Source of the DNA: Microbacterium proteolyticum
Lineage (GTDB): Bacteria; Actinomycetota; Actinomycetes; Actinomycetales; Microbacteriaceae
NCBI RefSeq assembly: GCF_014192415.1
Contig: NZ_JACHXY010000003.1
Span: 308,227-372,226, forward strand
Direction of reading: 5' to 3'
Length of the DNA: 64,000 nt
Shown here: positions 1-64,000 of the stretch, piece after piece
How the letters are laid out: every line of letters begins with the position of its first letter
How positions within the stretch are numbered: position 1 is the first letter of the stretch
Position numbers and translations under genes: made by a program
The notes under the pieces: generated by a model
Databases searched by the model: none
Told to the model about the DNA's origin: nothing
The model's input: only the letters and a program-made list of their open reading frames with translations

Positions 1-158
1 CCGGTGCGGGTTACGGCAGCATCTCCATCGGGGCATGCCAGCGCGACGCCAACGCCCCGGCCGAGGGCCAGGTCGTCAGCACCAACCCTTCAGGCGGCAC
101 CGCGGCCAACAGGAGCACGGCGATCGCTTTGTCGGTCGTGGCGCGGGAATGCCCGTGA
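1..158 (+). CDS. Penicillin-binding protein, C-terminal PASTA end (partial)
   Basis: The window opens inside a gene read from base 3 and ending with TGA at 156-158. The 51 visible residues (GAGYGSISIGACQ..., then VVSTNPSGGTAANRSTAIAL) have the pattern of a PASTA domain, the peptidoglycan- and beta-lactam-sensing repeat at the C-terminus of many actinobacterial bifunctional penicillin-binding proteins. The last 10 bases overlap the start of the metallophosphoesterase gene, so the two are probably co-transcribed. A penicillin-binding protein followed by a metallophosphoesterase is a familiar actinobacterial order. A PASTA-containing serine/threonine kinase is possible but less likely in this setting. 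The catalytic domains lie outside the window. Confidence 0.65.
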   Translation, partial: GAGYGSISIGACQRDANAPAEGQVVSTNPSGGTAANRSTAIALSVVARECP

Positions 159-1078
159 CGCGCCCTCTCGTGACCGCCGCCCTCGCGCCCCTCGGGGTCG
201 CGGGGGCGGCGGCTGTCGGGGCCGCCGCCTGGGGTGTGGGCGTCGAGCGCTACCTCTTCACGGTGCGCTACCACGCGCTCCGTGTCCTTCCGAAGGGCGC
301 GGAGCCCCTCCGCGTCCTCCATGTCTCCGACGCGCACATGGCGCCGTGGCAGCACCGCAAGCAGGAGTGGATGGCACGCCTGGCGGAGCTCTCCCCCGAT
401 CTCGTCGTCAACACGGGCGACAATCTCGGACATCGAGACGGGCTCACCGGCATCCGCACGGCTCTGTCCCCCCTGCGCGGTGTGCCCGGTCTCGTCGTGC
501 ACGGTTCGAACGACTACCAGGAGCCGGCTCCGCGCAACCCGTTCCGCTACTTCATCGGTCCGTCGGGGCATCTGCCGGCGCACAAGCACCTCGACGTCGA
601 CGCGCTGGATCGTTTCTTCACCGACGACCTCGGGTGGAGCATCCTCGACGACACGGCTGTGTCGCTGGAGATCAAGGGGCTGCGCGTGACCGCCTTCGGC
701 GTGAACGACGGCCACCGCGGCTGGGATCACCCCGAGCTGATCCCGCCGGTCGTCGAGACCCTGGATACCGCCGACATCACCCTCGGCGTGATGCACGCGC
801 CCTACCGGCGCACGCTCGACACGTTCACCGACCTCGGCGCGGACGTGCTGCTGGCGGGCCACACCCACGGCGGACAGGTGCGCGTACCGTTCAGCCGTAA
901 CGCGCTCGTCTCCAACTGCGACATCCCGCTCGACCAGGCCCGCGGCCTCAGCGAGTGGACCCACGACGGACGCACGGTGCCGTTGAACGTGAGCGCGGGT
1001 CTCGGCCATTCGATCTACGCGCCCGTGCGGTTCGGCTGTCGCCCCGAGGCGACCCTTCTGACGCTGCTGCCCCGCTGA
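149..1078 (+). CDS. Metallophosphoesterase, membrane-anchored (309 aa)
   Basis: Calcineurin-like metallophosphoesterase of the YkuE type. The metal-binding motifs appear in order: DAH after LRVLHVSD, GDN, the GSND version of GNHD, and GHTHGG near the C-terminus. Residues 5-30 form one hydrophobic segment, suggesting an N-terminal anchor with the enzyme outside the membrane or at its face. The ATG at 149 was chosen because it overlaps the end of the upstream gene, begins the anchor and has purines just before it; an upstream in-frame ATG at 35 would lie inside the neighbouring reading frame. The substrate is unknown; enzymes of this type act on phosphodiesters or lipid-linked phosphates. A hairpin follows 20 bases after the stop. 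Confidence 0.85.
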   Translation: MPVTRPLVTAALAPLGVAGAAAVGAAAWGVGVERYLFTVRYHALRVLPKGAEPLRVLHVSDAHMAPWQHRKQEWMARLAELSPDLVVNTGDNLGHRDGLTGIRTALSPLRGVPGLVVHGSNDYQEPAPRNPFRYFIGPSGHLPAHKHLDVDALDRFFTDDLGWSILDDTAVSLEIKGLRVTAFGVNDGHRGWDHPELIPPVVETLDTADITLGVMHAPYRRTLDTFTDLGADVLLAGHTHGGQVRVPFSRNALVSNCDIPLDQARGLSEWTHDGRTVPLNVSAGLGHSIYAPVRFGCRPEATLLTLLPR

Positions 1079-1097
1079 GGCATCCTCCCCACCCACG

Positions 1098-1131
1098 CAA
1101 GGGGTCGATCCGTGCACGGATCGGCCCCTTG
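1098..1131 (+). terminator. Intrinsic terminator after the metallophosphoesterase gene
   Basis: Arms CAAGGGGTCGATCCG and CGGATCGGCCCCTTG pair over 15 positions, with one G-U pair, around a TGCA loop. It lies 20 bases past the stop codon. There is no clear U-tract, which is common for high-GC terminators. Confidence 0.7.
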
Positions 1132-1194
1132 CCTCGTTGTCGCGCGGGCGTCGTCATGGACGATCGAGTCTCCTCGAACGAAGGGACTCCTCAC

Positions 1195-2703
1195 ATGCAT
1201 CACCCTCCTCCGTCACATCGACGAACTCTCGCCGCACTGGCCGTCATCGCGGCGCTCCTCGGCGGTCTCGGCGTGGCTCCGGCCGCCCACGCCGCCGATC
1301 GTGGCACCGGCTTCGGCACCTGGGCGCCGCTGTCACGCACGGGCTGGCACGGCTCGATGCGGGTGGGCGATGTGCACACCTACTGCATCCATCCGGGCCT
1401 CCCCGTCGCCACCGATCCCACGACCGATCGCGGTGTCTCGTCGGACGTCAACGGCCTGAGCCCGCAGCAGCTGGTGTCGATCAACCACCTGGTCAGCACC
1501 TACGGTCAGACCGACGATCCCGTGCAGGCAGCCGGCGTCGGGTGGGCCGTCAAAGCGATCGTCGACCGCGACACCACCCTTCACTCGTGGGGGTACACCG
1601 GCGACAGCTTCCCCGAGGCGATCGACTACATCATGCGACGAGCAAGTCCCGAGAACAGCGCGGCGGTGCAGGAACGGGCGGTGCATTACCTCGCGGAGGC
1701 CGAGAGCATCGCCGTTCCACGCGTCGGAGGTGCGCTGGCGTTGACGACGCGCGATGACGACCCGACCCGCGGCACCGTGACCGCCGATGTGGACCCCTCC
1801 GCGACGGGCAGTCTGCACCTCGAGAACGCCGTCTTCGCCGACACCGGTCGAGGTGATCGTGCGGACGTGCGCCCCGGGCAGAGTTACGACATCATCGCGC
1901 CCGCGTCCTCGTCCGACGGCGGCCGTCCGTACACGGTCCGCGCGACGGGGTCCTTCTCCGTGCGCTCCGCCGCGATCCACTACTACTCCACGCCCGGACA
2001 ACAGGAATCCGCCGGACCCGCCGGCCCCACGACGTTCACGCTGTCGGCACAGGATGCGACGCCCCGACTCGTGCGCTTCTCCCCGCGCATCGAGACGACC
2101 GCTCGCATCGAAGACGGTCGTTTCATCGATCGCGTCACCGTGTCGACCGCCGACGGCGTGTGGCCACGCCATGCCGACGGTTCGTTCGTGGTGATCGCCG
2201 CAACCGCCGACGTCTATCGAACGGGCGCCTTTCCGGCCGAATCGGCCGAGATCCCGTCGAACATCGACCCCGTGATGCGCCTAGACCTGCGAACGGACCC
2301 GAGCACCGGGCCCGGCGCCTATGAGGTCGCGTCGGAGCACCTGCCCGGACCGGGTGTCTACACGGCCGTGTGGCGCGTCGATCGAGCGGATCAGGATGCC
2401 GACGCCCTCGCCCACCTCCCGGCCGACTACCTCTGGCAGGAGCGCTTCGCCACTCCCGCGCAGACCGAGCAGCTCGCGCCCACGCCCCCTCCGAGCGATC
2501 CGACCCCGTCTGCCACGCCTCCGTCCGCCGTCACGACTCCGCCGGCTCCCGCGCCGTCCGCGTCCGCCGCCCCCGCGGCCCTGGCCTCGACGGGAATGTC
2601 CGCGGCGTCACTGGGAGGTGCGGGTGGGGCGGCGGCCGCCGTGATCGGGATCGGAGTGATCGCCTGGACTGTGGCGCGGCGTCGGTCCACTCCGAAAATC
2701 TGA
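1195..2703 (+). CDS. Secreted LAxTG-anchored surface protein, possible thioester domain (502 aa)
   Basis: Begins with a basic segment and a hydrophobic stretch ending APAAHA|AD, a Sec signal peptide with an AxA cleavage site. About 40 residues from the C-terminus is LASTG, then a hydrophobic helix and RRR, the layout of a sortase substrate; LAxTG is the form favoured by actinobacterial class E sortases. A Pro/Ala/Ser-rich stalk precedes it. Near the N-terminus Cys64 (TYCIHPG) and Gln111 (PVQAAGVGWAVKA) are placed as in the Cys-Gln thioester (TED/TQXA) domains of Gram-positive adhesins, but this is pattern-level only. The ATG at 1195 has AAGGGA 8 bases upstream; an ATG at 1156 would add 13 residues before the signal peptide. 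No sortase gene is nearby. Confidence 0.75.
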   Translation: MHHPPPSHRRTLAALAVIAALLGGLGVAPAAHAADRGTGFGTWAPLSRTGWHGSMRVGDVHTYCIHPGLPVATDPTTDRGVSSDVNGLSPQQLVSINHLVSTYGQTDDPVQAAGVGWAVKAIVDRDTTLHSWGYTGDSFPEAIDYIMRRASPENSAAVQERAVHYLAEAESIAVPRVGGALALTTRDDDPTRGTVTADVDPSATGSLHLENAVFADTGRGDRADVRPGQSYDIIAPASSSDGGRPYTVRATGSFSVRSAAIHYYSTPGQQESAGPAGPTTFTLSAQDATPRLVRFSPRIETTARIEDGRFIDRVTVSTADGVWPRHADGSFVVIAATADVYRTGAFPAESAEIPSNIDPVMRLDLRTDPSTGPGAYEVASEHLPGPGVYTAVWRVDRADQDADALAHLPADYLWQERFATPAQTEQLAPTPPPSDPTPSATPPSAVTTPPAPAPSASAAPAALASTGMSAASLGGAGGAAAAVIGIGVIAWTVARRRSTPKI

Positions 2704-2966
2704 TCGCGTCCGGCGCCTGGTCGGGCCCGGCGATCTGATCCCGACTGGTGGCCCGGCCGCCGCCGCGACTATTCGCATCGATCCCGCCGCCGGCTCCACC
2801 TTCGCGGCCGTCCTCGTCGTCCCGCATCGAGGACGGCCGCAAACCGCCTCCCCCGCAGCGGGTGCCACTCCAGCCGAGGACGACGTGGACTCTCCCACGA
2901 CGCGCCCGAACCTCGACGCTGGTTCGGAGCAGGGGTCGGAACAGGGTAGACTTTTCAAGTTGCTCA
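2704..2966. other. Intergenic region upstream of tRNA-Pro
   Basis: I find no convincing gene in these 263 bases. A TAGACT box at 2947-2952 lies about 15 bases before the tRNA and could be its -10 element; no strong -35 is visible. Confidence 0.5.
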
Positions 2967-3040
2967 CGGGGTGTGGCGCAGCTTGGTAGCGCGCGTCGTT
3001 CGGGACGACGAGGCCGCAGGTTCAAATCCTGTCACCCCGA
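2967..3040 (+). tRNA. tRNA-Pro (CGG)
   Basis: Acceptor stem CGGGGTG/CACCCCG is a perfect 7 bp with discriminator A at 3040. The anticodon stem CGTCG/CGACG encloses loop TTCGGGA, anticodon CGG at 3001-3003, reading CCG. The T arm contains GGTTCAAATCC. The 3' CCA is not encoded. Confidence 0.96.
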
Positions 3041-3090
3041 CAACAGAAACGACTCATACGGCAGACGATCAGTCTGCTCGAGCCGTCTAA

Positions 3091-3130
3091 CACGAGGAGC
3101 CTCCCGCGGGAATGCGGGAGGCTCCTCGTG
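3091..3130 (+). terminator. Strong hairpin terminator downstream of tRNA-Pro
   Basis: A perfect 17-bp stem (3091-3107 with 3114-3130) has a 6-base loop, GGGAAT. It lies 50 bases after the tRNA. The next gene begins 225 bases later. Confidence 0.8.
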
Positions 3131-3355
3131 TCGGTGTGCCCGCGTCGCGTCGGTCATGGCCATCGGCGATATGTCCTGGCCCCTCTTCCCGAACGCGTGA
3201 ACGTCCTCCCTCTCGCCCTCGAGCGCCCTGGGGTTCACCCGACGGGGAGCACGACCAGTCCCCCGTAGAATCGATGCGGGCCGTCTGCGGCTCCGCGCCG
3301 TGCTCGCCTCGACGGGCGTTGATCTCACCGCGACCCCGAGACCTCCAGGAGAACC

Positions 3356-4135
3356 GTGTCCGACGCCTCGCCCCGCCTCGTCGCCTTCGACCTCGACGAC
3401 ACCCTCGCCCCGTCGAAGTCGGCCATCGACCCCCGCATCGGTGATCTGCTGCTGGCCCTGGCGGAGCGCGTCGAGGTCGCCATCATCTCGGGTGGGCAGC
3501 TGCAGCAGTTCCGCACCCAGGTCGTCGAGCGTCTGCCGCAGGCCGCGCCCGCGCTGCTCGCGCACTTCCACCTCATGCCCACCTGCGGCACGCAGTACTA
3601 CCGCCTGACCGCCGAGGGCGTCGAGACGGTCTACGCCCACTCCCTCACCGACGACGAGAAGCAGCGCGCACTGTCCGCCGTCCGCGAAGAAGCCGAGCGA
3701 CTGGGCCTCTGGGAGGCCGAGCCGTGGGGCGACATCCTCGAGGACCGCGGCTCGCAGATCACCTTCTCGGCCCTCGGGCAGTCCGCCCCTCTCGAGGCGA
3801 AGATGGCGTGGGACCCCACGGGCGAGAAGAAGAACAGCCTGCGCGAGGCGGTGGCCGCCCGCATTCCCGACCTCGAGGTGCGCTCGGGCGGCTCCACCTC
3901 GGTCGACATCACCCACCGCGGCATCGACAAGGCCTACGGCATGAACAAGCTCGTCGAAGCCACGGGGATCCCCCTCGACGACATGCTCTTCGTGGGCGAC
4001 CGCCTCGACCCCGACGGCAACGACTACCCGGTACTCGCGATGGGCGTCGAGTGCCGGGCCGTACACGGCTGGGAAGACACCGCTTCGTTCCTCGAGAAGC
4101 TCCTGCCGACGCTTCCCGAACGCGCCGGAGAGTAA
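3356..4135 (+). CDS. HAD-IIB family phosphatase, PMM-like (259 aa)
   Basis: HAD-superfamily phosphohydrolase with a type IIB cap. Motif I is FDLDDTLAPSK near residue 10, motif II is IISGG, and the final acidic motif is FVGDRLDPDGNDYPV, which resembles the GGNDY signature of eukaryotic-type phosphomannomutases. The nucleophile should be the first Asp of DLDDT. It probably acts on a sugar phosphate in the cytoplasm, or may be a phosphomannomutase-like enzyme; the substrate cannot be read from sequence. The start is GTG at 3356 with AGGAGA just upstream. It is a single gene between a tRNA terminator and a 219-base gap before the convergent siderophore reductase gene. Confidence 0.8.
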   Translation: MSDASPRLVAFDLDDTLAPSKSAIDPRIGDLLLALAERVEVAIISGGQLQQFRTQVVERLPQAAPALLAHFHLMPTCGTQYYRLTAEGVETVYAHSLTDDEKQRALSAVREEAERLGLWEAEPWGDILEDRGSQITFSALGQSAPLEAKMAWDPTGEKKNSLREAVAARIPDLEVRSGGSTSVDITHRGIDKAYGMNKLVEATGIPLDDMLFVGDRLDPDGNDYPVLAMGVECRAVHGWEDTASFLEKLLPTLPERAGE

Positions 4136-4354
4136 CAGCGACGACCACGCCCGGGCGCGCCACTGCGGTACGACTGGTCCCGGCCGCTCCGTCCGGCCCA
4201 GCGGCCCCGGTCGGGGCACTCGACGGCACCGGATCCCACCCTCGCGGCCACCGGACGGCGCCGGAGTCCACCCGCGCGGACACCGGACCGGGCCGGGGCT
4301 TGCGAGGCGTCCCGACCGCGCCGGGCCACGACCGCTACCGACCCCGCGGCTACC

Positions 4355-5176
4355 TCAGACGATCTGGCCGATCGGCTCGCGCTTCTCGGCCTGGAAGCGG
4401 TCTTCCGTGCGGCCGTAGGCCCAGTACCCCGAGAGTGACACCTGGTCGCGCGCCAGCCCCCAGCGACCGAAGACGATGTCGCGCAGCGCTTTCATACTCT
4501 CGCGCTCCCCGTGCGCGAACACCTGACCTCGCCCGTCGAACGGATGCCATTCGGCCACCGCGTCGGCCAGGACCGGTGTCGCGCCGGCCTCGGCTGCGCC
4601 GCGGTGCACCCACACGATGCGCACTCCGGCCGGGGCGACGAGATCGAGCTGCTCCTCGGCGTTCTGCACCTCAAGGAACGCCACTCCGGCGGCATCCGGT
4701 GCCAGGGCTTCGAGAGCCGCCGCGATGGCCGGGATCGCCGACTCGTCACCGATGAACAGGTGCCAGGCCGCGTCGGGGTCGGGTGCGTACCCCCCGCCGG
4801 GCGAGGACACGACAAGACGGTCGCCGGGTTGTGCGCGCGCGGCCCAGGGTCCGGCGAGTCCCTCGTCTCCGTGCACGACGAAGTCGATGGTGAGCTGATC
4901 GCCGTCCACCGCGCGGACCGTGTACGTACGGGTCACGGGCAGGTCTTCCGGGGGAAGGGTCTCACGGAGCGCAGCGAGATCGTACGGCGGTTCGAGACCG
5001 AGCTCCGACTTGACGAAAGTGATCTTCACGTAGCGATCGGTGTACGGGCTCTCGCGGAACGCGGCGAGGTCATCGCCGCGGGCGTGGATGCGCACGAGGT
5101 GCGGACTCAGCCGCTCTGTCGAGACGACGTGCAGGATGTGCTGGGGACGCGGCGGACGCGCGGGTCGATCTGTCAC
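4355..5176 (-). CDS. Siderophore-interacting FAD/NAD(P)H ferric reductase (273 aa)
   Basis: Member of the SIP/ViuB family, cytoplasmic flavoproteins that reduce Fe(III)-siderophore complexes to release iron. The FAD-binding motif RTYTVR lies near residue 83, in the ferredoxin-reductase-like beta-barrel, and the C-terminal half has the NAD(P)H-binding features FIGDES and FAHGERESMKALRD followed by SGYWAYGRTEDRF, typical of the family. Length is normal. The GTG start has GAGGAGG a few bases upstream. The gene lies 10 bases downstream of a FadR-type regulator gene on the same strand, so they are probably one transcript. No siderophore transporter is in the window. Confidence 0.88.
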   Translation of the reverse strand: MTDRPARPPRPQHILHVVSTERLSPHLVRIHARGDDLAAFRESPYTDRYVKITFVKSELGLEPPYDLAALRETLPPEDLPVTRTYTVRAVDGDQLTIDFVVHGDEGLAGPWAARAQPGDRLVVSSPGGGYAPDPDAAWHLFIGDESAIPAIAAALEALAPDAAGVAFLEVQNAEEQLDLVAPAGVRIVWVHRGAAEAGATPVLADAVAEWHPFDGRGQVFAHGERESMKALRDIVFGRWGLARDQVSLSGYWAYGRTEDRFQAEKREPIGQIV

Positions 5177-5186
5177 GGGGCCCTCC

Positions 5187-5930
5187 TCAGGCGGTGGTCA
5201 CGACGATGTCGGAATCGGCGGCGTCGACACGCTGAGCCTCCGCCACCTCGGTGTAGTAGCGGGTGATGTGGGCGCGGACGGCCTCACGTGCCTCGTCGGC
5301 CTCGCCGCGCGACACCGCGTCGACGATGTGCCGGTGTTCGCGCCGTAGCCGGTCCACCACCGTCGGCCACGCGTCCAGGCGGGTAGCCCCGGCCCCCGTG
5401 TACTCCTCGATGGAACTGCGGAGCCCGGCCATCATCGCCGAGATCACGGCGTTGCCCGACGCCTCGGCGAGGGTCTGGTGGAAGCGCGCGTCGAGGGCGA
5501 GGAACTCCCCCGGCGTGAGGCCGTCGGCATCCATCGCTCCCAGCAGGTCGTCGGCACCGGAAAGATCGACGTGCGCCTGCGCGAGGCGCTCGGCGACGTC
5601 GCATTCGAGCACGATGCGTGTGCGGACGACGTCGGCCAGGGGGAAGCCGTTGGCCGCCACCTGCAGCCGCAGGAAGGCCGCGAGACCACCGCGGGGGGTG
5701 GTGACGATCATTGCCCCCGCCGTAGGTCCCGAACCGGTCGCGGTGCGAACGACACCGAGCACCTCGAGCACGCGGACCGCTTCGCGGACGCTCGAGCGGC
5801 CGACGCCGAGCTGTGTCGCGAGTTCGCGTTCCGGTGTCAGTCGGTCGCCCGCTGCCAGTCGCCCGTCACGCAGATCGCTCTCGATGCGCTCGAGCACGAC
5901 CTGCCACGCGCGCGGTGCGGTGCTGGCCAT
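5187..5930 (-). CDS. FadR-subfamily GntR transcriptional regulator (247 aa)
   Basis: An N-terminal winged helix (RLTPERELATQLGVGRSSVR, about residues 30-55) is followed by an all-helical FCD effector domain with the metal/ligand-binding pattern D...H (LDARFHQTL) and H (EHRHIVDAV). FCD proteins usually sense carboxylic acids. ATG at 5930 is preferred over an upstream in-frame GTG because AGGGG precedes it. It is first in a two-gene unit with the siderophore reductase. An inverted repeat with TGG/CCA half-sites lies 28-46 bases upstream and could be its own operator. Effector unknown; co-location with an iron-siderophore reductase is unusual for this subfamily. Confidence 0.85.
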   Translation of the reverse strand: MASTAPRAWQVVLERIESDLRDGRLAAGDRLTPERELATQLGVGRSSVREAVRVLEVLGVVRTATGSGPTAGAMIVTTPRGGLAAFLRLQVAANGFPLADVVRTRIVLECDVAERLAQAHVDLSGADDLLGAMDADGLTPGEFLALDARFHQTLAEASGNAVISAMMAGLRSSIEEYTGAGATRLDAWPTVVDRLRREHRHIVDAVSRGEADEAREAVRAHITRYYTEVAEAQRVDAADSDIVVTTA

Positions 5931-5957
5931 GGGATCCCCTGTTCGGCCGGCCGTGGC

Positions 5958-5976
5958 GGTGTGGCCGGACCACACC
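5958..5976. promoter_or_regulatory. Candidate FadR-type operator
   Basis: Arms GGTGTGG and CCACACC flank 5 bases, just upstream of the FadR-type gene. The symmetric TGG...CCA core matches the general form of GntR/FCD operators. Autoregulation is inferred. Confidence 0.45.
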
Positions 5977-5993
5977 ACCCTACGCGCGGATGA

Positions 5994-7022
<1,029 letters not shown>

Positions 7023-7028
7023 GCCCCC

Positions 7029-7034
7029 AGGCTA
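7029..7034 (-). promoter_or_regulatory. -10 box of galE (leaderless arrangement)
   Basis: TAGCCT on the coding strand ends 6 bases before the galE ATG, placing the expected transcript start at or beside the start codon. Confidence 0.45.
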
Positions 7035-7086
7035 TCGGTCAGCGGCGACACCGCCCTCTCGCGACGAGGGCGCCGGTCACGCGTGC

Positions 7087-7164
7087 CGAACTCCGGAGAA
7101 ACCCGACCCGCGCCGCACCATCGGCCCGCGGACGCCGACGGTCGGTCCGACTCTCCGGAGTTCG
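7087..7164. repeat. Intergenic inverted repeat, tdk-galE gap
   Basis: 13-base perfect arms CGAACTCCGGAGA (7087-7099) and TCTCCGGAGTTCG (7152-7164) are separated by 52 bases. It lies after the tdk stop and before galE, both on the minus strand. There is no U-tract. One of five similar elements in this window. Confidence 0.7.
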
Positions 7165-7214
7165 ACACACCCACGACCGACGGCCACAGCGCGACCGCAC
7201 CCCGTGCGTCGATG

Positions 7215-7820
7215 TCAGCGTCCGTCGAGCCGACCGCCGGATTCGCGCAGGTAGCAGACGGCGCACATGGACTCGTACGTGACCTCACCCTGGATCTGCC
7301 CCTGGTCGATGGCGACCTGGTCGCCGTCGAACACGAACCGACCGCCGACCAGGCGGGCGTTGAAGATCGCCTTGCGACCACAGCGGCAGATGGTCTTGAG
7401 CTCTTCGAGGCTGTGCGCGATCTCGAGCAGGCGCGCCGATCCGGGAAAAGCCTCGGTGCGGAAGTCGGTGCGGATGCCGTAGGCGAGCACCGGGATGCCG
7501 TCGAGCACGGCGACGCGCAGCAGATCATCGACCTGCGCGGGGGTGAAGAACTGCGCCTCGTCGACGAGCAGGCATGCCACGGGTGCGTGGCCCGCCGCCG
7601 CTTGGAAGACCTCGCGCAGGTCGTCGTCGGGGCCGACGAGGAAGTCGACCGCTCGCATGACCCCGAGACGGCTCTCGATCTGGCCGGCACCCTTGGTGTC
7701 GATCTCGGGCTTGGCCAGCAGCACGCGCTGACCGCGCTCCTCGTAGTTGTACGCCGCCTGAAGCAGGGCCGTGGACTTACCCGAGTTCATCGCCCCGTAG
7801 CGGAAGTACAGCTTCGCCAC
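7215..7820 (-). CDS. tdk: Thymidine kinase, type II (201 aa)
   Basis: Phosphorylates thymidine to dTMP with ATP in the salvage pathway. The P-loop GAMNSGKST is at residues 9-17, the Walker-B-like DEAQFF and the YGIRTDF substrate loop follow, and a zinc site is seen in CRCGRKA plus CAVC near the C-terminus, as in homotetrameric type II enzymes. Start GTG at 7820 gives VAKLYFRYGA, the usual family N-terminus; a longer reading would overlap mqo. It lies 7 bases after the mqo stop on the same strand and is likely translated from the same mRNA. Confidence 0.94.
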   Translation of the reverse strand: MAKLYFRYGAMNSGKSTALLQAAYNYEERGQRVLLAKPEIDTKGAGQIESRLGVMRAVDFLVGPDDDLREVFQAAAGHAPVACLLVDEAQFFTPAQVDDLLRVAVLDGIPVLAYGIRTDFRTEAFPGSARLLEIAHSLEELKTICRCGRKAIFNARLVGGRFVFDGDQVAIDQGQIQGEVTYESMCAVCYLRESGGRLDGR

Positions 7821-7827
7821 GCGGGCC

Positions 7828-9300
7828 TCAGGGGTTGATCGCGAGCGCGCGGGCGGTGGCATCCAGCTCTTTGCGAGCCACCTCCGGACGCGTGTTCAGC
7901 GTCTCGCCGTAGCTGGGGATGAGGTCGCGAAGACGCGGTTCCCAGTCGGCCATGCGGTCGGGGAAACAGGTCTTGAGAAGGCCCAGCATGATCGAAACGG
8001 CCGTCGAAGCTCCGGGTGACGCCCCCAACAGCCCGGCGATCGAGCGGTCTTCGGCGGTGATGACCTCGGTACCGAACTGCAGCACGCCGCCCTTGGCCTT
8101 GTCGCGCTTCATGACCTGGGCGCGCTGACCGGCGTCGAGCAGCTCCCAGTCCTCGTCTTTGGCGGTGGGCATGAAGTCGCGCAGACTGTCGACCTTCTTC
8201 GCGTGCGTCTTGAGCAACTCGCCCACGAGGTACTTGATGAGGCCCGGGTTGTCCACGGCGACCTTCAGCATGGGGAGGATGTTGTGCGGGCGCACCTGGG
8301 TGACGATGTCGAGCATCGAGCCGTTCTTGAGGAACTTCGGGCTGAAGGTGGCGAACGGGCCGAAGAGCAGGGCCGACTCGCCGTCGACGACGCGCGTGTC
8401 GAGGTGAGGCACCGACATCGGCGGCGCGCCGACCGAGGCCTGCGAGTAGACCTTCGCCTGATGCTTCGACACGATGTCGGGGTTGGAGGTCTTCAACCAC
8501 TGCCCGCCGATGGGGAAGACGCCGTAGCCCTTGATCTCGGGGATGCCCGAACGCTGAAGGAGCTTGAGTGCCCACCCGCCCGCGCCGACGAAGACGAACT
8601 TCGCGTTGATCGAGCCGGGGGTACCGCCGATGACGTGACGGTAGGTGACCTCCCACGTGCCGTCCTTCTGCTTCTTCAGCTTCTTGACGTCGTGGTTGGT
8701 GACGACCTCGACGCCCTTCTCACGGAGGTTGGAGAAGAGCTGCCGCGTGAGCGAGCCGAAGTCGACGTCGGTGCCGGCGGGGACGCGCGTGGCGGCGAAG
8801 GGCTCGCCCTTGCGACGCTTCTGCATGAGCAGCGGCGCCCACTGGTTGATGACGCGGGAGTCCTCGCTGTACTCGATGCCGGCGAACAACGGCTGCTGCT
8901 TGAGCACCTCGTAGCGCTTGCGGAGGAACGCGACGTCTTTCTCGCCGCGGACGAAGGTCATGTGCGGGGTGGCGTTGATGAACGTCGACGGCTCGTCGAG
9001 CACTCCCTCGGCAACCAGGGACGCCCACAGCTGGCGGCTCTGCTGGAACTGCTCGTTGATCGTGACCGCCTTGGCGGGGTCGATCGAGCCGTCCTTGCCC
9101 TCCGGCGTGTAGTTGAGCTCGCACAGCGCCGCGTGGCCGGTGCCGGCGTTGTTCCAGGCGTTCGAGCTCTCCTGCGCGACGTCGCTCAAGCGCTCCAGCA
9201 CCGCGATCTTCAGATCGGGCTGGAGGTCCTTCAGCAGCGTGCCGAGAGTGGCGGACATGATGCCGCCACCGATGAGGAGAACATCGACGTTTTCAGTCAC
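7828..9300 (-). CDS. mqo: Malate:quinone oxidoreductase (490 aa)
   Basis: FAD-dependent, membrane-associated enzyme that oxidises malate to oxaloacetate and passes electrons to the quinone pool, replacing or supporting malate dehydrogenase in the TCA cycle; typical of actinobacteria. The FAD-binding GGGIMSATLG motif lies at residues 11-20, and the conserved stretches ESSNAWNNAGTGHA and GASPGASTAVSIML (near the C-terminus) identify the family. Full length. Start GTG at 9300: TAGAAT ends 6 bases before it and no Shine-Dalgarno sequence is seen, so the transcript is probably leaderless. tdk follows 7 bases downstream. Confidence 0.96.
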   Translation of the reverse strand: MTENVDVLLIGGGIMSATLGTLLKDLQPDLKIAVLERLSDVAQESSNAWNNAGTGHAALCELNYTPEGKDGSIDPAKAVTINEQFQQSRQLWASLVAEGVLDEPSTFINATPHMTFVRGEKDVAFLRKRYEVLKQQPLFAGIEYSEDSRVINQWAPLLMQKRRKGEPFAATRVPAGTDVDFGSLTRQLFSNLREKGVEVVTNHDVKKLKKQKDGTWEVTYRHVIGGTPGSINAKFVFVGAGGWALKLLQRSGIPEIKGYGVFPIGGQWLKTSNPDIVSKHQAKVYSQASVGAPPMSVPHLDTRVVDGESALLFGPFATFSPKFLKNGSMLDIVTQVRPHNILPMLKVAVDNPGLIKYLVGELLKTHAKKVDSLRDFMPTAKDEDWELLDAGQRAQVMKRDKAKGGVLQFGTEVITAEDRSIAGLLGASPGASTAVSIMLGLLKTCFPDRMADWEPRLRDLIPSYGETLNTRPEVARKELDATARALAINP

Positions 9301-9306
9301 TCGACG

Positions 9307-9312
9307 ATTCTA
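9307..9312 (-). promoter_or_regulatory. -10 box of mqo (leaderless arrangement)
   Basis: TAGAAT on the coding strand lies 6 bases before the mqo GTG; the expected +1 falls on the start codon. No clear -35 is visible. Confidence 0.55.
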
Positions 9313-9328
9313 GGTGCGAGCCGTGAGG

Positions 9329-9369
9329 TGTCTCGACATCGAGAGATCGGTCGGTTCGATGTCGAGACA
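9329..9369. terminator. Inverted repeat between asd and mqo
   Basis: Perfect 14-base arms TGTCTCGACATCGA and TCGATGTCGAGACA have a 13-base loop, 34 bases after the asd stop. It probably ends the lysC/asd transcripts before the mqo promoter. No U-tract. Same design as four other gaps. Confidence 0.6.
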
Positions 9370-9402
9370 ACCCCGGCTTCACGGCATCCGGATGCCGTTT
9401 GC

Positions 9403-10524
<1,122 letters not shown>

Positions 10525-10563
10525 TCAGGGTAGCGCGGGCAGCGGTGGGGCGCCGACCAGAGC

Positions 10564-10657
10564 GACACAACGCAGGAGAACTGTCGCTCCACTGCCGCAG
10601 ATCGGCGGAAATCCGCCGTCGCACGCGGCCTCGGCGGGGAAACTCCTGCGTTGTGTC
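10564..10657. repeat. Intergenic inverted repeat, lysC-asd gap
   Basis: 15-base perfect arms GACACAACGCAGGAG (10564-10578) and CTCCTGCGTTGTGTC (10643-10657) are separated by 64 bases, which themselves contain GGCGGAAATCCGCC. It could act as an attenuating structure between lysC and asd. Confidence 0.7.
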
Positions 10658-10742
10658 CGCGCGGTGCGAGACCCGGGCGACGAGGGCTGCTCCGGTCGGA
10701 CCCCCCGGCGGGGGCGACTGTGGGGCGGGTGCGGCGCCGGCT

Positions 10743-11261
10743 TCAGCGGCCGGTGCCGGCGTGGACGGTTACCTCGTCGTCGCCGTCGAGACCGTAGGCC
10801 GTGTGCACGAGGCGGGCGGCCTCGGCGAGGTCGACACCGCGCACGACCACCGAGATGCGGATCTCGGAGGTCGAGATCATCTCGATGTTCACGCCCGCCA
10901 TGCTCAGCGCCTCGAACAGCGTCGCGGAGACACCGGAGTGCGTGCGCATACCGGCACCCACGACCGACAGCTTGCCGATCTGGTCGTCGTGCACGAGGCT
11001 CTCGAACCCGACCTCGGACTGCTCGGCGGCGAGCGCGCGGAGGGCGGTCGCCGCATCGGTCTTGGGGAGCGTGAAGGAGATGTCGGTGCGGCTCGTCGCG
11101 GCCGCGGAGACGTTCTGCACGATCATGTCGACGTTGGCGCCGGACTTGGCGACGATCTTGAAGATGTCGGCGGCCTTGCCGGGGACGTCGGGAACGCCGA
11201 TGACGGTGATCTTCGCCTGACTGAGGTCGGTGGCGACGCCGGCGACGATGGGCTCTTCCAT
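10743..11261 (-). CDS. Aspartate kinase beta subunit, internal in-frame start (172 aa)
   Basis: Inside lysC, ATG at 11261 (Met257, MEEPIVAGVATD) is preceded by GAGGGAG with a 5-base spacer, a much better Shine-Dalgarno than at the full-length start. In Corynebacterium glutamicum and Bacillus the same gene makes an ACT-only beta subunit from such an internal start, and the corynebacterial beta subunit begins with a very similar peptide. The product would hold only the regulatory ACT domains and form an alpha2beta2 enzyme. Seen: start and RBS. Inferred: actual use. Confidence 0.75.
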   Translation of the reverse strand: MEEPIVAGVATDLSQAKITVIGVPDVPGKAADIFKIVAKSGANVDMIVQNVSAAATSRTDISFTLPKTDAATALRALAAEQSEVGFESLVHDDQIGKLSVVGAGMRTHSGVSATLFEALSMAGVNIEMISTSEIRISVVVRGVDLAEAARLVHTAYGLDGDDEVTVHAGTGR

Positions 11262-12029
11262 GGTGTCTCCCTCGGGGACGAGCGGTGAAGTCTTCGAGGC
11301 GTCGAGCACCCAGGTGCCCTCGCCCGAGCTGAAGGTGGAACGCGCGTGGATGAGCACGCCGTGGCGACGGGCGTACTCGACCGCACGGATGTAGAGGACC
11401 TTGGCGCCGTTGGCGGCGAGCTCGAGCATCTCTTCGCTGCCGACGCGGGCGAGCTTGCGGGCGAGGGGGACGACGCGCGGGTCGGCGGTGTAGATGCCGT
11501 CGACGTCGCTGTAGATCTCGCACACGTCGGCCTTGAGCGCCGCGGCGAGCGCGACGGCCGTCGTGTCGGAACCGCCGCGGCCGAGCGTCGTGATGTCGCG
11601 GGTGTCGCGGTTGAAGCCCTGGAAGCCGGCGACGATGACGATCGCGCCCTCATCCAGCGCCTCGCGCAGACGTACGGGAGTGACGTCGACGATGCGGGCG
11701 GCGCCGTGCGTGGCGTCGGTGATCATGCCGGCCTGGCTGCCGGTGAACGAGCGGGCTTCGAACCCCATCGAGTGGATGGCCATCGCCAGCAGGGCCATCG
11801 AGATGCGTTCACCGCTGGACAACAGCATGTCGAGTTCGCGGGGCGCGGGGATCGGTGCCACCTGGCCCGCGAGGTCGAGCAGTTCGTCGGTGGTGTCGCC
11901 CATGGCGCTGACCGCGACGACGACCTCGTGGCCGGCGCGACGCGTGTCGACGATGCGCTTGGCGACCCGCTTGATGCTCTCGGCGTCGGCGACGGACGAG
12001 CCACCGTACTTCTGGACGATCAGAGCCAT
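10743..12029 (-). CDS. lysC: Aspartate kinase, alpha subunit (428 aa)
   Basis: Phosphorylates aspartate, the first step of the aspartate family pathway and its main control point. The N-terminal kinase domain starts MALIVQKYGGSSVAD (KYGGSS is the signature), and the C-terminal third holds two ACT domains that bind lysine/threonine for feedback inhibition. ATG at 12029 gives the family N-terminus; longer readings are rejected. An internal start at Met257 probably gives a separate beta subunit. thrE is divergent, so enzyme and amino-acid exporter share one intergenic region; TAAGAT in that gap is a possible lysC -10 box. Confidence 0.95.
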   Translation of the reverse strand: MALIVQKYGGSSVADAESIKRVAKRIVDTRRAGHEVVVAVSAMGDTTDELLDLAGQVAPIPAPRELDMLLSSGERISMALLAMAIHSMGFEARSFTGSQAGMITDATHGAARIVDVTPVRLREALDEGAIVIVAGFQGFNRDTRDITTLGRGGSDTTAVALAAALKADVCEIYSDVDGIYTADPRVVPLARKLARVGSEEMLELAANGAKVLYIRAVEYARRHGVLIHARSTFSSGEGTWVLDASKTSPLVPEGDTMEEPIVAGVATDLSQAKITVIGVPDVPGKAADIFKIVAKSGANVDMIVQNVSAAATSRTDISFTLPKTDAATALRALAAEQSEVGFESLVHDDQIGKLSVVGAGMRTHSGVSATLFEALSMAGVNIEMISTSEIRISVVVRGVDLAEAARLVHTAYGLDGDDEVTVHAGTGR

Positions 12030-12244
12030 GAGGAGAACTCCCGGGAGGGGCGTGCGTCGGGATACCACGACGGGGCGCCCGGATGCCGCGCCCGAGGGTT
12101 CATCTTACGGAACGCCGTATACGCGCCCGTACATGATCCACCATCCCGGCCACGCGATCGACCTCGTGCGCCCCCGGGCGGACTCCCGAGCGGTCGCGGA
12201 TAGGATCGACGCGTTCCACCCCCTCCCCCCCCTGGAGCGATCGC

Positions 12245-13642
12245 ATGGCGCTCACCCCCGCTACCTGGCTGTCTTCGCTACGTCGCCTCACGCACTCCGC
12301 CGACGCGGCGTCGCTCGACACGACCCTCCTCCCGGTCGTCGACGAGGCGCTGGCCACCCGCATCCTCGACCTCGCCATCCGCATCGGCGAGACGATGCTC
12401 GTCGTCGGCGCCCCCGCGAACGAGGTGACGCTGACGATCGTGCGCGTGTGCGGAGCGTACGGACTCGACCCCGTGCACGTGGACGTGACCTACAACTCGA
12501 TCACCATCGCGCACAGCCGCCCGGGGGCGAGCCACCCGACCACCCTCCTGCGCGTGGTGCGGGGGTCGGTGCCCGACCACGCCAAACTCCAGCGTCTTCA
12601 GGCACTGGTGACGGAGGTCGCCGACGGGCTCGCCCTCGACGACGCGATCGTGCGCTGCCGTGCGATTCGACGTCTGCCGTTCCGCTACCGCCCGGCGATC
12701 GTGATCGTCTCGCAGGCGTCGCTCGCCGCCGGTGTCGCGATCATGTTCGGCGCCAACTGGCTCGCGCTGGTGCTCTCGTTCATCGCCGCAGCCTTGGCCG
12801 CCACGACCCAGCACGTGATGGCCCGTGCGCGGGTGCCGTACTTCTTTGCCCAGATCGCGGGCGGTTTCGTGCTGACCGTCGTCGCCGCCCTCTCTCCCCT
12901 GCTGCGCTACACCGGCCTGGATGCCGCCGCCGACATCCGTCCGTCGGTGATCGTGGCATCCGGGATCGTCCTCATGCTCGCGGGGCTCACCGTGGTGGGC
13001 GCGGCACAGGATGCCATCGACGGATTCGCACTGACCGCGACCGGGCGCATCCTCGAACTCACGACGCAGACACTCGGTGTGGTGCTGGGCATTCTGGCCG
13101 GGCTGGAGACCGTGCGCGTGATCGGGCTGGGCATGTCGCCGCCGTCGAACGCCTTGCCGCTCGGACCCCTCACCGTGCAGTTCATCGGCGCCGCCGTGAT
13201 CGCCATCGCCGTCGCCGTGTACAACGGCGCCGGGACCCGGATCATCGTCGTCTCCGCCGCCCTCAGCCTCGTCGCGTGGGCGGGATATGTCGGAGCGACG
13301 GCGCTCGGGTTCGAGGTGGCCGCCGCCAGCGGCGTCGGCGCATTCATCGGCAGCTTCGCGGGCATCGTCGTCGCCTACCGCCTGCACGTGCCGTCGGTGG
13401 CGATCACGACCGCCGCCATCCTGCCGCTCGTGCCCGGTGCGGCGGTGTTCCGCGGGCTGCTCGGCATCGTGGAATCCGGCGACGACCCCGCTGTGCTCAT
13501 GACCGGCGTCACGACCCTCGCGGGGGCTGCGACCATCGGCATCGCCCTCGCCGTGGGGGCCTCGCTCGGCATCTACCTCGGCCAGCCCGTGCGCGCGACG
13601 CTGTCGAGCGTCACCCGGGCGCGGGCGCGGGCGCGCGGGTAG
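12245..13642 (+). CDS. thrE: Threonine/serine exporter ThrE (465 aa)
   Basis: Proton-driven exporter of threonine and serine, first described in corynebacteria. A soluble N-terminal domain of about 150 residues (IGETMLVVGAPANEV, THVDVTYNSI-type region) precedes roughly ten hydrophobic helices ending near residue 455; the tail TRARARARG is basic. Length is normal for single-chain ThrE. ATG at 12245 has GGAG upstream; a TAGGAT at 12199-12204 is a possible -10. It is divergent from lysC, a sensible pairing because aspartate-pathway flux makes threonine. A 27-bp tandem repeat array starts 20 bases after the stop. Confidence 0.9.
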   Translation: MALTPATWLSSLRRLTHSADAASLDTTLLPVVDEALATRILDLAIRIGETMLVVGAPANEVTLTIVRVCGAYGLDPVHVDVTYNSITIAHSRPGASHPTTLLRVVRGSVPDHAKLQRLQALVTEVADGLALDDAIVRCRAIRRLPFRYRPAIVIVSQASLAAGVAIMFGANWLALVLSFIAAALAATTQHVMARARVPYFFAQIAGGFVLTVVAALSPLLRYTGLDAAADIRPSVIVASGIVLMLAGLTVVGAAQDAIDGFALTATGRILELTTQTLGVVLGILAGLETVRVIGLGMSPPSNALPLGPLTVQFIGAAVIAIAVAVYNGAGTRIIVVSAALSLVAWAGYVGATALGFEVAAASGVGAFIGSFAGIVVAYRLHVPSVAITTAAILPLVPGAAVFRGLLGIVESGDDPAVLMTGVTTLAGAATIGIALAVGASLGIYLGQPVRATLSSVTRARARARG

Positions 13643-13661
13643 GGCGCCCGCGGCGCAGCGG

Positions 13662-13796
13662 GCGGTGCGGACGGGCGCGACACGGCACGCGGTGCGGACG
13701 GGCACGACGCGGCACGCGGTGCGGACGGGCACGACACGGCACGCGGTGCGGACGGGCACGACACGGCACGCGGTGCGGGCGGGCGCGACACGGGCG
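13662..13796. repeat. 27-bp tandem repeat array (5 copies)
   Basis: Five consecutive 27-bp units begin GCGGTGCGGACGGGC; three are almost identical and the first and last diverge. It starts 20 bases past thrE and about 180 bases before the recR stop, in a convergent gap. It has no spacers, so is not CRISPR. The unit is a multiple of three and leaves several frames open, but no start with a ribosome-binding site is seen; I treat it as non-coding. The rest of the gap (13797-13978) shows nothing clear. Confidence 0.85.
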
Positions 13797-13978
13797 GGAC
13801 GGCGCGGACGACGCAACCGCGGAGAACATCCACGACAGGCCTCATCTCGACCCTCGCGATCGGCACGCCGGCGGATCGCCCCACCGTTGTGCCGGCGCCA
13901 CACCTGCCGGGGCGGGCGCTGAGCGTCGACGGGAGGCCGTCGGGGCGGTCGAGGGGGCCAGCCGAGACCGGGGTTCCG

Positions 13979-14572
13979 TCAGAGCGTGCGACGACCCTCG
14001 AACGCGCGACCGAGGGTGACCTCGTCGGCGTACTCGAGATCACCGCCGACGGGCAGACCGGATGCCAGACGCGTGACGCGGATCTCGAGGGTGTGCAGGA
14101 GTCGGCTGAGGTAGGTGGCCGTGGCCTCGCCCTCGAGGTTCGGGTTGGTGGCGAGGATGACCTCTTGCACCGTTCCGTCTGCGAGCCGTTGCATGAGTTG
14201 CGTGACGCGCAGGTCGTCGGGGCCGATGCCGGCGATGGGGCTGATCGCGCCGCCGAGCACGTGGTACAGCCCACGGAACTCACGGGTGCGCTCGATGGCT
14301 GCGACGTCTTTCGCGTCTTCGACGACGCAGATGAGGACCGGGTTGCGTCGCGGGTCACGGCAGATGGAGCAGCGATCCTGCTCGGACACGTTGCCGCAGA
14401 TCTCGCAGAACTTCACCTTGTCGCGGATCTCGCCGAGCAGTGTGGACAGGCGCGAGACATCGAACGACGGTGACTGCAGGATGTGGAACGCGATGCGCTG
14501 CGCGGACTTCGGGCCGATGCCCGGGAGTCGGCCGAACTCATCGATCAGGTCTTGCACGATGCCGTCGTACAT
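13979..14572 (-). CDS. recR: Recombination mediator RecR (197 aa)
   Basis: Works with RecF and RecO to load RecA at gaps and stalled forks. It shows a helix-hairpin-helix ([17 protein letters not shown], residues 17-33), a C4 zinc finger with Cys56, Cys59, Cys68 and Cys71, and a TOPRIM domain beginning [15 protein letters not shown]. Length is typical. Its ATG overlaps the dnaX stop as TGATG, so it is translationally coupled to dnaX, the classic bacterial dnaX-recR order; the small EbfC/YbaB gene often found between them is absent here. Confidence 0.96.
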
Positions 14573-17508
14573 CAGCTGAACCTCGTCGGTGGCTCGTAGG
14601 GCTCGTCGCGCACGTAGGTGGCGCCGAGCATCTGGCGGACGACCGCCTCGCCGTACCGCTGGACGCCGCCGCGGAGCGGGGCCATGCGCGGAACGACCAC
14701 GGGGGGCAGGGGGGCCTCGACGTCGTCGGCCGGCGGGATGACGTCATCGTCGTCGACCTCGTCGGGTGCGGGGACCGAGGGCGTCACCTCACGCGGCGGG
14801 AGCACCACGCCGGGGTGAACGGCGAACGCCTCGGGCGGCGCGGCGGCCTCATCGGGCTCGTCGTCGACGGCCAGGGCCGTCGACGCGAGACCGGCGGAAG
14901 CGATGTCGCCGCCGAGGGGGGACGCGGCGGAAGACACGCTCGTCGCGGCGGCTGACGCGGAGGATGCCCCGGCGACGTCAGCGGAAGGAATCGGTGCGAC
15001 AGCCCACTCGGTGACCGACGCCGTGTAGGGCGCCGTCGATCGCGGGGCGGAGGGAGCACTCGCGGATCCCCCGCCGCGAGGGGCGTCGGATCCGCCCGCG
15101 GGACCGCGCGGAGGCGCTCCGGGGCCGGAACCCCCCGGACCGTCACCATCGAGGCGCGCGAGATACTTCACGCGGACGCCGAGCACGGTCTGGATCGCCT
15201 GGCGCAGGTCTTCGCTCGCACCCCCGTCGGGCGTGCGCGTCTTGAAGGCGTTCAGGTCGCCGGCGGCGCGGAACGACAGGGTCAGCACGTCGTCGTCGAA
15301 GGCACGCACGGTGGCGGTCGTCACGACGAGCCATGAGGCGCGGCTCGCGACCTCGAGTTGGGCGAGGATCTCCGGCCAGGCGTCGCGCAGATGCCCGAGT
15401 TCGATCGGCCCGACGGGGGTGACCGGCGGGGTCGGGGCGGAAGCCTCGAGCGGTGAGACGTCGTCGGTGGCGGCCTCCGGCTCCGCAGGCCCGGGAACCG
15501 GTGCGGTATCGGCGGCGGTCGGCGCCGAGACGTCGGCGGCGGCACGGACCGACGCGGTGTCGTCGGCGGCGGCGGTCGGCGCGGCGGCTGCACGCGCGGA
15601 CGCCGCAGCCGGCTCGCGACCCTCAGACGAAGGCATGGTCGAGTCGGGATCGGACGTCTCGTGCGCCGAGACGGCGGGATCGGGCGTGCTCCCCGTGGTC
15701 GGCGCCGTCTCGGGAGTGGGTGCGGTGTCGAACGGGTGCGCGTCGGCATCGGCTCGTGCGGCGGGCGTGCGCCCGCGTCCCCCGGGCTCGGCGACCGGTT
15801 CGGGGTCGTCGAACGGCGGCGGCGCGTCGTCATCGGTGAGCGGCGGTGCGTCATCGTCGAGCGCACCCCGCGCGGGCGTCGCCTCGGAACGCGCGGGTGC
15901 CTCCGACGGACGCGGTGATGCGTCCGACGGCTGCGGGGAGGCCGACGAGGCGGCGGAGGACGTGGGGGGCGTGGGGGGCGTGGGCCCGCCGGGCGCGGCG
16001 ATCGTCGGCACGGCGACAGCCGGCGCGGCGACGCGGGGCGGGGTCGAAGCGGCGGTCGACGCACCCGTCGACACGGTGCCGGGCGACGCGACGGACGGCG
16101 GCGCGACGGAGGTCGACGGGCCGGACGGCGACGCGACCCGGGGAGGCGCCACGCTCGAGGCACCCGACTCGGGTGCGGCGACCCCGGCAGAAGCGATCGC
16201 CGGAGACGCGACCCGCGGCGACGGCGATGCGGAATCCGTTCTTCCGGGTGCGGCGATGTCGGCTGCGGGCGATGCGGGGCGTCCGGTGGCCGGAGCGAGC
16301 TGCGGGGCGGCCGACGTCGAGCCGCGCGCCGCCTCGAGGTCGTGGGCCGCCGCGGGCGAGGTGCCCTGCGACACTCCTGCGTGGGTGAGCACGCGCGCGA
16401 CGAGCAGTTCGAGCTGCAGGCGTGGCGACGTCGCACCCGTCATCTCGTCGAGCGCGGCCACCACGAGGTCGGCCGTGCGCGAGAGGCGGTACACGCCGAA
16501 GGCGGTCGCCTGACGAGCCATGCGCTCGAGCTCGTCGTCGGGCACTCCACGCAGGACGGCGGACGCACCGGCGCCGGTCGCCGCCACGATGATGAGGTCG
16601 CGGAGCCGCTCGAGCAGGTCGTCGACGAACCGGCGGGGATCCTGTCCGGTCTGCACGACCCGATCGACCGCGGCGAAGGCTCCCCCGCCGTCGTTCGAGG
16701 CGAACGCGTCGACGACCTCGTCGAGGAGCTCGGAGTGGGTGTAACCCAGCAGGGCGACGGCCCGCTCGTAACGGACGAGGACGTGGCCCGCCGGTTCGGT
16801 CCCCGAGCCCGACGAGGGGTCGGATCCGGCGATGAGCTGATCGAGAAGCGAGAGCGTGTCGCGGGGAGAGCCGCCGCCGGCGCGCACGACGAGCGGCAGC
16901 ACACCGGCCTCGACGCCGACCCCCTCGGTCTCGCACAGTTCCTGGACGTACTCGAGCATGGCCGCGGGCGGGACGAGGCGGAACGGGTAGTGGTGTGTGC
17001 GCGAACGGATGGTGCCGAGCACCTTCTCGGGCTCGGTGGTGGCGAAGATGAACTTCACGTGCGCGGGAGGCTCTTCGACGAGTTTCAGCAGCGCGTTGAA
17101 ACCCTGCTGCGTGACCATGTGGGCCTCGTCGAGGATGAAGATCTTGAACCGGTCGCGAGCGGGAGCGAAGATCGCGCGCTCGCGCAGGTCGCGGGCGTCG
17201 TCGACACCGTTGTGGCTGGCCGCGTCGATCTCGACCACGTCGAGCGATCCGCCGCCGCCGCGACCCAGCTCGACGCAGCTGTCGCACGTGCCGCAGGGGG
17301 TGTCGGTGGGGCCGGCTGCGCAGTTGAGGCAGCGGGCGAGAATGCGGGCCGACGTGGTCTTTCCGCAGCCGCGCGGACCCGAGAACAGATACGCGTGACC
17401 CACGCGATCACTGCGCAGTGCGGTCATCAACGGCTCGGTCACCTGCGACTGCCCGATCATCTCACCGAACGCCTCGGGGCGGTATCGGCGGTACAGGGCT
17501 GTCGTCAC
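14572..17508 (-). CDS. dnaX: DNA polymerase III subunits gamma/tau (978 aa)
   Basis: Clamp-loader ATPase of the replicative polymerase. The N-terminal AAA+ module has Walker A GPRGCGKT (44-51), a zinc site (Cys63, 72, 75, 78), and DEAH followed by [11 protein letters not shown]. After about residue 370 comes some 300 residues of Ala/Pro/Ser/Thr-rich, low-complexity linker, then a folded tau region ([22 protein letters not shown]) and a further disordered tail. The protein is long for the family because of the linkers. TAGGCT lies 6 bases before the GTG start, so the mRNA is probably leaderless. recR is coupled at the 3' end. No frameshift slip site for a gamma form was identified. Confidence 0.95.
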
Positions 17509-17514
17509 CCGAAC

Positions 17515-17520
17515 AGCCTA
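17515..17520 (-). promoter_or_regulatory. -10 box of dnaX (leaderless arrangement)
   Basis: TAGGCT on the coding strand is 6 bases before the dnaX GTG; no Shine-Dalgarno sequence lies between them. Confidence 0.55.
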
Positions 17521-17618
17521 CGGCGTCCCTCCGACATCGCCTCCGCGGCATCCTCCTCCCGCGTGCGGCCGGCCGCCGCGCTCCCGATCCCGGGGCCCTC
17601 ATCACGCCGCGACCGGTC

Positions 17619-17696
17619 CCGAGAACAGGGGATGCCGCCGGTGCAGGCCGGTCCATCGGCATCCGCCCCTGTACCCGCCGGATCACCTGTTCTCGG
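17619..17696. repeat. Intergenic inverted repeat, GH65-dnaX gap
   Basis: 11-base perfect arms CCGAGAACAGG (17619-17629) and CCTGTTCTCGG (17686-17696). A second, overlapping pairing joins ACAGGGGATGCCG (17625-17637) with the stretch 17656-17671, giving two alternative stems. The remainder of the 307-base gap holds the GH65 terminator and the dnaX -10 box. Confidence 0.65.
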
Positions 17697-17775
17697 CGGA
17701 CCCGCGAGGACGCACCCGGGAGGACGCACCCGAGGGACGCACCCGCGAGGCGCGCGCGCCCCGAAAACACCGAAC

Positions 17776-17805
17776 GCGGCGCCCCCTCACGAGAGGAGGC
17801 GCCGC
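17776..17805 (-). terminator. Intrinsic terminator of the GH65 gene
   Basis: Arms GCGGCGCC and GGCGCCGC with extra inner pairing start about 10 bases after the GH65 stop. On the transcribed strand the stem is followed by a T-rich tail ending in TTTT at 17763-17766. Confidence 0.75.
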
Positions 17806-17815
17806 GCCCGAGGAG

Positions 17816-20353
17816 TCAGAAACCTCCGTCGAGGCCGACCGCGATGGGGGTGTCGTCGTCGTTCACGACCGGGATCGTCGCCGTGACGATGGGCACCGAT
17901 GCCGACAGCAGCGTGCCGTCCTCGCGCACCGAGCCCTCGAGCTGACGGATCGAGGGGCGACCCGGACGCACCGGACCCTGCCCGTGCAGCGCCACGCGCA
18001 CCGTCTCACCGGGAGCGACGGTGTAGTCGACGTCGCGCACCGCGAACGCGACGGGCGCGCCCTCCTCCCCCGCGCGCAGCGTCAGCGCGTTCGCGGTGAG
18101 GGTGACGTTGAGGCGCGTCCCGTGCCAGTGCAGCACGTACGACAGCTCGGGCCAGTCGGCCGGGAGGCGCGGGTCGAACGTGAGCCGCCCGAAGTGGTCG
18201 CGCATGCCGCCGAAGCCGCTGATCAGCGCCGTCCACACACCGCCGGCCGACGCCACGTGCACGCCGTCGGAGGCGTTGTGGTGCAGGTCGCCGAGGTCGA
18301 CGAACGCGGCCTGACGGAAGTACTCCAGCGCCAGGTCCTGGTAGCCGACCTCGGCCGCGAGGATCGACTGCACGACCGCCGACAGCGTCGAGTCACCGGT
18401 GGTCAGCGGGTCGTAGTACTCGAAATCGGCGAGCTTCTCGGCATCCGTGAAGTGATTGCCCTGCAGGAACAACGCGAGCACCACGTCGGCCTGCTTGAGC
18501 ACCTGGTAGCGGTAGATCACCAACGGGTGGAAGTGCAGCAGCAGCGGACGCTGGTCGGGCGGCGTGTTCTCGAGGTCCCAGATCTCGCGCTCGAGGAAGA
18601 CGGCGTCCTGCGGATGGATGCCGAGGGCCTCGCTGAAGGGGATGTGCATCGCCTCGGCCGCGCGGTCCCAGCGCTCGGGCTCGGAGGGATCGAGGTTCAT
18701 GCGCTCGGCCATGTGCGCGTACGCGTCGGGGTCGTTGTCGGCGAGGTCGCGGACCGTGCGGGCGGCGAAGCGCAGGTTGAAGCGCGCCATCACGTTGGTG
18801 AAGAGGTTGTCGTTGACGACGGTGGTGTACTCGTCGGGACCCGTCACGCCGTGGATGTGGAACGAATCGTGCTCGCCGTCGTCGGCCGCGTCGCTCGAGC
18901 GCCAGAAGCCCAGCGTCGACCACAGCCGCGCGGTGTCGACGGCGATGTCCACGCCCTCGCGGGCGAGGAACTCCTCGTCGCCCGTCGCTCGCACGTACTT
19001 CGCCAGGGCGAAGGCGACGTCGGCGTTGATGTGGTACTGCGCGGTGCCGGCGGCGTAGTACGCCGAGGCCTCCTCGCCGTTGATCGTGCGCCACGGGAAG
19101 AGCGCTCCGGCCTCGTTGAGCTGGTGCGCGCGCTTGCGTGCGGCCGGCAGCATCAGGTAGCGCATGCGCAGGGCGTTGCGCGCCCAGAGGGGCGACGTGT
19201 ACGCCAAGAACGGCAGCACGTACACCTCGGTGTCCCAGAAGTAGTGCCCGCTGTATCCCGAGCCGGTGACGCCCTTCGCGGGAACGCCCTGGCCGTCGGC
19301 GCGGGCCGCCGCCTGCGCGAGCTGGAACAGGCACCAACGCGTGGCCTGCTGCAGGTCGCCGTGTCCGCCGATGCGCACGTCGGAGCGCTCCCAGAAGTCG
19401 GCGTACCAGTCGATCTGCTGGGTGAAGAGGCCGTCGATGCCGGTCTCCACCGCTCGGTCGAGGGTGCGGCGGCACCGGTCGAGCAGTTCCCCCGTGGGGA
19501 CGCCCCGCGACGTGTGGTAGCTGACCAGCTTGGTGATCGTGGTGGGGACACCTGCGCGCGCCTGCACGCGATAGACGTTCTTGGCGATGTCGGGCTCGAT
19601 GAGACGGCGCGCGGTGTACTCGTTCTGCGTGTCGACGAGGTGGTCGGCGATGACGGCGAGCGTCATGTTCGACTCGCTGACCTCGTAGCTCAGGGCCGAC
19701 CGATCGCCGTCCTGCCAGTACTCGCGCGGTTGCAGCACGCGGTCGCTGAGCTTCTCGGTCTTGCGCGGGTCGAATCCGGCCTTCCCGGATGCCATCGGCG
19801 AACCGCCGTAGATGCCCTCGCCGTCCTGCCGGTTCAGCAATTGGCTGCTGACGATGACGGGAGCATCGGCGTCGAGCACGGTCACGGTGAGGCGCAGCAC
19901 CGCGAGGTGCTTCTCTTCGAACGAGACGAAGCGTTCGTCTTCGATGCGCACGCGTTTGCCGGAGGGGGTGACCCACAGGAGGTTGCGACGCAGGATCCCC
20001 TGGCGCATGTCGAGGACCCGCTCGTACTCGCGGACGTCGGCGACGTCGAGCGAGAGCGGCTCGTCGTCGACGTAGACGCGCAGGACCTTGGCGTCGGGCG
20101 CGTTGATGATGGTCTGGCCGACCTCGGCGAAGCCGTAGGCCTGCTCGGCGTGGCGGATGGGGAACGTCTCGTGGAACCCGTTGATGTACGTGCCCTGTTC
20201 GAGGGCGAAGCGGCCCTCGATCGAGTTCCCGCGCAGGCCCAGGTAGCCGTTTCCGACGGCGAAGAGGGTCTCGGTGACCCCCACGTCGTCGAGCGAGAAC
20301 TCGGTCTCGACGAGGCGCCATTCGTCGACGGGGAAACGATCGCGATCGATCAT
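17816..20353 (-). CDS. Glycoside hydrolase family 65 disaccharide phosphorylase (845 aa)
   Basis: Inverting phosphorylase of the maltose/trehalose/kojibiose type, splitting an alpha-glucosyl disaccharide with phosphate to beta-glucose 1-phosphate and free sugar. It shows the N-terminal beta-sandwich (NGYLGLRGN), the (alpha/alpha)6 barrel with FWDTEVYVLPF, and the general acid Glu508 in VTGPDEYTTVV. A C-terminal beta domain follows. Length is normal. The neighbour upstream on the same strand (beta-phosphoglucomutase) would convert the product to glucose 6-phosphate, which supports the assignment. Which disaccharide is used cannot be read from sequence; maltose or trehalose are the best guesses. 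A terminator follows. Confidence 0.88.
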   Translation of the reverse strand: MIDRDRFPVDEWRLVETEFSLDDVGVTETLFAVGNGYLGLRGNSIEGRFALEQGTYINGFHETFPIRHAEQAYGFAEVGQTIINAPDAKVLRVYVDDEPLSLDVADVREYERVLDMRQGILRRNLLWVTPSGKRVRIEDERFVSFEEKHLAVLRLTVTVLDADAPVIVSSQLLNRQDGEGIYGGSPMASGKAGFDPRKTEKLSDRVLQPREYWQDGDRSALSYEVSESNMTLAVIADHLVDTQNEYTARRLIEPDIAKNVYRVQARAGVPTTITKLVSYHTSRGVPTGELLDRCRRTLDRAVETGIDGLFTQQIDWYADFWERSDVRIGGHGDLQQATRWCLFQLAQAAARADGQGVPAKGVTGSGYSGHYFWDTEVYVLPFLAYTSPLWARNALRMRYLMLPAARKRAHQLNEAGALFPWRTINGEEASAYYAAGTAQYHINADVAFALAKYVRATGDEEFLAREGVDIAVDTARLWSTLGFWRSSDAADDGEHDSFHIHGVTGPDEYTTVVNDNLFTNVMARFNLRFAARTVRDLADNDPDAYAHMAERMNLDPSEPERWDRAAEAMHIPFSEALGIHPQDAVFLEREIWDLENTPPDQRPLLLHFHPLVIYRYQVLKQADVVLALFLQGNHFTDAEKLADFEYYDPLTTGDSTLSAVVQSILAAEVGYQDLALEYFRQAAFVDLGDLHHNASDGVHVASAGGVWTALISGFGGMRDHFGRLTFDPRLPADWPELSYVLHWHGTRLNVTLTANALTLRAGEEGAPVAFAVRDVDYTVAPGETVRVALHGQGPVRPGRPSIRQLEGSVREDGTLLSASVPIVTATIPVVNDDDTPIAVGLDGGF

Positions 20354-20474
20354 CGGGGGTGCCTTCCGGTGGCGGATTCTGAGTCGGCGCGAGACGACGG
20401 CATGCCGCTCGCGCGGGTGGAGCTCGGGTTCGCCGCTCGGGGACGGCGAGGGGGTGTCGCGTGCAGGCGACGGC

Positions 20475-21209
20475 TCAGTCTACGAACGCGGCGAGGTCGT
20501 CGACGACCACCGTCGCGCCGGCGGCGGCGAGGTCGTCCGCGCCGACACCGCGATCCACGCCGACCACGACGGCGTAGCCGGCCGCCGCGGCGGAGCGCAC
20601 GCCGCTCAGAGCGTCTTCGACGGCGGCCGAGCGGGCCGGATCGACGCCCAGCATGCGGGCGGCCTCGGCGAAGACGTCGGGGGCGGGCTTGGATGCCAGG
20701 TGGTCGCGCTCGGCGACCACGCCGTCCATGACGACGGGGAACCGGTCGCGGATGCCGGCGGCCTCCAGCACCTCGACGGCGTTCTTGGAGCTGGAGACGA
20801 CGGCGATCGGTGTGCCGGCCGCCTGCAGCAGGTCGAGGAGGGCGATCGAGCCCGGGTAGGGCTGGATGCCCTCGCTGCGCAGGATGCGCGAGAACACCAC
20901 GTTCTTGCGATTGCCGACACCGCAGACGGTGTCTTCGGACGGGTCGTCGGAGGGATCTCCCCAGGGCACCTCGACGTCGCGGCTGCGCAGGAGCGAGGCG
21001 ACGCCGTCGTAGCGCTTCTTGCCGTCGACGTACTCGAAGTAGTCGCGATCGGTGTACGCCGGCTCGATCCGCCACGCGGCGAAGAGCTCGTCGAACATCT
21101 CTTTCCACGCCCGCATGTGCACTTCCGCGGTGGGGGTGAGCACCCCGTCGAGGTCGAACAGGACGCCCTCGAACGTCGTGAGGTCGGGCAGGTCGCGGCT
21201 GTCGGTCAC
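20475..21209 (-). CDS. Beta-phosphoglucomutase-like HAD phosphatase (244 aa)
   Basis: HAD-superfamily protein with nucleophile motif VLFDLDGVLTPTAEVH, motif II VVSSSKNAVEVL, Lys in ASKPAPDVF and the acidic AVEDALSGVRSAAAAG, all as in beta-phosphoglucomutases that interconvert beta-glucose 1-phosphate and glucose 6-phosphate. GTG at 21209 has GGAG 8 bases upstream and trims a long Arg-rich extension that is not family-like. It lies directly upstream of the GH65 phosphorylase (121-base gap, same strand), giving a complete phosphorolytic route into glycolysis. Some HADs of this subfamily are plain sugar phosphatases; context favours the mutase. Confidence 0.82.
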   Translation of the reverse strand: MTDSRDLPDLTTFEGVLFDLDGVLTPTAEVHMRAWKEMFDELFAAWRIEPAYTDRDYFEYVDGKKRYDGVASLLRSRDVEVPWGDPSDDPSEDTVCGVGNRKNVVFSRILRSEGIQPYPGSIALLDLLQAAGTPIAVVSSSKNAVEVLEAAGIRDRFPVVMDGVVAERDHLASKPAPDVFAEAARMLGVDPARSAAVEDALSGVRSAAAAGYAVVVGVDRGVGADDLAAAGATVVVDDLAAFVD

Positions 21210-21292
21210 GGCGGGCTCCAGATCGGGGTGCGGTGGCGCGGGCGCCCGGAGCGCCGCACCCCCAGCGTACTGGCGGGTGCGGCGCGCGTGCT

Positions 21293-22450
21293 TCAGCGCG
21301 TCGTCATCGACAGCGCGCGTCCGCCTACCCAGACCCGCGCCGGATGCCATCCCGCATCCCACTGCACGAGGTCGGCGACCGCGCCCTCGGCGACGTGACC
21401 GATGTCGGTGCGACCGAGGGAGCGCGCGGCGTTCTCGGTGCAGGCGGCCAGCACGACGGCGGGGTCGATTCCGGCTCCGATCATGCGGCGCACGCCCTCG
21501 TCGAGCACGATGCCGGCCCCGGCGATCGTCCCGTCGTGTCGGCGCCCGAGGCCGTGTTCGTCGTTCGCCACCGGCTCACCGCCGAAGTCGAGCCAGTGAC
21601 CGGCGTCGAGACCCGCCGTGACGATCGCGTCGGTGACGCCGACGGTACGCCGACCGGCCGCGGAGAGCACGAGCGAGACGACACGGTGGTCGAGGTGCTG
21701 CCCGTCGATGATCGTGCCCACGAAGAAGCGGTCGTCGGTCAGCACCGCTCCGGGGACGCCCGGTTCGCGGGGCTTCAGCGGCCGCTGCGCGTTGAACACG
21801 TGCGTGGTCATGGTGGCTCCCGCGTCGCCCGCCGCGTGTACCTGCGCGGCGGTGGCGTCGCTGTGGCCCACGGCGACGATGTACCCCTCGCCGGTCAGGC
21901 GGCGGATGGCGTCGAGGGCGCCGGGCAGCTCCGGGGCGAGGGTCAGCGTGCGCAGCGCGTCGCGCGCGGTCGGGCGCTCGAGCAGGGTGTCGAGGTGTGA
22001 TCGCTCGGGCATCAGCATGCACTCGGCGCGGTGAGCGCCCTTGCGCGCGGGCGAGAGGAACGGCCCCTCGAGATGCGCCCCCAGGATCCTCGCGACGGGC
22101 TCGTCGGCGAAGGCGTCGCGCGCCCGTCCCACGCGCTCGAGGGCGGCGACGGTATCGGGCAGGGGCGCGGTGATGACGGTGGGCTCGATGCCGGTCACCC
22201 CTCGCGCGGCCAGGCCGGTCAGGAGCGTCTGCCATCCGGACTCGTCGGCTCCCGCGACGTCGACGCCGAACGAGCCGTTGACCTGCAGATCGAGCAGGCC
22301 CGCCGTCACGACCCCGTCCACGACGTCGTGATCGACGCTCTCGTCACCCGTCGCGGGGCGGATGCGGCCGATGCGTCCGGCGACCACCTCGATGACGACG
22401 GGACCCACGAACGCTCCACCGATCAGGGCACGGGCGGTCCGCAAGCGCAT
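21293..22450 (-). CDS. nagA: N-acetylglucosamine-6-phosphate deacetylase (385 aa)
   Basis: Removes acetate from GlcNAc 6-phosphate. The amidohydrolase motifs are present: GLLDLQVNGSFGVDV, the metal-binding Glu in HLEGPF, His in VGHSDAT and in THVFNAQRPL, and the catalytic Asp in GVTDAI. Length is normal. ATG at 22450 overlaps the nagB stop as TGATG; the longer open frame upstream is rejected. It is the last gene of crr-nagE-nagB-nagA, and the deacetylated product goes to NagB. The acetate released could feed the nearby pta-ackA pair. Confidence 0.93.
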   Translation of the reverse strand: MRLRTARALIGGAFVGPVVIEVVAGRIGRIRPATGDESVDHDVVDGVVTAGLLDLQVNGSFGVDVAGADESGWQTLLTGLAARGVTGIEPTVITAPLPDTVAALERVGRARDAFADEPVARILGAHLEGPFLSPARKGAHRAECMLMPERSHLDTLLERPTARDALRTLTLAPELPGALDAIRRLTGEGYIVAVGHSDATAAQVHAAGDAGATMTTHVFNAQRPLKPREPGVPGAVLTDDRFFVGTIIDGQHLDHRVVSLVLSAAGRRTVGVTDAIVTAGLDAGHWLDFGGEPVANDEHGLGRRHDGTIAGAGIVLDEGVRRMIGAGIDPAVVLAACTENAARSLGRTDIGHVAEGAVADLVQWDAGWHPARVWVGGRALSMTTR

Positions 22451-23235
22451 CACAGCCCCTGTCCCACCGGCTTGCCGGCATAGGTGGAGCGGTAGTAGTC
22501 GGCGAAGGCGAGCTGGCCGGCGGCATCCTCGTCGACCACGACGGTCGCGTGCGGATGCAGCTGCAGCACCGATGCCGGCCACCGTGACGACAATGGACCC
22601 TCGACCGCCTCGCGCACGGCCTGCGCTTTGCCGCGGCCGAAACCGAGCATGACGGCATGACGGCTGTCGAGGATCGTCGCCAGCCCCTGCGTGAGGCAGT
22701 GGGTGGGGACCTGCTCGATGTCGCCGGCGAAGAAGCGCGCGTTGTCCTGTCGGGTGCGCGTGGTGAGGGTCTTCACGCGGGTGCGGCTGGCCAGGCTCGA
22801 CATCGGCATGTTGAAGGCGAGGTGCCCGTCGGATCCGATGCCGAGGATCTGCAGGTCGATGCCCCCGGCATCCCGGATTGCCCGCTCGTAAGCGGGCCCC
22901 GCGTCGAGGGGGGCGGCATCGAGGTCGCCCGGTCCCACGATGGCCCCGGGTGCGAAGTCGACGTGTCGCTCGAGTTCGGCGCGGATGAACTCGCGGTATC
23001 TCTCGGGGTGCCCGGGGGGCAGACCCACGTACTCGTCGAGCAGGAACGCCCGCGCCGCGGAGAAGCTGAGTCCCTCCTCGCGGTGGCGACGCGCGAGCTC
23101 GCGGTAGACCGGCAGCGGCGTCGAGCCGGTGGCGAGGCCCAGCACCGCCGCGGGTGTGCGCCGCAGGAGAGCGGTGTAGGCATCGGCGACGACGCGCGCC
23201 GCCTCTTCGGGGGTCTCGACGACGACGACCTCCAT
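22450..23235 (-). CDS. nagB: Glucosamine-6-phosphate deaminase (261 aa)
   Basis: Converts glucosamine 6-phosphate to fructose 6-phosphate and ammonia, the step that joins amino-sugar use to glycolysis. The phosphate-binding LGLATGSTPLPVYREL, the catalytic region FLLDEYVGLP, and GIGSDGHLAFN are all conserved. Length matches the family. ATG at 23235 overlaps the nagE stop (TGATG) and begins MEVVVVETPEEAARV as expected; the open frame continues upstream only as Arg-rich shadow. Translationally coupled on both sides. Confidence 0.95.
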   Translation of the reverse strand: MEVVVVETPEEAARVVADAYTALLRRTPAAVLGLATGSTPLPVYRELARRHREEGLSFSAARAFLLDEYVGLPPGHPERYREFIRAELERHVDFAPGAIVGPGDLDAAPLDAGPAYERAIRDAGGIDLQILGIGSDGHLAFNMPMSSLASRTRVKTLTTRTRQDNARFFAGDIEQVPTHCLTQGLATILDSRHAVMLGFGRGKAQAVREAVEGPLSSRWPASVLQLHPHATVVVDEDAAGQLAFADYYRSTYAGKPVGQGL

Positions 23236-24812
23236 CAGAGCGCCTCGAGGATGTCGTTCTTCAACATCTCCGCGCGGGGGCCGAACACGGCCTGGACGTT
23301 GTCGCCCACCTCCAGCACGCCGGCGGCGCCGAGCTGCTTGAGACGCGCGTGGTCGACGAGGGCGCGGTCGGCGACCTCCATGCGCAGTCGCGTGATGCAC
23401 GCGTCGACGTGCACGAGGTTGTCGCGGCCGCCGAACGCGGCGATCAACTGCTCCGTCGTCGACTGCTCAGCGGCCGTCGCGGTCGATGCGGTCCGCGTCT
23501 CGGGGGCGGATGCCGTGACCGGCTGCGACGTGCCCGCCACGGGGGCGGTGGTGTCGGCATCCACCGCGGGGGCATCTCCCGTCGGGGCGGAGAGGTCCTC
23601 ACGGCCCGGAGTACGCAGGTTCCACTTCTTGATGACGAGGCGGAACAGCAGGTAGTACACGGCGAAGTAGACCACGCCCATGACCACCAGGAGCCAGACG
23701 TTGTTGGCCGCGGGGGCGGTGCCGTAGAGGAGCAGGTCGAACAGTCCCGCCGAGAACGAGAACCCGAGGTGGATGTCGAGAAGGTAGGCCACCGCGAGCG
23801 AGATGCCGGTGAGAAGCGCGTGGACGACGTACAGGGGGAACGCGGCGAACATGAAGGCGAACTCGAGCGGCTCCGTGACACCGGTGAGGAAGGCCGTCAG
23901 ACCCGCGGCGCCCAGGATGCCGATGGCCGCCTTGCGCTGCGCGGGGTTGGCGAGGTGGATCATCGCGAGCGCCGCGGCCGGCAGGCCGAACATCAGCACG
24001 GGATAGAAGCCCGCGGTGAGCGCTCCGGCGGTGGGGTCCCCCGCGGCGAAGCGGGTCAGCTCCCCCGTGACGACGCTGCCGTCGCCCTCGGTGTACGACC
24101 CCTGCAGGAACCAGACGTAGGAGTTGAGGATGTGGTGCAGACCCACCGGGATCAGCATGCGGTTCGTGAAGCCGTAGACGAAGGCCCCGATCGCTCCGGT
24201 GCCGCCGATGAACGCTCCCAGGCCCGAGAGCCCGGTGTTGAAGATCGGGTAGAAGTAGCTCAATCCGAAGGCGACGACGAGGCTCGCCAGCGAGACGACG
24301 ATGGGAACGAACCGGCGTCCGCCGAAGAAGCCCAGGTACGAGGGCAGTTCGATGGTGTGGTACCGATCGAAGAGCCACGCGGTGAGCAGCCCGATGACGA
24401 TGCCGCCGAAGACGCTGTAGTTGATCTGCACCTGGTCGCCGGCGGCCGTCGTCTGCCCCGCGAGCACGACCGGCGACATCACCGTGAAGACGTTCGCGAG
24501 CACGAGGTAACCGACCACGGCCGACAGTGCGGTGGAGCCGTCGGCCTTCTTGGCGAAGCCGATGGCCACACCCACCGCGAACAGCAGTCCGAGGTTGTCG
24601 AAGAGCGCGCCTCCCGCGGCGCTCATCGCCTGGAAGAACGGGCCGATGACCGGCAGGTCGATCCGACCGAGCAGGTCGGGCTGGCCGAGGCGGAGCAGGA
24701 TGCCGGCCGCGGGCAGCACGGCGATGGGCAGCATCAGGCTCTTGCCGAGGCGCTGCATCTGGGCGAATCCGGGGATGCCGCGGCGGCGGGCGACGGGGGC
24801 GGTGGCGGTCAT
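23235..24812 (-). CDS. nagE: PTS N-acetylglucosamine-type transporter, EIICB (525 aa)
   Basis: Membrane permease of the phosphotransferase system that imports and phosphorylates the sugar. About ten hydrophobic segments (residues 15-400) form EIIC, with the GFTNRMLIPVGLHHILNS signature of the glucose/GlcNAc family. A Pro/Ala-rich linker leads to EIIB, whose phosphorylated Cys is about residue 472 (VDACITRLR). EIIA is a separate gene, crr, 31 bases upstream. The operon with nagB/nagA points to GlcNAc rather than glucose. ATG at 24812 follows GAGAGAG; longer readings are not family-like. EI and HPr are not in the window. Confidence 0.9.
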   Translation of the reverse strand: MTATAPVARRRGIPGFAQMQRLGKSLMLPIAVLPAAGILLRLGQPDLLGRIDLPVIGPFFQAMSAAGGALFDNLGLLFAVGVAIGFAKKADGSTALSAVVGYLVLANVFTVMSPVVLAGQTTAAGDQVQINYSVFGGIVIGLLTAWLFDRYHTIELPSYLGFFGGRRFVPIVVSLASLVVAFGLSYFYPIFNTGLSGLGAFIGGTGAIGAFVYGFTNRMLIPVGLHHILNSYVWFLQGSYTEGDGSVVTGELTRFAAGDPTAGALTAGFYPVLMFGLPAAALAMIHLANPAQRKAAIGILGAAGLTAFLTGVTEPLEFAFMFAAFPLYVVHALLTGISLAVAYLLDIHLGFSFSAGLFDLLLYGTAPAANNVWLLVVMGVVYFAVYYLLFRLVIKKWNLRTPGREDLSAPTGDAPAVDADTTAPVAGTSQPVTASAPETRTASTATAAEQSTTEQLIAAFGGRDNLVHVDACITRLRMEVADRALVDHARLKQLGAAGVLEVGDNVQAVFGPRAEMLKNDILEAL

Positions 24813-24843
24813 GAGGGTTCTCTCTCGACGGTGAAGGAGCGGA

Positions 24844-25293
24844 TCAGACGGACAGGAGCCGGGCGCCGGGCAGGATGTCGGCACCCTCGGCGCTCACGAC
24901 CGTGACCTCGTCGGCCGAGCGCTCGAGCACCACGACGGGGACCACACTGGAGAGCCCCGCGGCGCGGATGGCGGGGACGTCGTAGGCGATGACGGGGGTG
25001 CCCGCGCTCACGCGGTCGCCCTTGGCCGCGAAGGCGGTGAACCCCTGCCCCTGGAGCTGGACGGTGTCGAGGCCGAGGTGGACCAGGACGGCGAGTCCGT
25101 CGTCGGCAACGACGACGAAGGCGTGCGGGAAGACCTGCAGGAGGGTGCCGTCGATGGGGGCGACCGCATCGACCACCTCGGCCGGCGGGTCGATCGCGAC
25201 CCCGGGCCCCATCGCGCCCTGCGCGAAGAGCTGGTCGGGGACGGCCGAGAGCGGTAGGACGGTTCCCACGAGCGGGGACAGGATGTCGGGCAC
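24844..25293 (-). CDS. crr: PTS EIIA(Glc)-type protein (149 aa)
   Basis: Phosphocarrier that takes phosphate from HPr and passes it to EIIB. The fold-defining LSPLVGTVLPLSAVPDQLFA opens the protein; the two active-site histidines are His57 (FPHAFV) and His72 (LVHLGLDTVQL), the latter being the phosphorylated one by comparison with E. coli EIIA-Glc. GTG at 25293 has AGGAG 5 bases before it; another GTG two codons upstream is too close to that site. First gene of the nag operon, reading away from the dre-like palindrome at 25399-25414. Confidence 0.9.
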   Translation of the reverse strand: MPDILSPLVGTVLPLSAVPDQLFAQGAMGPGVAIDPPAEVVDAVAPIDGTLLQVFPHAFVVVADDGLAVLVHLGLDTVQLQGQGFTAFAAKGDRVSAGTPVIAYDVPAIRAAGLSSVVPVVVLERSADEVTVVSAEGADILPGARLLSV

Positions 25294-25398
25294 GGGCACT
25301 CCTCGATGAGACGGCGGGTCAGCGGTACGCACCACCGAACGCGCATAGGCTGGGGAGGGAAAGAATCGCCCGCCCGCACGGTCCGCCCACTGGGTCAA

Positions 25399-25414
25399 AC
25401 TGGTACGTACCAGT
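25399..25414. promoter_or_regulatory. dre-like operator of the DasR/NagR-type regulator
   Basis: Perfect 16-base palindrome ACTGGTACGTACCAGT lies between the divergent crr operon and the GntR gene. The half-sites ACTGGT/ACCAGT match the DasR-responsive element known from Streptomyces. On the minus strand TTGACC at 25393-25398 abuts it and could be the crr -35 box, so a bound repressor could block both directions. Confidence 0.85.
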
Positions 25415-25437
25415 GAAAATAGTCGCCGGAGCCGACC

Positions 25438-26214
25438 GTGTCAACACCGAAAGTCGACGCCGTCATGACCCGTCTCCGCGAGGCCGACGCCCCGACCGCC
25501 GCCGTCACGCCCAAACCCGTCCCCAAGCACGCGCAGCTGCGCGCCATCCTCCTCTCCGACATCGGCACCACCTGGCCCGCGCACGCGGTCATCCCCTCGG
25601 AGCGGGAGCTCTCCGCCCGACACGGCGTCAGTCGCGCGACCGTCCGCGAGGCGCTCCGACAGCTCATCGAGGAGCAGAAGCTCTACACCCTGCAGGGGAA
25701 GGGCACCTTCGTCGCCGGCGAACGCGTGCAGTCGCATCTGCACCTCGCCTCCTTCACCGAGGACATGCGCCGCCGCGGCATGGTGGCGACGACGCTCGTG
25801 CGTCATGCCGAGAAGGCGGCACCACCCCTCGAGGTGCGCGCGGCCCTCGGACTCGACGAGGGCGAACACGCCTGGTCCATCGAGCGCCTCCGCCTGGCGA
25901 ACGGCATCCCGATGGCCCTGGAACTCGGGTGGTATTCGCCGCGCGTCGCGGCCGACCTCGGCGACCGCGACCTGAACACCTCTCTGTACAGCGTGCTGTC
26001 CGAGCACTACGGCGTGCGCATCGACTCCGCCGAACAGACCGTCTGGGCGGAGACCGTCGCCGGCGACACCGCGACCACGCTCGACGTGGCGCCCGGGTCG
26101 GCGGTGCTGGTGTTCCGGCGCACGTCGCGCGCGAGCGGCATCCCCGTCGAGCACGTCACGTCGTGGTATCGCGGCGACCGCTACCAGGTGCACATGGCGC
26201 TGGCCGGCTCCTGA
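25438..26214 (+). CDS. GntR/HutC-family regulator, DasR/NagR type (258 aa)
   Basis: An N-terminal winged helix (VIPSERELSARHGVSRATVREALRQL, about residues 50-80) joins a C-terminal UTRA ligand-binding domain (from about residue 100), the layout of DasR and NagR, repressors released by glucosamine 6-phosphate or GlcNAc 6-phosphate. Divergent from crr-nagE-nagB-nagA, with the dre-like palindrome 23 bases upstream of its GTG start. The start has only a weak GGAG (25427-25430) and an AAAATAGT stretch before it. It ends 12 bases from the convergent ackA. Targets outside this operon are likely, by analogy with DasR, but are not shown here. Confidence 0.88.
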   Translation: MSTPKVDAVMTRLREADAPTAAVTPKPVPKHAQLRAILLSDIGTTWPAHAVIPSERELSARHGVSRATVREALRQLIEEQKLYTLQGKGTFVAGERVQSHLHLASFTEDMRRRGMVATTLVRHAEKAAPPLEVRAALGLDEGEHAWSIERLRLANGIPMALELGWYSPRVAADLGDRDLNTSLYSVLSEHYGVRIDSAEQTVWAETVAGDTATTLDVAPGSAVLVFRRTSRASGIPVEHVTSWYRGDRYQVHMALAGS

Positions 26215-26226
26215 CGATCGCGAGAG

Positions 26227-27459
26227 TCAGGCCGTGACCGACAACGTCTGCCGGGCGATCTCGAGTTCTTCGTCGGTCGGCACCACCAGCACCTCGACGC
26301 GCGAGGAATCGCTGGAGATGCGACGGATGCCGCGCTCCCGGCGGGCGTTGCGTTCGGGATCGATCTCGACGCCCGCGAAGCCGAGCGTGGCCAACGCCTC
26401 CTGGCGCACCTGGACCGCGTTCTCGCCCACACCGGCCGTGAACGAGATGACGTCGACGCCGTCGAGCTGAGCGAGGTACGCACCCGCGTAGGCGCGAAGA
26501 CGGTGGATGTAGACGTCGAACGCGAGCTGTGCAGCCGGGTCGCCGGCTTCGCGTCGCTCTCCGATGTCGCGCATGTCGGACACCCCGGCGAGTCCCAGGA
26601 GGCCCGAGCGCTTGTTGAGGAGGGTGTCGAGATCGGCGATCGACATGTCGGCGCGGCGCGCGAGATGGAACTGGACGGCCGGGTCGAGGTCACCGGAGCG
26701 CGTGCCCATGACGAGGCCCTCGAGCGGGGTGAGTCCCATCGAGGTGTCGACCGAGCGACCGCCCTCGATCGCCGCGACCGAGGCGCCGTTGCCGAGATGG
26801 AAGACGATCTGCTTCAGCTCGCCGAGCGGGCGCCCGACGAAGGCCGCGGCGGCCTCGCTGACGAACTTGTGGCTCGTGCCGTGGAAGCCGTATCGGCGAA
26901 TACGGTGCGCCTCGGCGAGCTCGCGGTCGATGGCGTAGGTGTAGGCCTCGGGGGCCAACGACTGGTGGAAGGCGGTGTCGAACACGGCGACGTGCGGAAC
27001 GTCGGGGAACGCCTTCTTCGCCGCGACGATGCCCGCGAGGTTCGCCGGATTGTGCAGCGGAGCCAGCACCGACAGCTCGTCGATGTTGATCTCGACGAGC
27101 GGGGTGACGACGGTGGGCTCGAAGAAGCGCGCGCCGCCGTGCACGACGCGGTGGCCGACGGCGACGGGCGCCCGCTCCTCGAGCGACGGACCGTGCGCGG
27201 CGAAGGCCTCGAGCATGACGGCGAACCCGGCCGTGTGGTCGGGGATCTCGCGCTCGATCGTGTAGGTGGCGTCGGTCACGGTCGGCGCGGGGCCGTCGGC
27301 GTCCGCGAGGGCCGCCGCCTTCACCGTGTGCGTCGCGACGCCCGATCCCTCACCGATGCGCTCGACCAACCCGGACGCGAGCACGTGCTCGTGCTCCATG
27401 TCGAGCAGCTGGTACTTGAACGACGACGAGCCGCTGTTGACGACGAGGACGACGCTCAC
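26227..27459 (-). CDS. ackA: Acetate kinase (410 aa)
   Basis: Converts acetyl phosphate and ADP to acetate and ATP, reversibly. The N-terminus VLVVNSGSSSFKYQLLD, the catalytic VFDTAFHQSLAPEAY, YGFHGTSHKFVS and HLGNGASVAAIEGGRSVDTSMG are all diagnostic. Length normal. GTG at 27459 overlaps the pta stop as GTGA, so the pair is coupled. It follows the nag locus, where NagA releases acetate, giving a possible metabolic link. Confidence 0.97.
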   Translation of the reverse strand: MSVVLVVNSGSSSFKYQLLDMEHEHVLASGLVERIGEGSGVATHTVKAAALADADGPAPTVTDATYTIEREIPDHTAGFAVMLEAFAAHGPSLEERAPVAVGHRVVHGGARFFEPTVVTPLVEINIDELSVLAPLHNPANLAGIVAAKKAFPDVPHVAVFDTAFHQSLAPEAYTYAIDRELAEAHRIRRYGFHGTSHKFVSEAAAAFVGRPLGELKQIVFHLGNGASVAAIEGGRSVDTSMGLTPLEGLVMGTRSGDLDPAVQFHLARRADMSIADLDTLLNKRSGLLGLAGVSDMRDIGERREAGDPAAQLAFDVYIHRLRAYAGAYLAQLDGVDVISFTAGVGENAVQVRQEALATLGFAGVEIDPERNARRERGIRRISSDSSRVEVLVVPTDEELEIARQTLSVTA

Positions 27460-29645
27460 GAGGCGCTCCCTTCTGCGGGAGCTTCGGTCGCCGAGCTTCC
27501 CTGGGCCTGGATCGCCGTGATCGCGATGGTGTTGACGATGTCGTCGACGAGCGCGCCGCGCGACAGATCGTTGATGGGCTTGTTCAGGCCCTGCAGGACG
27601 GGCCCGATGGCCACCGCACCCGCGGAGCGCTGGACGGCCTTGTAGGTGTTGTTGCCGGTGTTCAGGTCGGGGAAGACGAACACCGTCGCGCGTCCCGCGA
27701 CCGCGGAGCCGGGCATCTTGGCGCGTGCGACGGCCGCATCGGCGGCGGCGTCGTACTGGATCGGTCCCTCGACCAGCAGCTCGGGCGCACGCTCGCGCAC
27801 GAGCGCGGTGGCGCTGCGCACTTTCTCGACGTCGGCGCCCGTGCCGGATTCGCCCGTGGAGTAGGACAGCATCGCCACGCGGGGGGCGATGCCGAACTGC
27901 TCGGCCGTCGCCGCCGACGACACCGCGATGTCGGCGAGCTGCTCGCTAGTGGGGTCGGGGATGACGGCGCAGTCGCCGTAGACGAGCACGCGGTCGGCGA
28001 GCGCCATGAGGAAGACGCTCGAGACGACCGAGACGCCCGGGGCGGTCTTGATGATCTCGAACGCGGGGCGGATGGTGTGGGCCGTGGTGTGCGCCGCGCC
28101 CGAGACCATGCCGTCGGCGAGGCCCAGGTGCACCATGAGGGTGCCGAAGTACGACACGTCGGTCACCGTGTCGGCGGCCTGGGCGTGGGTGACGCCCTTG
28201 TGGGCGCGCAGCCGCGCGTACTCGACGGCGAACTTCTCGACGTGCACGGCGTCGAAGGGGCTGAGCACCTCGGCATCGCGGATGTCGATACCGAGTTCGA
28301 TCGCGCGCCCGCGCACTTCGATCGGCTCGCCGAGGATGGTCAGATCGGCGATGCCGCGCGCGAGCACGGTGGCGGCGGCGCGGAGCACCCGGTCATCGCT
28401 TCCTTCCGGCAGCACGATGCGGCGCTTGTCGGCGCGGGCGCGGTCGACGAGGCCGTACTCGAACATCAGCGGGGTGACCACGCTCGGGCGGGCGATGCCC
28501 AGCTCGCGAGTGAGCTGCTCGGTGTCGACGTGACGCTCGAACAGCGCGAGGGCGGTGTCGTACCGGTGCTGGGAGTCGGCGGCGAGGCGCCCCCGGGTGT
28601 TCATGATGCGCACGGCCGTGTCGTAGGTGCCGAGGTCTGTGGCGATGATCGGCAAAGGCGACCCGAGACCGTCGATGAGGCGCACGATCGCGTCGGGGAG
28701 CTCGAACCCGCCGTTGAGCACGATGCCCGCTAGGGAGGGGAAGGTGCCGGAGGCGTTGGCGAGGAGGGCCGCCAGCAGCACTTCGGTGCGATCGGCGGGG
28801 ATGACCACGACCGCGGACTCCTTCAGACGCGGCAGCACGTTGACCATCGACATGCCCGCGACCACGACACCCAGGACCTCGCGGGTCAGCAGCGCCGGAT
28901 CACCCTTGATGAGCTCGCCCTCGACCGAGCGCAGCACACCGCGCATCGAGGGGGCGATGAGGAAGCGGTCTTCGGGCAGGGCCCACACCGGCACGGTTCG
29001 CTCGTCGGCGGCCGATCCGACGGCGGCGGCGTCGAACGAGGCCGCATCGACGACGTGGCGAACGGATGCCACGACCTCGTCGAGGCGATCGGCGTCGGCG
29101 CGGTTGGCGATGACGGCGAACAGCGCCGCCCGCTCGTGCTGCAACTCGGAGATGGCCAGGGAGGCGATCTGACCGACCTCTTGCGGGGTCCGGGCCACGG
29201 ACAGGCCCAGCGTCTCGCTGTGTCCCTGCTGCGCCCGGCCGCCGAGCACGAGCAGCACCGGTGCACCGAGATTGGCGGCGATGCGGGCGTTGAACGCGAG
29301 CTCGGCGGGGCTGCCCACGTCGGTGTAGTCGCTGCCGATGACGACGACCGCATCGCACTGCGCCTCGACGGCCTTGTACCGCTCGACGATGCGGGCGAGC
29401 GCCGCATCGGCGTCATCGCGCACGTCGTCGTAGGTGACGCCGACGCAGTCGTCGTAGGCGAGGTCGACGCTGTCGTGATCGAGCAGCATCTCGAGCACGT
29501 AGTCGCGTTCGGCCGTGGAGCGCGCGATGGGCCGGAACACCCCCGCGCGCGGTGTGACGCGGCTGAGCGCGTCGAGCACGCCCAGCGCCACGGAGGACTT
29601 GCCCGAATGACCTTCGGCCGACGTGATGTAGATGCTCTGCGTCAC
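27456..29645 (-). CDS. pta: Phosphate acetyltransferase, long form (729 aa)
   Basis: Exchanges acetyl-CoA and acetyl phosphate. The long form: a P-loop/DRTGG N-terminal part beginning TQSIYITSAEGHSGKSSVALG, a central DRTGG region, and the C-terminal catalytic domain from about residue 400 (RIVLPEGSDDRVLRAA, SGAAHTTAHTIRPAFEIIKT, MLSYSTGESGTG). GTG at 29645 gives the family start. TAGGCT lies 7 bases before it with no clear Shine-Dalgarno, so the transcript is probably leaderless. Coupled to ackA. Divergent from the NUDIX gene, which has the same -10 arrangement. Confidence 0.96.
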   Translation of the reverse strand: MTQSIYITSAEGHSGKSSVALGVLDALSRVTPRAGVFRPIARSTAERDYVLEMLLDHDSVDLAYDDCVGVTYDDVRDDADAALARIVERYKAVEAQCDAVVVIGSDYTDVGSPAELAFNARIAANLGAPVLLVLGGRAQQGHSETLGLSVARTPQEVGQIASLAISELQHERAALFAVIANRADADRLDEVVASVRHVVDAASFDAAAVGSAADERTVPVWALPEDRFLIAPSMRGVLRSVEGELIKGDPALLTREVLGVVVAGMSMVNVLPRLKESAVVVIPADRTEVLLAALLANASGTFPSLAGIVLNGGFELPDAIVRLIDGLGSPLPIIATDLGTYDTAVRIMNTRGRLAADSQHRYDTALALFERHVDTEQLTRELGIARPSVVTPLMFEYGLVDRARADKRRIVLPEGSDDRVLRAAATVLARGIADLTILGEPIEVRGRAIELGIDIRDAEVLSPFDAVHVEKFAVEYARLRAHKGVTHAQAADTVTDVSYFGTLMVHLGLADGMVSGAAHTTAHTIRPAFEIIKTAPGVSVVSSVFLMALADRVLVYGDCAVIPDPTSEQLADIAVSSAATAEQFGIAPRVAMLSYSTGESGTGADVEKVRSATALVRERAPELLVEGPIQYDAAADAAVARAKMPGSAVAGRATVFVFPDLNTGNNTYKAVQRSAGAVAIGPVLQGLNKPINDLSRGALVDDIVNTIAITAIQAQGSSATEAPAEGSAS

Positions 29646-29652
29646 GTGTCCC

Positions 29653-29658
29653 AGCCTA
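29653..29658 (-). promoter_or_regulatory. -10 box of pta-ackA (leaderless arrangement)
   Basis: TAGGCT on the coding strand, 7 bases before the pta GTG. Confidence 0.55.
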
Positions 29659-29823
29659 TTGCGGGGCCCTGACATCGCCCGGGGGTTGTTTCGTCGTCGA
29701 GTGATCAGGCGCGTACGTCGAGAGCCGGCCCTCGCCTCGGCGATCCGCGCACCCTCAGCCCCGACACCCCGGATCCGAGCGACGTCGTGCCCATCGCTGA
29801 CGTCGCGTCCCGTCCACGACATC

Positions 29824-29829
29824 TAGGCT
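29824..29829 (+). promoter_or_regulatory. -10 box of the NudK-like gene (leaderless arrangement)
   Basis: TAGGCT, 7 bases before the GTG at 29837; identical to the pta and dnaX boxes. Confidence 0.55.
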
Positions 29830-29836
29830 CGCGAGC

Positions 29837-30511
29837 GTGACCCCCTCGGCTCCTCTCCCCGGAACGACCGTCCCCGACCATCGCGGGCGCACCGACCTGC
29901 ACCTGACCGGCCGCGACCTCGACCGCAATCCCCGTGTGAAGGTCGACGGTGTCGAGCTGCTCGCCGCGGGATGGCACGTCCTGCGCGCCACGACCTTCCG
30001 GTACCGCGGCGAGGACGGCGAATGGGTCACCCAGACGCGCGAAACATACGACCGGGGCAACGGCGCGACGATCCTCCTCTACGACCCGGCGCGGCGCACC
30101 GTGCTGCTCACCCGGCAGTTCCGCTACCCCGTCTACGTCAACGACCACCCCGACGGCATGCTGATCGAGACCGCCGCGGGGCTCCTCGACGACGACGACC
30201 CCGTCACCGCGATCCGCCGCGAGGCCGAGGAGGAGACCGGCGTGCGCGTCGACGACGTGCAGCACGTCTTCGACGTCTACATGAGCCCGGGGTCGGTGAC
30301 CGAGCGCCTGCACTTCTTCGCCGCGGCCTACGACGGCTCGACGCGCGTGGGCGACCGCGGCGGTCTCATCGAGGAGGGCGAGGAGATCGAGATCCTCGAG
30401 TACGCCATCGACGAGGCGGTGGCGATGATCCGCGAGGGATCGATTCAGGATGCCAAGACGATCATGCTGCTGCAGTGGGCGGTGCTGGACGGGCCGTTCG
30501 CCCGCCGCTGA
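29837..30511 (+). CDS. NUDIX hydrolase, NudK-like (GDP-mannose/nucleoside-diphosphate sugar) (224 aa)
   Basis: Hydrolyses nucleoside diphosphate derivatives in the cytoplasm. The Nudix box reads AGLLDDDDPVTAIRREAEEE, the same spacing as E. coli NudK, and the flanking motifs YDRGNGATILLYD and VYMSPGSVTERLHFF are also NudK-like, so GDP-mannose pyrophosphatase is the best guess; ADP-ribose pyrophosphatase is the alternative. It has about 25 more N-terminal residues than NudK. GTG start at 29837 with no Shine-Dalgarno sequence; probably leaderless. A link to the mannoside locus downstream is possible but only positional. The SRP RNA gene converges on its 3' end. Confidence 0.85.
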   Translation: MTPSAPLPGTTVPDHRGRTDLHLTGRDLDRNPRVKVDGVELLAAGWHVLRATTFRYRGEDGEWVTQTRETYDRGNGATILLYDPARRTVLLTRQFRYPVYVNDHPDGMLIETAAGLLDDDDPVTAIRREAEEETGVRVDDVQHVFDVYMSPGSVTERLHFFAAAYDGSTRVGDRGGLIEEGEEIEILEYAIDEAVAMIREGSIQDAKTIMLLQWAVLDGPFARR

Positions 30512-30570
30512 CGCCCGCGCTGAGCGTGACGTCGGCGCGCGACGAGACGGTCGCGCGGGCAAAGAAAAAG

Positions 30571-30655
30571 ACCCTCCGCGCACCCGGTAGAGCCTGGTTA
30601 CCCTTGCTACGTTTCCGTCCTGGGGGAGTTGGCCTGGATGCCGCCACGCGGAGAG
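30571..30655 (-). ncRNA. ffs: Signal recognition particle RNA (small 4.5S type)
   Basis: On the minus strand the terminal helix CUCUCCGCG/CGCGGAGGG closes an RNA with the conserved blocks CAACUCCCCCAGG, a GAAA tetraloop closed by ACG/CGU, and GUAGCAAGGGUAACC, matching the actinobacterial small SRP RNA. A run TCTTTTTCTTT follows at 30561-30571, an intrinsic terminator tail. It scaffolds Ffh for co-translational protein targeting. A TAGGCT -10 box lies just upstream. The exact 5' end is uncertain by a few bases. Confidence 0.92.
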
Positions 30656-30663
30656 CCGAGTAA

Positions 30664-30669
30664 AGCCTA
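30664..30669 (-). promoter_or_regulatory. -10 box of the SRP RNA gene
   Basis: TAGGCT on the minus strand ends about 8 bases before the predicted RNA 5' end. Confidence 0.55.
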
Positions 30670-30955
30670 CCCGACCTGCGACCCTCCTCCCACCCGCGGC
30701 CGTCGAGCGGGGAGCGCCCGGTGCGAGGCGGCCGGCGCGAGCGCCGCCGCACAGCCGAGCACCGGGGCGCCGACGCCCGACACACCACGAGGAGGCGAGG
30801 GCGTCAGCGGCCGGACGCAGGGCCGCCCGCCGCGATGGCGGCATCCGTGCTGCTCATGGGGGTCGCCGCCTTCCGACCCCGGACACGACGGTGCGACCGG
30901 GGGCGTCTCTCTCCCCGGCCGCACCGGTCTCGTTCGCGCCCGCGGGCGCCGGTGA
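30670..30955. other. GC-rich intergenic region between SRP RNA and alpha-mannosidase
   Basis: These 286 bases hold no frame with a credible start and coding pattern. They carry the SRP RNA upstream region and the end of the mannosidase transcript; no clear terminator hairpin was found. Confidence 0.5.
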
Positions 30956-33900
30956 TCAGCGCTTCAGGCGCAGCGTCACCAGCTGGAACGGACGCAGGTC
31001 GAGCTCGACCGCGCCGCCCGAGACGCTCGACACCGCGGCGGCGTCGACCTCGCGCTCGAGCAGGTCGGTCTCGATCACGCCCGACACCTCGAAGCCGGCC
31101 TCGAGGCGCGCGCGGGTCCGCTCGCCCAGCGCCTCGTACAGCCGCACCACCACGTCGCCCGAGCCGTCCTGCGCGAGCTTGACGGCCTCGACGACGACAC
31201 CGGGCACGTCGATCGCGACCAACGGCGCGACCGTGGTCTCGGCGGCATCGGTCACCACGCGCGTCGGCAGGTTGGTGCGGTAGCCCTCGGCGACGGCGTC
31301 GGCCACCTCGGCTCCCACGACGATGCCGACCTCGAGGTGGTGCGCGCCCTGGTCTTGGCCCGGGTCGGGGAACATCGCCGAGCGGATGATCGACAGTCGC
31401 ACCAGGGAGTACGTGCCACCGGCCTCGCGTTCGTGGCGGGTGATGTCGTGCCCGTAGGTGGAATCGTTCGTCACTGCGACGCCGAAGCCCGGCTCGGCCA
31501 CGCGCACCCAGCGGTGCGCGGCGGTCTCGAAGCGCGCCGAGTCCCACGAGGTGTTCGTGTGCGTCGGGCGCACGATGTGCCCGAACTGGATCTCGGATGC
31601 CGCCCGGTCGGTGTGCACGTCGACGGGAACGCCGAGCTTGAGCAGTTTCTGCTGCTCATGCCAGTCGACGTCGAGCGACAGGCGCACCGTGCGCGAGCCC
31701 TCGGCGAGCGCGATGCGCTGCGCGATGGCGGAGTCGCCGACGGTGCGCTCGACGACGATCGCGTCGCCGTCGACCCGCACGCTGTCGGCGGAGTCGAGGG
31801 GCGTCGCGTGGCGACGGTAGGTCTCGTCGATGTCCCACGCGTCCCACTGGGTGGGGGTGTCGCGGAAGACCTCGAAGAGTCCGGCGGTCCGGCCCGCGGG
31901 AACGACCTCCCTCGCGGATGCCAGGTCGACGAGCGACACGATCAGTCCACGGCCGTCGATCTCGGCGCGGACGATGCCGTTGTCGAGCACGAAACCCTCG
32001 CCCTCGACGCGGGGTGCCACGTCGGCCTCGGGGGTCGCCGGGGCGATCGCGAGGGCCGGAGCCCCGGCGCGGCGATGCGGGGCCGCGTTGGCGACGATCG
32101 AACGGACGCCCGTGCCGACGAGGGCGCGGAGGCTGTCGGCGATGACCTGCTCGAGCTCCGCCTGGATCGCTGCGTAGTTGCGCTCGGCATCCCGGTGCAC
32201 CCAGGCGATCGAGGTGCCGGGCAGGATGTCGTGGAACTGCTGCAGCAGCACCAGGCGCCACAGGCGCTGGAAGGTGTCGGCCGGGTAGGCAGCCCCCGTG
32301 CGCACGGTCGCGGTCGCCGCCCACAGCTCCGCCTCGCGCAGCAGGTGCTCGCTGCGACGGTTGCCCTGCTTGGTGCGCAGCTGGCTCGTGTAGGTGCCGC
32401 GGTGGAACTCGAGGTACAGCTCCCCCGCCCAGACGGCGGGATCGGCGTACTCGGCCTCGGCGGTCTCGAAGAACTCCCGCGGGGTGGAGTGCTTCACGAT
32501 CGGGGCACCCTCGAGCGAATGGGTGCGGGCGATCGTCGCGGTCATCTCTCGGGTGGGCCCGCCGCCGCCGTCGCCGAAACCGTAGGGCAGGAGCGAGGTG
32601 CGGGCGCGGCCCTTGTCGGCGAAGTTGCGCTCGGCGTGCGCGAGGTCGGCCGCGGTCACCTCGGAGTTGTACTTGTCGACGGGCGGGAAGTGCGTGAAGA
32701 TGCGCGATCCGTCGATGCCCTCCCAGCGGAAGGTGTGGTGCGGGATCCGGTTGGTCTCGTTCCACGAGATCTTCTGCGTGAGGAACCAGCGGGCGCCCGC
32801 CGCCTTCATGATCTGGGGCAGGGCTCCGCTGTAGCCGAAGGAGTCGGGCAGCCACACCTCCTCGGTGTCGATGCCGAACTCCTCGAGGAAGAAGCTCTTG
32901 CCCTCCACGAACTGGCGGGCCATGGCCTCGCCGCCGACCATGTTGGTGTCGGATTCGACCCACATGCCGCCCACGGGCACGAAGCGCCCCTCGGCGACGC
33001 GGGCCTTCAGGCGCTCCCAGAGTGCCGGGTAGTGCTCCTTCATCCACGCGAACTGCTGCGCAGAGGAGCTCGCGAAGACGAACTCGGGGTCTTCGTCCAT
33101 GAGCGAGAGCACGTTGCTGAACGTGCGCGAGACCTTTCGGGCGGTCTCGCGCACGGGCCAGAGCCACGCGGAGTCGATGTGCGCATGTCCGACGGCGTGG
33201 AGCACGTGGGCACTGGATGCCGCGGGCGCCGCCATCAGCGGAGCCAGCACGTCGCGGCCGGCCTGGGCGGTTCCGGCGACGTCGTGGGGATCGACCGCGT
33301 CGATCGCGGCATCCATCGCCTCGAGCAGGGTCGCGCGACGCGCGGAGGTGGCATCGAGCTCGGCGATCAGGCCGTGGAGCAGACGGAAGTCCTGCAGGAG
33401 CTCCCACACGGCGAGGTCGCGGAGCCCGATCGAGATGTCGCGGAGCGTGTACAGCGGAGCATCGCCCGCGGTCGCCGGGTCGCCCACGGGAGTCGGCTCG
33501 AACGTGAAGAGACTGCCCACATCGGGGTTCGAGGCGGCCTCGACCAGCACGTCGACGCGTCCGTCGGCGTCGATCGCCGCGGGGGTGGCGCTGTTGAACG
33601 GCGAGACGCCCTTGATGGGCGCACCCTCGCGGTTCCACACGAGCGCCTCGCACTGGAAGCCGCTCTGACCGGCCGTGAAGCCGAGGTCGATCACGAGCTC
33701 GGCCACGGTGCCCGCGGGAAGAGCTCCCGAGGGGTCGCGCCAGTCGGCCGGAATCTCGCCCGCCACGGCGAACCAGGTGGTCCCCCACGCCCGCCCCCAC
33801 GGGGCTCCGATCGCGAAGGGGCGGTACGCGGCATCCCGAGCCTCGTCGAAGGTCACGGGCTCGCCCGGAGCCTCCCACGCCGAAACGGTCAGGGGCTGAC

Positions 33901-33982
33901 GGGCGCGGTAGACGGCGGAGACCAGACGCTCGCGGATGAAGCGCTCGATGCGCATCTCGATGAGTGCGGTGCGGTCGTGCAT
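30956..33982 (-). CDS. Alpha-mannosidase, GH38 (1008 aa)
   Basis: Releases terminal alpha-mannose from mannosides or N-glycan fragments. The GH38 catalytic domain shows the zinc/substrate motif HAVGHAHIDSAWLWPVRET (about residue 230-250), the nucleophile Asp in WLPDSFGYSGALPQIM, and HDILPGTSIAWVHRDA; C-terminal beta domains complete the typical size. No signal peptide, so cytoplasmic. ATG at 33982 has AAGGA upstream; a longer upstream frame overlaps the permease gene and is not family-like. It is the last gene of an ABC importer operon, 29 bases after the permease stop, so imported oligomannosides are the likely substrate. Confidence 0.92.
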   Translation of the reverse strand: MHDRTALIEMRIERFIRERLVSAVYRARQPLTVSAWEAPGEPVTFDEARDAAYRPFAIGAPWGRAWGTTWFAVAGEIPADWRDPSGALPAGTVAELVIDLGFTAGQSGFQCEALVWNREGAPIKGVSPFNSATPAAIDADGRVDVLVEAASNPDVGSLFTFEPTPVGDPATAGDAPLYTLRDISIGLRDLAVWELLQDFRLLHGLIAELDATSARRATLLEAMDAAIDAVDPHDVAGTAQAGRDVLAPLMAAPAASSAHVLHAVGHAHIDSAWLWPVRETARKVSRTFSNVLSLMDEDPEFVFASSSAQQFAWMKEHYPALWERLKARVAEGRFVPVGGMWVESDTNMVGGEAMARQFVEGKSFFLEEFGIDTEEVWLPDSFGYSGALPQIMKAAGARWFLTQKISWNETNRIPHHTFRWEGIDGSRIFTHFPPVDKYNSEVTAADLAHAERNFADKGRARTSLLPYGFGDGGGGPTREMTATIARTHSLEGAPIVKHSTPREFFETAEAEYADPAVWAGELYLEFHRGTYTSQLRTKQGNRRSEHLLREAELWAATATVRTGAAYPADTFQRLWRLVLLQQFHDILPGTSIAWVHRDAERNYAAIQAELEQVIADSLRALVGTGVRSIVANAAPHRRAGAPALAIAPATPEADVAPRVEGEGFVLDNGIVRAEIDGRGLIVSLVDLASAREVVPAGRTAGLFEVFRDTPTQWDAWDIDETYRRHATPLDSADSVRVDGDAIVVERTVGDSAIAQRIALAEGSRTVRLSLDVDWHEQQKLLKLGVPVDVHTDRAASEIQFGHIVRPTHTNTSWDSARFETAAHRWVRVAEPGFGVAVTNDSTYGHDITRHEREAGGTYSLVRLSIIRSAMFPDPGQDQGAHHLEVGIVVGAEVADAVAEGYRTNLPTRVVTDAAETTVAPLVAIDVPGVVVEAVKLAQDGSGDVVVRLYEALGERTRARLEAGFEVSGVIETDLLEREVDAAAVSSVSGGAVELDLRPFQLVTLRLKR

Positions 33983-34011
33983 GAAGTTGATTCCTTGTCT
34001 GGGGGGACGGG

Positions 34012-34923
34012 TCAGCCCTTGACGGCGCCGGCGAGTGCCGACGGGCCACCGAGGCCGCGCTGCACGAGCACGTACAGGCCGAGGACGGGCAGGGAGTAGA
34101 CGATCGAGTACGCCGCGAGCTGCCCGTAGGCCACGGCTCCGAACGACCCGAAGAAGTTGAAGATGCTGACGGCAGCGGGCTGGTAGTCGGGGCTGAGCAG
34201 CAGCACGAACGGCACGAAGAAGTTCCCCCACGCCTGGATGAACGTGAAGATGAACACCACGGCGATCCCGGGACGCATGAGCGGGAGGACGATCTGCACG
34301 AGAGTGCGCATCGAACCCGCGCCGTCCATCCAGGCCGCGTGCTCGAGCTCGACGGGGACGCCGTCCATGAAGTTCTTCATCATCCAGATCGCGATCGGCA
34401 GCGCGCTCGCGGTGAGGAAGAGGATGGTGCCGCCGATGGAGTCGATGAGGTTGAGCTGCACGAACAGGCTGTAGACCGGCACCATGATCGCCGTGATCGG
34501 CAGGCACGTACCGAACAGCACCGCGTACAGGAAGGGCTTGCCGACGCGCATCTTGTAGCGCGACAGAGGGTAGGCCGCCAGAGACGCCAGCACCACCGTC
34601 GCGATGGCCGTGCCGCCCGCGAGCAGCACGCTGTTCCACAGCGGGAGGAACAGCAGGTCGGGCTTCATCACGGCCGCGAAGTTGTCGAGGGTGACGACCT
34701 CGGGCATCTTGATCGCGAGCGTCGGCTGCGCGTCGAGCGAGGCGGTGACGAGCCAGATGAGCGGGACGACGAACAGGATGCCGACGACGATGAGCAGCGT
34801 GTTGCTCACGACGCGTAGCGCGCGGGTGCGCGGCGACGACAGAGACGCCTTTGTCTTCTTCAGGGCCCGGGAACCGGACCGGCTGCGACCCGACACTTCG
34901 GGGAGGGTGGTGGTGGCACTCAC
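34012..34923 (-). CDS. Sugar ABC transporter permease, MalG/CUT1 type (303 aa)
   Basis: One of two inner-membrane subunits of a carbohydrate importer. Six hydrophobic segments, with the EAA-like loop EHAAWMDGAGSMRTLVQIVL that contacts the ATPase. A basic, Ser-rich N-terminus of about 35 residues precedes the first helix. Its GTG start overlaps the other permease's stop as GTGA. No ATPase gene is in the operon; CUT1 systems often share one MsmK/MalK-type ATPase encoded elsewhere. Confidence 0.92.
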   Translation of the reverse strand: MSATTTLPEVSGRSRSGSRALKKTKASLSSPRTRALRVVSNTLLIVVGILFVVPLIWLVTASLDAQPTLAIKMPEVVTLDNFAAVMKPDLLFLPLWNSVLLAGGTAIATVVLASLAAYPLSRYKMRVGKPFLYAVLFGTCLPITAIMVPVYSLFVQLNLIDSIGGTILFLTASALPIAIWMMKNFMDGVPVELEHAAWMDGAGSMRTLVQIVLPLMRPGIAVVFIFTFIQAWGNFFVPFVLLLSPDYQPAAVSIFNFFGSFGAVAYGQLAAYSIVYSLPVLGLYVLVQRGLGGPSALAGAVKG

Positions 34924-35852
34924 GACGAGACCTCCTCGCGCAGCGCGCGGACGTAGAAGAACGAGAACACCGCACCGATGAGCAGCATGATCGTGGCGAT
35001 GGCCGTGCCGTAGCCCAGTTCGCCGAACTTCAGACCCTGCTGGTAGGCGAGGATCGGCAGCGTCGTGCTCGCATTGCCGGGTCCACCGCCGGTCATGACG
35101 AAGATCAGCGTGAAGACCGAGAGGGTCTGCAGGGTCACGATCATCGAGTTGGTGCCGATGGTGGAGCGGATCATGGGGATCGTGATGAAGATGAGGCGCT
35201 TGATGCCGCTCGCGCCGTCGACCTCGGCGGCCTCGGTGATCTCGGGCGGCACGTCGGCGAGGGCGGCGGAGTAGACCATCATCGAGAACGCCGTCCCGCG
35301 CCAGATGTTGGCGAAGATGACCATGAGCACGGGCAGGGTGAACAACCAGCTGACCGGCTCGGCACCGAAGAGGGCGAGGATGGCGTTGAGCGTGCCGTTG
35401 TCACGGAAGAAGGCGTAGGCGGCGAAGGCCGCGACGATCTCGGGGAGCACCCACGCCGTGACGACGACGGTGCCGACGACGGCGGTGACGACGCGGTTGC
35501 CCGAGCGCATCATGAGGGCGAGCGCCAGGCCGAGCACGTTCTGCCCGATCACGGCCGAGAAGAACACGAAGACGATCGTGTTGATCACCGAGACGGGGAA
35601 ATCGGGGGCCTTGAACAGCTGGGTGTAGTTGTCGAACCCGATGAACTCGCTCGCGACGGCGGTCGAACCCGAGAGGGTGGCGTTGGTGAGCGAGCCCCAC
35701 AGCGACACGAGGATCGGGCCGAGCAGGAACACCGCGAGCAGCACGGCTGCGGGAAGGAGAGGGAGCGCCCGGGCCGACGACCGGAGGCCGCGCGTCTTCA
35801 CGCGCGACCCCCGGCCGGTGCCGGTCGCCCCGGTCTGCGCCAGGGCGGTCAC
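34920..35852 (-). CDS. Sugar ABC transporter permease, MalF/CUT1 type (310 aa)
   Basis: Partner permease of the same importer. Six hydrophobic segments and the EAA loop (EAAEVDGASGIKRLIFITIP) mark it as the MalF-type subunit. GTG start at 35852 is 3 bases from the end of the binding-protein gene, and its own stop overlaps the next permease, so the three transport genes are tightly coupled. Confidence 0.92.
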   Translation of the reverse strand: MTALAQTGATGTGRGSRVKTRGLRSSARALPLLPAAVLLAVFLLGPILVSLWGSLTNATLSGSTAVASEFIGFDNYTQLFKAPDFPVSVINTIVFVFFSAVIGQNVLGLALALMMRSGNRVVTAVVGTVVVTAWVLPEIVAAFAAYAFFRDNGTLNAILALFGAEPVSWLFTLPVLMVIFANIWRGTAFSMMVYSAALADVPPEITEAAEVDGASGIKRLIFITIPMIRSTIGTNSMIVTLQTLSVFTLIFVMTGGGPGNASTTLPILAYQQGLKFGELGYGTAIATIMLLIGAVFSFFYVRALREEVSS

Positions 35853-35855
35853 GAC

Positions 35856-37214
35856 TCAGCCCTTCTGGGTGTTCTCTTCGCCGACGATGCCGACGACGGC
35901 CTGGTCGTAGGCGGCGGCAGCGTCCGAGACGCTGGACTGACCGGTCATGACGGCCTCCATGGCGACCTGGATCTGGTTGGAGATCTTGTCGTAGTCCTCG
36001 GTCGCGGGACGGAAGTGCGTGGTGTCGACGAAGCTCGAGAAGGTCTCGAAGCTGGGGTTCGCATCGAGGTACTCGCTGGACTCGGCGACGTCGGCGCGCA
36101 CGGCGATCTGGCTGTTGTCGATGCCGTAGGCGGTGGCGTTGTCCTTATTCACCGCGGTCGAGAGGAAGTCCCACGCGGCGTCGGCGTTCTTGGTGTTCTT
36201 GCCGATGGCGAGGGTCCAGCCACCCGACATGCTCGTCGAGCCGGGAGCCTGGCCGTCCTGGGTGGGCATGGCGGCGATGCCGAGGGCGTCGCTCCACTCG
36301 GGCCACGCGGCCGACCCGCCCTCGACCCACGCGGCCGACTGCCACGAGCCGTCGAGCGCCATCGCGAGCTTGCCCGACGGCAGCCAGTCGGCGGTCACGC
36401 TGGTGAAGATGTTGGGGTCGAGCGCCTGCTGCAGCGACGGGCCGAGGCCGCCCTGGTAGACGTCGGAGACGAACTGCAGGGAGTCTGCGAAGCCCTGGCT
36501 GCCGACGACCCATTTCTTGGTGTCGGTGTCGTAGAGGGTGTCCTCGGTGCCGTAGAGGAGCATTTCGAGGCCCTGCATGGACGCGGCCTCACCCGCGGTC
36601 TTGCCCGAGTAGACGTTGAGGGGGATGACGTCGGGGTTCGAGGCCTTGACCTTCTCGGCGGCGGAGAGCACGTCGTCCCAGGTCTTCGGCTGCCACGGCA
36701 CCGGGATGCCGGCGGCGGTGAAGACGGCCTTGTTGTACCAGAGGCCGCGGGTGTCGGTTCCGAGCGAGACGCCGTAGGTCTTGCCGTCGGGACCGAGGCC
36801 GGCCTGCTGGGCGCCCTCGGCGAACTGCGACCAGTCCTCCCACGAGGCGAGGTAGTCGTCGAGGGGCAGCAGGTAGCCGGCGGCCGCGTCGGACTGGATC
36901 TTGAACGTGTCTTCGTACTGGACGTCGGGGGCGGTGCTGGCCGACTTGTTCATCAGCGCGAGCTTCGTGTAGTAGTCGGCGCCCTCGGCCTGGATCGGGA
37001 CGAGCTCGACGGTCATGCCCTCATGCGCGGCCTCGTACTGCTGCTTGGCGTTCTCCATCAGCGTCTGCATGGCGTCGAAGGTCGCCGTGGTCTGGTACGC
37101 CACCCGGATGGTCGTGCTGTCGCCCGCGTCGGCGCTGCCGCCGGAACAGCCGGCCAGGGCCACGGTCAGGGCGGTGGCGGTCAGAAGACCGGTCGCCATC
37201 GTCAGTTTCTTCAT
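35856..37214 (-). CDS. Sugar ABC transporter substrate-binding lipoprotein (452 aa)
   Basis: Extracellular binding protein of the CUT1 family. Lipoprotein signal peptide MKKLTMATGLL...ALAGCSGGS with the lipobox LAGC, so Cys22 is the predicted lipidated residue. The mature protein has the family 1 solute-binding pattern (WYNKAVFTAAGIPVPW.TWDDVLSAAEK). First gene of the importer-mannosidase operon, with a good promoter and an AT-rich stretch upstream. Ligand inferred to be a mannose-containing oligosaccharide from the neighbouring GH38. Confidence 0.93.
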   Translation of the reverse strand: MKKLTMATGLLTATALTVALAGCSGGSADAGDSTTIRVAYQTTATFDAMQTLMENAKQQYEAAHEGMTVELVPIQAEGADYYTKLALMNKSASTAPDVQYEDTFKIQSDAAAGYLLPLDDYLASWEDWSQFAEGAQQAGLGPDGKTYGVSLGTDTRGLWYNKAVFTAAGIPVPWQPKTWDDVLSAAEKVKASNPDVIPLNVYSGKTAGEAASMQGLEMLLYGTEDTLYDTDTKKWVVGSQGFADSLQFVSDVYQGGLGPSLQQALDPNIFTSVTADWLPSGKLAMALDGSWQSAAWVEGGSAAWPEWSDALGIAAMPTQDGQAPGSTSMSGGWTLAIGKNTKNADAAWDFLSTAVNKDNATAYGIDNSQIAVRADVAESSEYLDANPSFETFSSFVDTTHFRPATEDYDKISNQIQVAMEAVMTGQSSVSDAAAAYDQAVVGIVGEENTQKG

Positions 37215-37258
37215 GGAAGCTCCCTTGCTCGGGTGGAGACACCGCGTCGCCAGGAACT

Positions 37259-37287
37259 TTTATAAATCAAATGGACTAACTCGGCAA
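37259..37287 (-). promoter_or_regulatory. Promoter of the mannoside importer operon
   Basis: On the minus strand TTGCCG and TATAAA are separated by exactly 17 bases. The spacer is unusually AT-rich and contains TTAGTCCATTTGAT, which resembles one half of ROK/XylR-type operators (TTAGT...TTTGAT). The ROK repressor gene lies immediately upstream. Operator role is inferred. Confidence 0.65.
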
Positions 37288-37351
37288 GTCCGGGTGTCGT
37301 CCTCTCGGTAACGATCCAGCCACGGACACCCGTGATCCGCGGAAAACCGCC

Positions 37352-38557
37352 TCAGAGAGCGATCATCATGCGGGCGGGTCGCGCCGCGAACGCACCGTCG
37401 AGCAAGAGGCAGGCGGCTCCCACCGCGGCCACATCGAGGCCGACGAGAGAGCGGCGGACGACGATCGCCCGCGTCGAGGTCGACACCGGATCGCTGGACA
37501 CACGCGCGGCCACCGTGTCGCCGAGCACTCCCGCGAGCCGCTCCCAGACCGGGCCGCCGAGCACGACCTCGTCGACGTCGAGGAGGTTGTTGGTCACCAC
37601 GAGGGCGCGTGCGATCCGCTCCCCCGCCCGCTCCAGCACCTCGACCGCCCGCGCGTCGCCCCGGTGCGCACCGGCGACCAGGCGATCGAGGTGGGGCCGC
37701 GTGTCGCCCGCGTCGCCCGCGTCGTAGCCGGCTTCGGCGAGGAGCACGCGCGGCTCGATCGACACGCCCAGGCACCCGCGCGACCCGCACGCGCAGCGCG
37801 GTCCGTCGGGGTCGACGACGACGTGGGCGATGCCGCCGGCGTTGCCGGTGCGCCCGCGCACCGGCGCGCCCGCGATGGCCACGCCGAGCCCCACACCGGC
37901 GCCGTAGTACAGGAACATCGCGTCGGTCAGCCGGTCGGAGCGGTCGAACCACATCTCGCCGATCATCGCCGCGGTGACGTCCTTCTCGACGAGGACCGGC
38001 AAGCCGGTGACGGCACCGAGGTCCTCGCGCACGTTGACGTTGTGCCATTGCGGGAGCAGCGGCGGGTCGAGCAGTCGCCCGCCCCGGGCGTCGAAGGGGC
38101 CGGGAGCGGCCACACCCACACCGAGCACGAGATCGCGGGAGATGCCCGCGCGTTCCACGATCGAGTCGACGGCGGCGCCCACGGCCTCCACCAGTTCCGC
38201 GGGGGTGGCGTGAGGTGCGCGCGGGATCTCGTCGTGCACGATGACCTCGCCGGCCATGTCGACGACGACGATCGTGTCGACGACGGGATCGAGGTGCACC
38301 CCCACGGCGAAGCGGGAGCGAGGGTCGAGCTTCAGCAGCGTCCGGGGCTTGCCGGGACCGGAGATGACCTTGCCCGCCTCGACGATGAGCCCCTCATCGG
38401 CGAGGCGCCGGGTGACGTTGCTCAACGTCTGGGCGCTCAGACCGGTTCGGGCAGAGAGTTCCACCCGGCTGAGCCCCTCGGGCGAACGGCGGATCAGGTC
38501 GAGCACCAGCGTCTGGTTGTACTCCCCCACCGCGGGCAGGTTGGATCCCGTACGCAT
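37352..38557 (-). CDS. ROK-family transcriptional repressor, NagC/XylR type (401 aa)
   Basis: An N-terminal winged helix (SRVELSARTGLSAQTLSNVTRRL, about residues 30-52) is fused to a sugar-kinase-like ROK domain with the zinc-binding CACGSRGCL motif. ROK repressors bind sugars and release DNA. The gene ends 137 bases upstream of the binding-protein gene, so it most likely controls the mannoside operon. ATG at 38557; a ROK kinase gene lies 102 bases upstream on the same strand. Confidence 0.88.
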   Translation of the reverse strand: MRTGSNLPAVGEYNQTLVLDLIRRSPEGLSRVELSARTGLSAQTLSNVTRRLADEGLIVEAGKVISGPGKPRTLLKLDPRSRFAVGVHLDPVVDTIVVVDMAGEVIVHDEIPRAPHATPAELVEAVGAAVDSIVERAGISRDLVLGVGVAAPGPFDARGGRLLDPPLLPQWHNVNVREDLGAVTGLPVLVEKDVTAAMIGEMWFDRSDRLTDAMFLYYGAGVGLGVAIAGAPVRGRTGNAGGIAHVVVDPDGPRCACGSRGCLGVSIEPRVLLAEAGYDAGDAGDTRPHLDRLVAGAHRGDARAVEVLERAGERIARALVVTNNLLDVDEVVLGGPVWERLAGVLGDTVAARVSSDPVSTSTRAIVVRRSLVGLDVAAVGAACLLLDGAFAARPARMMIAL

Positions 38558-38659
38558 GGCCCCCGCCTTCGTTCGCCGGTCCGCGGCGCGGTCCTCGCCA
38601 TTCAGGGTACGCCCGCCCCGCGCGGGCTCCGGGCCGTGCGGCGGGGAGGCGGCGGCGCG

Positions 38660-39592
38660 TCAGGACTGCAGAGCGAGAGCCGCGGCCCCCAGCAGCGGGC
38701 CGTCGCCGTCGAGACCGGAACCGACGACGCGGCAGCGCCGTGCATACGCGTGCAGCGACGCCGCCTGGGCGGCCTCGCGCACCTGATCGATGTAGTCGGG
38801 TGCCACGTGCGAGAACCCCCCGGCGATGGCGACGGCCTCGAGGTCGCACAGGGTCGCCGCTGCGGCGATCGCCTGACCGACGGCGGTGGCCGAACGCGAT
38901 ACCGCGGCGACGGCGACGGGGTCGCCGGCCGCGTGCGAGGCGGCGAGGTCGAGGCCCGTCTCGCCCTCCCAGCCGTGCGTCCGGGCCCACGCGACAGTGC
39001 CCGGACCGGCGGCGACGGCCTCGAGAGTGGATGCCACGACCTCTTCGCCCTCGATGGTGCGCACGAAGATCTGACCCAGGTGCCCGGCGTTGCCGCTCGC
39101 ACCCGAGACGGGCCGACCACCCATGACGAACCCGCCGCCCACGCCCGTCGACACCACGATCGCCATCGCGTCGTCGCAGCCGACCAGGGCACCGCGCCAG
39201 TGCTCGGCGAGCGCGATGCACGTGCCGTCGAGGGCGAGGTGGATCGGGCCGTCGACGAGGCCCCCCAGAACCTCGTCTATCGCCAGCCCCGCCGCTAGGG
39301 GCAGGTTTAACGGAGACACCGAGCGCGAGGGCAGATCGACCGGGCCGGCGCTGCCGACGCCGATCGCGCCGACACGGGCGCCGGGGGCCGCCGCCAGGGC
39401 CGCGACCGCTGCCTCGCGAACGTTTCGTGCGATCTCGTCGCGATCGGCCTGCCGCCCGGTCGTCCGCCGCGAGACGCTCTCGCGAACGACCTCTCCGTCG
39501 AGGGAGACCAGGGCCGCGTCGACCTTGGTGCCGCCGATGTCGACGGCGAGCACATGGGTGTGGGCGGGCAGGGACGGGGTGGCATCAGACAT
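38660..39592 (-). CDS. ROK-family sugar kinase-like protein (310 aa)
   Basis: Sugar kinase of the ROK family; the phosphate-binding loop VDIGGTKVDAALV opens the protein and STGVGGGFVMGG follows in the middle. Given the mannosidase nearby, it might phosphorylate mannose or another hexose. Two things are odd: the zinc motif CxCGxxGC found in most ROK kinases is absent, and the ExGH sugar-binding motif reads NAGH (GASGNAGHLGQ). It may have a different substrate or reduced activity. ATG at 39592 has GAGGAG upstream; an upstream in-frame start is unlikely. Divergent from the MoxR operon. Confidence 0.8.
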   Translation of the reverse strand: MSDATPSLPAHTHVLAVDIGGTKVDAALVSLDGEVVRESVSRRTTGRQADRDEIARNVREAAVAALAAAPGARVGAIGVGSAGPVDLPSRSVSPLNLPLAAGLAIDEVLGGLVDGPIHLALDGTCIALAEHWRGALVGCDDAMAIVVSTGVGGGFVMGGRPVSGASGNAGHLGQIFVRTIEGEEVVASTLEAVAAGPGTVAWARTHGWEGETGLDLAASHAAGDPVAVAAVSRSATAVGQAIAAAATLCDLEAVAIAGGFSHVAPDYIDQVREAAQAASLHAYARRCRVVGSGLDGDGPLLGAAALALQS

Positions 39593-39775
39593 GCGCGGGC
39601 TCCTCGGGTGGACCAACGCTCCCCGATCCTAGGGGCCGGTGCGTCCGCCGAGTGACGCCTGAGGGTCCGGCGGAATCGAGCCCCGGTGCCCGTAGCGCGG
39701 GTTACGATCGGGTCACGGTTGCGAGGACGCGCCTCTACCCGCGACACACCTCTGCCCCGCGAGACAAGGGATGCC

Positions 39776-40822
39776 ATGGACGAGACGGTCACGCCCGAGA
39801 CGGCATCGCGGTTGCGCCGCGGCGACTCCGGCCCCGCCCGAGGGGTGCTCGACGCTCCACTGGACGCGGATGAGTTCGCCCGTCTGACCGGGAAGATCCT
39901 GGCATCCGTGTCGCAGGTCATCGACGGCAAGCCGCACGCCGTTCGCAGCGCCCTCATCGCGCTTCTGGCCGAGGGGCATCTGCTCATCGAAGACGTGCCG
40001 GGAGTCGGCAAGACGATGCTCGCCCGCGCGCTGGCGGCCACGATCGACGCCGATGTGCGTCGCATCCAGTTCACTCCCGATCTCCTGCCGGGCGACATCA
40101 CCGGTGTATCGGTGTTCAATCCGGTGCAGCGGCACTTCGAATTCACGCCCGGCGCGGTGTTCGCGCACATCGTCATCGCCGACGAGATCAACCGCTCCTC
40201 CCCCAAGACGCAGTCCTCGCTGCTGGAGGCGATGGAGGAGCGTCAGGTGACGGTCGACGGTCGCACGCACGTGCTCCCCTCGCCCTTCCTCGTCGTCGCG
40301 ACCCAGAACCCGTTCGAGATGGAGGGCACCTACGCCCTTCCCGAGGCGCAGCGCGACCGCTTCCTCATGCGCATCTCGATGGGGTACCCGGATGCCGCGG
40401 CCGAGGCGCTCATGCTCCGCCAGCGCGACGCGGTCAACCCGCTCGACGGCCTGACCCCGGTCGCCTCGGCGCGGGAGGTCACCGCGATGATCGCCTGGGC
40501 GCGCGGCGTGCACCTCGCGCCCGCGCTCGAGGAGTACGTCGTCGCTCTCGCGCAGGCCACGCGCAGCCACCCCGACATCCGTCTCGGCGCGAGCCCGCGC
40601 GCGACCCTGCAGCTGGTGCGCGCGGCGAAGGTGCGCGCCGCGCTCGATGCCCGCTCGTACGTGATCCCCGACGACATCACCGAACTGCTGTCGCCGGTGT
40701 TCGCGCACCGCCTGATCCCGAACCGGTCCGCCGCGGGCGGGCGGGCCGGGGCCGCCGTCGTGGTCGAGGCGCTGGAGCGCATCGCCGCGAGCGTGCGGGT
40801 GCCCCTCGCATCGCGTCCGTGA
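39776..40822 (+). CDS. MoxR-family AAA+ ATPase (348 aa)
   Basis: Chaperone-like ATPase. Walker A VPGVGKTMLARAL near residue 75, Walker B VIADEINRSSPKTQSSLLEAM, sensor motif ATQNPFEMEGTYALPEAQRDRF. ATG at 39776 has AAGGG upstream; an ATG 5 bases earlier is out of frame. First gene of a three-gene MoxR-DUF58-transglutaminase operon, a conserved group whose exact role is not settled, probably assembly or maturation of membrane or envelope proteins. Confidence 0.93.
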   Translation: MDETVTPETASRLRRGDSGPARGVLDAPLDADEFARLTGKILASVSQVIDGKPHAVRSALIALLAEGHLLIEDVPGVGKTMLARALAATIDADVRRIQFTPDLLPGDITGVSVFNPVQRHFEFTPGAVFAHIVIADEINRSSPKTQSSLLEAMEERQVTVDGRTHVLPSPFLVVATQNPFEMEGTYALPEAQRDRFLMRISMGYPDAAAEALMLRQRDAVNPLDGLTPVASAREVTAMIAWARGVHLAPALEEYVVALAQATRSHPDIRLGASPRATLQLVRAAKVRAALDARSYVIPDDITELLSPVFAHRLIPNRSAAGGRAGAAVVVEALERIAASVRVPLASRP

Positions 40823-42075
40823 GGTCGGTGGTGCGACGTCGGTGGCCCTTCACCCTGCGCGGGACGGGGGCGCTGCTGCTCACGGCCGCGGCGTTCCTGA
40901 TCGCCGAACGAGCCGGCATCCCCGAACTGCTGTACTTCGCGACCCTGCTGTCGGCGCTCCTGGTGGCCGCGGCGATCGCGCTCCTGCTGACGCGCGGTGC
41001 CGGTACGGTCACCCGCGTCGTCTCCCCCGACGTCCCGGAGGTGGGCGGCACCGCGTCGGTGACCGTACGGGCGGGGATGCGCAGCGCCCTGCCGAGCGGC
41101 CCCGGCCGGTGGACCGACACCCTCCCCCCGGGCCTCGCGGGTCGCGCCGAGGGCACCTCCCCGGCCACCGGGTCGGCGCTGTCGGGCACCGGAGCCGCCG
41201 TGCAGGTGCGCTATGACATGGTCGGCGTGACGCGTGGCACCCATGCTCTGGGACCCCTCGAGGTGACGACCACCGATCCATTCGGGCTGTTTCGCCGACG
41301 TCTCGCGCTGGGGCGCACGACGCCCGTGACCGTCGCGCCGGCCATCGTCGACCTCGCCCCGCTCCCTCGCGCCTCCGGCGAGGCCGGCGGCGGCCGCCAG
41401 ACGACGACGCTGCAGCTGGGACAGGGGTCCGACAACCTCGTCGCGCGCCCCTACGCCCCGGGCGACTCGATGCGTCGCATCCACTGGCGCGCGACCGCCC
41501 ACCGCGACACCCTCATGGTGCGTCAGGAGGAGCAGGAATCGAGCCCGGCGGCCACCGTAGTGCTCGACCGCGCGCTCTCGCGGTGGACCCCGCTCGCTGC
41601 GACCGCCCCGGGGGCCGATGAGGCCTTCGAGACGGCGGTGACGGCCTGCGTCTCGGTCGTCGCGCGCCTCGTGCACGAGGGATACACCGTCGACGTCGTC
41701 GACAGCGACGGCAGTCTGCTGATCGATCCGGTCGAGGGCGGCGACGACGGAGAAGCGCGGGCCGCGGCAGCCGGTTTCGCCACCCTGCGCGCTCGCACCG
41801 ACGATCCCGCGCGCCGCGTGGTACCGGCATCCGCCGCCGCCCTCTCGGGTCCCGTCGTGGTGATCACGGGCGCGCTCGAACCCGACGACCGCATCGCGCT
41901 GGGAGCCGTGGCCCACCACTCGGCGCTCCCCGTTCTGCTCGTGGTGGGAGAGCGGGCGGAGCTCGCGGGCCTGCGAGCCGGAGGGTGGCGCGCCGCCGTC
42001 CTGTGGCCCGGTGGAGATGTCGCTGCGGCGTGGGACGACGCGATGCAAGAGGGGCACGCCCGTGTCGACCACTGA
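40819..42075 (+). CDS. DUF58 domain membrane protein (418 aa)
   Basis: Two N-terminal hydrophobic segments (about residues 15-60) followed by a DUF58 region with the signature RPYAPGDSMRRIHWRATAHRDTLMVRQEEQE, a von Willebrand A-like fold. The GTG start overlaps the MoxR stop (GTGA). DUF58 proteins are regular partners of MoxR ATPases; the biochemical role is unknown. Confidence 0.88.
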   Translation: MRSVVRRRWPFTLRGTGALLLTAAAFLIAERAGIPELLYFATLLSALLVAAAIALLLTRGAGTVTRVVSPDVPEVGGTASVTVRAGMRSALPSGPGRWTDTLPPGLAGRAEGTSPATGSALSGTGAAVQVRYDMVGVTRGTHALGPLEVTTTDPFGLFRRRLALGRTTPVTVAPAIVDLAPLPRASGEAGGGRQTTTLQLGQGSDNLVARPYAPGDSMRRIHWRATAHRDTLMVRQEEQESSPAATVVLDRALSRWTPLAATAPGADEAFETAVTACVSVVARLVHEGYTVDVVDSDGSLLIDPVEGGDDGEARAAAAGFATLRARTDDPARRVVPASAAALSGPVVVITGALEPDDRIALGAVAHHSALPVLLVVGERAELAGLRAGGWRAAVLWPGGDVAAAWDDAMQEGHARVDH

Positions 42076-44365
42076 TGTCACGGTACTGCGCACCCCGCGG
42101 CGCCGACGCGACGCGACGCTCCTGACCGTCGGGCTGTTCGCCGCGATCGCCAGCGCCATGCTGCCGGTGTTCTCGGTCATCGCCCCGGGGCCGTGGGTCG
42201 CGGGGGCGGTCTTCGTCACGGCCGCCGTCCTCGGGGCAGGGCTGCTCGTGCGCGTGGGCCGGCTGCCCGCCGCTGTCGCGAGCATCGCCGAGATCGCCGT
42301 GGGCATCGTCCTGTTGACGGCGATCTTCGGCCGATCGACCGCCCTCCTCGGGGTGATTCCGACCCCGGCGACGTTCGGATCGGTGCCCGACCTGCTGGCT
42401 GCCGCCTCCGAGGAGATCCGCACGGGGGTCGCCCCGGTGGAGGCGCAGACGGGTCTGTCGTTCCTGCTGGTCGCCGCCATCGCCGGCCTTGCGGTGGTGC
42501 TCGACCACGTCGTCCTGACCGCGCGAATGCCCCTCCTCGCCGGCGTCGGTCTCGTCGCGGTGTCCTTGATCCCCACGATCGCCATCCCCTCCGACATCGA
42601 CATCGCGGGCTTCCTGCTGCTCGCGGCGGCGCTGCTGTTCCTCCTGCGCATCGACACGCGCGCGCGGACGGCGACCGCGCCGCCGACACGCTCAGACGCC
42701 CCGCGCGTGCGGGGTGTCTCGGCGACCGCTCTGGGCGTCGCCGCCGTCGCCGTGATCGTCGCGGTGGTCGCCACCCCGCTCCTGCCCCAACCGGATCTGC
42801 GCTTCGCGACCGGGGGCACCGGCGGCATCGGCACGACCATCAATCCCAACCTCGAGCTGGGCAACGACCTGCGCCAACCGCGCGAGGTCGAGGTGCTCTC
42901 GGTGCGCACCACGGCACCCACGGCCCCGTACCTCCGGGCGGTGACACTTTCGCGCTTCGACGGCGCCGTGTGGCAGCCCGACAGCTCCGACACCGTGCCC
43001 GTCCCGGCCGAGGGTGCCGTGTTCGACCCGGTCACCGTGGCCGAGGGCGTGACCGTCGCCGACTACGACACCACGGTGACCGTCGACCAGCTCGACAGCC
43101 CGTGGCTGCCGGTGCCCTACCCCGCGTCCACCGTGACCGGACTCACCGGCGACTGGCTCGGGATGCCGCAGAACCGCACGGTCGTCACCCGCGCGGGGTC
43201 CACCCGCGAGCAGGTCTACGAGGTGCAGGCCGACGTGCCGCGGCCGACGCTCGAGCAGATCCGCTCGAGCGCGGTGGGCGGACCCGCTCTCGACCCATCG
43301 CTGACGTCGTTGCCGGATGACCTGCCCGCCGTCATCGGCGACACCGCCCGCGAGGTGACCGCGGGGGCGCAGTCGCCGTACGACCAATTACTGGCGCTGC
43401 AGACATGGTTCCGCAGCAGCGAGTTCCGCTACTCGCTCGACGCCCCCGTCGAGTCCGGCTTCGACGGCGCGGGAGTGGATGCCGTCGCCGACTTCCTCGA
43501 GGTCCGCGCGGGCTACTGCGTGCACTACGCCTCCGCCTTCGCCGTCATGGCCCGCTCGCTCGGCATCCCCGCGCGCATCGTCATCGGCTACCTCCCAGGA
43601 ACCGCGTCGAGCACCGCGCAGCAGGGTGGCACCGAGTACACGGTGAGCTCCAGCCAGTTGCACGCGTGGCCCGAGGTGTCGTTCGAGGGCATCGGATGGG
43701 TGCCCTTCGAGCCCACCAACAGCCTCGGCGTGCCGACCAACTTCGCCTCGGGTTCGGGTTCGGGCGGGTCGGCGACGACCGACACCCCGGATCAGGATGC
43801 CGCGTCCCCCGACGCGCAGCCCTCGACGGCGCCGTCGCAGGCCGACCGCCCCGACCTGGGCGCGCAGGACGGCCCCGGCGTCTCCGCCGGACAAGGGTCG
43901 TCGACGACGTGGCTCGCGCCCGCTCTGGTCGCCCTCGCGCTCGTGCTGCTGCTGTTCGTGCCCTCGGTCGTGCGGGTGCTGCGCCGCCGTCGGCGACTCA
44001 CGGCCGCCGGCGCGGGCGACCCCGTCGCGGCGTGGCGTGCCCTGCAGGAGGAGGCGGTCGATCTCGGCATCCCCGCCTCCGGAGCCGAGTCGCCCCGCGC
44101 CTTCGCGGCGCGTCTGACGAGCGATCACGGCGTCGACGCCGACGACGTCGGTCTGTTGCGTGCGGCGGTGGAACGCGTCAGCTACGCCGAGGACGCCGTG
44201 GACCCCGCGAGCGGCCCCGCCCTGGTCGCCGCGGTCGCCCGCATCCGCGCACGTCTGCGGGCGGGTGCCCCACCGGCGCGTCGTCTGGTGGCGAACCTGT
44301 TCCCGCGCTCGCTGGTCGTTCGCTCAGGCGCCGTCGAAGCCGATCGCGAGACCGTCGGCAGCTGA
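42062..44365 (+). CDS. Transglutaminase-like membrane protein, TgpA type (767 aa)
   Basis: Several N-terminal hydrophobic helices (about residues 15-230), then an extracytoplasmic transglutaminase-like domain with the catalytic Cys in VRAGYCVHYASAFAVMARSL and His in LHAWPEVSFEGIGWVPFEPT, a Gly/Ser/Pro-rich spacer, one more helix (about 620-640) and a basic C-terminal domain (DUF4129-like). Start taken as GTG 42062 with AGAGGGG upstream, overlapping the DUF58 gene by 14 bases; an in-frame ATG at 42011 lies deeper in that gene. Probably a cell-envelope protease or cross-linking enzyme. Confidence 0.87.
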   Translation: MSTTDVTVLRTPRRRRDATLLTVGLFAAIASAMLPVFSVIAPGPWVAGAVFVTAAVLGAGLLVRVGRLPAAVASIAEIAVGIVLLTAIFGRSTALLGVIPTPATFGSVPDLLAAASEEIRTGVAPVEAQTGLSFLLVAAIAGLAVVLDHVVLTARMPLLAGVGLVAVSLIPTIAIPSDIDIAGFLLLAAALLFLLRIDTRARTATAPPTRSDAPRVRGVSATALGVAAVAVIVAVVATPLLPQPDLRFATGGTGGIGTTINPNLELGNDLRQPREVEVLSVRTTAPTAPYLRAVTLSRFDGAVWQPDSSDTVPVPAEGAVFDPVTVAEGVTVADYDTTVTVDQLDSPWLPVPYPASTVTGLTGDWLGMPQNRTVVTRAGSTREQVYEVQADVPRPTLEQIRSSAVGGPALDPSLTSLPDDLPAVIGDTAREVTAGAQSPYDQLLALQTWFRSSEFRYSLDAPVESGFDGAGVDAVADFLEVRAGYCVHYASAFAVMARSLGIPARIVIGYLPGTASSTAQQGGTEYTVSSSQLHAWPEVSFEGIGWVPFEPTNSLGVPTNFASGSGSGGSATTDTPDQDAASPDAQPSTAPSQADRPDLGAQDGPGVSAGQGSSTTWLAPALVALALVLLLFVPSVVRVLRRRRRLTAAGAGDPVAAWRALQEEAVDLGIPASGAESPRAFAARLTSDHGVDADDVGLLRAAVERVSYAEDAVDPASGPALVAAVARIRARLRAGAPPARRLVANLFPRSLVVRSGAVEADRETVGS

Positions 44366-44426
44366 CGACGGCAGAACCTCCCGGAGGAGCGGAACCCGGC
44401 ATCCGGGGCGGGGCGCGGGAAACGAC

Positions 44427-44460
44427 GATGAGCCCCACCCCCTGCGGGGTGAGGCTCATC
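44427..44460. terminator. Hairpin between transglutaminase gene and tRNA-Ser
   Basis: Arms GATGAGCC...CCACCCC and GGGGTG...GGCTCATC fold into one long stem that could end transcription from both sides. Confidence 0.65.
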
Positions 44461-44463
44461 GGG

Positions 44464-44555
44464 TGGCGGAAGTGACAGGATTTGAACCTGCGAGGCGAGT
44501 TACCCCGCCTACATGGATTCCAGCCATGCTCCTTAGGCCGCTCGGACACACTTCC
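44464..44555 (-). tRNA. tRNA-Ser (GGA)
   Basis: Acceptor stem GGAAGTG/CACTTCC (44549-44555 with 44468-44474), discriminator G, and an encoded CCA at 44464-44466. The anticodon loop CTGGAAT carries GGA, reading TCC/TCT. A long variable arm (GTAGGCGGGGTAACTCGCC) is typical of serine tRNAs. The T arm contains GGTTCAAATCC. Confidence 0.96.
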
Positions 44556-44607
44556 AACAGGAGAGCTTACACGGCGACGGGCTGCTCCCCCGCCGCCGGC
44601 TGCAGCG

Positions 44608-45084
44608 TCAGGCCGGATCGGCCGCGTCGAGGTCGGCCACGATGCCCCGAACGTCCTCGGGATCGAAAGCGTCCGTCGTCGCGGCGAGCTCGGCGGGCGA
44701 GAACCACCGCACGTCGACGATGTCGTCGCGCTCGCTCTCGGTCCACGCGTCACGGGCGATCTCGAAGCGCGCGGTGCGCAGCACGAAGTACACCGCGGTG
44801 CGGCGCTCGTACTCTTCGGCCGGGGGCAGGTCGATCTCGCGGTAGGCGACCGGTTCCCCCACGGCATCCACCCGGAGACCCGTTTCCTCGTACAGCTCGC
44901 GCACGGCCGCCGTGGGGGCGTCCTCCCCCGGGTCGATTCCCCCGCCCACCGTCAGCCAGCGCGCGGGCCGCACGCGCCGCCCCCAGTGCTGCTTCATCAG
45001 CAGAAGAGCGCCGTCCTCGTCGAAGACGAGGACGCGGGCCGTTCTGCGGGTCTTCGGCTCGCCCGCCATCGTGTCGTCGCTCAC
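44608..45084 (-). CDS. NUDIX hydrolase (158 aa)
   Basis: Compact single-domain NUDIX protein. The box reads GGGIDPGEDAPTAAVRELYEETGLRV, a full consensus match, with the fold-typical RVLVFDEDGALLLMK before it. The substrate, a nucleotide or its derivative, cannot be told. Start GTG 45084 or ATG 45069; neither has a strong Shine-Dalgarno. Same strand as the GNAT gene 60 bases upstream. Confidence 0.85.
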   Translation of the reverse strand: MSDDTMAGEPKTRRTARVLVFDEDGALLLMKQHWGRRVRPARWLTVGGGIDPGEDAPTAAVRELYEETGLRVDAVGEPVAYREIDLPPAEEYERRTAVYFVLRTARFEIARDAWTESERDDIVDVRWFSPAELAATTDAFDPEDVRGIVADLDAADPA

Positions 45085-45144
45085 GTCAGAAGTCTTGCAG
45101 AACGCGTGCGGGGACGGGCCGAGGAGGCACGGTCCGGCGCGGAC

Positions 45145-45717
45145 TCACCCCAGGCGCTCCTCGAGCCCGGCGCACACGGCTGGCCACTCTTCCCGCAGGA
45201 TCGAGAAGTACAGCGTGTCGCCGACGCTGCCGTCGGACGCGATGCGGTGGCGGCGCAACCGCCCCTCGGGCGTGGCCCCGAGACGCTCGATGGCCCGGGC
45301 GCTGCGCGCATTGCGCGCGTCGCACCGCAGAGCCACCCGGTTCAGCCCCCACGCGTCGAAAGCCTGCCCCAACAGCAGCATCTTCGTCGCGGGGTTCGTC
45401 CGCCCACCCTGAAACGCGCGGCCGTACCACGTCGTCCCGACCTCGACCCGCCCCTGCGACGGCGTGTAGTCATAGAACGTCGTCGATCCGCGGATGCCGC
45501 CGGTCTCGGCATCCCGCACCGTGAACGCGAACATCCCCGGTGTCTCGCGCTGCTGCGCGACGCGGTCGGCATAGGCCTGCGCCGAGTCGGGCCAGGGCGT
45601 CGTCATCCCGGTCCAGATCGCGGCGTCGGTGAGCGCCCACGCCTCGGCGGCGTCATCGGGATGCGCGGGCGTGAGACGGATGCCGTGGCCCTCGAGCACG
45701 AGGTCGTGGGCGGTCAC
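45145..45717 (-). CDS. GNAT acetyltransferase, RimJ/RimL-like (190 aa)
   Basis: Acetyl-CoA-dependent N-acetyltransferase of the RimJ/RimL/SpeG-like group: IRLTPAHPDDAAEAWALT at the start, GSTTFYDYTPSQGRVEVGTTWYG in the middle, and the acetyl-CoA loop and helix near ALRCDARNARSARAIERLGATPEG. GTG start overlaps the MerR stop (GTGA), so it is co-translated with the regulator and may be its target. Substrate unknown. Confidence 0.85.
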   Translation of the reverse strand: MTAHDLVLEGHGIRLTPAHPDDAAEAWALTDAAIWTGMTTPWPDSAQAYADRVAQQRETPGMFAFTVRDAETGGIRGSTTFYDYTPSQGRVEVGTTWYGRAFQGGRTNPATKMLLLGQAFDAWGLNRVALRCDARNARSARAIERLGATPEGRLRRHRIASDGSVGDTLYFSILREEWPAVCAGLEERLG

Positions 45718-46085
45718 CGCGCCTCCAGCTGCGCGACGAACTCGTCGGCTGCGGCGAGCTTGCGTCGCAGGTCGTCGCGCCGCGTCAAGGCTTCGTCGCG
45801 GATGTCGCCCAGGCGCGCGGCGAGCGCCGCGTCGGCGGGGTCGGCGTCGAGCCCGTCGACGACGGCGAGCAGCTCACCCATCTGTTCGAGCGAGTACCCG
45901 AGGGGCTTCATGCGGCGGATCAGCAGGAGTCGCGACTCGTCATCGGCGGTGTAGAGGCGGAAGCCCCCCTCGCTGCGCGCCGAGGGCCGCAGCAGACCGA
46001 TCTCGTCGTAGTGGCGGAGGGTGCGGATCGACAGCCCGGTCCGCTCGGCGAGCTCGCCGATCTGCATCGGTCGGTGGGCGGTCAT
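45714..46085 (-). CDS. MerR-family transcriptional regulator (123 aa)
   Basis: A typical MerR winged helix (MQIGELAERTGLSIRTLRHYDEIGLLRPSARSEG) and the following YTADDESRLLLIRRMKPLGYSLEQM, then a helical coil of about 60 residues ending EFVAQLEAR. No extra ligand domain and no conserved metal-binding Cys pair, so it is not an obvious metal sensor. First gene of a unit with the GNAT gene, divergent from the SulP permease; a MerR-like dyad lies between them. Confidence 0.9.
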   Translation of the reverse strand: MTAHRPMQIGELAERTGLSIRTLRHYDEIGLLRPSARSEGGFRLYTADDESRLLLIRRMKPLGYSLEQMGELLAVVDGLDADPADAALAARLGDIRDEALTRRDDLRRKLAAADEFVAQLEAR

Positions 46086-46098
46086 GGCATCCCCTGTT

Positions 46099-46118
46099 CC
46101 GTAACCCTCTCGTTACGG
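46099..46118. promoter_or_regulatory. Candidate MerR-type operator
   Basis: Arms CCGTAAC and GTTACGG flank 6 bases, 13 bases upstream of the MerR start and 85 bases before the SulP start. The size and symmetry suit a MerR dyad that could govern both directions. Confidence 0.55.
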
Positions 46119-46130
46119 TAGAGTTCGTAT

Positions 46131-46146
46131 GGTCGCGATCGCGACC
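46131..46146. repeat. 16-bp perfect palindrome upstream of SulP gene
   Basis: GGTCGCGATCGCGACC, 57 bases before the SulP start. Could be a second operator or a 5'-leader hairpin. Confidence 0.5.
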
Positions 46147-46202
46147 CCCCTCATTCTTCCCCGCGTCGACGCGGGTTCCCTCCCACCTCTCGGAGCATCT
46201 CC

Positions 46203-47696
46203 ATGACCGACGTCCTCGCGCGCCCGCGCCCCGAACCGACCGTGCTGCAGGCCCTGCGGTCGCCGCGACTCCTCACGCGCGAGGTGCTCGCCGGCCTGGT
46301 GGTGGCGATCGCCCTCATCCCCGAGGCCATCGCGTTCTCGATCATCGCCGGGGTCGACCCACGACTCGGCCTGTTCTCGTCGTTCGTGATGGCCGTCGCG
46401 ATCGCGTTCCTCGGCGGGCGGCCCGCGATGATCTCCGCCGCCACCGGCGCGATCGCCCTCGTCATCGCCCCGGTCGCCCGAGAGCACGGCGTCGACTACC
46501 TGCTCGCGACGGTGATCCTCGGGGGCATCCTGCAGGTGACCCTCGGACTCCTCGGTGTCGCCAAGCTCATGCGCTACATCCCCCGCAGCGTCATGGTCGG
46601 CTTCGTCAACGCGCTGGCGATCCTCATCTTCACCGCCCAGGTGCCGCAGCTCATCGGCGTGCCGTGGGCCGTCTACCCGATCGCCGCGGCGGGGCTGCTG
46701 ATCATGTATCTGCTGCCCCGCGTCACCCGGGTCGTCCCCGCGCCGCTCGTCGCGATCGTGCTGCTGACCGGCGCCGTCGTCGTGTTCGGCATCTCGGTGC
46801 CGACGGTCGGCGACCAGGGAGCGCTGCCCGAGAGCCTGCCGAGCCTGCTGATGCCGAACGTGCCGTTCACGCTCGAGACGCTCGGCATCATCTTCCCCTT
46901 CGCCGTCGCGATGGCGATCGTGGGACTCCTGGAGTCGCTCATGACCGCGGCGCTCGTCGACGACATCACCGACACCCCCTCGTCGAAGACGCGGGAGTCG
47001 CTCGGCCAGGGCGCCGCCAACGTGCTGTCGGGGCTCTTCGGCGGAATGGGCGGCTGCGCGATGATCGGCCAGACGATGATCAACGTCAAGGCCTCGGGCG
47101 CCCGCACCCGCATCTCGACCTTCCTCGCCGGCGTCTTCGTGCTCATGCTCGTGCTGGTGTTCGGCGACATCGTGGCCATCATCCCGATGGCGGTGCTCGT
47201 CGCCGTGATGATCGTCGTCTCGGTCGCGACCTTCGACTGGCACAGCATCCGCCCCTCGACGCTGCGCCGGATGCCGCTGAGCGAGACCGTCGTGATGGTG
47301 CTGACGGTGGCGATCACGGTCTGGACGCACAACCTCGCGATCGGGGTCGGCGTGGGCGTCATCGCCGCAGCGGTGCTGTTCGCCCGCCGCGTGGCGAACC
47401 TGACCACCGTCACCCGCGAGGCCGACGACCACGTGGCGCGTTACACCGTCGAGGGAGAGCTCTTCTTCGCCTCGAGCAACGACCTGACCACGAAGTTCGC
47501 GTACCACCGCGACCCGGCGCGGGTCGTCATCGACCTGTCGCGGTCGCACGTGTGGGACGCCTCGACGGTCGCGGCACTGGATGCCGTCCAGACGAAGTAC
47601 GCGCACCTCGGCACCACCGTGGAGCTCGTGGGCATGAACGCCGCCGCCCGGCGCTTCCACGGGCGCCTCACCGGGGGACTCGGCGCGGGCCACTGA
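46203..47696 (+). CDS. SulP-family anion permease with STAS domain (497 aa)
   Basis: Secondary transporter for sulfate, bicarbonate or another anion. About eleven hydrophobic segments with the family signature near the start (GLVVAIALIPEAIAFSIIAG), then a cytoplasmic STAS domain in the last 100 residues (VIDLSRSHVWDASTVAALDAV). Length is normal for bacterial SulP proteins. ATG 46203 with GGAG upstream. Divergent from a MerR-type regulator, and not next to sulfur-assimilation genes; a bicarbonate role is equally possible. Confidence 0.9.
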   Translation: MTDVLARPRPEPTVLQALRSPRLLTREVLAGLVVAIALIPEAIAFSIIAGVDPRLGLFSSFVMAVAIAFLGGRPAMISAATGAIALVIAPVAREHGVDYLLATVILGGILQVTLGLLGVAKLMRYIPRSVMVGFVNALAILIFTAQVPQLIGVPWAVYPIAAAGLLIMYLLPRVTRVVPAPLVAIVLLTGAVVVFGISVPTVGDQGALPESLPSLLMPNVPFTLETLGIIFPFAVAMAIVGLLESLMTAALVDDITDTPSSKTRESLGQGAANVLSGLFGGMGGCAMIGQTMINVKASGARTRISTFLAGVFVLMLVLVFGDIVAIIPMAVLVAVMIVVSVATFDWHSIRPSTLRRMPLSETVVMVLTVAITVWTHNLAIGVGVGVIAAAVLFARRVANLTTVTREADDHVARYTVEGELFFASSNDLTTKFAYHRDPARVVIDLSRSHVWDASTVAALDAVQTKYAHLGTTVELVGMNAAARRFHGRLTGGLGAGH

Positions 47697-47874
47697 CCGC
47701 GACGACCCACCGCAGTCCCTGGGCCCGGTATCAGACGGGCCGGCGACGGGAGGCGGTACCGGGACGGGAGGATGTCCGCACCGGGCAGCCCCTCCGCTGA
47801 CCGAATCCCCTCCGCTTCGCACCGTCCCGGCCCGACGCACCCGCTCCGACCAGGAGCCGCGGCGGCGTCGGACG

Positions 47875-48810
47875 TCAGGAGCGCAGCGTGGTCGAGGGCG
47901 TCTCGCCGAACTCCCCGCGGTACATCGCGGCGAAGCGTCCGAGATTCGAGAAGCCCCAGCGCGCGGCGATGGCGGCGACCGTCTCGACCGACGGGTCGGC
48001 GCTGCGGAGTTCCCCGCGCGCGGCATCGAGGCGCACCCGACGCAGGTACTGCATCGGCGTGCGACCGGTCGCCGCGCGGAAGGCGTACTGCAGTCCCCGC
48101 GGAGACAACCGCGCCGCCTGGGCGATGTCGGCCAGCACGACGGGCTCGGCCGCGTGCGCCTCGACGTAGGCCTTGGCGCGGCGCACCGGGGCGGGCAGGG
48201 GGCGTGAGGGCCGTCCCGCGGCGAGCGCATCGGTGAAGGTGGTGGGGAAGGCCAGCAGCGACGCTTCGAGCATGAGCATCCGGGCCTGCTGCTCGATGAT
48301 CGGGTTGCGCTCGGGAGAGCGCAGCAGCACATCACGGGTGTACTCCCACGTGCGCGTCCAGTAGCGCAGGCGCTGCTCGTTGACCGGTGCGTACCCGGTG
48401 GCCCGAACGCGCAGCGTGTCGTCGCCGGAGAGCCGACGCGCGGCCTCGTCGAACTCCGATCGGGCGAATGACACGGCGGTGCCCGCGATACGACCGGTGA
48501 AGGCGAACTCGATCGGGCGGTCGACCACCATGAACGGCACCGCGGTGTCGATGCGTTCGCGCCGGTACGTCCCCGTCACACGGGGACCGGCGATACGACC
48601 GACCACGACCTGGTCGAGGGGGTCGGACTCCACCGTCATGGTGGAGCCCATCGTGTAGTCGCAGAATCCGAAACCGGGTTCGGAGGCGGCGTGCCATGCG
48701 AGCGCCGGCTGGATCGCCTCAGCGCGTGCGATTCGCGCACCGGGGACGATCGTCTGCCAGAGGTGCTCGACGGTCTCAGCGTCGCGGGTCTCGATGTTGG
48801 TGTGCTCCAC
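47875..48810 (-). CDS. AraC-family transcriptional regulator (311 aa)
   Basis: The C-terminal AraC DNA-binding domain spans the last 100 residues, with two helix-turn-helix motifs (VVLADIAQAARLSPRGLQYAFRAATGRTPMQYLRRVRLDAAR and VAAIAARWGFSNLGRFAAMYRGEFGETPS). The N-terminal 200 residues resemble the AraC-binding-like/RipA type and may sense a ligand. GTG start with AGGAAA upstream. It stands alone; the neighbours on both sides read away or are separated by 170-400 bases. Confidence 0.88.
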   Translation of the reverse strand: MEHTNIETRDAETVEHLWQTIVPGARIARAEAIQPALAWHAASEPGFGFCDYTMGSTMTVESDPLDQVVVGRIAGPRVTGTYRRERIDTAVPFMVVDRPIEFAFTGRIAGTAVSFARSEFDEAARRLSGDDTLRVRATGYAPVNEQRLRYWTRTWEYTRDVLLRSPERNPIIEQQARMLMLEASLLAFPTTFTDALAAGRPSRPLPAPVRRAKAYVEAHAAEPVVLADIAQAARLSPRGLQYAFRAATGRTPMQYLRRVRLDAARGELRSADPSVETVAAIAARWGFSNLGRFAAMYRGEFGETPSTTLRS

Positions 48811-49226
48811 GGGTATTTCCTAAATCGTCCGAGAATGTGCGGCAAGACCATTGCGCCGTCGCACCCGAGGACATATGGGAACGCTCTCACGAGTTCGTCG
48901 AAGTGGCCTGCGATCGACATCGATGCCCCCGCACCCGCACTCCACCGTAACCTTTGAAATGGCTGTGGTGCGCATTTCGCACGTTCGGCCGCAACGCGCG
49001 ATTCCTCGTCCTCCACGCGCATTCTCCGTCCGCGGCCCTGGAGTGCACGGGAGGAGCAGAGGGCATTAGGCGGCAGCGGGGGCTGCTCGGACCGTGCCGT
49101 CATCGTGCCCGGCGCGGGCGGTCGCGCGACGTCTCGGCGTGACGTTCGTGACCCCGCGCGGAGACGATCATCGCCCGCCATAATGAGGGGGGTCGCCTTT
49201 CGGCGTCCGTTCTCGAAGGGATGCCG
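48811..49226. other. Intergenic region between AraC regulator and small unknown gene
   Basis: 416 bases with no credible gene. It is less GC-rich than its surroundings in the AraC-proximal half (TATTTCCTAAATCG, CCTTTGAAATGG) and includes GTGCGCATTTCGCAC, a 5-bp-arm hairpin. CATAAT at 49179-49184 may be the -10 of the 115-residue gene. Confidence 0.4.
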
Positions 49227-49574
49227 ATGCCGTTTCGCACCATGACGACGCTGCAGTCCTGGGTCGATGATTTCCGCGCCCTGGGGTACGACGACGCCGA
49301 CATTCTGCGCGTCATTCCGCAGGACGTCGGAGAAGGCGAGGACGCGGGATTGGTCGCGGCCCGCCTTCGTAGTGTGTCGACGACGTTCTACGTCGCGCCC
49401 GGTGCGGCCGAAGGGTCGACGGAGTGGTCCGTCACCTTCGAACCTCGCGAGGACGCCGCGCCCCTCCCCGCGGGACGGGTGATGGCCCTGGCCGGCGAGC
49501 TCGCGACGCTCGCGGCACTGTGCTCGTTCCTCCAGGCGCGCTCCGAGGCGTTCCTCGCCGCCCGCGGCGCCTGA
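49227..49574 (+). CDS. Hypothetical protein (115 aa)
   Basis: I do not recognise a family. The soluble protein has mixed composition with an N-terminal MTTLQSWVDDFRALGYDD, an acidic centre and a helical C-terminal part (LAGELATLAALCSFLQARSEAF). ATG 49227 has AAGGG 6 bases upstream; the in-frame ATG 6 bases earlier abuts that site and is less likely. Codon usage (high GC at third positions) matches real genes. Isolated between an AraC and a MarR regulator. Confidence 0.65.
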   Translation: MPFRTMTTLQSWVDDFRALGYDDADILRVIPQDVGEGEDAGLVAARLRSVSTTFYVAPGAAEGSTEWSVTFEPREDAAPLPAGRVMALAGELATLAALCSFLQARSEAFLAARGA

Positions 49575-49721
49575 GCACGCGCGTCCGCTGATGCGGCGAC
49601 GACCCGTCGGGGGCGTTCGCCGAGGCGAGCGGCGAGGGGGCGTCGCGGGAGGAGGACGGCCTCGATCGCGCGCCGGCCGGGGCTCTCGCCGATGCGCTGT
49701 CTCCGATCGAGATCCGGCCGA

Positions 49722-50174
49722 TCAGCTCGTGGCCGCGGCGACGATGCGCTCGAGCACCTGCGCCACCCGCCGCGCCTCGGCCGGATCGACCGCGGCGATG
49801 GCCGACTCGATATCGGCGTCGAATGCTCGCAGCGACGACCACGGCGGCGCGTCGATGTCCACGGTCGCCGTGATGTGGTTGACGCGACGGTCGTCGTCGT
49901 CGAGATCGCGACGCACCGCTCCGCGCTGCACGAGGCGGTCGATGAGGGTCGTCACCCCCGCCGACGTGATGCCGAGATGGTCGCGCACGTGCGAGGGCCG
50001 GGCTCCCGGATTGTCCGCGACGAAGAGCAGAGCGCGCGCGTCGAGCTCGTTCAGGCCCAGTGCACGGCGCGCTCCGGCAGCGGCCGTTCGTCGCGCTTCG
50101 CCGTAGGCCAGCAGGGATCGACCGAGTGCCGACCCGGTCACGGGCGACGAGGAGGTCTCGGATGAGGTCTGCAC
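49722..50174 (-). CDS. MarR-family transcriptional regulator (150 aa)
   Basis: Winged-helix MarR fold: LGLNELDARALLFVADN, recognition helix region PSHVRDHLGITSAGVTTLIDRLVQRGAVRR and the wing DLDDDDRRVNHITAT. Length is typical. The GTG at 50174 is chosen because TACGAT lies 8 bases upstream, a leaderless arrangement; ATG at 50198 would add 8 residues. It is divergent from a small unknown gene with a structured leader, which may be its target. Confidence 0.85.
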   Translation of the reverse strand: MQTSSETSSSPVTGSALGRSLLAYGEARRTAAAGARRALGLNELDARALLFVADNPGARPSHVRDHLGITSAGVTTLIDRLVQRGAVRRDLDDDDRRVNHITATVDIDAPPWSSLRAFDADIESAIAAVDPAEARRVAQVLERIVAAATS

Positions 50175-50360
50175 GACCCACGATCGTACCCAGTTCATCC
50201 GTGTACGCGTGCGTCTACCGCTCAGCGCGTCGCGGCTGACGACGCGAGCGTGCCGCGACGTCGCGCGCCGACCGGGTGACGACGGGGCCCCTGCGCAGCT
50301 CGCCGCCGATGTCAAGCGGGCCGCGGGCGGCCTCATCCGGGGATATGACTATGACCGACA

Positions 50361-50425
50361 GCCCCCGCCACAAGACGGGGACTCGACCCGTCGGGAGACG
50401 GGCGGACATCCCGTCGGGAGACGGG
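50361..50425 (+). promoter_or_regulatory. Tandem hairpins in the leader of a small gene
   Basis: Two direct copies of CCCGTCGGGAGACGGG (50387-50402 and 50410-50425), each able to fold as a 6-bp stem with a GGGA loop, follow a third weaker hairpin (CCCCG...CGGGG, about 50362-50380). They end 4 bases before the GAGGAG ribosome-binding site of the 61-residue gene, so could influence its translation. Confidence 0.55.
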
Positions 50426-50440
50426 AGCGAGGAGAGCACC

Positions 50441-50626
50441 ATGATCTACGGACAGCACGGCGGACAACAGGCACGCTCAGGGTGGAGCACCGCCATGTCG
50501 GCCGCCATGGGCAGCGGCATCGTCCCGCGTTCGACGGAAGAGCCACGGGAGCGCTCCACGGCGCGCTGGCCCTGGTCGCGTATGCGCGACGCGGGCACGG
50601 CGACGGAGGCCTTGCCCCGCGCCTGA
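50441..50626 (+). CDS. Small hypothetical protein (61 aa)
   Basis: Unknown. MIYGQHGGQQARSGWSTAMS... is a short, polar, basic peptide with no signal peptide or membrane segment. The main support is an excellent ribosome-binding site (GAGGAG, 6 bases before ATG) and the tandem hairpins just upstream. The longer in-frame reading from 50276 has no such site. It is divergent from a MarR regulator. Sequence alone does not prove it is translated. Confidence 0.45.
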   Translation: MIYGQHGGQQARSGWSTAMSAAMGSGIVPRSTEEPRERSTARWPWSRMRDAGTATEALPRA

Positions 50627-50793
50627 CGACCGCAGCCCCATCCCCCCGGCGCGTCGACTCCCACCCCCATGGAGTCGGCGCGTCGGCTCGTTGTGCGACG
50701 CCATCGAGCGCCGGTCGCCCAGGTCTCGGCGTCTCACCCGCGGGTTCGTCCGCCGCGGCGGACGTGCACGGGCGTGCGGTCCCCCACCGATCC

Positions 50794-51684
50794 CTACGTC
50801 TCTTCGCGCAGCGCGGCGACGATGCGCGCACGCGCAGCCGCCCCCACCCGGGTGGGGAGAAGGGGGAAGTCGTGCACGGCGCCCTCGCGCTCGAGGAAGG
50901 TGACGTCGACTCCGGCCGCCCGCGCCTTCTCGACCAGGAGATGGGCGTCGGGGTTCAGGATGTCGCGCGTGCCCGATGCGAGCAGCAGGGGACCGAGGTC
51001 GTGCAGATCACCGAAGAGCGGGCTGACGACGGGGTCGGTGAGGGGGAGGTCGCCGGCCCACTTCTCCGCGAGGACGCGGCACCCGTCGACGCCCAACCAG
51101 GGATCGGTGGGCAGAACGTCCGGAATGCGGGGATTTGAGATCGTGAGGTCGAGGGCCGGAGCGATGAGGACCGTGCGGATTCCCGCGATGCCGGCGTCGC
51201 GGAGCGCGAGTGCGGCCGAGAGCGCGATCTGGCCCCCGGCCGAGTCTCCCGCGAGGTGGACGGGATGACCCGATCGCTGCAGCGCCGTGTGCAGACGGAG
51301 CATGAGCGCGTTCGCCTCCCGAGCGTCGCCGTACGGGAGCAGGCGCCAGATCGGCACCGTCACGGTGATCTGCGCCTCGGCGGCGATCTGGAAGATGAGG
51401 GCCCAGTGCTGAGAACGGATCGTGTTGATCCACCCTCCGCCGTGGGCGTAGATGACGTGCCCCGAAGAGCCCCCCGACGTGGGCGACACGGTGTAGACCG
51501 GTGTCGCTCCGTCGCGATCGACGGTGATCGAGACGTCGGGTCGGACTCGTGCGGGCGGGCCGTAGGCGGCCGGTCGCAGGGCTCGCTCGCGGATGGCGTC
51601 CTCAGCACCCTGGGCACTCCGGAACGGCCTGTGGGCGTGGGTGAGACGCAGAAGGGCGGGGATCATCGCGTCGGGAAGGTACAT
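50794..51684 (-). CDS. Alpha/beta-hydrolase, HSL-type esterase (296 aa)
   Basis: Hormone-sensitive-lipase-like carboxylesterase. The oxyanion motif HGGGW lies near residue 80, the nucleophile Ser in GDSAGG (about residue 146), an Asp in the SGTRDILNPD stretch and the catalytic His in REGAVHDFPLL. No signal peptide. ATG with AAGGAG 5 bases upstream. It probably hydrolyses short-chain esters; the natural substrate is unknown. Divergent from the glycosyltransferase gene across a 277-base gap. Confidence 0.9.
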   Translation of the reverse strand: MYLPDAMIPALLRLTHAHRPFRSAQGAEDAIRERALRPAAYGPPARVRPDVSITVDRDGATPVYTVSPTSGGSSGHVIYAHGGGWINTIRSQHWALIFQIAAEAQITVTVPIWRLLPYGDAREANALMLRLHTALQRSGHPVHLAGDSAGGQIALSAALALRDAGIAGIRTVLIAPALDLTISNPRIPDVLPTDPWLGVDGCRVLAEKWAGDLPLTDPVVSPLFGDLHDLGPLLLASGTRDILNPDAHLLVEKARAAGVDVTFLEREGAVHDFPLLPTRVGAAARARIVAALREET

Positions 51685-51961
51685 CGCGCTCCTTCGTCGG
51701 GGGGTGACGTCATCGGGCCCCGGCAGTGCGAGGGGCGCGGGCGTGCGCTGATTGTGTCAGACGATCGCGCGGATCACCCGTCACATCGTCGAGCCGCCGT
51801 GCGGGGCGGGCGAGCGACCGCACCGGGAGCACGCAGCCCGGAACCGCGTGCGCGGGCGTTCACTCGATGGTCGCCCGGGCGTAACCCACGACCCGGGTCG
51901 CACCCTTCAGCATGAGACGACCGCGACCGCGGTGCTGGCATCCCGACCCGGAGGCGACCCG

Positions 51962-53158
51962 ATGACCCGACCCGTCCGTGTGCTGTCGCTGTACGAGGGC
52001 TTCTTCGCCGGTGGAGCGCGCATCCTGCACTCCGACGTCGTGGCGGGTCTGACCCGCGACGGGTCGCAGCAGCACCGCGTGCTCTCGCTGACCTCGGCCG
52101 CGCGCCGCGACGCTTCCCTGCAGCTCGCTCGTGACGACGCGCGCTTCCGCCGCCTGCGCGCCGCGGGCGTACGGATCGACACGTTCGATCGCATCGCCGG
52201 AGACAGTCCCCTCGCGCCCGAGGACTTCACGGCCGCCGAGCTGACCCGCGCGGCCTCGCTCTTCGCCGAGGCCGACGTGGTGCTCTCGCTGAAGGAGCAG
52301 CCCCTGAGTCTCGTCGTGGCGCTGCAGCGGGCGAATCTGCTGCCCGATCGGCCGATCGCGGCGTGCCTGCACCGCTCTGACCCGACGCACTCGGGCCCGG
52401 CCCTCGGATGGCTGGCCGACACGGCCGCGTCCGGCGCGGTGATGGCGACGATCGCGTGCGCCGAGTCCACCTCGACCGCCTACGCGCGCGCCGGCGTGGC
52501 CGCCGCGACCTCGTGGGTCATCGACAACGGCATCGACACCCGGCGCTTCCGTCCGGGCACGCGCGCCGAACGCGCCCGCATCCGTGCCGGCCTCGGCATC
52601 CCGGAGTCGGCGCCCGTGATCGTCCTGGCCGCACGCTTCGACGCCATGAAGGATCCGGGTCTCTTCCTGCGGGCCGTCGCCCGGCACGCGCGGCGCACGC
52701 CCGACGCGCACTACGTCGTGTGCGGGGCGGGCATGTCGTCCGACAACCCCGCCTTCCGCGCGTTACGGGAGGAGAGCGGCGTGGGGCCGGGGGTACCCGT
52801 CCACGCCCTGGGTCTGCGCGACGACGTTCCCGAGTTGTATCGCGCGGCCGACATCGTCGCCCTCACCAGCGCGTACGGTGAGGCCTCGCCCCTGTGCCTC
52901 GTCGAGGGCGCGGCGTCCGGAGCGGTGCCGGTGACCACCGATGTCGGCGACGCCGCGCGCGTCGTCGCGGGCCTCGGCGTGGTCACCGCCCGTGACGAGG
53001 AGGCGATCGTCGCGGCGTGGGACGACGTGCTGGAGCGGCGGTCGGTGCTGCGCGCGGCGGCACTCGGCGCGCGCGGGCGTCTCGACCGGCGCCGCATGAT
53101 CGATGAGTACCGCGGGGCGATCACCGGCCTGCTCCAACCCGCTGCCCTGGCCGCCTGA
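51962..53158 (+). CDS. Glycosyltransferase, GT4 family (398 aa)
   Basis: Retaining GT-B enzyme. The N-terminal half begins RVLSLYEGFFAGGARILHSDVV and the C-terminal half carries VIVLAARFDAMKDPGLFLRAV and the E-x7-E nucleotide-sugar motif in GEASPLCLVEGAASGAVPV. ATG 51962 with GGAGGCGACC upstream; the frame is open further 5' but without family features. It transfers a sugar to an unknown acceptor. No polysaccharide cluster is nearby; it converges on the MFS gene. Confidence 0.88.
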   Translation: MTRPVRVLSLYEGFFAGGARILHSDVVAGLTRDGSQQHRVLSLTSAARRDASLQLARDDARFRRLRAAGVRIDTFDRIAGDSPLAPEDFTAAELTRAASLFAEADVVLSLKEQPLSLVVALQRANLLPDRPIAACLHRSDPTHSGPALGWLADTAASGAVMATIACAESTSTAYARAGVAAATSWVIDNGIDTRRFRPGTRAERARIRAGLGIPESAPVIVLAARFDAMKDPGLFLRAVARHARRTPDAHYVVCGAGMSSDNPAFRALREESGVGPGVPVHALGLRDDVPELYRAADIVALTSAYGEASPLCLVEGAASGAVPVTTDVGDAARVVAGLGVVTARDEEAIVAAWDDVLERRSVLRAAALGARGRLDRRRMIDEYRGAITGLLQPAALAA

Positions 53159-53166
53159 GCCCGGCG

Positions 53167-53217
53167 CGCGCGAGCGCCGGATGCGCGCGAGCGGCCGACA
53201 CGCGCGAGCGCCCGGCG
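53167..53217. repeat. 17-bp direct repeats, three copies
   Basis: CGCGCGAGCG recurs at 53167, 53184 and 53201, an exact 17-base period, filling the gap between two convergent genes. Confidence 0.7.
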
Positions 53218-53220
53218 CCG

Positions 53221-54414
53221 TCACGGGGTCGCTGCGCCGGTACGCCGGATGCCGCGCGCCGCCACCGCCGTGCACAGTGCGCAGACGGAAGCCGTCGCCC
53301 CGAGCAGGACCCACATCGGCGCGAACGCGGTGAGGGCCGCCAGCCCCGCCGGCAGCAGGAACCCCAGATACGTCAGCGAATAGTACGCCGCCGTGATGCC
53401 GGCGAGATCCTCAGGATTCGCCAGCGCCTGGGTGGCGGACAAGCCGAAGACCATCGCGAGCCCGTAACCGGCGCCGAAGACGGGCGCGGCGACGAGCACG
53501 ATCCACACCTGCTGCGAGAAGGCGGCGATGAGCAGCAGGAGCGCGCCCGTGGCGATGAGGGAGCCTCCGACGAGGCCCATGCGTCCGCGCAGGAGCGTCG
53601 CGAGGTGACCCGAGAAGAACTGCGTCACCCAGCCGACGCCGAGCGTGATGACGGTCACGACGGTGGCGAAACCGACGGTGAACCCCGGGATGCGATCACT
53701 CACCAGGCTCGGACCGACAGCGAACGACAGCGCCGGGGCCGCGAACACCCAGGGAGCGAGCGGGAGGACGACCCGGAAGAACCTCGATCGTGCCGATCGA
53801 GGCACCCGGAGGTTGCCGAACAGCCGCGTCACGCCGGGGTCGAACGGACGGGTCTCGGATGCTCGCAGCACGATGAGGAATGCGACCACGCACGCGGCGA
53901 TCTGCACGAGGTACGGCAGCACCGCGGGCCAGGGGGCCCATTGGGCCAGAGCCCCGCCGACGCCGGCACCGCCCCCGAAGCCGATGGTGAGCATGCCCGC
54001 CGCGCGCCGGGCGCCCGCGGTGGAGCGCCCCTCCGCGATCGACAGCTCCTTGATCCACGACGTGCCGACGACCATGCCGGCCGCGACGCTGAGGCCGCAG
54101 ATGAAGCGTCCGACGCAGAGCCCGGCGAAACTCGAGCTGGAGCAGGCGAGCACGAAGCTTCCGACGATGCCGAGCAGCAGACCCGCCAGCAGCACCGGGC
54201 GCCGACCGTACCGGTCGGACCAGGCGCCCGACAGCGCGAACCCGGGCACGATTCCGAAGACGTAGGCCCCGAGCAGGAAGTCGACCTGCACCTGAGAGAA
54301 GCCCTGCACGAGCCGGTAGTACTGCATGAGCGGCAGGAAGTGATTGCCGCCCCAACCGAGGACGACGAGCGCCGGGGCCACGAGGAGCCACGACCGGGTG
54401 GGGCGGACGTCCAT
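53221..54414 (-). CDS. MFS transporter (397 aa)
   Basis: Twelve-helix major facilitator. Helix 1-2 loop and motif A are seen in GAWSDRYGRRPVLLAGLLLG; the rest is hydrophobic with short loops. ATG 54414 is 7 bases after GAGAGAGG and is preferred to the GTG immediately before it. Substrate unknown; sugar or drug exporters and metabolite importers all have this shape. It reads away from, and might serve, the polyketide genes beginning 750 bases upstream, but this is only proximity. Confidence 0.85.
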   Translation of the reverse strand: MDVRPTRSWLLVAPALVVLGWGGNHFLPLMQYYRLVQGFSQVQVDFLLGAYVFGIVPGFALSGAWSDRYGRRPVLLAGLLLGIVGSFVLACSSSSFAGLCVGRFICGLSVAAGMVVGTSWIKELSIAEGRSTAGARRAAGMLTIGFGGGAGVGGALAQWAPWPAVLPYLVQIAACVVAFLIVLRASETRPFDPGVTRLFGNLRVPRSARSRFFRVVLPLAPWVFAAPALSFAVGPSLVSDRIPGFTVGFATVVTVITLGVGWVTQFFSGHLATLLRGRMGLVGGSLIATGALLLLIAAFSQQVWIVLVAAPVFGAGYGLAMVFGLSATQALANPEDLAGITAAYYSLTYLGFLLPAGLAALTAFAPMWVLLGATASVCALCTAVAARGIRRTGAATP

Positions 54415-54525
54415 CACGGGGCCTCTCTCGCGTGGTGTGCGGCGCGATGCCGCGGGTCGTCGCCTCGCGCCGGCGCGTTCACGCGCGACCGACGCACCCG
54501 TGCCCGCCCGGCGGTCGCCGCGTGA

Positions 54526-54939
54526 TCAGTCCTGCGTGTCGGGCTGATGGACCTTGCGGAACGCGTCCTTGCGCGCGATCTTGCCCCCGCGGAACTCGTA
54601 GATGTCGCAGCCGCGCGTGGTCAGGACCGTTCCGTCGGGTCCGGGCCCGGTGAACGACCAGGTGGCCGCTCCGCGACGCCCCGAGATGATCGGGTGCTCC
54701 TCTTCGTGCCGTTCCTGCCCGGTGTCGAAGGCCAGCATGAGCGCGAACCCCTCGCGCACCTGTTCCTTGCCCGTCCAGGTGCGCCCGGGTTCGGGGCCGA
54801 CGGACGCGCTGTAGACGCAGTCGTCGGTGACGTGACTCATCAGCGCCTCAAGGTCGCGACGGGTCCAGGCATCGCTGAATGCGGCCAGCACGTCCGACGT
54901 CATGTCGCTCAGGCTGTTCTCGGGGGTGGAGTCGCTCAT
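54526..54939 (-). CDS. SnoaL-like / NTF2-fold protein (137 aa)
   Basis: Small alpha+beta barrel of the NTF2/SnoaL superfamily: VLAAFSDAWTRRDLEALMSHVTDDCVY at the start and ATWSFTGPGPDGTVLTTRGCDIYEFRGGKIARKDAFR at the end. Such folds can be polyketide cyclases, isomerases or binding proteins. ATG at 54939 is the start; CATAGT lies 6 bases upstream, so the mRNA may be leaderless. Divergent from the type III polyketide synthase gene with a large palindrome between. Involvement in the same pathway is plausible but unproven. Confidence 0.82.
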   Translation of the reverse strand: MSDSTPENSLSDMTSDVLAAFSDAWTRRDLEALMSHVTDDCVYSASVGPEPGRTWTGKEQVREGFALMLAFDTGQERHEEEHPIISGRRGAATWSFTGPGPDGTVLTTRGCDIYEFRGGKIARKDAFRKVHQPDTQD

Positions 54940-54945
54940 GAGTGA

Positions 54946-54951
54946 ACTATG
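54946..54951 (-). promoter_or_regulatory. -10 box of the NTF2-like gene
   Basis: CATAGT on the coding strand, 6 bases before the ATG, with no Shine-Dalgarno sequence between. Confidence 0.4.
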
Positions 54952-55007
54952 GCACCGGCGCGGCGAGATGTCGTGAGATGTTCGCGGCGAAACGAGATCG
55001 GCGGCGC

Positions 55008-55033
55008 CCGCTTGCGGACATGTCCGCAAGCGG
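55008..55033. promoter_or_regulatory. 26-bp perfect palindrome between divergent genes
   Basis: CCGCTTGCGGACA (55008-55020) is followed at once by its exact reverse complement, TGTCCGCAAGCGG (55021-55033). It lies 69 bases before the NTF2-like start and 134 bases before the polyketide synthase start. Such length and symmetry suggest an operator for a dimeric repressor, or two overlapping ones. No regulator gene is adjacent. Confidence 0.7.
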
Positions 55034-55166
55034 ACGCATCCGGGGTCCTCTCGTCGTCGCGGGAGCACCCCGAATCGGCCCTCCCCGGCCCCGCGGCACC
55101 ATAGACGCCGCGCACACGGCGCGCCATCCCCGCACCGGGTGCCCGGCCCCGTGCCTAAGGTGAGAC

Positions 55167-56261
55167 ATGACCGCGCGCATCCTCTCGATCGGCACGGCCC
55201 TCCCCGACACGCGCGTGGAGCAGTCCAGCCTGCGCGACCTGTTCGCTGCGCAACCCGGCTTCGACCGCATGAGCCGGCGGCTGGTGGGGGCGGCGTTCGA
55301 CGCCGCCGCGATCGACACCCGCCACGTAGTGCTGCCGCAGCTGGCCGGACCCGACGGTGACGGCCTCGGCGTACGCGAGGGCGACACCCTGCTCATGCCC
55401 TCCACCGGCGCCCGCAACGACGAGTACCGCCGCACCGCACCGGCCCTGTTCGCGGAGGCGTCGCGCGTCGCCATCGCCGGATCGGGGTACGACGCTGATG
55501 CCGTGACGCACGTCGTGACGGTCTCGTGCACCGGCATGTTCGCCCCGGGCCCCGACTACCACCTCGTGCGCGATCTCGGACTGTCGCCGACCGTCGAGCG
55601 CTATCACCTGGGCTTCATCGGCTGTGCGGCGGCCATCCCGGCACTGCGGCTGGCGGCGCGCATCGTCGGCGCCGACCCGGCGGCGGTCGTGCTCGTCGCC
55701 TGTGCGGAGCTGTGCTCGCTGCACTGGCAGACCTCGTCGCACCCCGACCAGATCGTCGCCGCATCCGTCTTCGCCGATGGCGCGGGCGCCGCCGTCGTGG
55801 CATCCGGAGACTCCTCCCATGACGGCCTCGACCTCGACGACTTCGCCACCCATGTGACCGACGAGGGCGAGAAGGACATGGCCTGGACCGTGGGCGACTC
55901 GGGGTTCCAGATGACCCTGACCCCCGAGGTGCCGCGCATCATCGGGCGCGAGATCTCGGCCATCGCCGCCGACGTGGTCGGCGACCTCTCCGACGTCGAC
56001 GCATGGGCCGTTCACCCGGGCGGGCGGAGCATCCTCGATCGGGTCGAGAACGCCCTGGGGTTGGATGCCACCGCGCTCGCCGCCTCGCGCGACGTGCTGC
56101 GCCGACACGGCAACATGTCGAGTGCGACCCTGATGTTCATCTTGCGCGACCTGCTCGCCGACGCCGCCCGTATCGAGGGCGACCGGGTCGCGGCACTGGC
56201 CTTCGGCCCGGGCCTCACGGTCGAGGCGGCGAAGATCACCGTCCGCCGCCCGCGGGCGTGA
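55167..56261 (+). CDS. Type III polyketide synthase (364 aa)
   Basis: Homodimeric chalcone-synthase-like enzyme that extends an acyl starter with malonyl-CoA units. The catalytic triad is complete: Cys153 (LGFIGCAAAIPALRLA), His283 (WAVHPGGRSILD) and Asn316 (RHGNMSSATLMFILRD), and SCTGMFAPGPDYHLV is typical. Length normal. ATG 55167 has AAGGTGAG before it, part of which could also be a -10. It heads a translationally coupled operon with a methyltransferase and a flavin monooxygenase, as in srsABC of Streptomyces griseus, so alkylresorcinol- or alkylpyrone-type phenolic lipids are the best guess. Confidence 0.93.
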   Translation: MTARILSIGTALPDTRVEQSSLRDLFAAQPGFDRMSRRLVGAAFDAAAIDTRHVVLPQLAGPDGDGLGVREGDTLLMPSTGARNDEYRRTAPALFAEASRVAIAGSGYDADAVTHVVTVSCTGMFAPGPDYHLVRDLGLSPTVERYHLGFIGCAAAIPALRLAARIVGADPAAVVLVACAELCSLHWQTSSHPDQIVAASVFADGAGAAVVASGDSSHDGLDLDDFATHVTDEGEKDMAWTVGDSGFQMTLTPEVPRIIGREISAIAADVVGDLSDVDAWAVHPGGRSILDRVENALGLDATALAASRDVLRRHGNMSSATLMFILRDLLADAARIEGDRVAALAFGPGLTVEAAKITVRRPRA

Positions 56262-57151
56262 ATCGCCCCTCTCGCCCGCGCGGGCTCGCGCGGCGCGACA
56301 CGCAGCTCACCGAGCTCATGGACGACCCCGACTGCGACCCGCGCGCGCTCGCCGCCACCTACCGTCGGTTCGACATGGTCAACCGTCTCGTCTCGGCGTG
56401 GGGGCGGGTCTACCGCACGCACGTGGCACCCGAGCTGCGCGCCCTCGGTCGCCCGGCCCGCGTGCTCGATCTCGGCTCGGGTGGCGGCGACGTCGTCGTG
56501 CGCCTGGCCGCCCTGGCCGCGCGCGACGGTCTCGACGTCGAGTGGGTCGGCGCCGACCCCGACCCCCGGGCGCACGAGGCCGCCCGGGCGCGGCAGCGAT
56601 CGGGTGTGCGGTTCGTCGCGGCGGGCTCGCGCGAGCTGCTGGCCGCGGGCGAGCGGTTCGACCTCGTCGTGAGCAATCACGTGCTGCACCACCTCGACGC
56701 CGAGGGCCTGCACTCGTTCACCGCCGACTCGCTCGCCCTCTCGCGCGGCGCGGTTCTGCACGCCGACATCGCACGCGGGCGACTGGCGTACGCCCTGTAC
56801 GCCGTGGGTATCGTCCCTCTGTCGGTCGGCACTTTCCTGCGCGTCGACGGACTGCGCTCCATCCGGCGGAGCTATCGCACACCCGAGCTGGCGAGCGCAC
56901 TCGGCGCCCCGTGGAGGGTGGAGTCGCCCGCACCGTTCCGCGTGCTCGCCGTCGCGCGGGGGCGAGCGGATGACGCCGTGAGCCTCGACGCCGTCGCACG
57001 GGGTCGAGCGGATGCCGCCGCGGGCGAGGTGCGCGCGGCCGCGTCGATGTCGCCCCGGGCGCGCGAGGGCGCCGCGAATGCCGGGACGCCGAGTACGGCC
57101 CGCACCGGCGCGACGACCCCCGCGACCATCCGGACGGATGCCGATGCCTGA
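56258..57151 (+). CDS. SAM-dependent methyltransferase (297 aa)
   Basis: Class I methyltransferase: SAM motif RVLDLGSGGGDVVVRLA, acidic VEWVGADPDP and the FDLVVSNHVLHHL post-motif. GTG start overlaps the polyketide synthase stop (GTGA). It probably methylates the polyketide product. After about residue 230 the chain becomes an Ala/Thr/Arg-rich tail with a 14-residue duplication (VARGRAD twice) and no evident fold; this is unusual for the family. The stop overlaps the next gene by 8 bases. Confidence 0.85.
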   Translation: MNRPSRPRGLARRDTQLTELMDDPDCDPRALAATYRRFDMVNRLVSAWGRVYRTHVAPELRALGRPARVLDLGSGGGDVVVRLAALAARDGLDVEWVGADPDPRAHEAARARQRSGVRFVAAGSRELLAAGERFDLVVSNHVLHHLDAEGLHSFTADSLALSRGAVLHADIARGRLAYALYAVGIVPLSVGTFLRVDGLRSIRRSYRTPELASALGAPWRVESPAPFRVLAVARGRADDAVSLDAVARGRADAAAGEVRAAASMSPRAREGAANAGTPSTARTGATTPATIRTDADA

Positions 57152-58265
57152 GGTGCTCGTCGTCGGCGCGGGGCCCGTGGGCCTCGCCCTCGCCGCCGAC
57201 CTGCGCACCCGCGGTGTCGACGTCGAGGTCGTCGAACGCCGCGTCGACGCCGGCGGTGGCACACGGGCCATCGGCATCCACTCCCCCGCTCTGACGCTGC
57301 TCGAGACGAGCGGCGCGACCGACGGCATTCGGGCCGAGGCCGTGCGGATCGACCGCGGCGAGGCGCGCGCCGACGGACGGGTGCTCGCCGAGATCCGGTT
57401 CGACCGTCTGCGTGCCCGGCATCCCTATGTCGCCGCGCTCCCCCAGAGCGACACGATGCGAGTGCTCACCGCCCTCGCGCCGCCGGTGCGGGGCGACACC
57501 GCGGTCCAGGCGCTGCGGCACGACGGCGGCGGCGTGCGGGCCGAGGTGTCGGGGCCGGACGGCCGGAGCGAGATCCGCGCCGCGGTCGTGGTCGTGGCAT
57601 CCGGGTGGGCGGGACGCGGGCTCGTCTACCGCGACGCCGCCGTCCGCACGCACCACTACCCCGACCGCTACGTCATGGCCGACGTCGTGGCATCCGGGGG
57701 TCCGGTGGCCCGGGTACACCTCGAGCGCGGCGGCGTGGTGGAGTCCTTCCCCCTACCCGACGGTCGCCGGAGGCTGGTCGCGTGGGCCGGGTCGAACGAG
57801 GTGGAGGATGCCGAGGCTTTCCTGCGCGGCGCGGTCGCCGCCCGCACCGGGATCGAGGTCGACATCGCCGGCGCCTCGACCTTCGGCGTCCGTCGCGCCG
57901 TCGCTCCGGCCCTGCGGCGCGGGCGCATCGTCGTCGTGGGCGACGCCGGGCACGAGGTGAGCCCGATCGGCGGGCAGGGGATGAACCTCGGGCTGCTCGA
58001 CGCGCTGACCCTGGCGCCGCTGCTCGCGCCGTGGGTGCGGCGAGGCGACGACACGGGACTCGCGCGCTGGGAACGCGACCGTCTCGCGTCGGCCCGGCAC
58101 GCGGCACGGCTGGCGTTTCTGAACACCCTGCTCGGACGCGCAGCGGGGCCGACGGCGCACGCCGTACGGACGGGTGCGCTGCGCACGCTGCTGCGAGGAC
58201 CCGGCGGCGCGGCCTTCACCCGCGCCTACGCGATGCGGTTCGACCGGGCCGCGCCCGGCACCTGA
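57144..58265 (+). CDS. FAD-dependent monooxygenase (373 aa)
   Basis: Group A flavoprotein hydroxylase: the dinucleotide fold VLVVGAGPVGLALAADLR at the N-terminus, and the second FAD motif VVGDAGHEVSPIGGQGMNLGLLDALTLAPLL. It probably hydroxylates the aromatic product of the upstream enzymes, as SrsC-like proteins convert resorcinols towards quinones. ATG 57144 overlaps the methyltransferase gene. No DG-to-substrate domain beyond the usual one. Ends 11 bases from the convergent UbiA gene. Confidence 0.88.
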   Translation: MPEVLVVGAGPVGLALAADLRTRGVDVEVVERRVDAGGGTRAIGIHSPALTLLETSGATDGIRAEAVRIDRGEARADGRVLAEIRFDRLRARHPYVAALPQSDTMRVLTALAPPVRGDTAVQALRHDGGGVRAEVSGPDGRSEIRAAVVVVASGWAGRGLVYRDAAVRTHHYPDRYVMADVVASGGPVARVHLERGGVVESFPLPDGRRRLVAWAGSNEVEDAEAFLRGAVAARTGIEVDIAGASTFGVRRAVAPALRRGRIVVVGDAGHEVSPIGGQGMNLGLLDALTLAPLLAPWVRRGDDTGLARWERDRLASARHAARLAFLNTLLGRAAGPTAHAVRTGALRTLLRGPGGAAFTRAYAMRFDRAAPGT

Positions 58266-58276
58266 CGGCCGGAACG

Positions 58277-59140
58277 TCAGGCGACGACGAGTTGCACGGC
58301 GAGCAGGAGCGCCGCGACCATCGTCAACTGAAACACCGCCCGGCCCGGGGGACGCACGAGCACGAGCACACCGGTCGCGAGGGCCACCGCGACCACGGCT
58401 GCGAAGAACACCCCTCCGACGGCCCCGACGCCACCGCCCGGGCCGAGCAGAACCGCCACCGCCCCGATGACGATCCCCGCGGCGGCGAGCAGCACCGACG
58501 CGCGCGCGCCGAGGCGGTGCGGGAGGCCGCGGACGCCGGTGCGGCGGTCGTCGTCGAGGTCGCGCACGACGTTGGTCAGGTGCACCGCGGCGCCCAGGGC
58601 GGCACCCGCGACCGACGCCCACACCGCGGCGAGCGCGGGAGCCGAGGTCGACAGCGTCGCGAACGAGGGGAACAGACCGAAACTCAGCAGGAACGGAACG
58701 ATCGAGAACGGCGTCGACTTCAGCCCGGCGTTGTACGCCCACGCCGAGGCGAGGGCGACGGCGTGAGCGGCCACGAGCCCGGGCCCCAGCGGTGCCGACA
58801 GGGCGAGGGCGACCACGACCGCCCCCACGCCGACAGCGAGCGCCCGGCCGGCGGTGACCGCTCCCCCGGCGATGGGCTTGTCGGTGCGGCCGACCGCGGC
58901 ATCCCTCGCCCCGTCGATGGCGTCGTTCGAGAGCCCCACCGACACCTGACCCGCGAAGACCGCGGCCACGAGCAGCACAAGGCGTCCGGGGTCGACACCC
59001 GCGGCGATGCCGAGCGCGAGCGACAGGGCGGTGACGACGAGCGTGGGGCCGGGGTGGGTCGACGCCCACAGCGCCCCCACGACGCCCGCGCGCCCACGAG
59101 GGGCGGGGGCGAGGGGCGGCTTCGCCGCGGCATCCGTCAC
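58277..59140 (-). CDS. UbiA-family prenyltransferase (287 aa)
   Basis: Membrane enzyme with about eight hydrophobic helices that attaches a prenyl chain to an aromatic ring or other acceptor. Both Asp-rich Mg2+/diphosphate motifs are present: NDAIDGARD near residue 72 and VRDLDDD near residue 190. TAGCGT lies 6 bases before the GTG start, a leaderless arrangement. It converges on the polyketide operon. It may prenylate the phenolic product, but menaquinone, carotenoid or heme A pathways also use this family; no other genes of those pathways are here. Confidence 0.88.
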   Translation of the reverse strand: MTDAAAKPPLAPAPRGRAGVVGALWASTHPGPTLVVTALSLALGIAAGVDPGRLVLLVAAVFAGQVSVGLSNDAIDGARDAAVGRTDKPIAGGAVTAGRALAVGVGAVVVALALSAPLGPGLVAAHAVALASAWAYNAGLKSTPFSIVPFLLSFGLFPSFATLSTSAPALAAVWASVAGAALGAAVHLTNVVRDLDDDRRTGVRGLPHRLGARASVLLAAAGIVIGAVAVLLGPGGGVGAVGGVFFAAVVAVALATGVLVLVRPPGRAVFQLTMVAALLLAVQLVVA

Positions 59141-59146
59141 TCGATG

Positions 59147-59152
59147 ACGCTA
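59147..59152 (-). promoter_or_regulatory. -10 box of the UbiA gene (leaderless arrangement)
   Basis: TAGCGT on the coding strand, 6 bases before the GTG. Confidence 0.45.
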
Positions 59153-59263
59153 CCGCGGGCGGGGGCGGACGGCTCGTTCCTCACGCGTCGGCGAGGGGTT
59201 TTGCGCCGGCAGCGACGGGGGTCGGGCGCCCCGCGTTGAGCACCACGATCGCGCAACGAACTC

Positions 59264-59290
59264 TTGGCACTCGCGGCATCCGAGTGCTAA
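59264..59290 (+). promoter_or_regulatory. CIRCE-like HrcA operator
   Basis: TTGGCACTC, 9 bases, GAGTGCTAA: one change from the canonical inverted repeat TTAGCACTC-N9-GAGTGCTAA bound by HrcA. It overlaps a possible -35 (TTGGCA) and a weak -10 (TAATCT, spacer 18). Confidence 0.9.
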
Positions 59291-59300
59291 TCTCATCACA

Positions 59301-59321
59301 GTTGAGTCGACAAGGCTCAAC
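59301..59321 (+). promoter_or_regulatory. HAIR-like HspR operator
   Basis: GTTGAGT, 7 bases, GCTCAAC: the TTGAG/CTCAA core and spacing of the HspR-associated inverted repeat CTTGAGT-N7-ACTCAAG. It lies 10 bases after the CIRCE-like site, near the expected transcript start. Confidence 0.8.
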
Positions 59322-59332
59322 TTCACCGAACA

Positions 59333-59351
59333 TCGGGATGCCACATCCCGA
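59333..59351 (+). promoter_or_regulatory. Leader hairpin of the Hsp20 gene
   Basis: Perfect 8-base arms TCGGGATG and CATCCCGA with a 3-base loop, ending 10 bases before the AAGGAG ribosome-binding site. Confidence 0.5.
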
Positions 59352-59373
59352 CCGATCGATAAGGAGAACGACA

Positions 59374-59829
59374 ATGGCCACCTACGACCCCTTCCGCGAC
59401 CTCGACCGTCTGGCGTCGACCCTTCTCGACGCACGCCGCGGCGGCGGACCTCGGCGGATGCCGATGGACCTCTACCGCGACGGCGACCACTACGTCCTCG
59501 CCGCCGATCTGCCCGGCGTCGACCCCGGTTCGGTCGACATCGACGTCGACGGTCAGCTGCTGACGATCCGCGCCGAACGAACGCTGGGCTCCGGCGACGG
59601 CGTGAAGTGGATCACGCGGGAGCGCGAGACGGCATCCTTCGTCCGCCAGCTCAACCTCGGCCAGGGCATCGACACCGAACGCATCAGCGCCTCCTACCGC
59701 AACGGCGTGCTGAGCGTGACGATCCCCGTCAGCGAGAAGGCCAAGCCGCGGCGCATCGCCGTCTCGACCGACGAGCCCGATGGGGTCATCGAGGCGCACG
59801 AGAGCACTCCTCAGCTCATCGAGCAGTAA
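59374..59829 (+). CDS. Small heat shock protein, Hsp20 family (151 aa)
   Basis: ATP-independent holdase that binds unfolding proteins. The alpha-crystallin domain spans about residues 30-130, with YVLAADLPGVDPGSVDIDVDGQLLTIRAER and the A-x-x-x-N-G-V-L motif (ASYRNGVLSVTIPV). An N-terminal FRDLDRLASTLL and short C-terminal tail complete it. ATG with AAGGAGA upstream. Upstream CIRCE-like and HAIR-like sites predict repression by both HrcA and HspR, so strong heat induction. A hairpin terminator follows. Confidence 0.94.
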   Translation: MATYDPFRDLDRLASTLLDARRGGGPRRMPMDLYRDGDHYVLAADLPGVDPGSVDIDVDGQLLTIRAERTLGSGDGVKWITRERETASFVRQLNLGQGIDTERISASYRNGVLSVTIPVSEKAKPRRIAVSTDEPDGVIEAHESTPQLIEQ

Positions 59830-59837
59830 CGCACCAC

Positions 59838-59867
59838 AGGGAACGGTCCTGGCGAGGGCCGTTCCCT
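59838..59867 (+). terminator. Terminator of the Hsp20 gene
   Basis: Arms AGGGAACGG and CCGTTCCCT, 8 bases after the stop codon. Confidence 0.65.
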
Positions 59868-60032
59868 CGTCGTTGCGTGCGGTTCACGGGTGCGGGAGCG
59901 TGCGGCGGCCGCCCGTGTAATGCGCACCCGCGCCCTACTGCCCTGCGTGCGCACCCGCGCCTCACGGCCCCCGCGCGGTCTCCGCACCAGGAGCACCCCG
60001 GCCATCGGGACGATCTCGCTCGATGTACGACA

Positions 60033-60065
60033 ACGCCCCGGGGGCCCAACCGGCTCCCGGGGCGT
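60033..60065 (-). terminator. Terminator of the acidic-protein gene
   Basis: Arms ACGCCCCGGG and CCCGGGGCGT, about 10 bases beyond the stop on the minus strand, followed there by a TTGT stretch. Confidence 0.65.
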
Positions 60066-60075
60066 CGAAGAAGGC

Positions 60076-60435
60076 TCAGAGGTCTTCGGGGGCGAGGTCG
60101 CCCTGCCCCTCTTCACCGAGCTCGACGACGCCGGGGTCCTGACCCTGGGAGTCGGTGCCGGTGGAGAGGGCGTGGATGTCCTCCAGCGGGATGTCGCTGT
60201 CGTCGGCGGGGATCTCGGCCGGATCGGCACCCGTGGCGGTGGCCGGGTTGATGTCGGCGGGGTCGGCGCCCTCGTCGAGCGCCGTGGTCGCGTCCCACTC
60301 GGCCTGCGCCGGGTCGAGTGCGGGGTCGGGCTCGATGGACGTGTCACCGTCGCGCAAGGGCTGCACTCCCGCGATTCCCCCGTCGGCGGCGGGGGTCGTC
60401 TCGGCGGTGGTCGGGTCGATCGAAGCGTCGCTCAT
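60076..60435 (-). CDS. Acidic, probably disordered hypothetical protein (119 aa)
   Basis: About 30 Asp/Glu residues, one Arg and no Lys, rich in Ala, Pro, Gly and Thr with no hydrophobic core: likely intrinsically disordered. No signal peptide. The ATG at 60435 has AAGGA 6 bases upstream, and a terminator follows, which supports a real gene; longer readings upstream are not credible. Function unknown. A second acidic protein begins at the end of this window, so such proteins may be part of this stress-related region. Confidence 0.75.
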   Translation of the reverse strand: MSDASIDPTTAETTPAADGGIAGVQPLRDGDTSIEPDPALDPAQAEWDATTALDEGADPADINPATATGADPAEIPADDSDIPLEDIHALSTGTDSQGQDPGVVELGEEGQGDLAPEDL

Positions 60436-60658
60436 GGGGGGTCCTTCCGTCGGACGCGGGTCACCGCAGGGATCAGCGGTTCCTCTCATCCCACACGGCG
60501 CACCCGCCGCCGGTGTGCCCCTTGACACGCGTCGGGCGTGCTCCGCCCCTCCGCGAGGCGCTGCCGCTCGCGCGCGACGGTCGCCGTCGGAGCCGCTGTC
60601 AAGGCGCTGGCGCCGCGGGGCCGGGCGGGCGAGCGTGAGGGAGACGAGAGGATCTCCC

Positions 60659-61867
60659 ATGAACGACTCCCGCCCCACCTCGCCCGCGCACATCGTCGTC
60701 ATCGGCGGGGGGAACGCCGGACTGTCGGTGGCGGGCCGCCTGCACCGCGCCCGTGTCGGCGAGATCACCGTGATCGAACCGCGCGAGCAGCACGTGTTCG
60801 CGCCCCTGCAGTCCCACATCGCCGGCGACTCCGCGCGGGCCTCCGAGGCCGTTCGCCGTCAAGCCGACGTCACCCCTGCGGGTGTGCGGTGGCTGCGCGA
60901 CGAGGTCTTCACCGTGGATGCCGAGGCCCAGCGCGTGCACCTCGTCTCGGGTGAGCACCTCGACTACGACCAGCTGGTCGTCTGCGCCGGCATGCGCATG
61001 GCCTGGGAGCAGGTGCCCGGGCTGCCCGATGCCATGGCGGCGCCGACGGGCATCTCGAACTACGACTTCGACCTCGCCGCGAAAGCATCCCCCGTGCTCC
61101 GCGACGTGCGCTCGGGCACCGTCGTGTTCACGCAGCCGCCGGAGCCGGCGTCCTGCGGCGCCGCAGCGCAGAAGCCGATGTACCTGGCCTGCGACTGGTG
61201 GCGGTCGATCGGCGTGCGCGACGACATCCGCGTCGTGTTCGTCTGCCCCGACCCCGTGCCCTTCGGCATCCCCGCCATCGACCGCGAGCTGCAGCGCAAG
61301 CTCGACGAGTACGGCATCGAGGTGCGCTACAGCCGTGAGCTCCGATCGGTGGATGCCGGTTCTCACAGGCTCGTGATCGGCCACGGCGACGCAGAGGAGA
61401 CGCTGTCGTACGACGTGCTGCACGCGGTGCCGCCGCAGCGGGCGCCGGAGTGGATCGCGGGCAGCGGGCTGTCGGCATCCGATGATCCGCACGGCTTCGT
61501 CGACGTGGACCCCGAGACGTTCCAGCACGCGCGTCACCCCGAGGTCTGGTCGGTGGGCGACGCCGCGGCGAGCGCCACCCGTCGCTCGGGCGGCGCGATC
61601 CGCCAGCAGGCCAAGGCTCTCGTGAAGAACATGAAGGCCGTCCTCGCCGGTCGCCCGCCCACGGCGACCTACAACGGATACAGCGTGGTGCCCTTCACGG
61701 TGTCGCGCGGCACGGTCGTGTTCGCGGAGTTCGATCGGCGCGGCCGACTGCAGCCGACGATCCCGTTCTGGCGCTCGCTGTATCGCGAGCGCCGGCTGTC
61801 GTGGATCGCCGACCGGCGCGTCCTGCCGTGGGTCTACTGGCACCTGATCCTGCGCGGCCTCGCCTGA
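60659..61867 (+). CDS. SQR-like FAD-dependent NAD(P)-disulfide-fold oxidoreductase (402 aa)
   Basis: Flavoprotein of the sulfide:quinone oxidoreductase group. FAD fold HIVVIGGGNAGLSVAGRL at residues 11-28, GDAAASATRRSGGAIRQQ near 300, and a C-terminus (FAEFDRRGRL...WVYWHLILRG) that lines up well with type II SQR such as human SQOR. Cys166 (EPASCGAAAQKP) is where SQR has a redox Cys, but the other Cys (GYTSCP in SQOR) is Val344 here (GYSVVP). So it may use another electron donor or act without the sulfide-reactive disulfide. ATG at 60659 with AGAGG 8 bases upstream. Confidence 0.82.
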   Translation: MNDSRPTSPAHIVVIGGGNAGLSVAGRLHRARVGEITVIEPREQHVFAPLQSHIAGDSARASEAVRRQADVTPAGVRWLRDEVFTVDAEAQRVHLVSGEHLDYDQLVVCAGMRMAWEQVPGLPDAMAAPTGISNYDFDLAAKASPVLRDVRSGTVVFTQPPEPASCGAAAQKPMYLACDWWRSIGVRDDIRVVFVCPDPVPFGIPAIDRELQRKLDEYGIEVRYSRELRSVDAGSHRLVIGHGDAEETLSYDVLHAVPPQRAPEWIAGSGLSASDDPHGFVDVDPETFQHARHPEVWSVGDAAASATRRSGGAIRQQAKALVKNMKAVLAGRPPTATYNGYSVVPFTVSRGTVVFAEFDRRGRLQPTIPFWRSLYRERRLSWIADRRVLPWVYWHLILRGLA

Positions 61868-61938
61868 TCCGGTGGCGCCGGGCCCGGCATCCGCTCCGGT
61901 GCGGCCGCGCCTGAGACGCGATCGCGCGTACTGATCTT

Positions 61939-62007
61939 GCGAGAAACGCTTTCTGCGTCGAGAAACGCCTGCTCCCGGCGTTTCTCGACGCGAGAGGCGT
62001 TTCTCGC
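61939..62007. repeat. Long intergenic hairpin, SQR-like/SRPBCC gap
   Basis: Inner 15-base perfect arms GCGTCGAGAAACGCC and GGCGTTTCTCGACGC (loop of 7) sit inside outer 11-base arms GCGAGAAACGC and GCGTTTCTCGC, so the whole folds as one stem of about 31 pairs. The motif GAGAAACGC occurs four times. Terminator or mobile-type repeat. Confidence 0.75.
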
Positions 62008-62121
62008 GAGGCGAGCCCGCGCGTATAGGGCACGGAACGCGATCCCTCAACCCCGGGGGCGCGTCCGGCGCACCGCGCGAAGACTGGAACCAGCCCCGGA
62101 ACCCATACGAAAGAGGACACC

Positions 62122-62574
62122 ATGGCACAGGTCATCGAAACCATCGACGTCAACGTTCCCGTCCGCGTCGCCTACAACCAGTGGACGCAGTTCGAGGAGT
62201 TCCCGCACTTCATGAGCTTCGTCGAGTCGATCACGCAGAAGACCGAGACCCTCACCCACTGGAAGGTGAAGATCGGCGGAGCCGAGCGCGAGTTCGACGC
62301 CGAGATCACCGAGCAGCACCCCGACGAGCGCGTCGCCTGGAACAGCGTCGGAGGCGACGAGAACCACGCCGGCGTCGTGACCTTCCACCGCCTGTCCGAC
62401 GACGAGACGCGCGTCACCGTGCAGATCGACTGGGAGCCCACCGGTCTTCTCGAGAAGCTCGGCGCCGCGTTCGGCGCCGACGACCACTCGGTCAAGAAGG
62501 ACCTCGACAACTTCAAGAAGTACATCGAGTCGCGCGGCGCCGAGTCCGGCGCCTGGCGCGGCGACGTCAGCTGA
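62122..62574 (+). CDS. SRPBCC-family protein (150 aa)
   Basis: START-like/polyketide cyclase fold: MAQVIETIDVNVPVRVAYNQWTQFEEFPHFM is the typical beginning, then GVVTFHRLSDDETRVTVQIDWEP and a C-terminal helix (DNFKKYIESRG). These proteins bind hydrophobic ligands in a deep cavity; roles are diverse and this one is unknown. Often found among general-stress genes in actinobacteria. ATG with AAAGAGG upstream. A strong terminator follows, shared with the convergent gene. Confidence 0.87.
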   Translation: MAQVIETIDVNVPVRVAYNQWTQFEEFPHFMSFVESITQKTETLTHWKVKIGGAEREFDAEITEQHPDERVAWNSVGGDENHAGVVTFHRLSDDETRVTVQIDWEPTGLLEKLGAAFGADDHSVKKDLDNFKKYIESRGAESGAWRGDVS

Positions 62575-62585
62575 CGTCACTCTGC

Positions 62586-62628
62586 ACAGAAGCCGGGCCC
62601 GTCCGTGATGGACGGGCCCGGCTTCTGT
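62586..62628. terminator. Bidirectional terminator
   Basis: Perfect 19-bp stem (62586-62604 with 62610-62628), loop GTGAT, centred between two convergent genes. Confidence 0.9.
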
Positions 62629-62638
62629 CATGCGGGGA

Positions 62639-63631
62639 TCACCACTGCGGGTGGATCTCCGCCCGCAGGCGCCTGTCGTACACGTCGCGCACGAGGGTGT
62701 CGAACGCGGCGATGTCGAAGCCGCCGTCGAGGAGGTCGCCCGCCGCGGCGTTCGACGCCGCCTGGGAGACCGAGCGGGCGCCCGGGATGACCGAGGTGAT
62801 TCCCGTGCGCGAGGCGATCCACGCCAGTGTCGCCGCCGGGAGCGTCACGCCCTCGGGCAGCGATGCCTTCAGCTCGTCGGCCGCCGCGACGCCCTCGTCG
62901 AACGGAACCCCCGAGAACGTCTCGCCCTTGTCGAAGGCCTCGCCGTTGCGGTTGTAGGTGCGGTGGTCGTCCTTATCGAACGTCGTGTCGGCGGTGTACT
63001 TGCCCGAGAGCAGCCCGCTCGCGAGCGGTACGCGAGCCAGCACGGCCACGTTCTTCTCGGCAGCCAGCGGCAGCACCTCGTCGAGGGGCTTGAGGCGGAA
63101 CGGGTTGAAGATGATCTGCAGGTTGGTGAGGTGCGGGCGCTGCAGAGCCGACAGCGCCTGGTCCATGGTCTCGACGGAGGCGCCGTACGCGGCGATGACG
63201 CCCTCGGTCACGAGCTGGTCCAGGGCGTCCCACGTGGCGTCGTCGTCGAGCACGGCGGACGGCGGGCAGTGCAGCTGCACGAGGTCGAGCGTGTCCTGCC
63301 CCAGCAGGCGGCGCGAGCGGTCGAGCCAGCCGCGGAAGTTCTCCATCACGTAGTTCTCGGGCACCTGGTCTTCGCGGCGCCCCATCTTGGTCGCGACCGT
63401 GATGCCCGTGGCATCCGTGCCCGTCAAGAACTTTCCGATGATCTCTTCCGACCGCCCGTCGCCGTAGACGTCGGCGGTGTCGAAGAGCGTGACTCCGGCG
63501 TCGGCCGCGGTGCGGAGCACGGCGAGCGCCTCGTCCTCACCGACCCCGCCCCAGTCGGGTCCGAGCTGCCAGGTGCCGAGGCCGACGGCCGAAACCTCGC
63601 GGCCGGTCCGGGAGAGAGGTCGCTGCTGCAT
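62639..63631 (-). CDS. Aldo/keto reductase (330 aa)
   Basis: NADPH-dependent carbonyl reductase with a TIM barrel. Family marks: GTWQLGPDWGG, the catalytic Asp and Tyr in FDTADVYGDGRSEE, Lys in VATKMGRR, His in LVQLHCPP, and the nucleotide site SVIPGARSVSQAASN. Length typical. ATG at 63631 follows AAAGGA. Physiological substrate unknown; such enzymes commonly clear reactive aldehydes, which suits the stress-related neighbours. Confidence 0.92.
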   Translation of the reverse strand: MQQRPLSRTGREVSAVGLGTWQLGPDWGGVGEDEALAVLRTAADAGVTLFDTADVYGDGRSEEIIGKFLTGTDATGITVATKMGRREDQVPENYVMENFRGWLDRSRRLLGQDTLDLVQLHCPPSAVLDDDATWDALDQLVTEGVIAAYGASVETMDQALSALQRPHLTNLQIIFNPFRLKPLDEVLPLAAEKNVAVLARVPLASGLLSGKYTADTTFDKDDHRTYNRNGEAFDKGETFSGVPFDEGVAAADELKASLPEGVTLPAATLAWIASRTGITSVIPGARSVSQAASNAAAGDLLDGGFDIAAFDTLVRDVYDRRLRAEIHPQW

Positions 63632-63786
63632 GGCGATGTCCTTTCGAAGCGTCCCTCGAGCCTAGCCAGCCCCTCCGACAGCGGGGTCTCGGGGAGATGG
63701 ATGCCAAGACCCCGGCGAGCGCAACCCCGGCTCACCCCGCATTCGCGGCGCCTAGCGTGGCCGCACACCGATCAGGAGGATCACCC

Positions 63787-64000
63787 ATGGACACTCCCGC
63801 CGACCGACTCCCCGGAGCCGACGAAGAGAACATCATCCCCGAGTCCGAGGGGCTCGCCGCCGACGTTCCCGCGGGGGCCGCGGGAGCCGACACGGGTGCT
63901 GTCGGCGCCGCCGAGATCGATGCCGACGACGAGGCACGCATCCAGAACGTCTCGAGCCAGAACGACCTGCCCGGTGTCGGCACGCGCGCAGCCGACGGCC
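63787..64000 (+). CDS. Acidic hypothetical protein (partial, runs off the window)
   Basis: ATG with GGAGGA 6 bases upstream. The 71 visible residues contain about 16 acidic against 3 basic residues and are rich in Ala and Gly (MDTPADRLPGADEENIIPES...); no signal peptide. The frame stays open to the end of the window. It resembles in composition, not in sequence, the acidic protein at 60076-60435. Function unknown. Confidence 0.65.
   Translation, partial: MDTPADRLPGADEENIIPESEGLAADVPAGAAGADTGAVGAAEIDADDEARIQNVSSQNDLPGVGTRAADG

Follow-up and report, generated by a model that had tools for sequence, protein, structure and literature searches.

Type III polyketide synthase operon with a convergent UbiA-family prenyltransferase gene in Microbacterium proteolyticum: a likely route to a phenolic or quinone lipid with a prenyl tail

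In Microbacterium proteolyticum, genes for a type III polyketide synthase (PKS), a methyltransferase and a monooxygenase form a single overlapping run on the plus strand, in the same order as in the srsABC/pkqABC operon, and a gene for a UbiA-family prenyltransferase converges on them (Table 1). The locus lies in the window, i.e., the whole stretch of 64,000 nucleotides that was analyzed, and it raises the question of whether the prenyltransferase works with the operon or only sits beside it. The comparisons of genes and genomes suggest that the tail-attaching UbiA protein is a regular partner of such PKS clusters and not a chance neighbor. The cluster probably makes a membrane lipid of the fatty phenol or quinone kind, to which an isoprenoid tail is then added.

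Table 1. Coordinates of the PKS operon and its flanking genes in the window
Feature	Position	Strand	Length (aa)	Pfam match
NTF2/SnoaL-like protein, divergent neighbor	54526..54939	-		SnoaL_2 2.1e-20
Type III polyketide synthase	55167..56261	+	364	Chal_sti_synt_N 1e-27, Chal_sti_synt_C 8.5e-23
Class I SAM methyltransferase, PRK06202 family, low-complexity C-terminal extension	56258..57151	+	297	Methyltransf_25 1.8e-11
FAD-dependent aromatic monooxygenase	57138..58265 (ATG 57138 or 57144)	+	375	FAD_binding_3 3.8e-40
UbiA-family membrane prenyltransferase, convergent with the operon	58277..59140	-	287	PF01040 3.4e-25

The operon and the identity of its UbiA neighbor

The PKS was assigned to type III by its two Chal_sti_synt domains and its Cys-His-Asn triad. 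The triad, which the first-pass annotation had described as intact, consists of Cys153, His283 and Asn316, all invariant in an alignment of nine sequences. Thr122, Ala126 and Cys183 aligned with Pks18 Thr144, Ala148 and Cys205 (an offset of 22), residues that we take to line the long-chain tunnel of Pks18. W280, which precedes His283, was also invariant in the nine PKSs, and its equivalence to the Trp reported as W281 in ArsB is assumed; it was not accepted as proof of resorcinol formation because Pks18, a pyrone maker, also has W at this position.

The short overlaps between the three genes noted earlier were confirmed: the GTG start of the methyltransferase gene sits in the PKS stop with a 4-base overlap, and the monooxygenase gene overlaps its predecessor by 14 or 8 bases, depending on the start chosen. 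The methyltransferase scored 274.6 bits against NF004851 (cut-off 243), and the nearest solved relatives of the monooxygenase were polyketide oxygenases, 4k2x and PgaE among them.

The convergent stops of the monooxygenase and UbiA genes are separated by 11 bases, and both Asp motifs were present as annotated, with N72, D73, D76, R79 and D80 of the first and D194 and D198 of the second invariant in 34 sequences. The predicted structure has the UbiA fold (pLDDT 93.5), and by fold and sequence profile the best solved relative was digeranylgeranylglyceryl phosphate synthase, an ether-forming enzyme. The genome encodes separate MenA, heme O and PRK13105-type prenyltransferases. Paralogues L002, L003 and L004 passed the heme O, PRK13105 and MenA models, respectively, in a scan that left out L006, whereas the window UbiA passed no NCBIfam cut-off (18-39 bits against cut-offs of at least 180; 23.9 of 264 bits for the best MenA model). 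All three identities were rejected for the window protein on these bit scores. In trees built by quick searches with SH-aLRT support only, the window copy was one of 15 starred Microbacterium copies that formed a set free of paralogues. The MenA- and PRK13105-type paralogues joined the wider family elsewhere on very long branches of 4.3-6.0, an attachment that we read as an artefact.

Linkage of UbiA to type III PKS genes

Co-occurrence was counted in 119 congeneric genomes after second UbiA matches of 35% identity in G007 and G055 were dropped; all counts given here are raw and ignore the relatedness of genomes. A type III PKS was found in 99 of the 119 genomes and UbiA in 61, always alongside the PKS clade of the window. 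UbiA was present in 61 of 63 congeners with this clade and was found in none of the 36 that carry the other PKS clade and none of the 20 without a PKS. It was convergent and downstream of the PKS in 60 of the 61 congeners (within 5 kb in 58), which is why the arrangement is regarded as more than chance. In G006, G070 and G104, about 20 kb separates the operon from UbiA; in the portions inspected, those of G006 and G104, this interval did not have the look of an expanded cluster and by eye resembled a sugar uptake/catabolism cassette.

The NTF2-like gene, for which the ATG at 54939 is a better start than the longest-ORF GTG, adjoined the PKS in only 3 of 30 genomes (G000, G006 and G072 among loci L007-L036). 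It was rejected as a pathway part and is probably outside the system. The first-pass annotation had both this protein and UbiA extending the pathway; the co-occurrence and the lack of a MenA or heme O match uphold the part on UbiA, and the part on the NTF2-like protein is not supported.

Gene calls in the fetched loci were made with a GC-based script of our own, and product names were in many cases assigned by eye. Among 150 Microbacteriaceae genomes, 58 had an srs-type PKS, and UbiA was present in 56 of them, only 3 within 6 kb; of 53 genomes that had a Microbacterium-type PKS, 23 had UbiA. Only 21 of the 84 UbiA genes in this family have a PKS within 6 kb; most others adjoin an MFS transporter and hydrolases. 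In a family labeled Streptomyces-like from its gene content (150 genomes), UbiA was found in 76 of 80 genomes with an srs-type PKS, always adjacent; the two genes lie within 2.4 kb in all 76 UbiA genomes and are divergent in 74. ICMT and FMO genes were checked in 5 of these 76 loci (L091-L095). In a family taken as Micromonosporaceae from its M. endolithica-like gene order and named loci, a PKS and a methyltransferase adjoined UbiA in 19 of 20 regions hand-picked from 74 UbiA genomes. In a phylum-wide sample counted by hand with a PKS threshold of 1e-30, a PKS was found in 24 of 42 UbiA genomes versus 47 of 354 others. The 18 UbiA genomes of this sample with no PKS at that threshold weigh against the pathway proposed below, as do the copies next to aspS/hisS-like genes in some genomes. 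The co-occurrence proposed as a check on the annotation holds in the genus, in Microbacteriaceae and in the Streptomyces-like family. The family to which the window UbiA belongs accompanies type III PKS operons across several actinobacterial families, either in cis or in trans, and does so with three different methyltransferase/hydroxylase sets. The more surprising result is UbiA as a frequent fourth partner of srs-type operons, which was not found in the literature searched.

Two readings would separate UbiA from the main product. In one, UbiA would act in some unrelated pathway and lie by the operon through inherited neighborhood; in its favor are the standalone copies beside MFS and hydrolase genes in many Microbacteriaceae and those beside aspS/hisS-like genes in deep lineages. 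We hold this to be very unlikely: UbiA genomes free of either PKS type number only 5 of 84 in Microbacteriaceae and 0 of 76 in the Streptomyces-like family, and the association stays while gene order varies between convergent, divergent and co-directional from family to family. The FMO-UbiA pair also moves together; in G704, G621 and G635, a PKS-methyltransferase pair stands without a monooxygenase, and the monooxygenase is convergent with UbiA at a separate locus. In the other, the main product is an unprenylated alkyl-benzoquinone like the mycobacterial polyketide quinones, made by the three operon genes, with UbiA as a minor branch. Thirty-six of the 99 PKS-bearing congeners lack UbiA, and the three earlier steps can therefore run without it; pkqABC and srsABC are also described, in the portions of the sources available, as complete without UbiA (PMC9927152; PMC6669644). 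Against it stand the constant company that UbiA keeps with one PKS clade (all 61 congeners) and its near-constant presence in the srs-type genomes of the two families, and we consider it improbable, though somewhat less so than an unrelated pathway.

Relation to known clusters

The first-pass annotation had taken srsABC of Streptomyces griseus as the known parallel. Both srsABC and pkqABC (Mycobacterium smegmatis polyketide quinones) share the three-gene logic of PKS, methyltransferase and oxygenase with the window. However, srsB is described in the part of PMC6669644 available as an ICMT-type methyltransferase, and the L095 methyltransferase is of ICMT type by Pfam, whereas the window enzyme is a class I SAM methyltransferase that matched Methyltransf_25 and not ICMT in Pfam. 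The window and srs/pkq oxygenases showed no BLAST likeness at 1e-3, and the window PKS shares about 32% identity with srs-type PKSs versus 40-43% with los-type PKSs. On methyltransferase type and PKS identity, srsABC was rejected as the family of the window cluster, and its standing as nearest parallel did not survive.

The agq/los clusters are the closer parallel. Like the window, they (los being the Micromonospora endolithica locus) combine a type III PKS, a methyltransferase, a flavin enzyme and a UbiA protein of the same family. Work by Awakawa in 2011 is said to have traced alkyl-O-dihydrogeranyl-methoxyhydroquinones to the agq cluster of Actinoplanes missouriensis. The window UbiA is 35-39% identical to the Micromonosporaceae copies, shares their invariant motifs and falls in the same compact family in trees. 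A PKS, an acyl-CoA dehydrogenase, a methyltransferase and UbiA occur in both P. flavus L183, whose genes are named agqA-D in the part of PMC7692728 available, and M. endolithica L238. An acyl-CoA-dehydrogenase-like gene was present in 74 of the 80 named loci (80 of 526 relatives, A. missouriensis not among them, such that this gene is ascribed to agq from the P. flavus locus); none was found by Pfam among the scanned window genes at 50794-61867, where a FAD_binding_3 monooxygenase stands instead. The likeness is limited in other respects: UbiA is divergent in agq/los but convergent in the window, the identity is only 35-39% for UbiA and 40-43% for the PKS, and the two methyltransferases, both class I by Pfam, gave no BLAST match at 1e-3.

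Within the genus, type III PKS clusters A-D have been described, with a type III PKS in 79% of 70 Microbacterium genomes versus our 99 of 119 (PMC7438953); types A-D are not equated with the present clades. Neither "UbiA" nor "prenyltransferase" occurs in the main text of that paper.

Proposed pathway and its meaning

Taken together, the four genes likely constitute a route to a phenolic or quinone lipid that bears a prenyl group. The best reading is an agq-like pathway whose product is a prenylated alkyl-methoxy(hydro)quinone and in which another type of methyltransferase and of hydroxylase is used. Judged from its family, the PKS would use a long-chain acyl starter and malonyl-type extenders in a condensation that gives a phenol of the alkylresorcinol type, which the overlapping methyltransferase may O-methylate. 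Ring hydroxylation by the monooxygenase would give an alkyl-methoxyhydroquinone, oxidizable to the quinone, and UbiA would add an allylic prenyl group to the ring, by analogy with agq more likely on oxygen than on carbon. The product would likely serve in redox reactions or protection of the membrane, alongside menaquinone.

The best-known aromatic UbiA enzymes C-prenylate, and hydroquinone rings are suitable for it, which would yield a C-prenylated quinone of the ubiquinone type and not an O-prenyl ether. We regard this outcome as unlikely, yet the most credible of the alternatives; the agq enzyme is reported, in the part of PMC3227686 available, to O-prenylate an alkyl-methoxyhydroquinone, and the nearest solved UbiA relative forms an ether, both weak arguments for the window UbiA.

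A wider reading is offered tentatively, at somewhat short of even confidence. In it, the three-gene operons for phenolic lipids and polyketide quinones in Actinomycetota would as a rule supply a fourth enzyme, of this UbiA family, and Streptomyces-like bacteria and Microbacteriaceae would have a prenylated lipoquinone as their physiological end product. Microbacteriaceae would also have kept UbiA while swapping the whole PKS-methyltransferase-hydroxylase set, srs-type versus Microbacterium-type. Retention of UbiA through such an exchange would mean selection for the final prenylated molecule, and that genomes of 1.3-1.8 Mb still carry UbiA would point to a role in the membrane or in respiration, not to an antibiotic. 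UbiA offers a single target for deletion, frequently at a different locus and therefore beyond the cluster boundaries set in genome mining, and clades within one genus that have or lack it provide a natural comparison. If the wider reading is true, a widespread set of actinobacterial operons whose end products are taken to be methylated, hydroxylated resorcinols or polyketide quinones would yield prenylated lipoquinones in many lineages, which would bear on the function of these lipids in electron transport and membrane protection.

Genes of the window cluster and their proposed pathway

The cluster was located on contig C3 of a 3.48-Mb genome (G000). Gene coordinates bore out the first-pass annotation, which had described overlapping PKS, methyltransferase and monooxygenase genes closely followed by a UbiA gene on the other strand. 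The catalytic triad, described there as intact, was invariant in nine aligned PKSs (Cys153, His283 and Asn316), and residues N72, D73, D76, R79, D80, D194 and D198 of the UbiA were invariant among 34 relatives. An alignment showed that the window PKS shares three residues with Pks18, which we take to line the long-chain tunnel of that enzyme.

Genes and other features of the cluster region (window coordinates)
Feature	Position	Strand	Remark
Type III PKS	55167-56261	+	both chalcone/stilbene synthase domains
Methyltransferase	GTG start within PKS stop codon	+	gene reading
Methyltransferase C-terminal extension	56950-57151		low complexity
FAD monooxygenase	start within methyltransferase 3' end	+	gene reading
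UbiA	stop 11 bases from monooxygenase stop	-	gene reading
HSP20 gene and flavoprotein	59374-61867		just past UbiA

With its extension, the methyltransferase is 297 aa long, compared with 230-235 aa for relatives at loci L049 and L059. The flavoprotein beyond UbiA resembles type III sulfide:quinone reductase (179 bits against a cut-off of 525), and HSP20 was also found near UbiA at two other loci (L042 and L047).

Judged by protein family, the PKS would form an alkylresorcinol-type phenol, the methyltransferase would methylate it, the monooxygenase would place a hydroxyl on the ring, and UbiA would attach a prenyl group. The last step is proposed by analogy, because the agq prenyltransferase of Actinoplanes missouriensis is reported to O-prenylate alkyl-methoxyhydroquinone (PMC3227686) and this organism to make 6-alkyl-4-O-dihydrogeranyl-2-methoxyhydroquinones (PMC3569393). 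A prenylated phenolic or quinone lipid is the predicted outcome of the cluster, and this route is its most likely working.

Identity of the UbiA and relation to known clusters

Genome G000 carries four other UbiA-family genes, L006 among them. The other three were scanned and exceeded the curated thresholds of the heme O synthase, PRK13105 prenyltransferase and MenA models. The window UbiA passed no cut-off among the curated models, these three included, and its top scores of at most 39 bits ruled out all three identities. The first-pass annotation had named grouping with menaquinone, carotenoid or heme A enzymes as an outcome that would refute its reading. In a 66-row tree, this protein fell within a starred set (a clade label in our quick trees, which carry SH-aLRT values only) of 15 Microbacterium copies. 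Two of its own paralogues attached inside the wider family in this tree, which we read as a long-branch artefact; the paralogue branches measured 4-6 changes per column. An AlphaFold model showed the UbiA fold (mean pLDDT 93.5), with digeranylgeranylglyceryl phosphate synthase and Aeropyrum UbiA as top structural matches (TM 0.72); the former also ranked first in a sequence profile search (1.2e-6).

The cluster is agq-like by presumed chemistry and a separate build by genes, since its PKS shares 40-43% identity with a los-type and about 32% with an srs-type PKS, and its methyltransferase and monooxygenase had no BLAST match at 1e-3 among the los and srs counterparts. Type III PKSs have been reported in 79% of 70 Microbacterium genomes, in a paper whose main text contains neither "UbiA" nor "prenyltransferase" (PMC7438953). 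The srsABC genes of Marisediminicola antarctica have likewise been described, with neither "UbiA" nor "prenyl" in the accessible part of the account (PMC6669644). In G673, taken to be the same genome, 1.58 Mb separates UbiA and PKS. In a literature search of partial coverage, with few subscription journals, we recognised no paper that presents this UbiA as partnering srs-type operons or those of Microbacterium.

Co-occurrence of UbiA and PKS within the genus

The first-pass annotation had proposed checking whether UbiA is conserved with the PKS operon in relatives, and 119 congeneric genomes were compared. A PKS homologue (1e-20) was found in 99 and a UbiA of the window family (1e-10) in 61. 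The PKSs split by identity into a close group of 63 (59-100%) and another of 36 (49-55%); UbiA was present in 61/63 genomes of the former, 0/36 of the latter and 0/20 genomes lacking a PKS. In 60/61 congeners (exception, G048) UbiA lay downstream of the PKS in convergent orientation, and in 58/61 the distance was within 5 kb, with about 20 kb separating operon and UbiA in G006, G070 and G104. By eye, a sugar uptake/catabolism cassette occupies this interval, between monooxygenase and UbiA, in G006 (L041/L042) and G104 (L047). The two close-group genomes without UbiA were G044, which is cut off in a 3.2-kb contig, and G057, whose PKS locus held none within the 12 kb read.

A PKS tree of 50 rows placed 20/21 UbiA-less rows plus G661 in one starred clade and 20/23 UbiA-adjacent rows plus G057 and G621 in a second, leaving G623, G625 and G640 outside both. 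One dihydrolipoamide-dehydrogenase-like neighbour (named by eye) is shared by 20/25 loci without adjacent UbiA. The UbiA-less operons (L055, L056, L058, L111-L128) mostly occupy one common chromosomal site next to this neighbour.

Distribution beyond the genus

Among 150 genomes of a Streptomyces-like family (that of G467), srs-type PKS was found in 80 (1e-55) and UbiA in 76 (1e-25). All 76 UbiA genes lay within 2.4 kb of the srs-type PKS, 74 divergent and two co-directional; ICMT and FMO were checked at five loci (L091-L095). The family to which G322 belongs is treated here as Micromonosporaceae, and 74/81 of its genomes carried UbiA. PKS and methyltransferase adjoined UbiA in 19 of 20 chosen regions, 16 of these with an acyl-CoA dehydrogenase as well, and the remaining region (L159) had none of the three. 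Among 80 named loci listed of 526 relatives, some ending at contig ends, all four genes were present in 74, the dehydrogenase was missing in four, the PKS in one and both in one. These loci include Micromonospora endolithica, whose locus is reported as losA (PMC7587189), and Phytohabitans flavus, whose genes have been called agqA-D (PMC7692728). Across a phylum sample the link is weaker than within families, with a PKS (1e-30) in 24/42 UbiA genomes versus 47/354 others. In some deep Actinomycetota lineages, UbiA lies beside aspS/hisS-like genes and PKS was absent from the region read (L099, L100 and L101).

In 150 Microbacteriaceae genomes, UbiA (1e-20) was found in 84, Microbacterium-type PKS in 53 and srs-type PKS in 58, and no genome held both PKS types. 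UbiA was present in 56/58 srs-type and 23/53 Microbacterium-type genomes, and 5/84 UbiA-bearing genomes had neither type. Just 21/84 had UbiA within 6 kb of a PKS. UbiA and srs-type PKS shared a contig in 27/56 genomes and lay within 6 kb in only three, so in most srs-type Microbacteriaceae any action of UbiA on this pathway would need to be in trans. PKS, ICMT and FMO were all present in the six srs-type loci fetched (L271-L276). In the small genomes G684 (1.7 Mb) and G693 (1.3 Mb), PKS, ICMT, FMO and UbiA are tightly spaced in the same direction (L280 and L281); G620 (1.8 Mb) matches these two in PKS-UbiA spacing. Genomes G704, G621 and G635 have a PKS-methyltransferase pair without monooxygenase, and a monooxygenase homologue elsewhere is convergent with UbiA (split loci L261/L277, L270/L278 and L289/L288).

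A tree of 62 UbiAs gathered the Microbacteriaceae copies, all but G606, into a starred set of 41. Nested within this set, 18 of 19 partners of Microbacterium-type PKS together with the three split copies made up a starred set of 21 that leaves out G640. These sets fit a history in which UbiA was retained in Microbacteriaceae while its partner operon was swapped.
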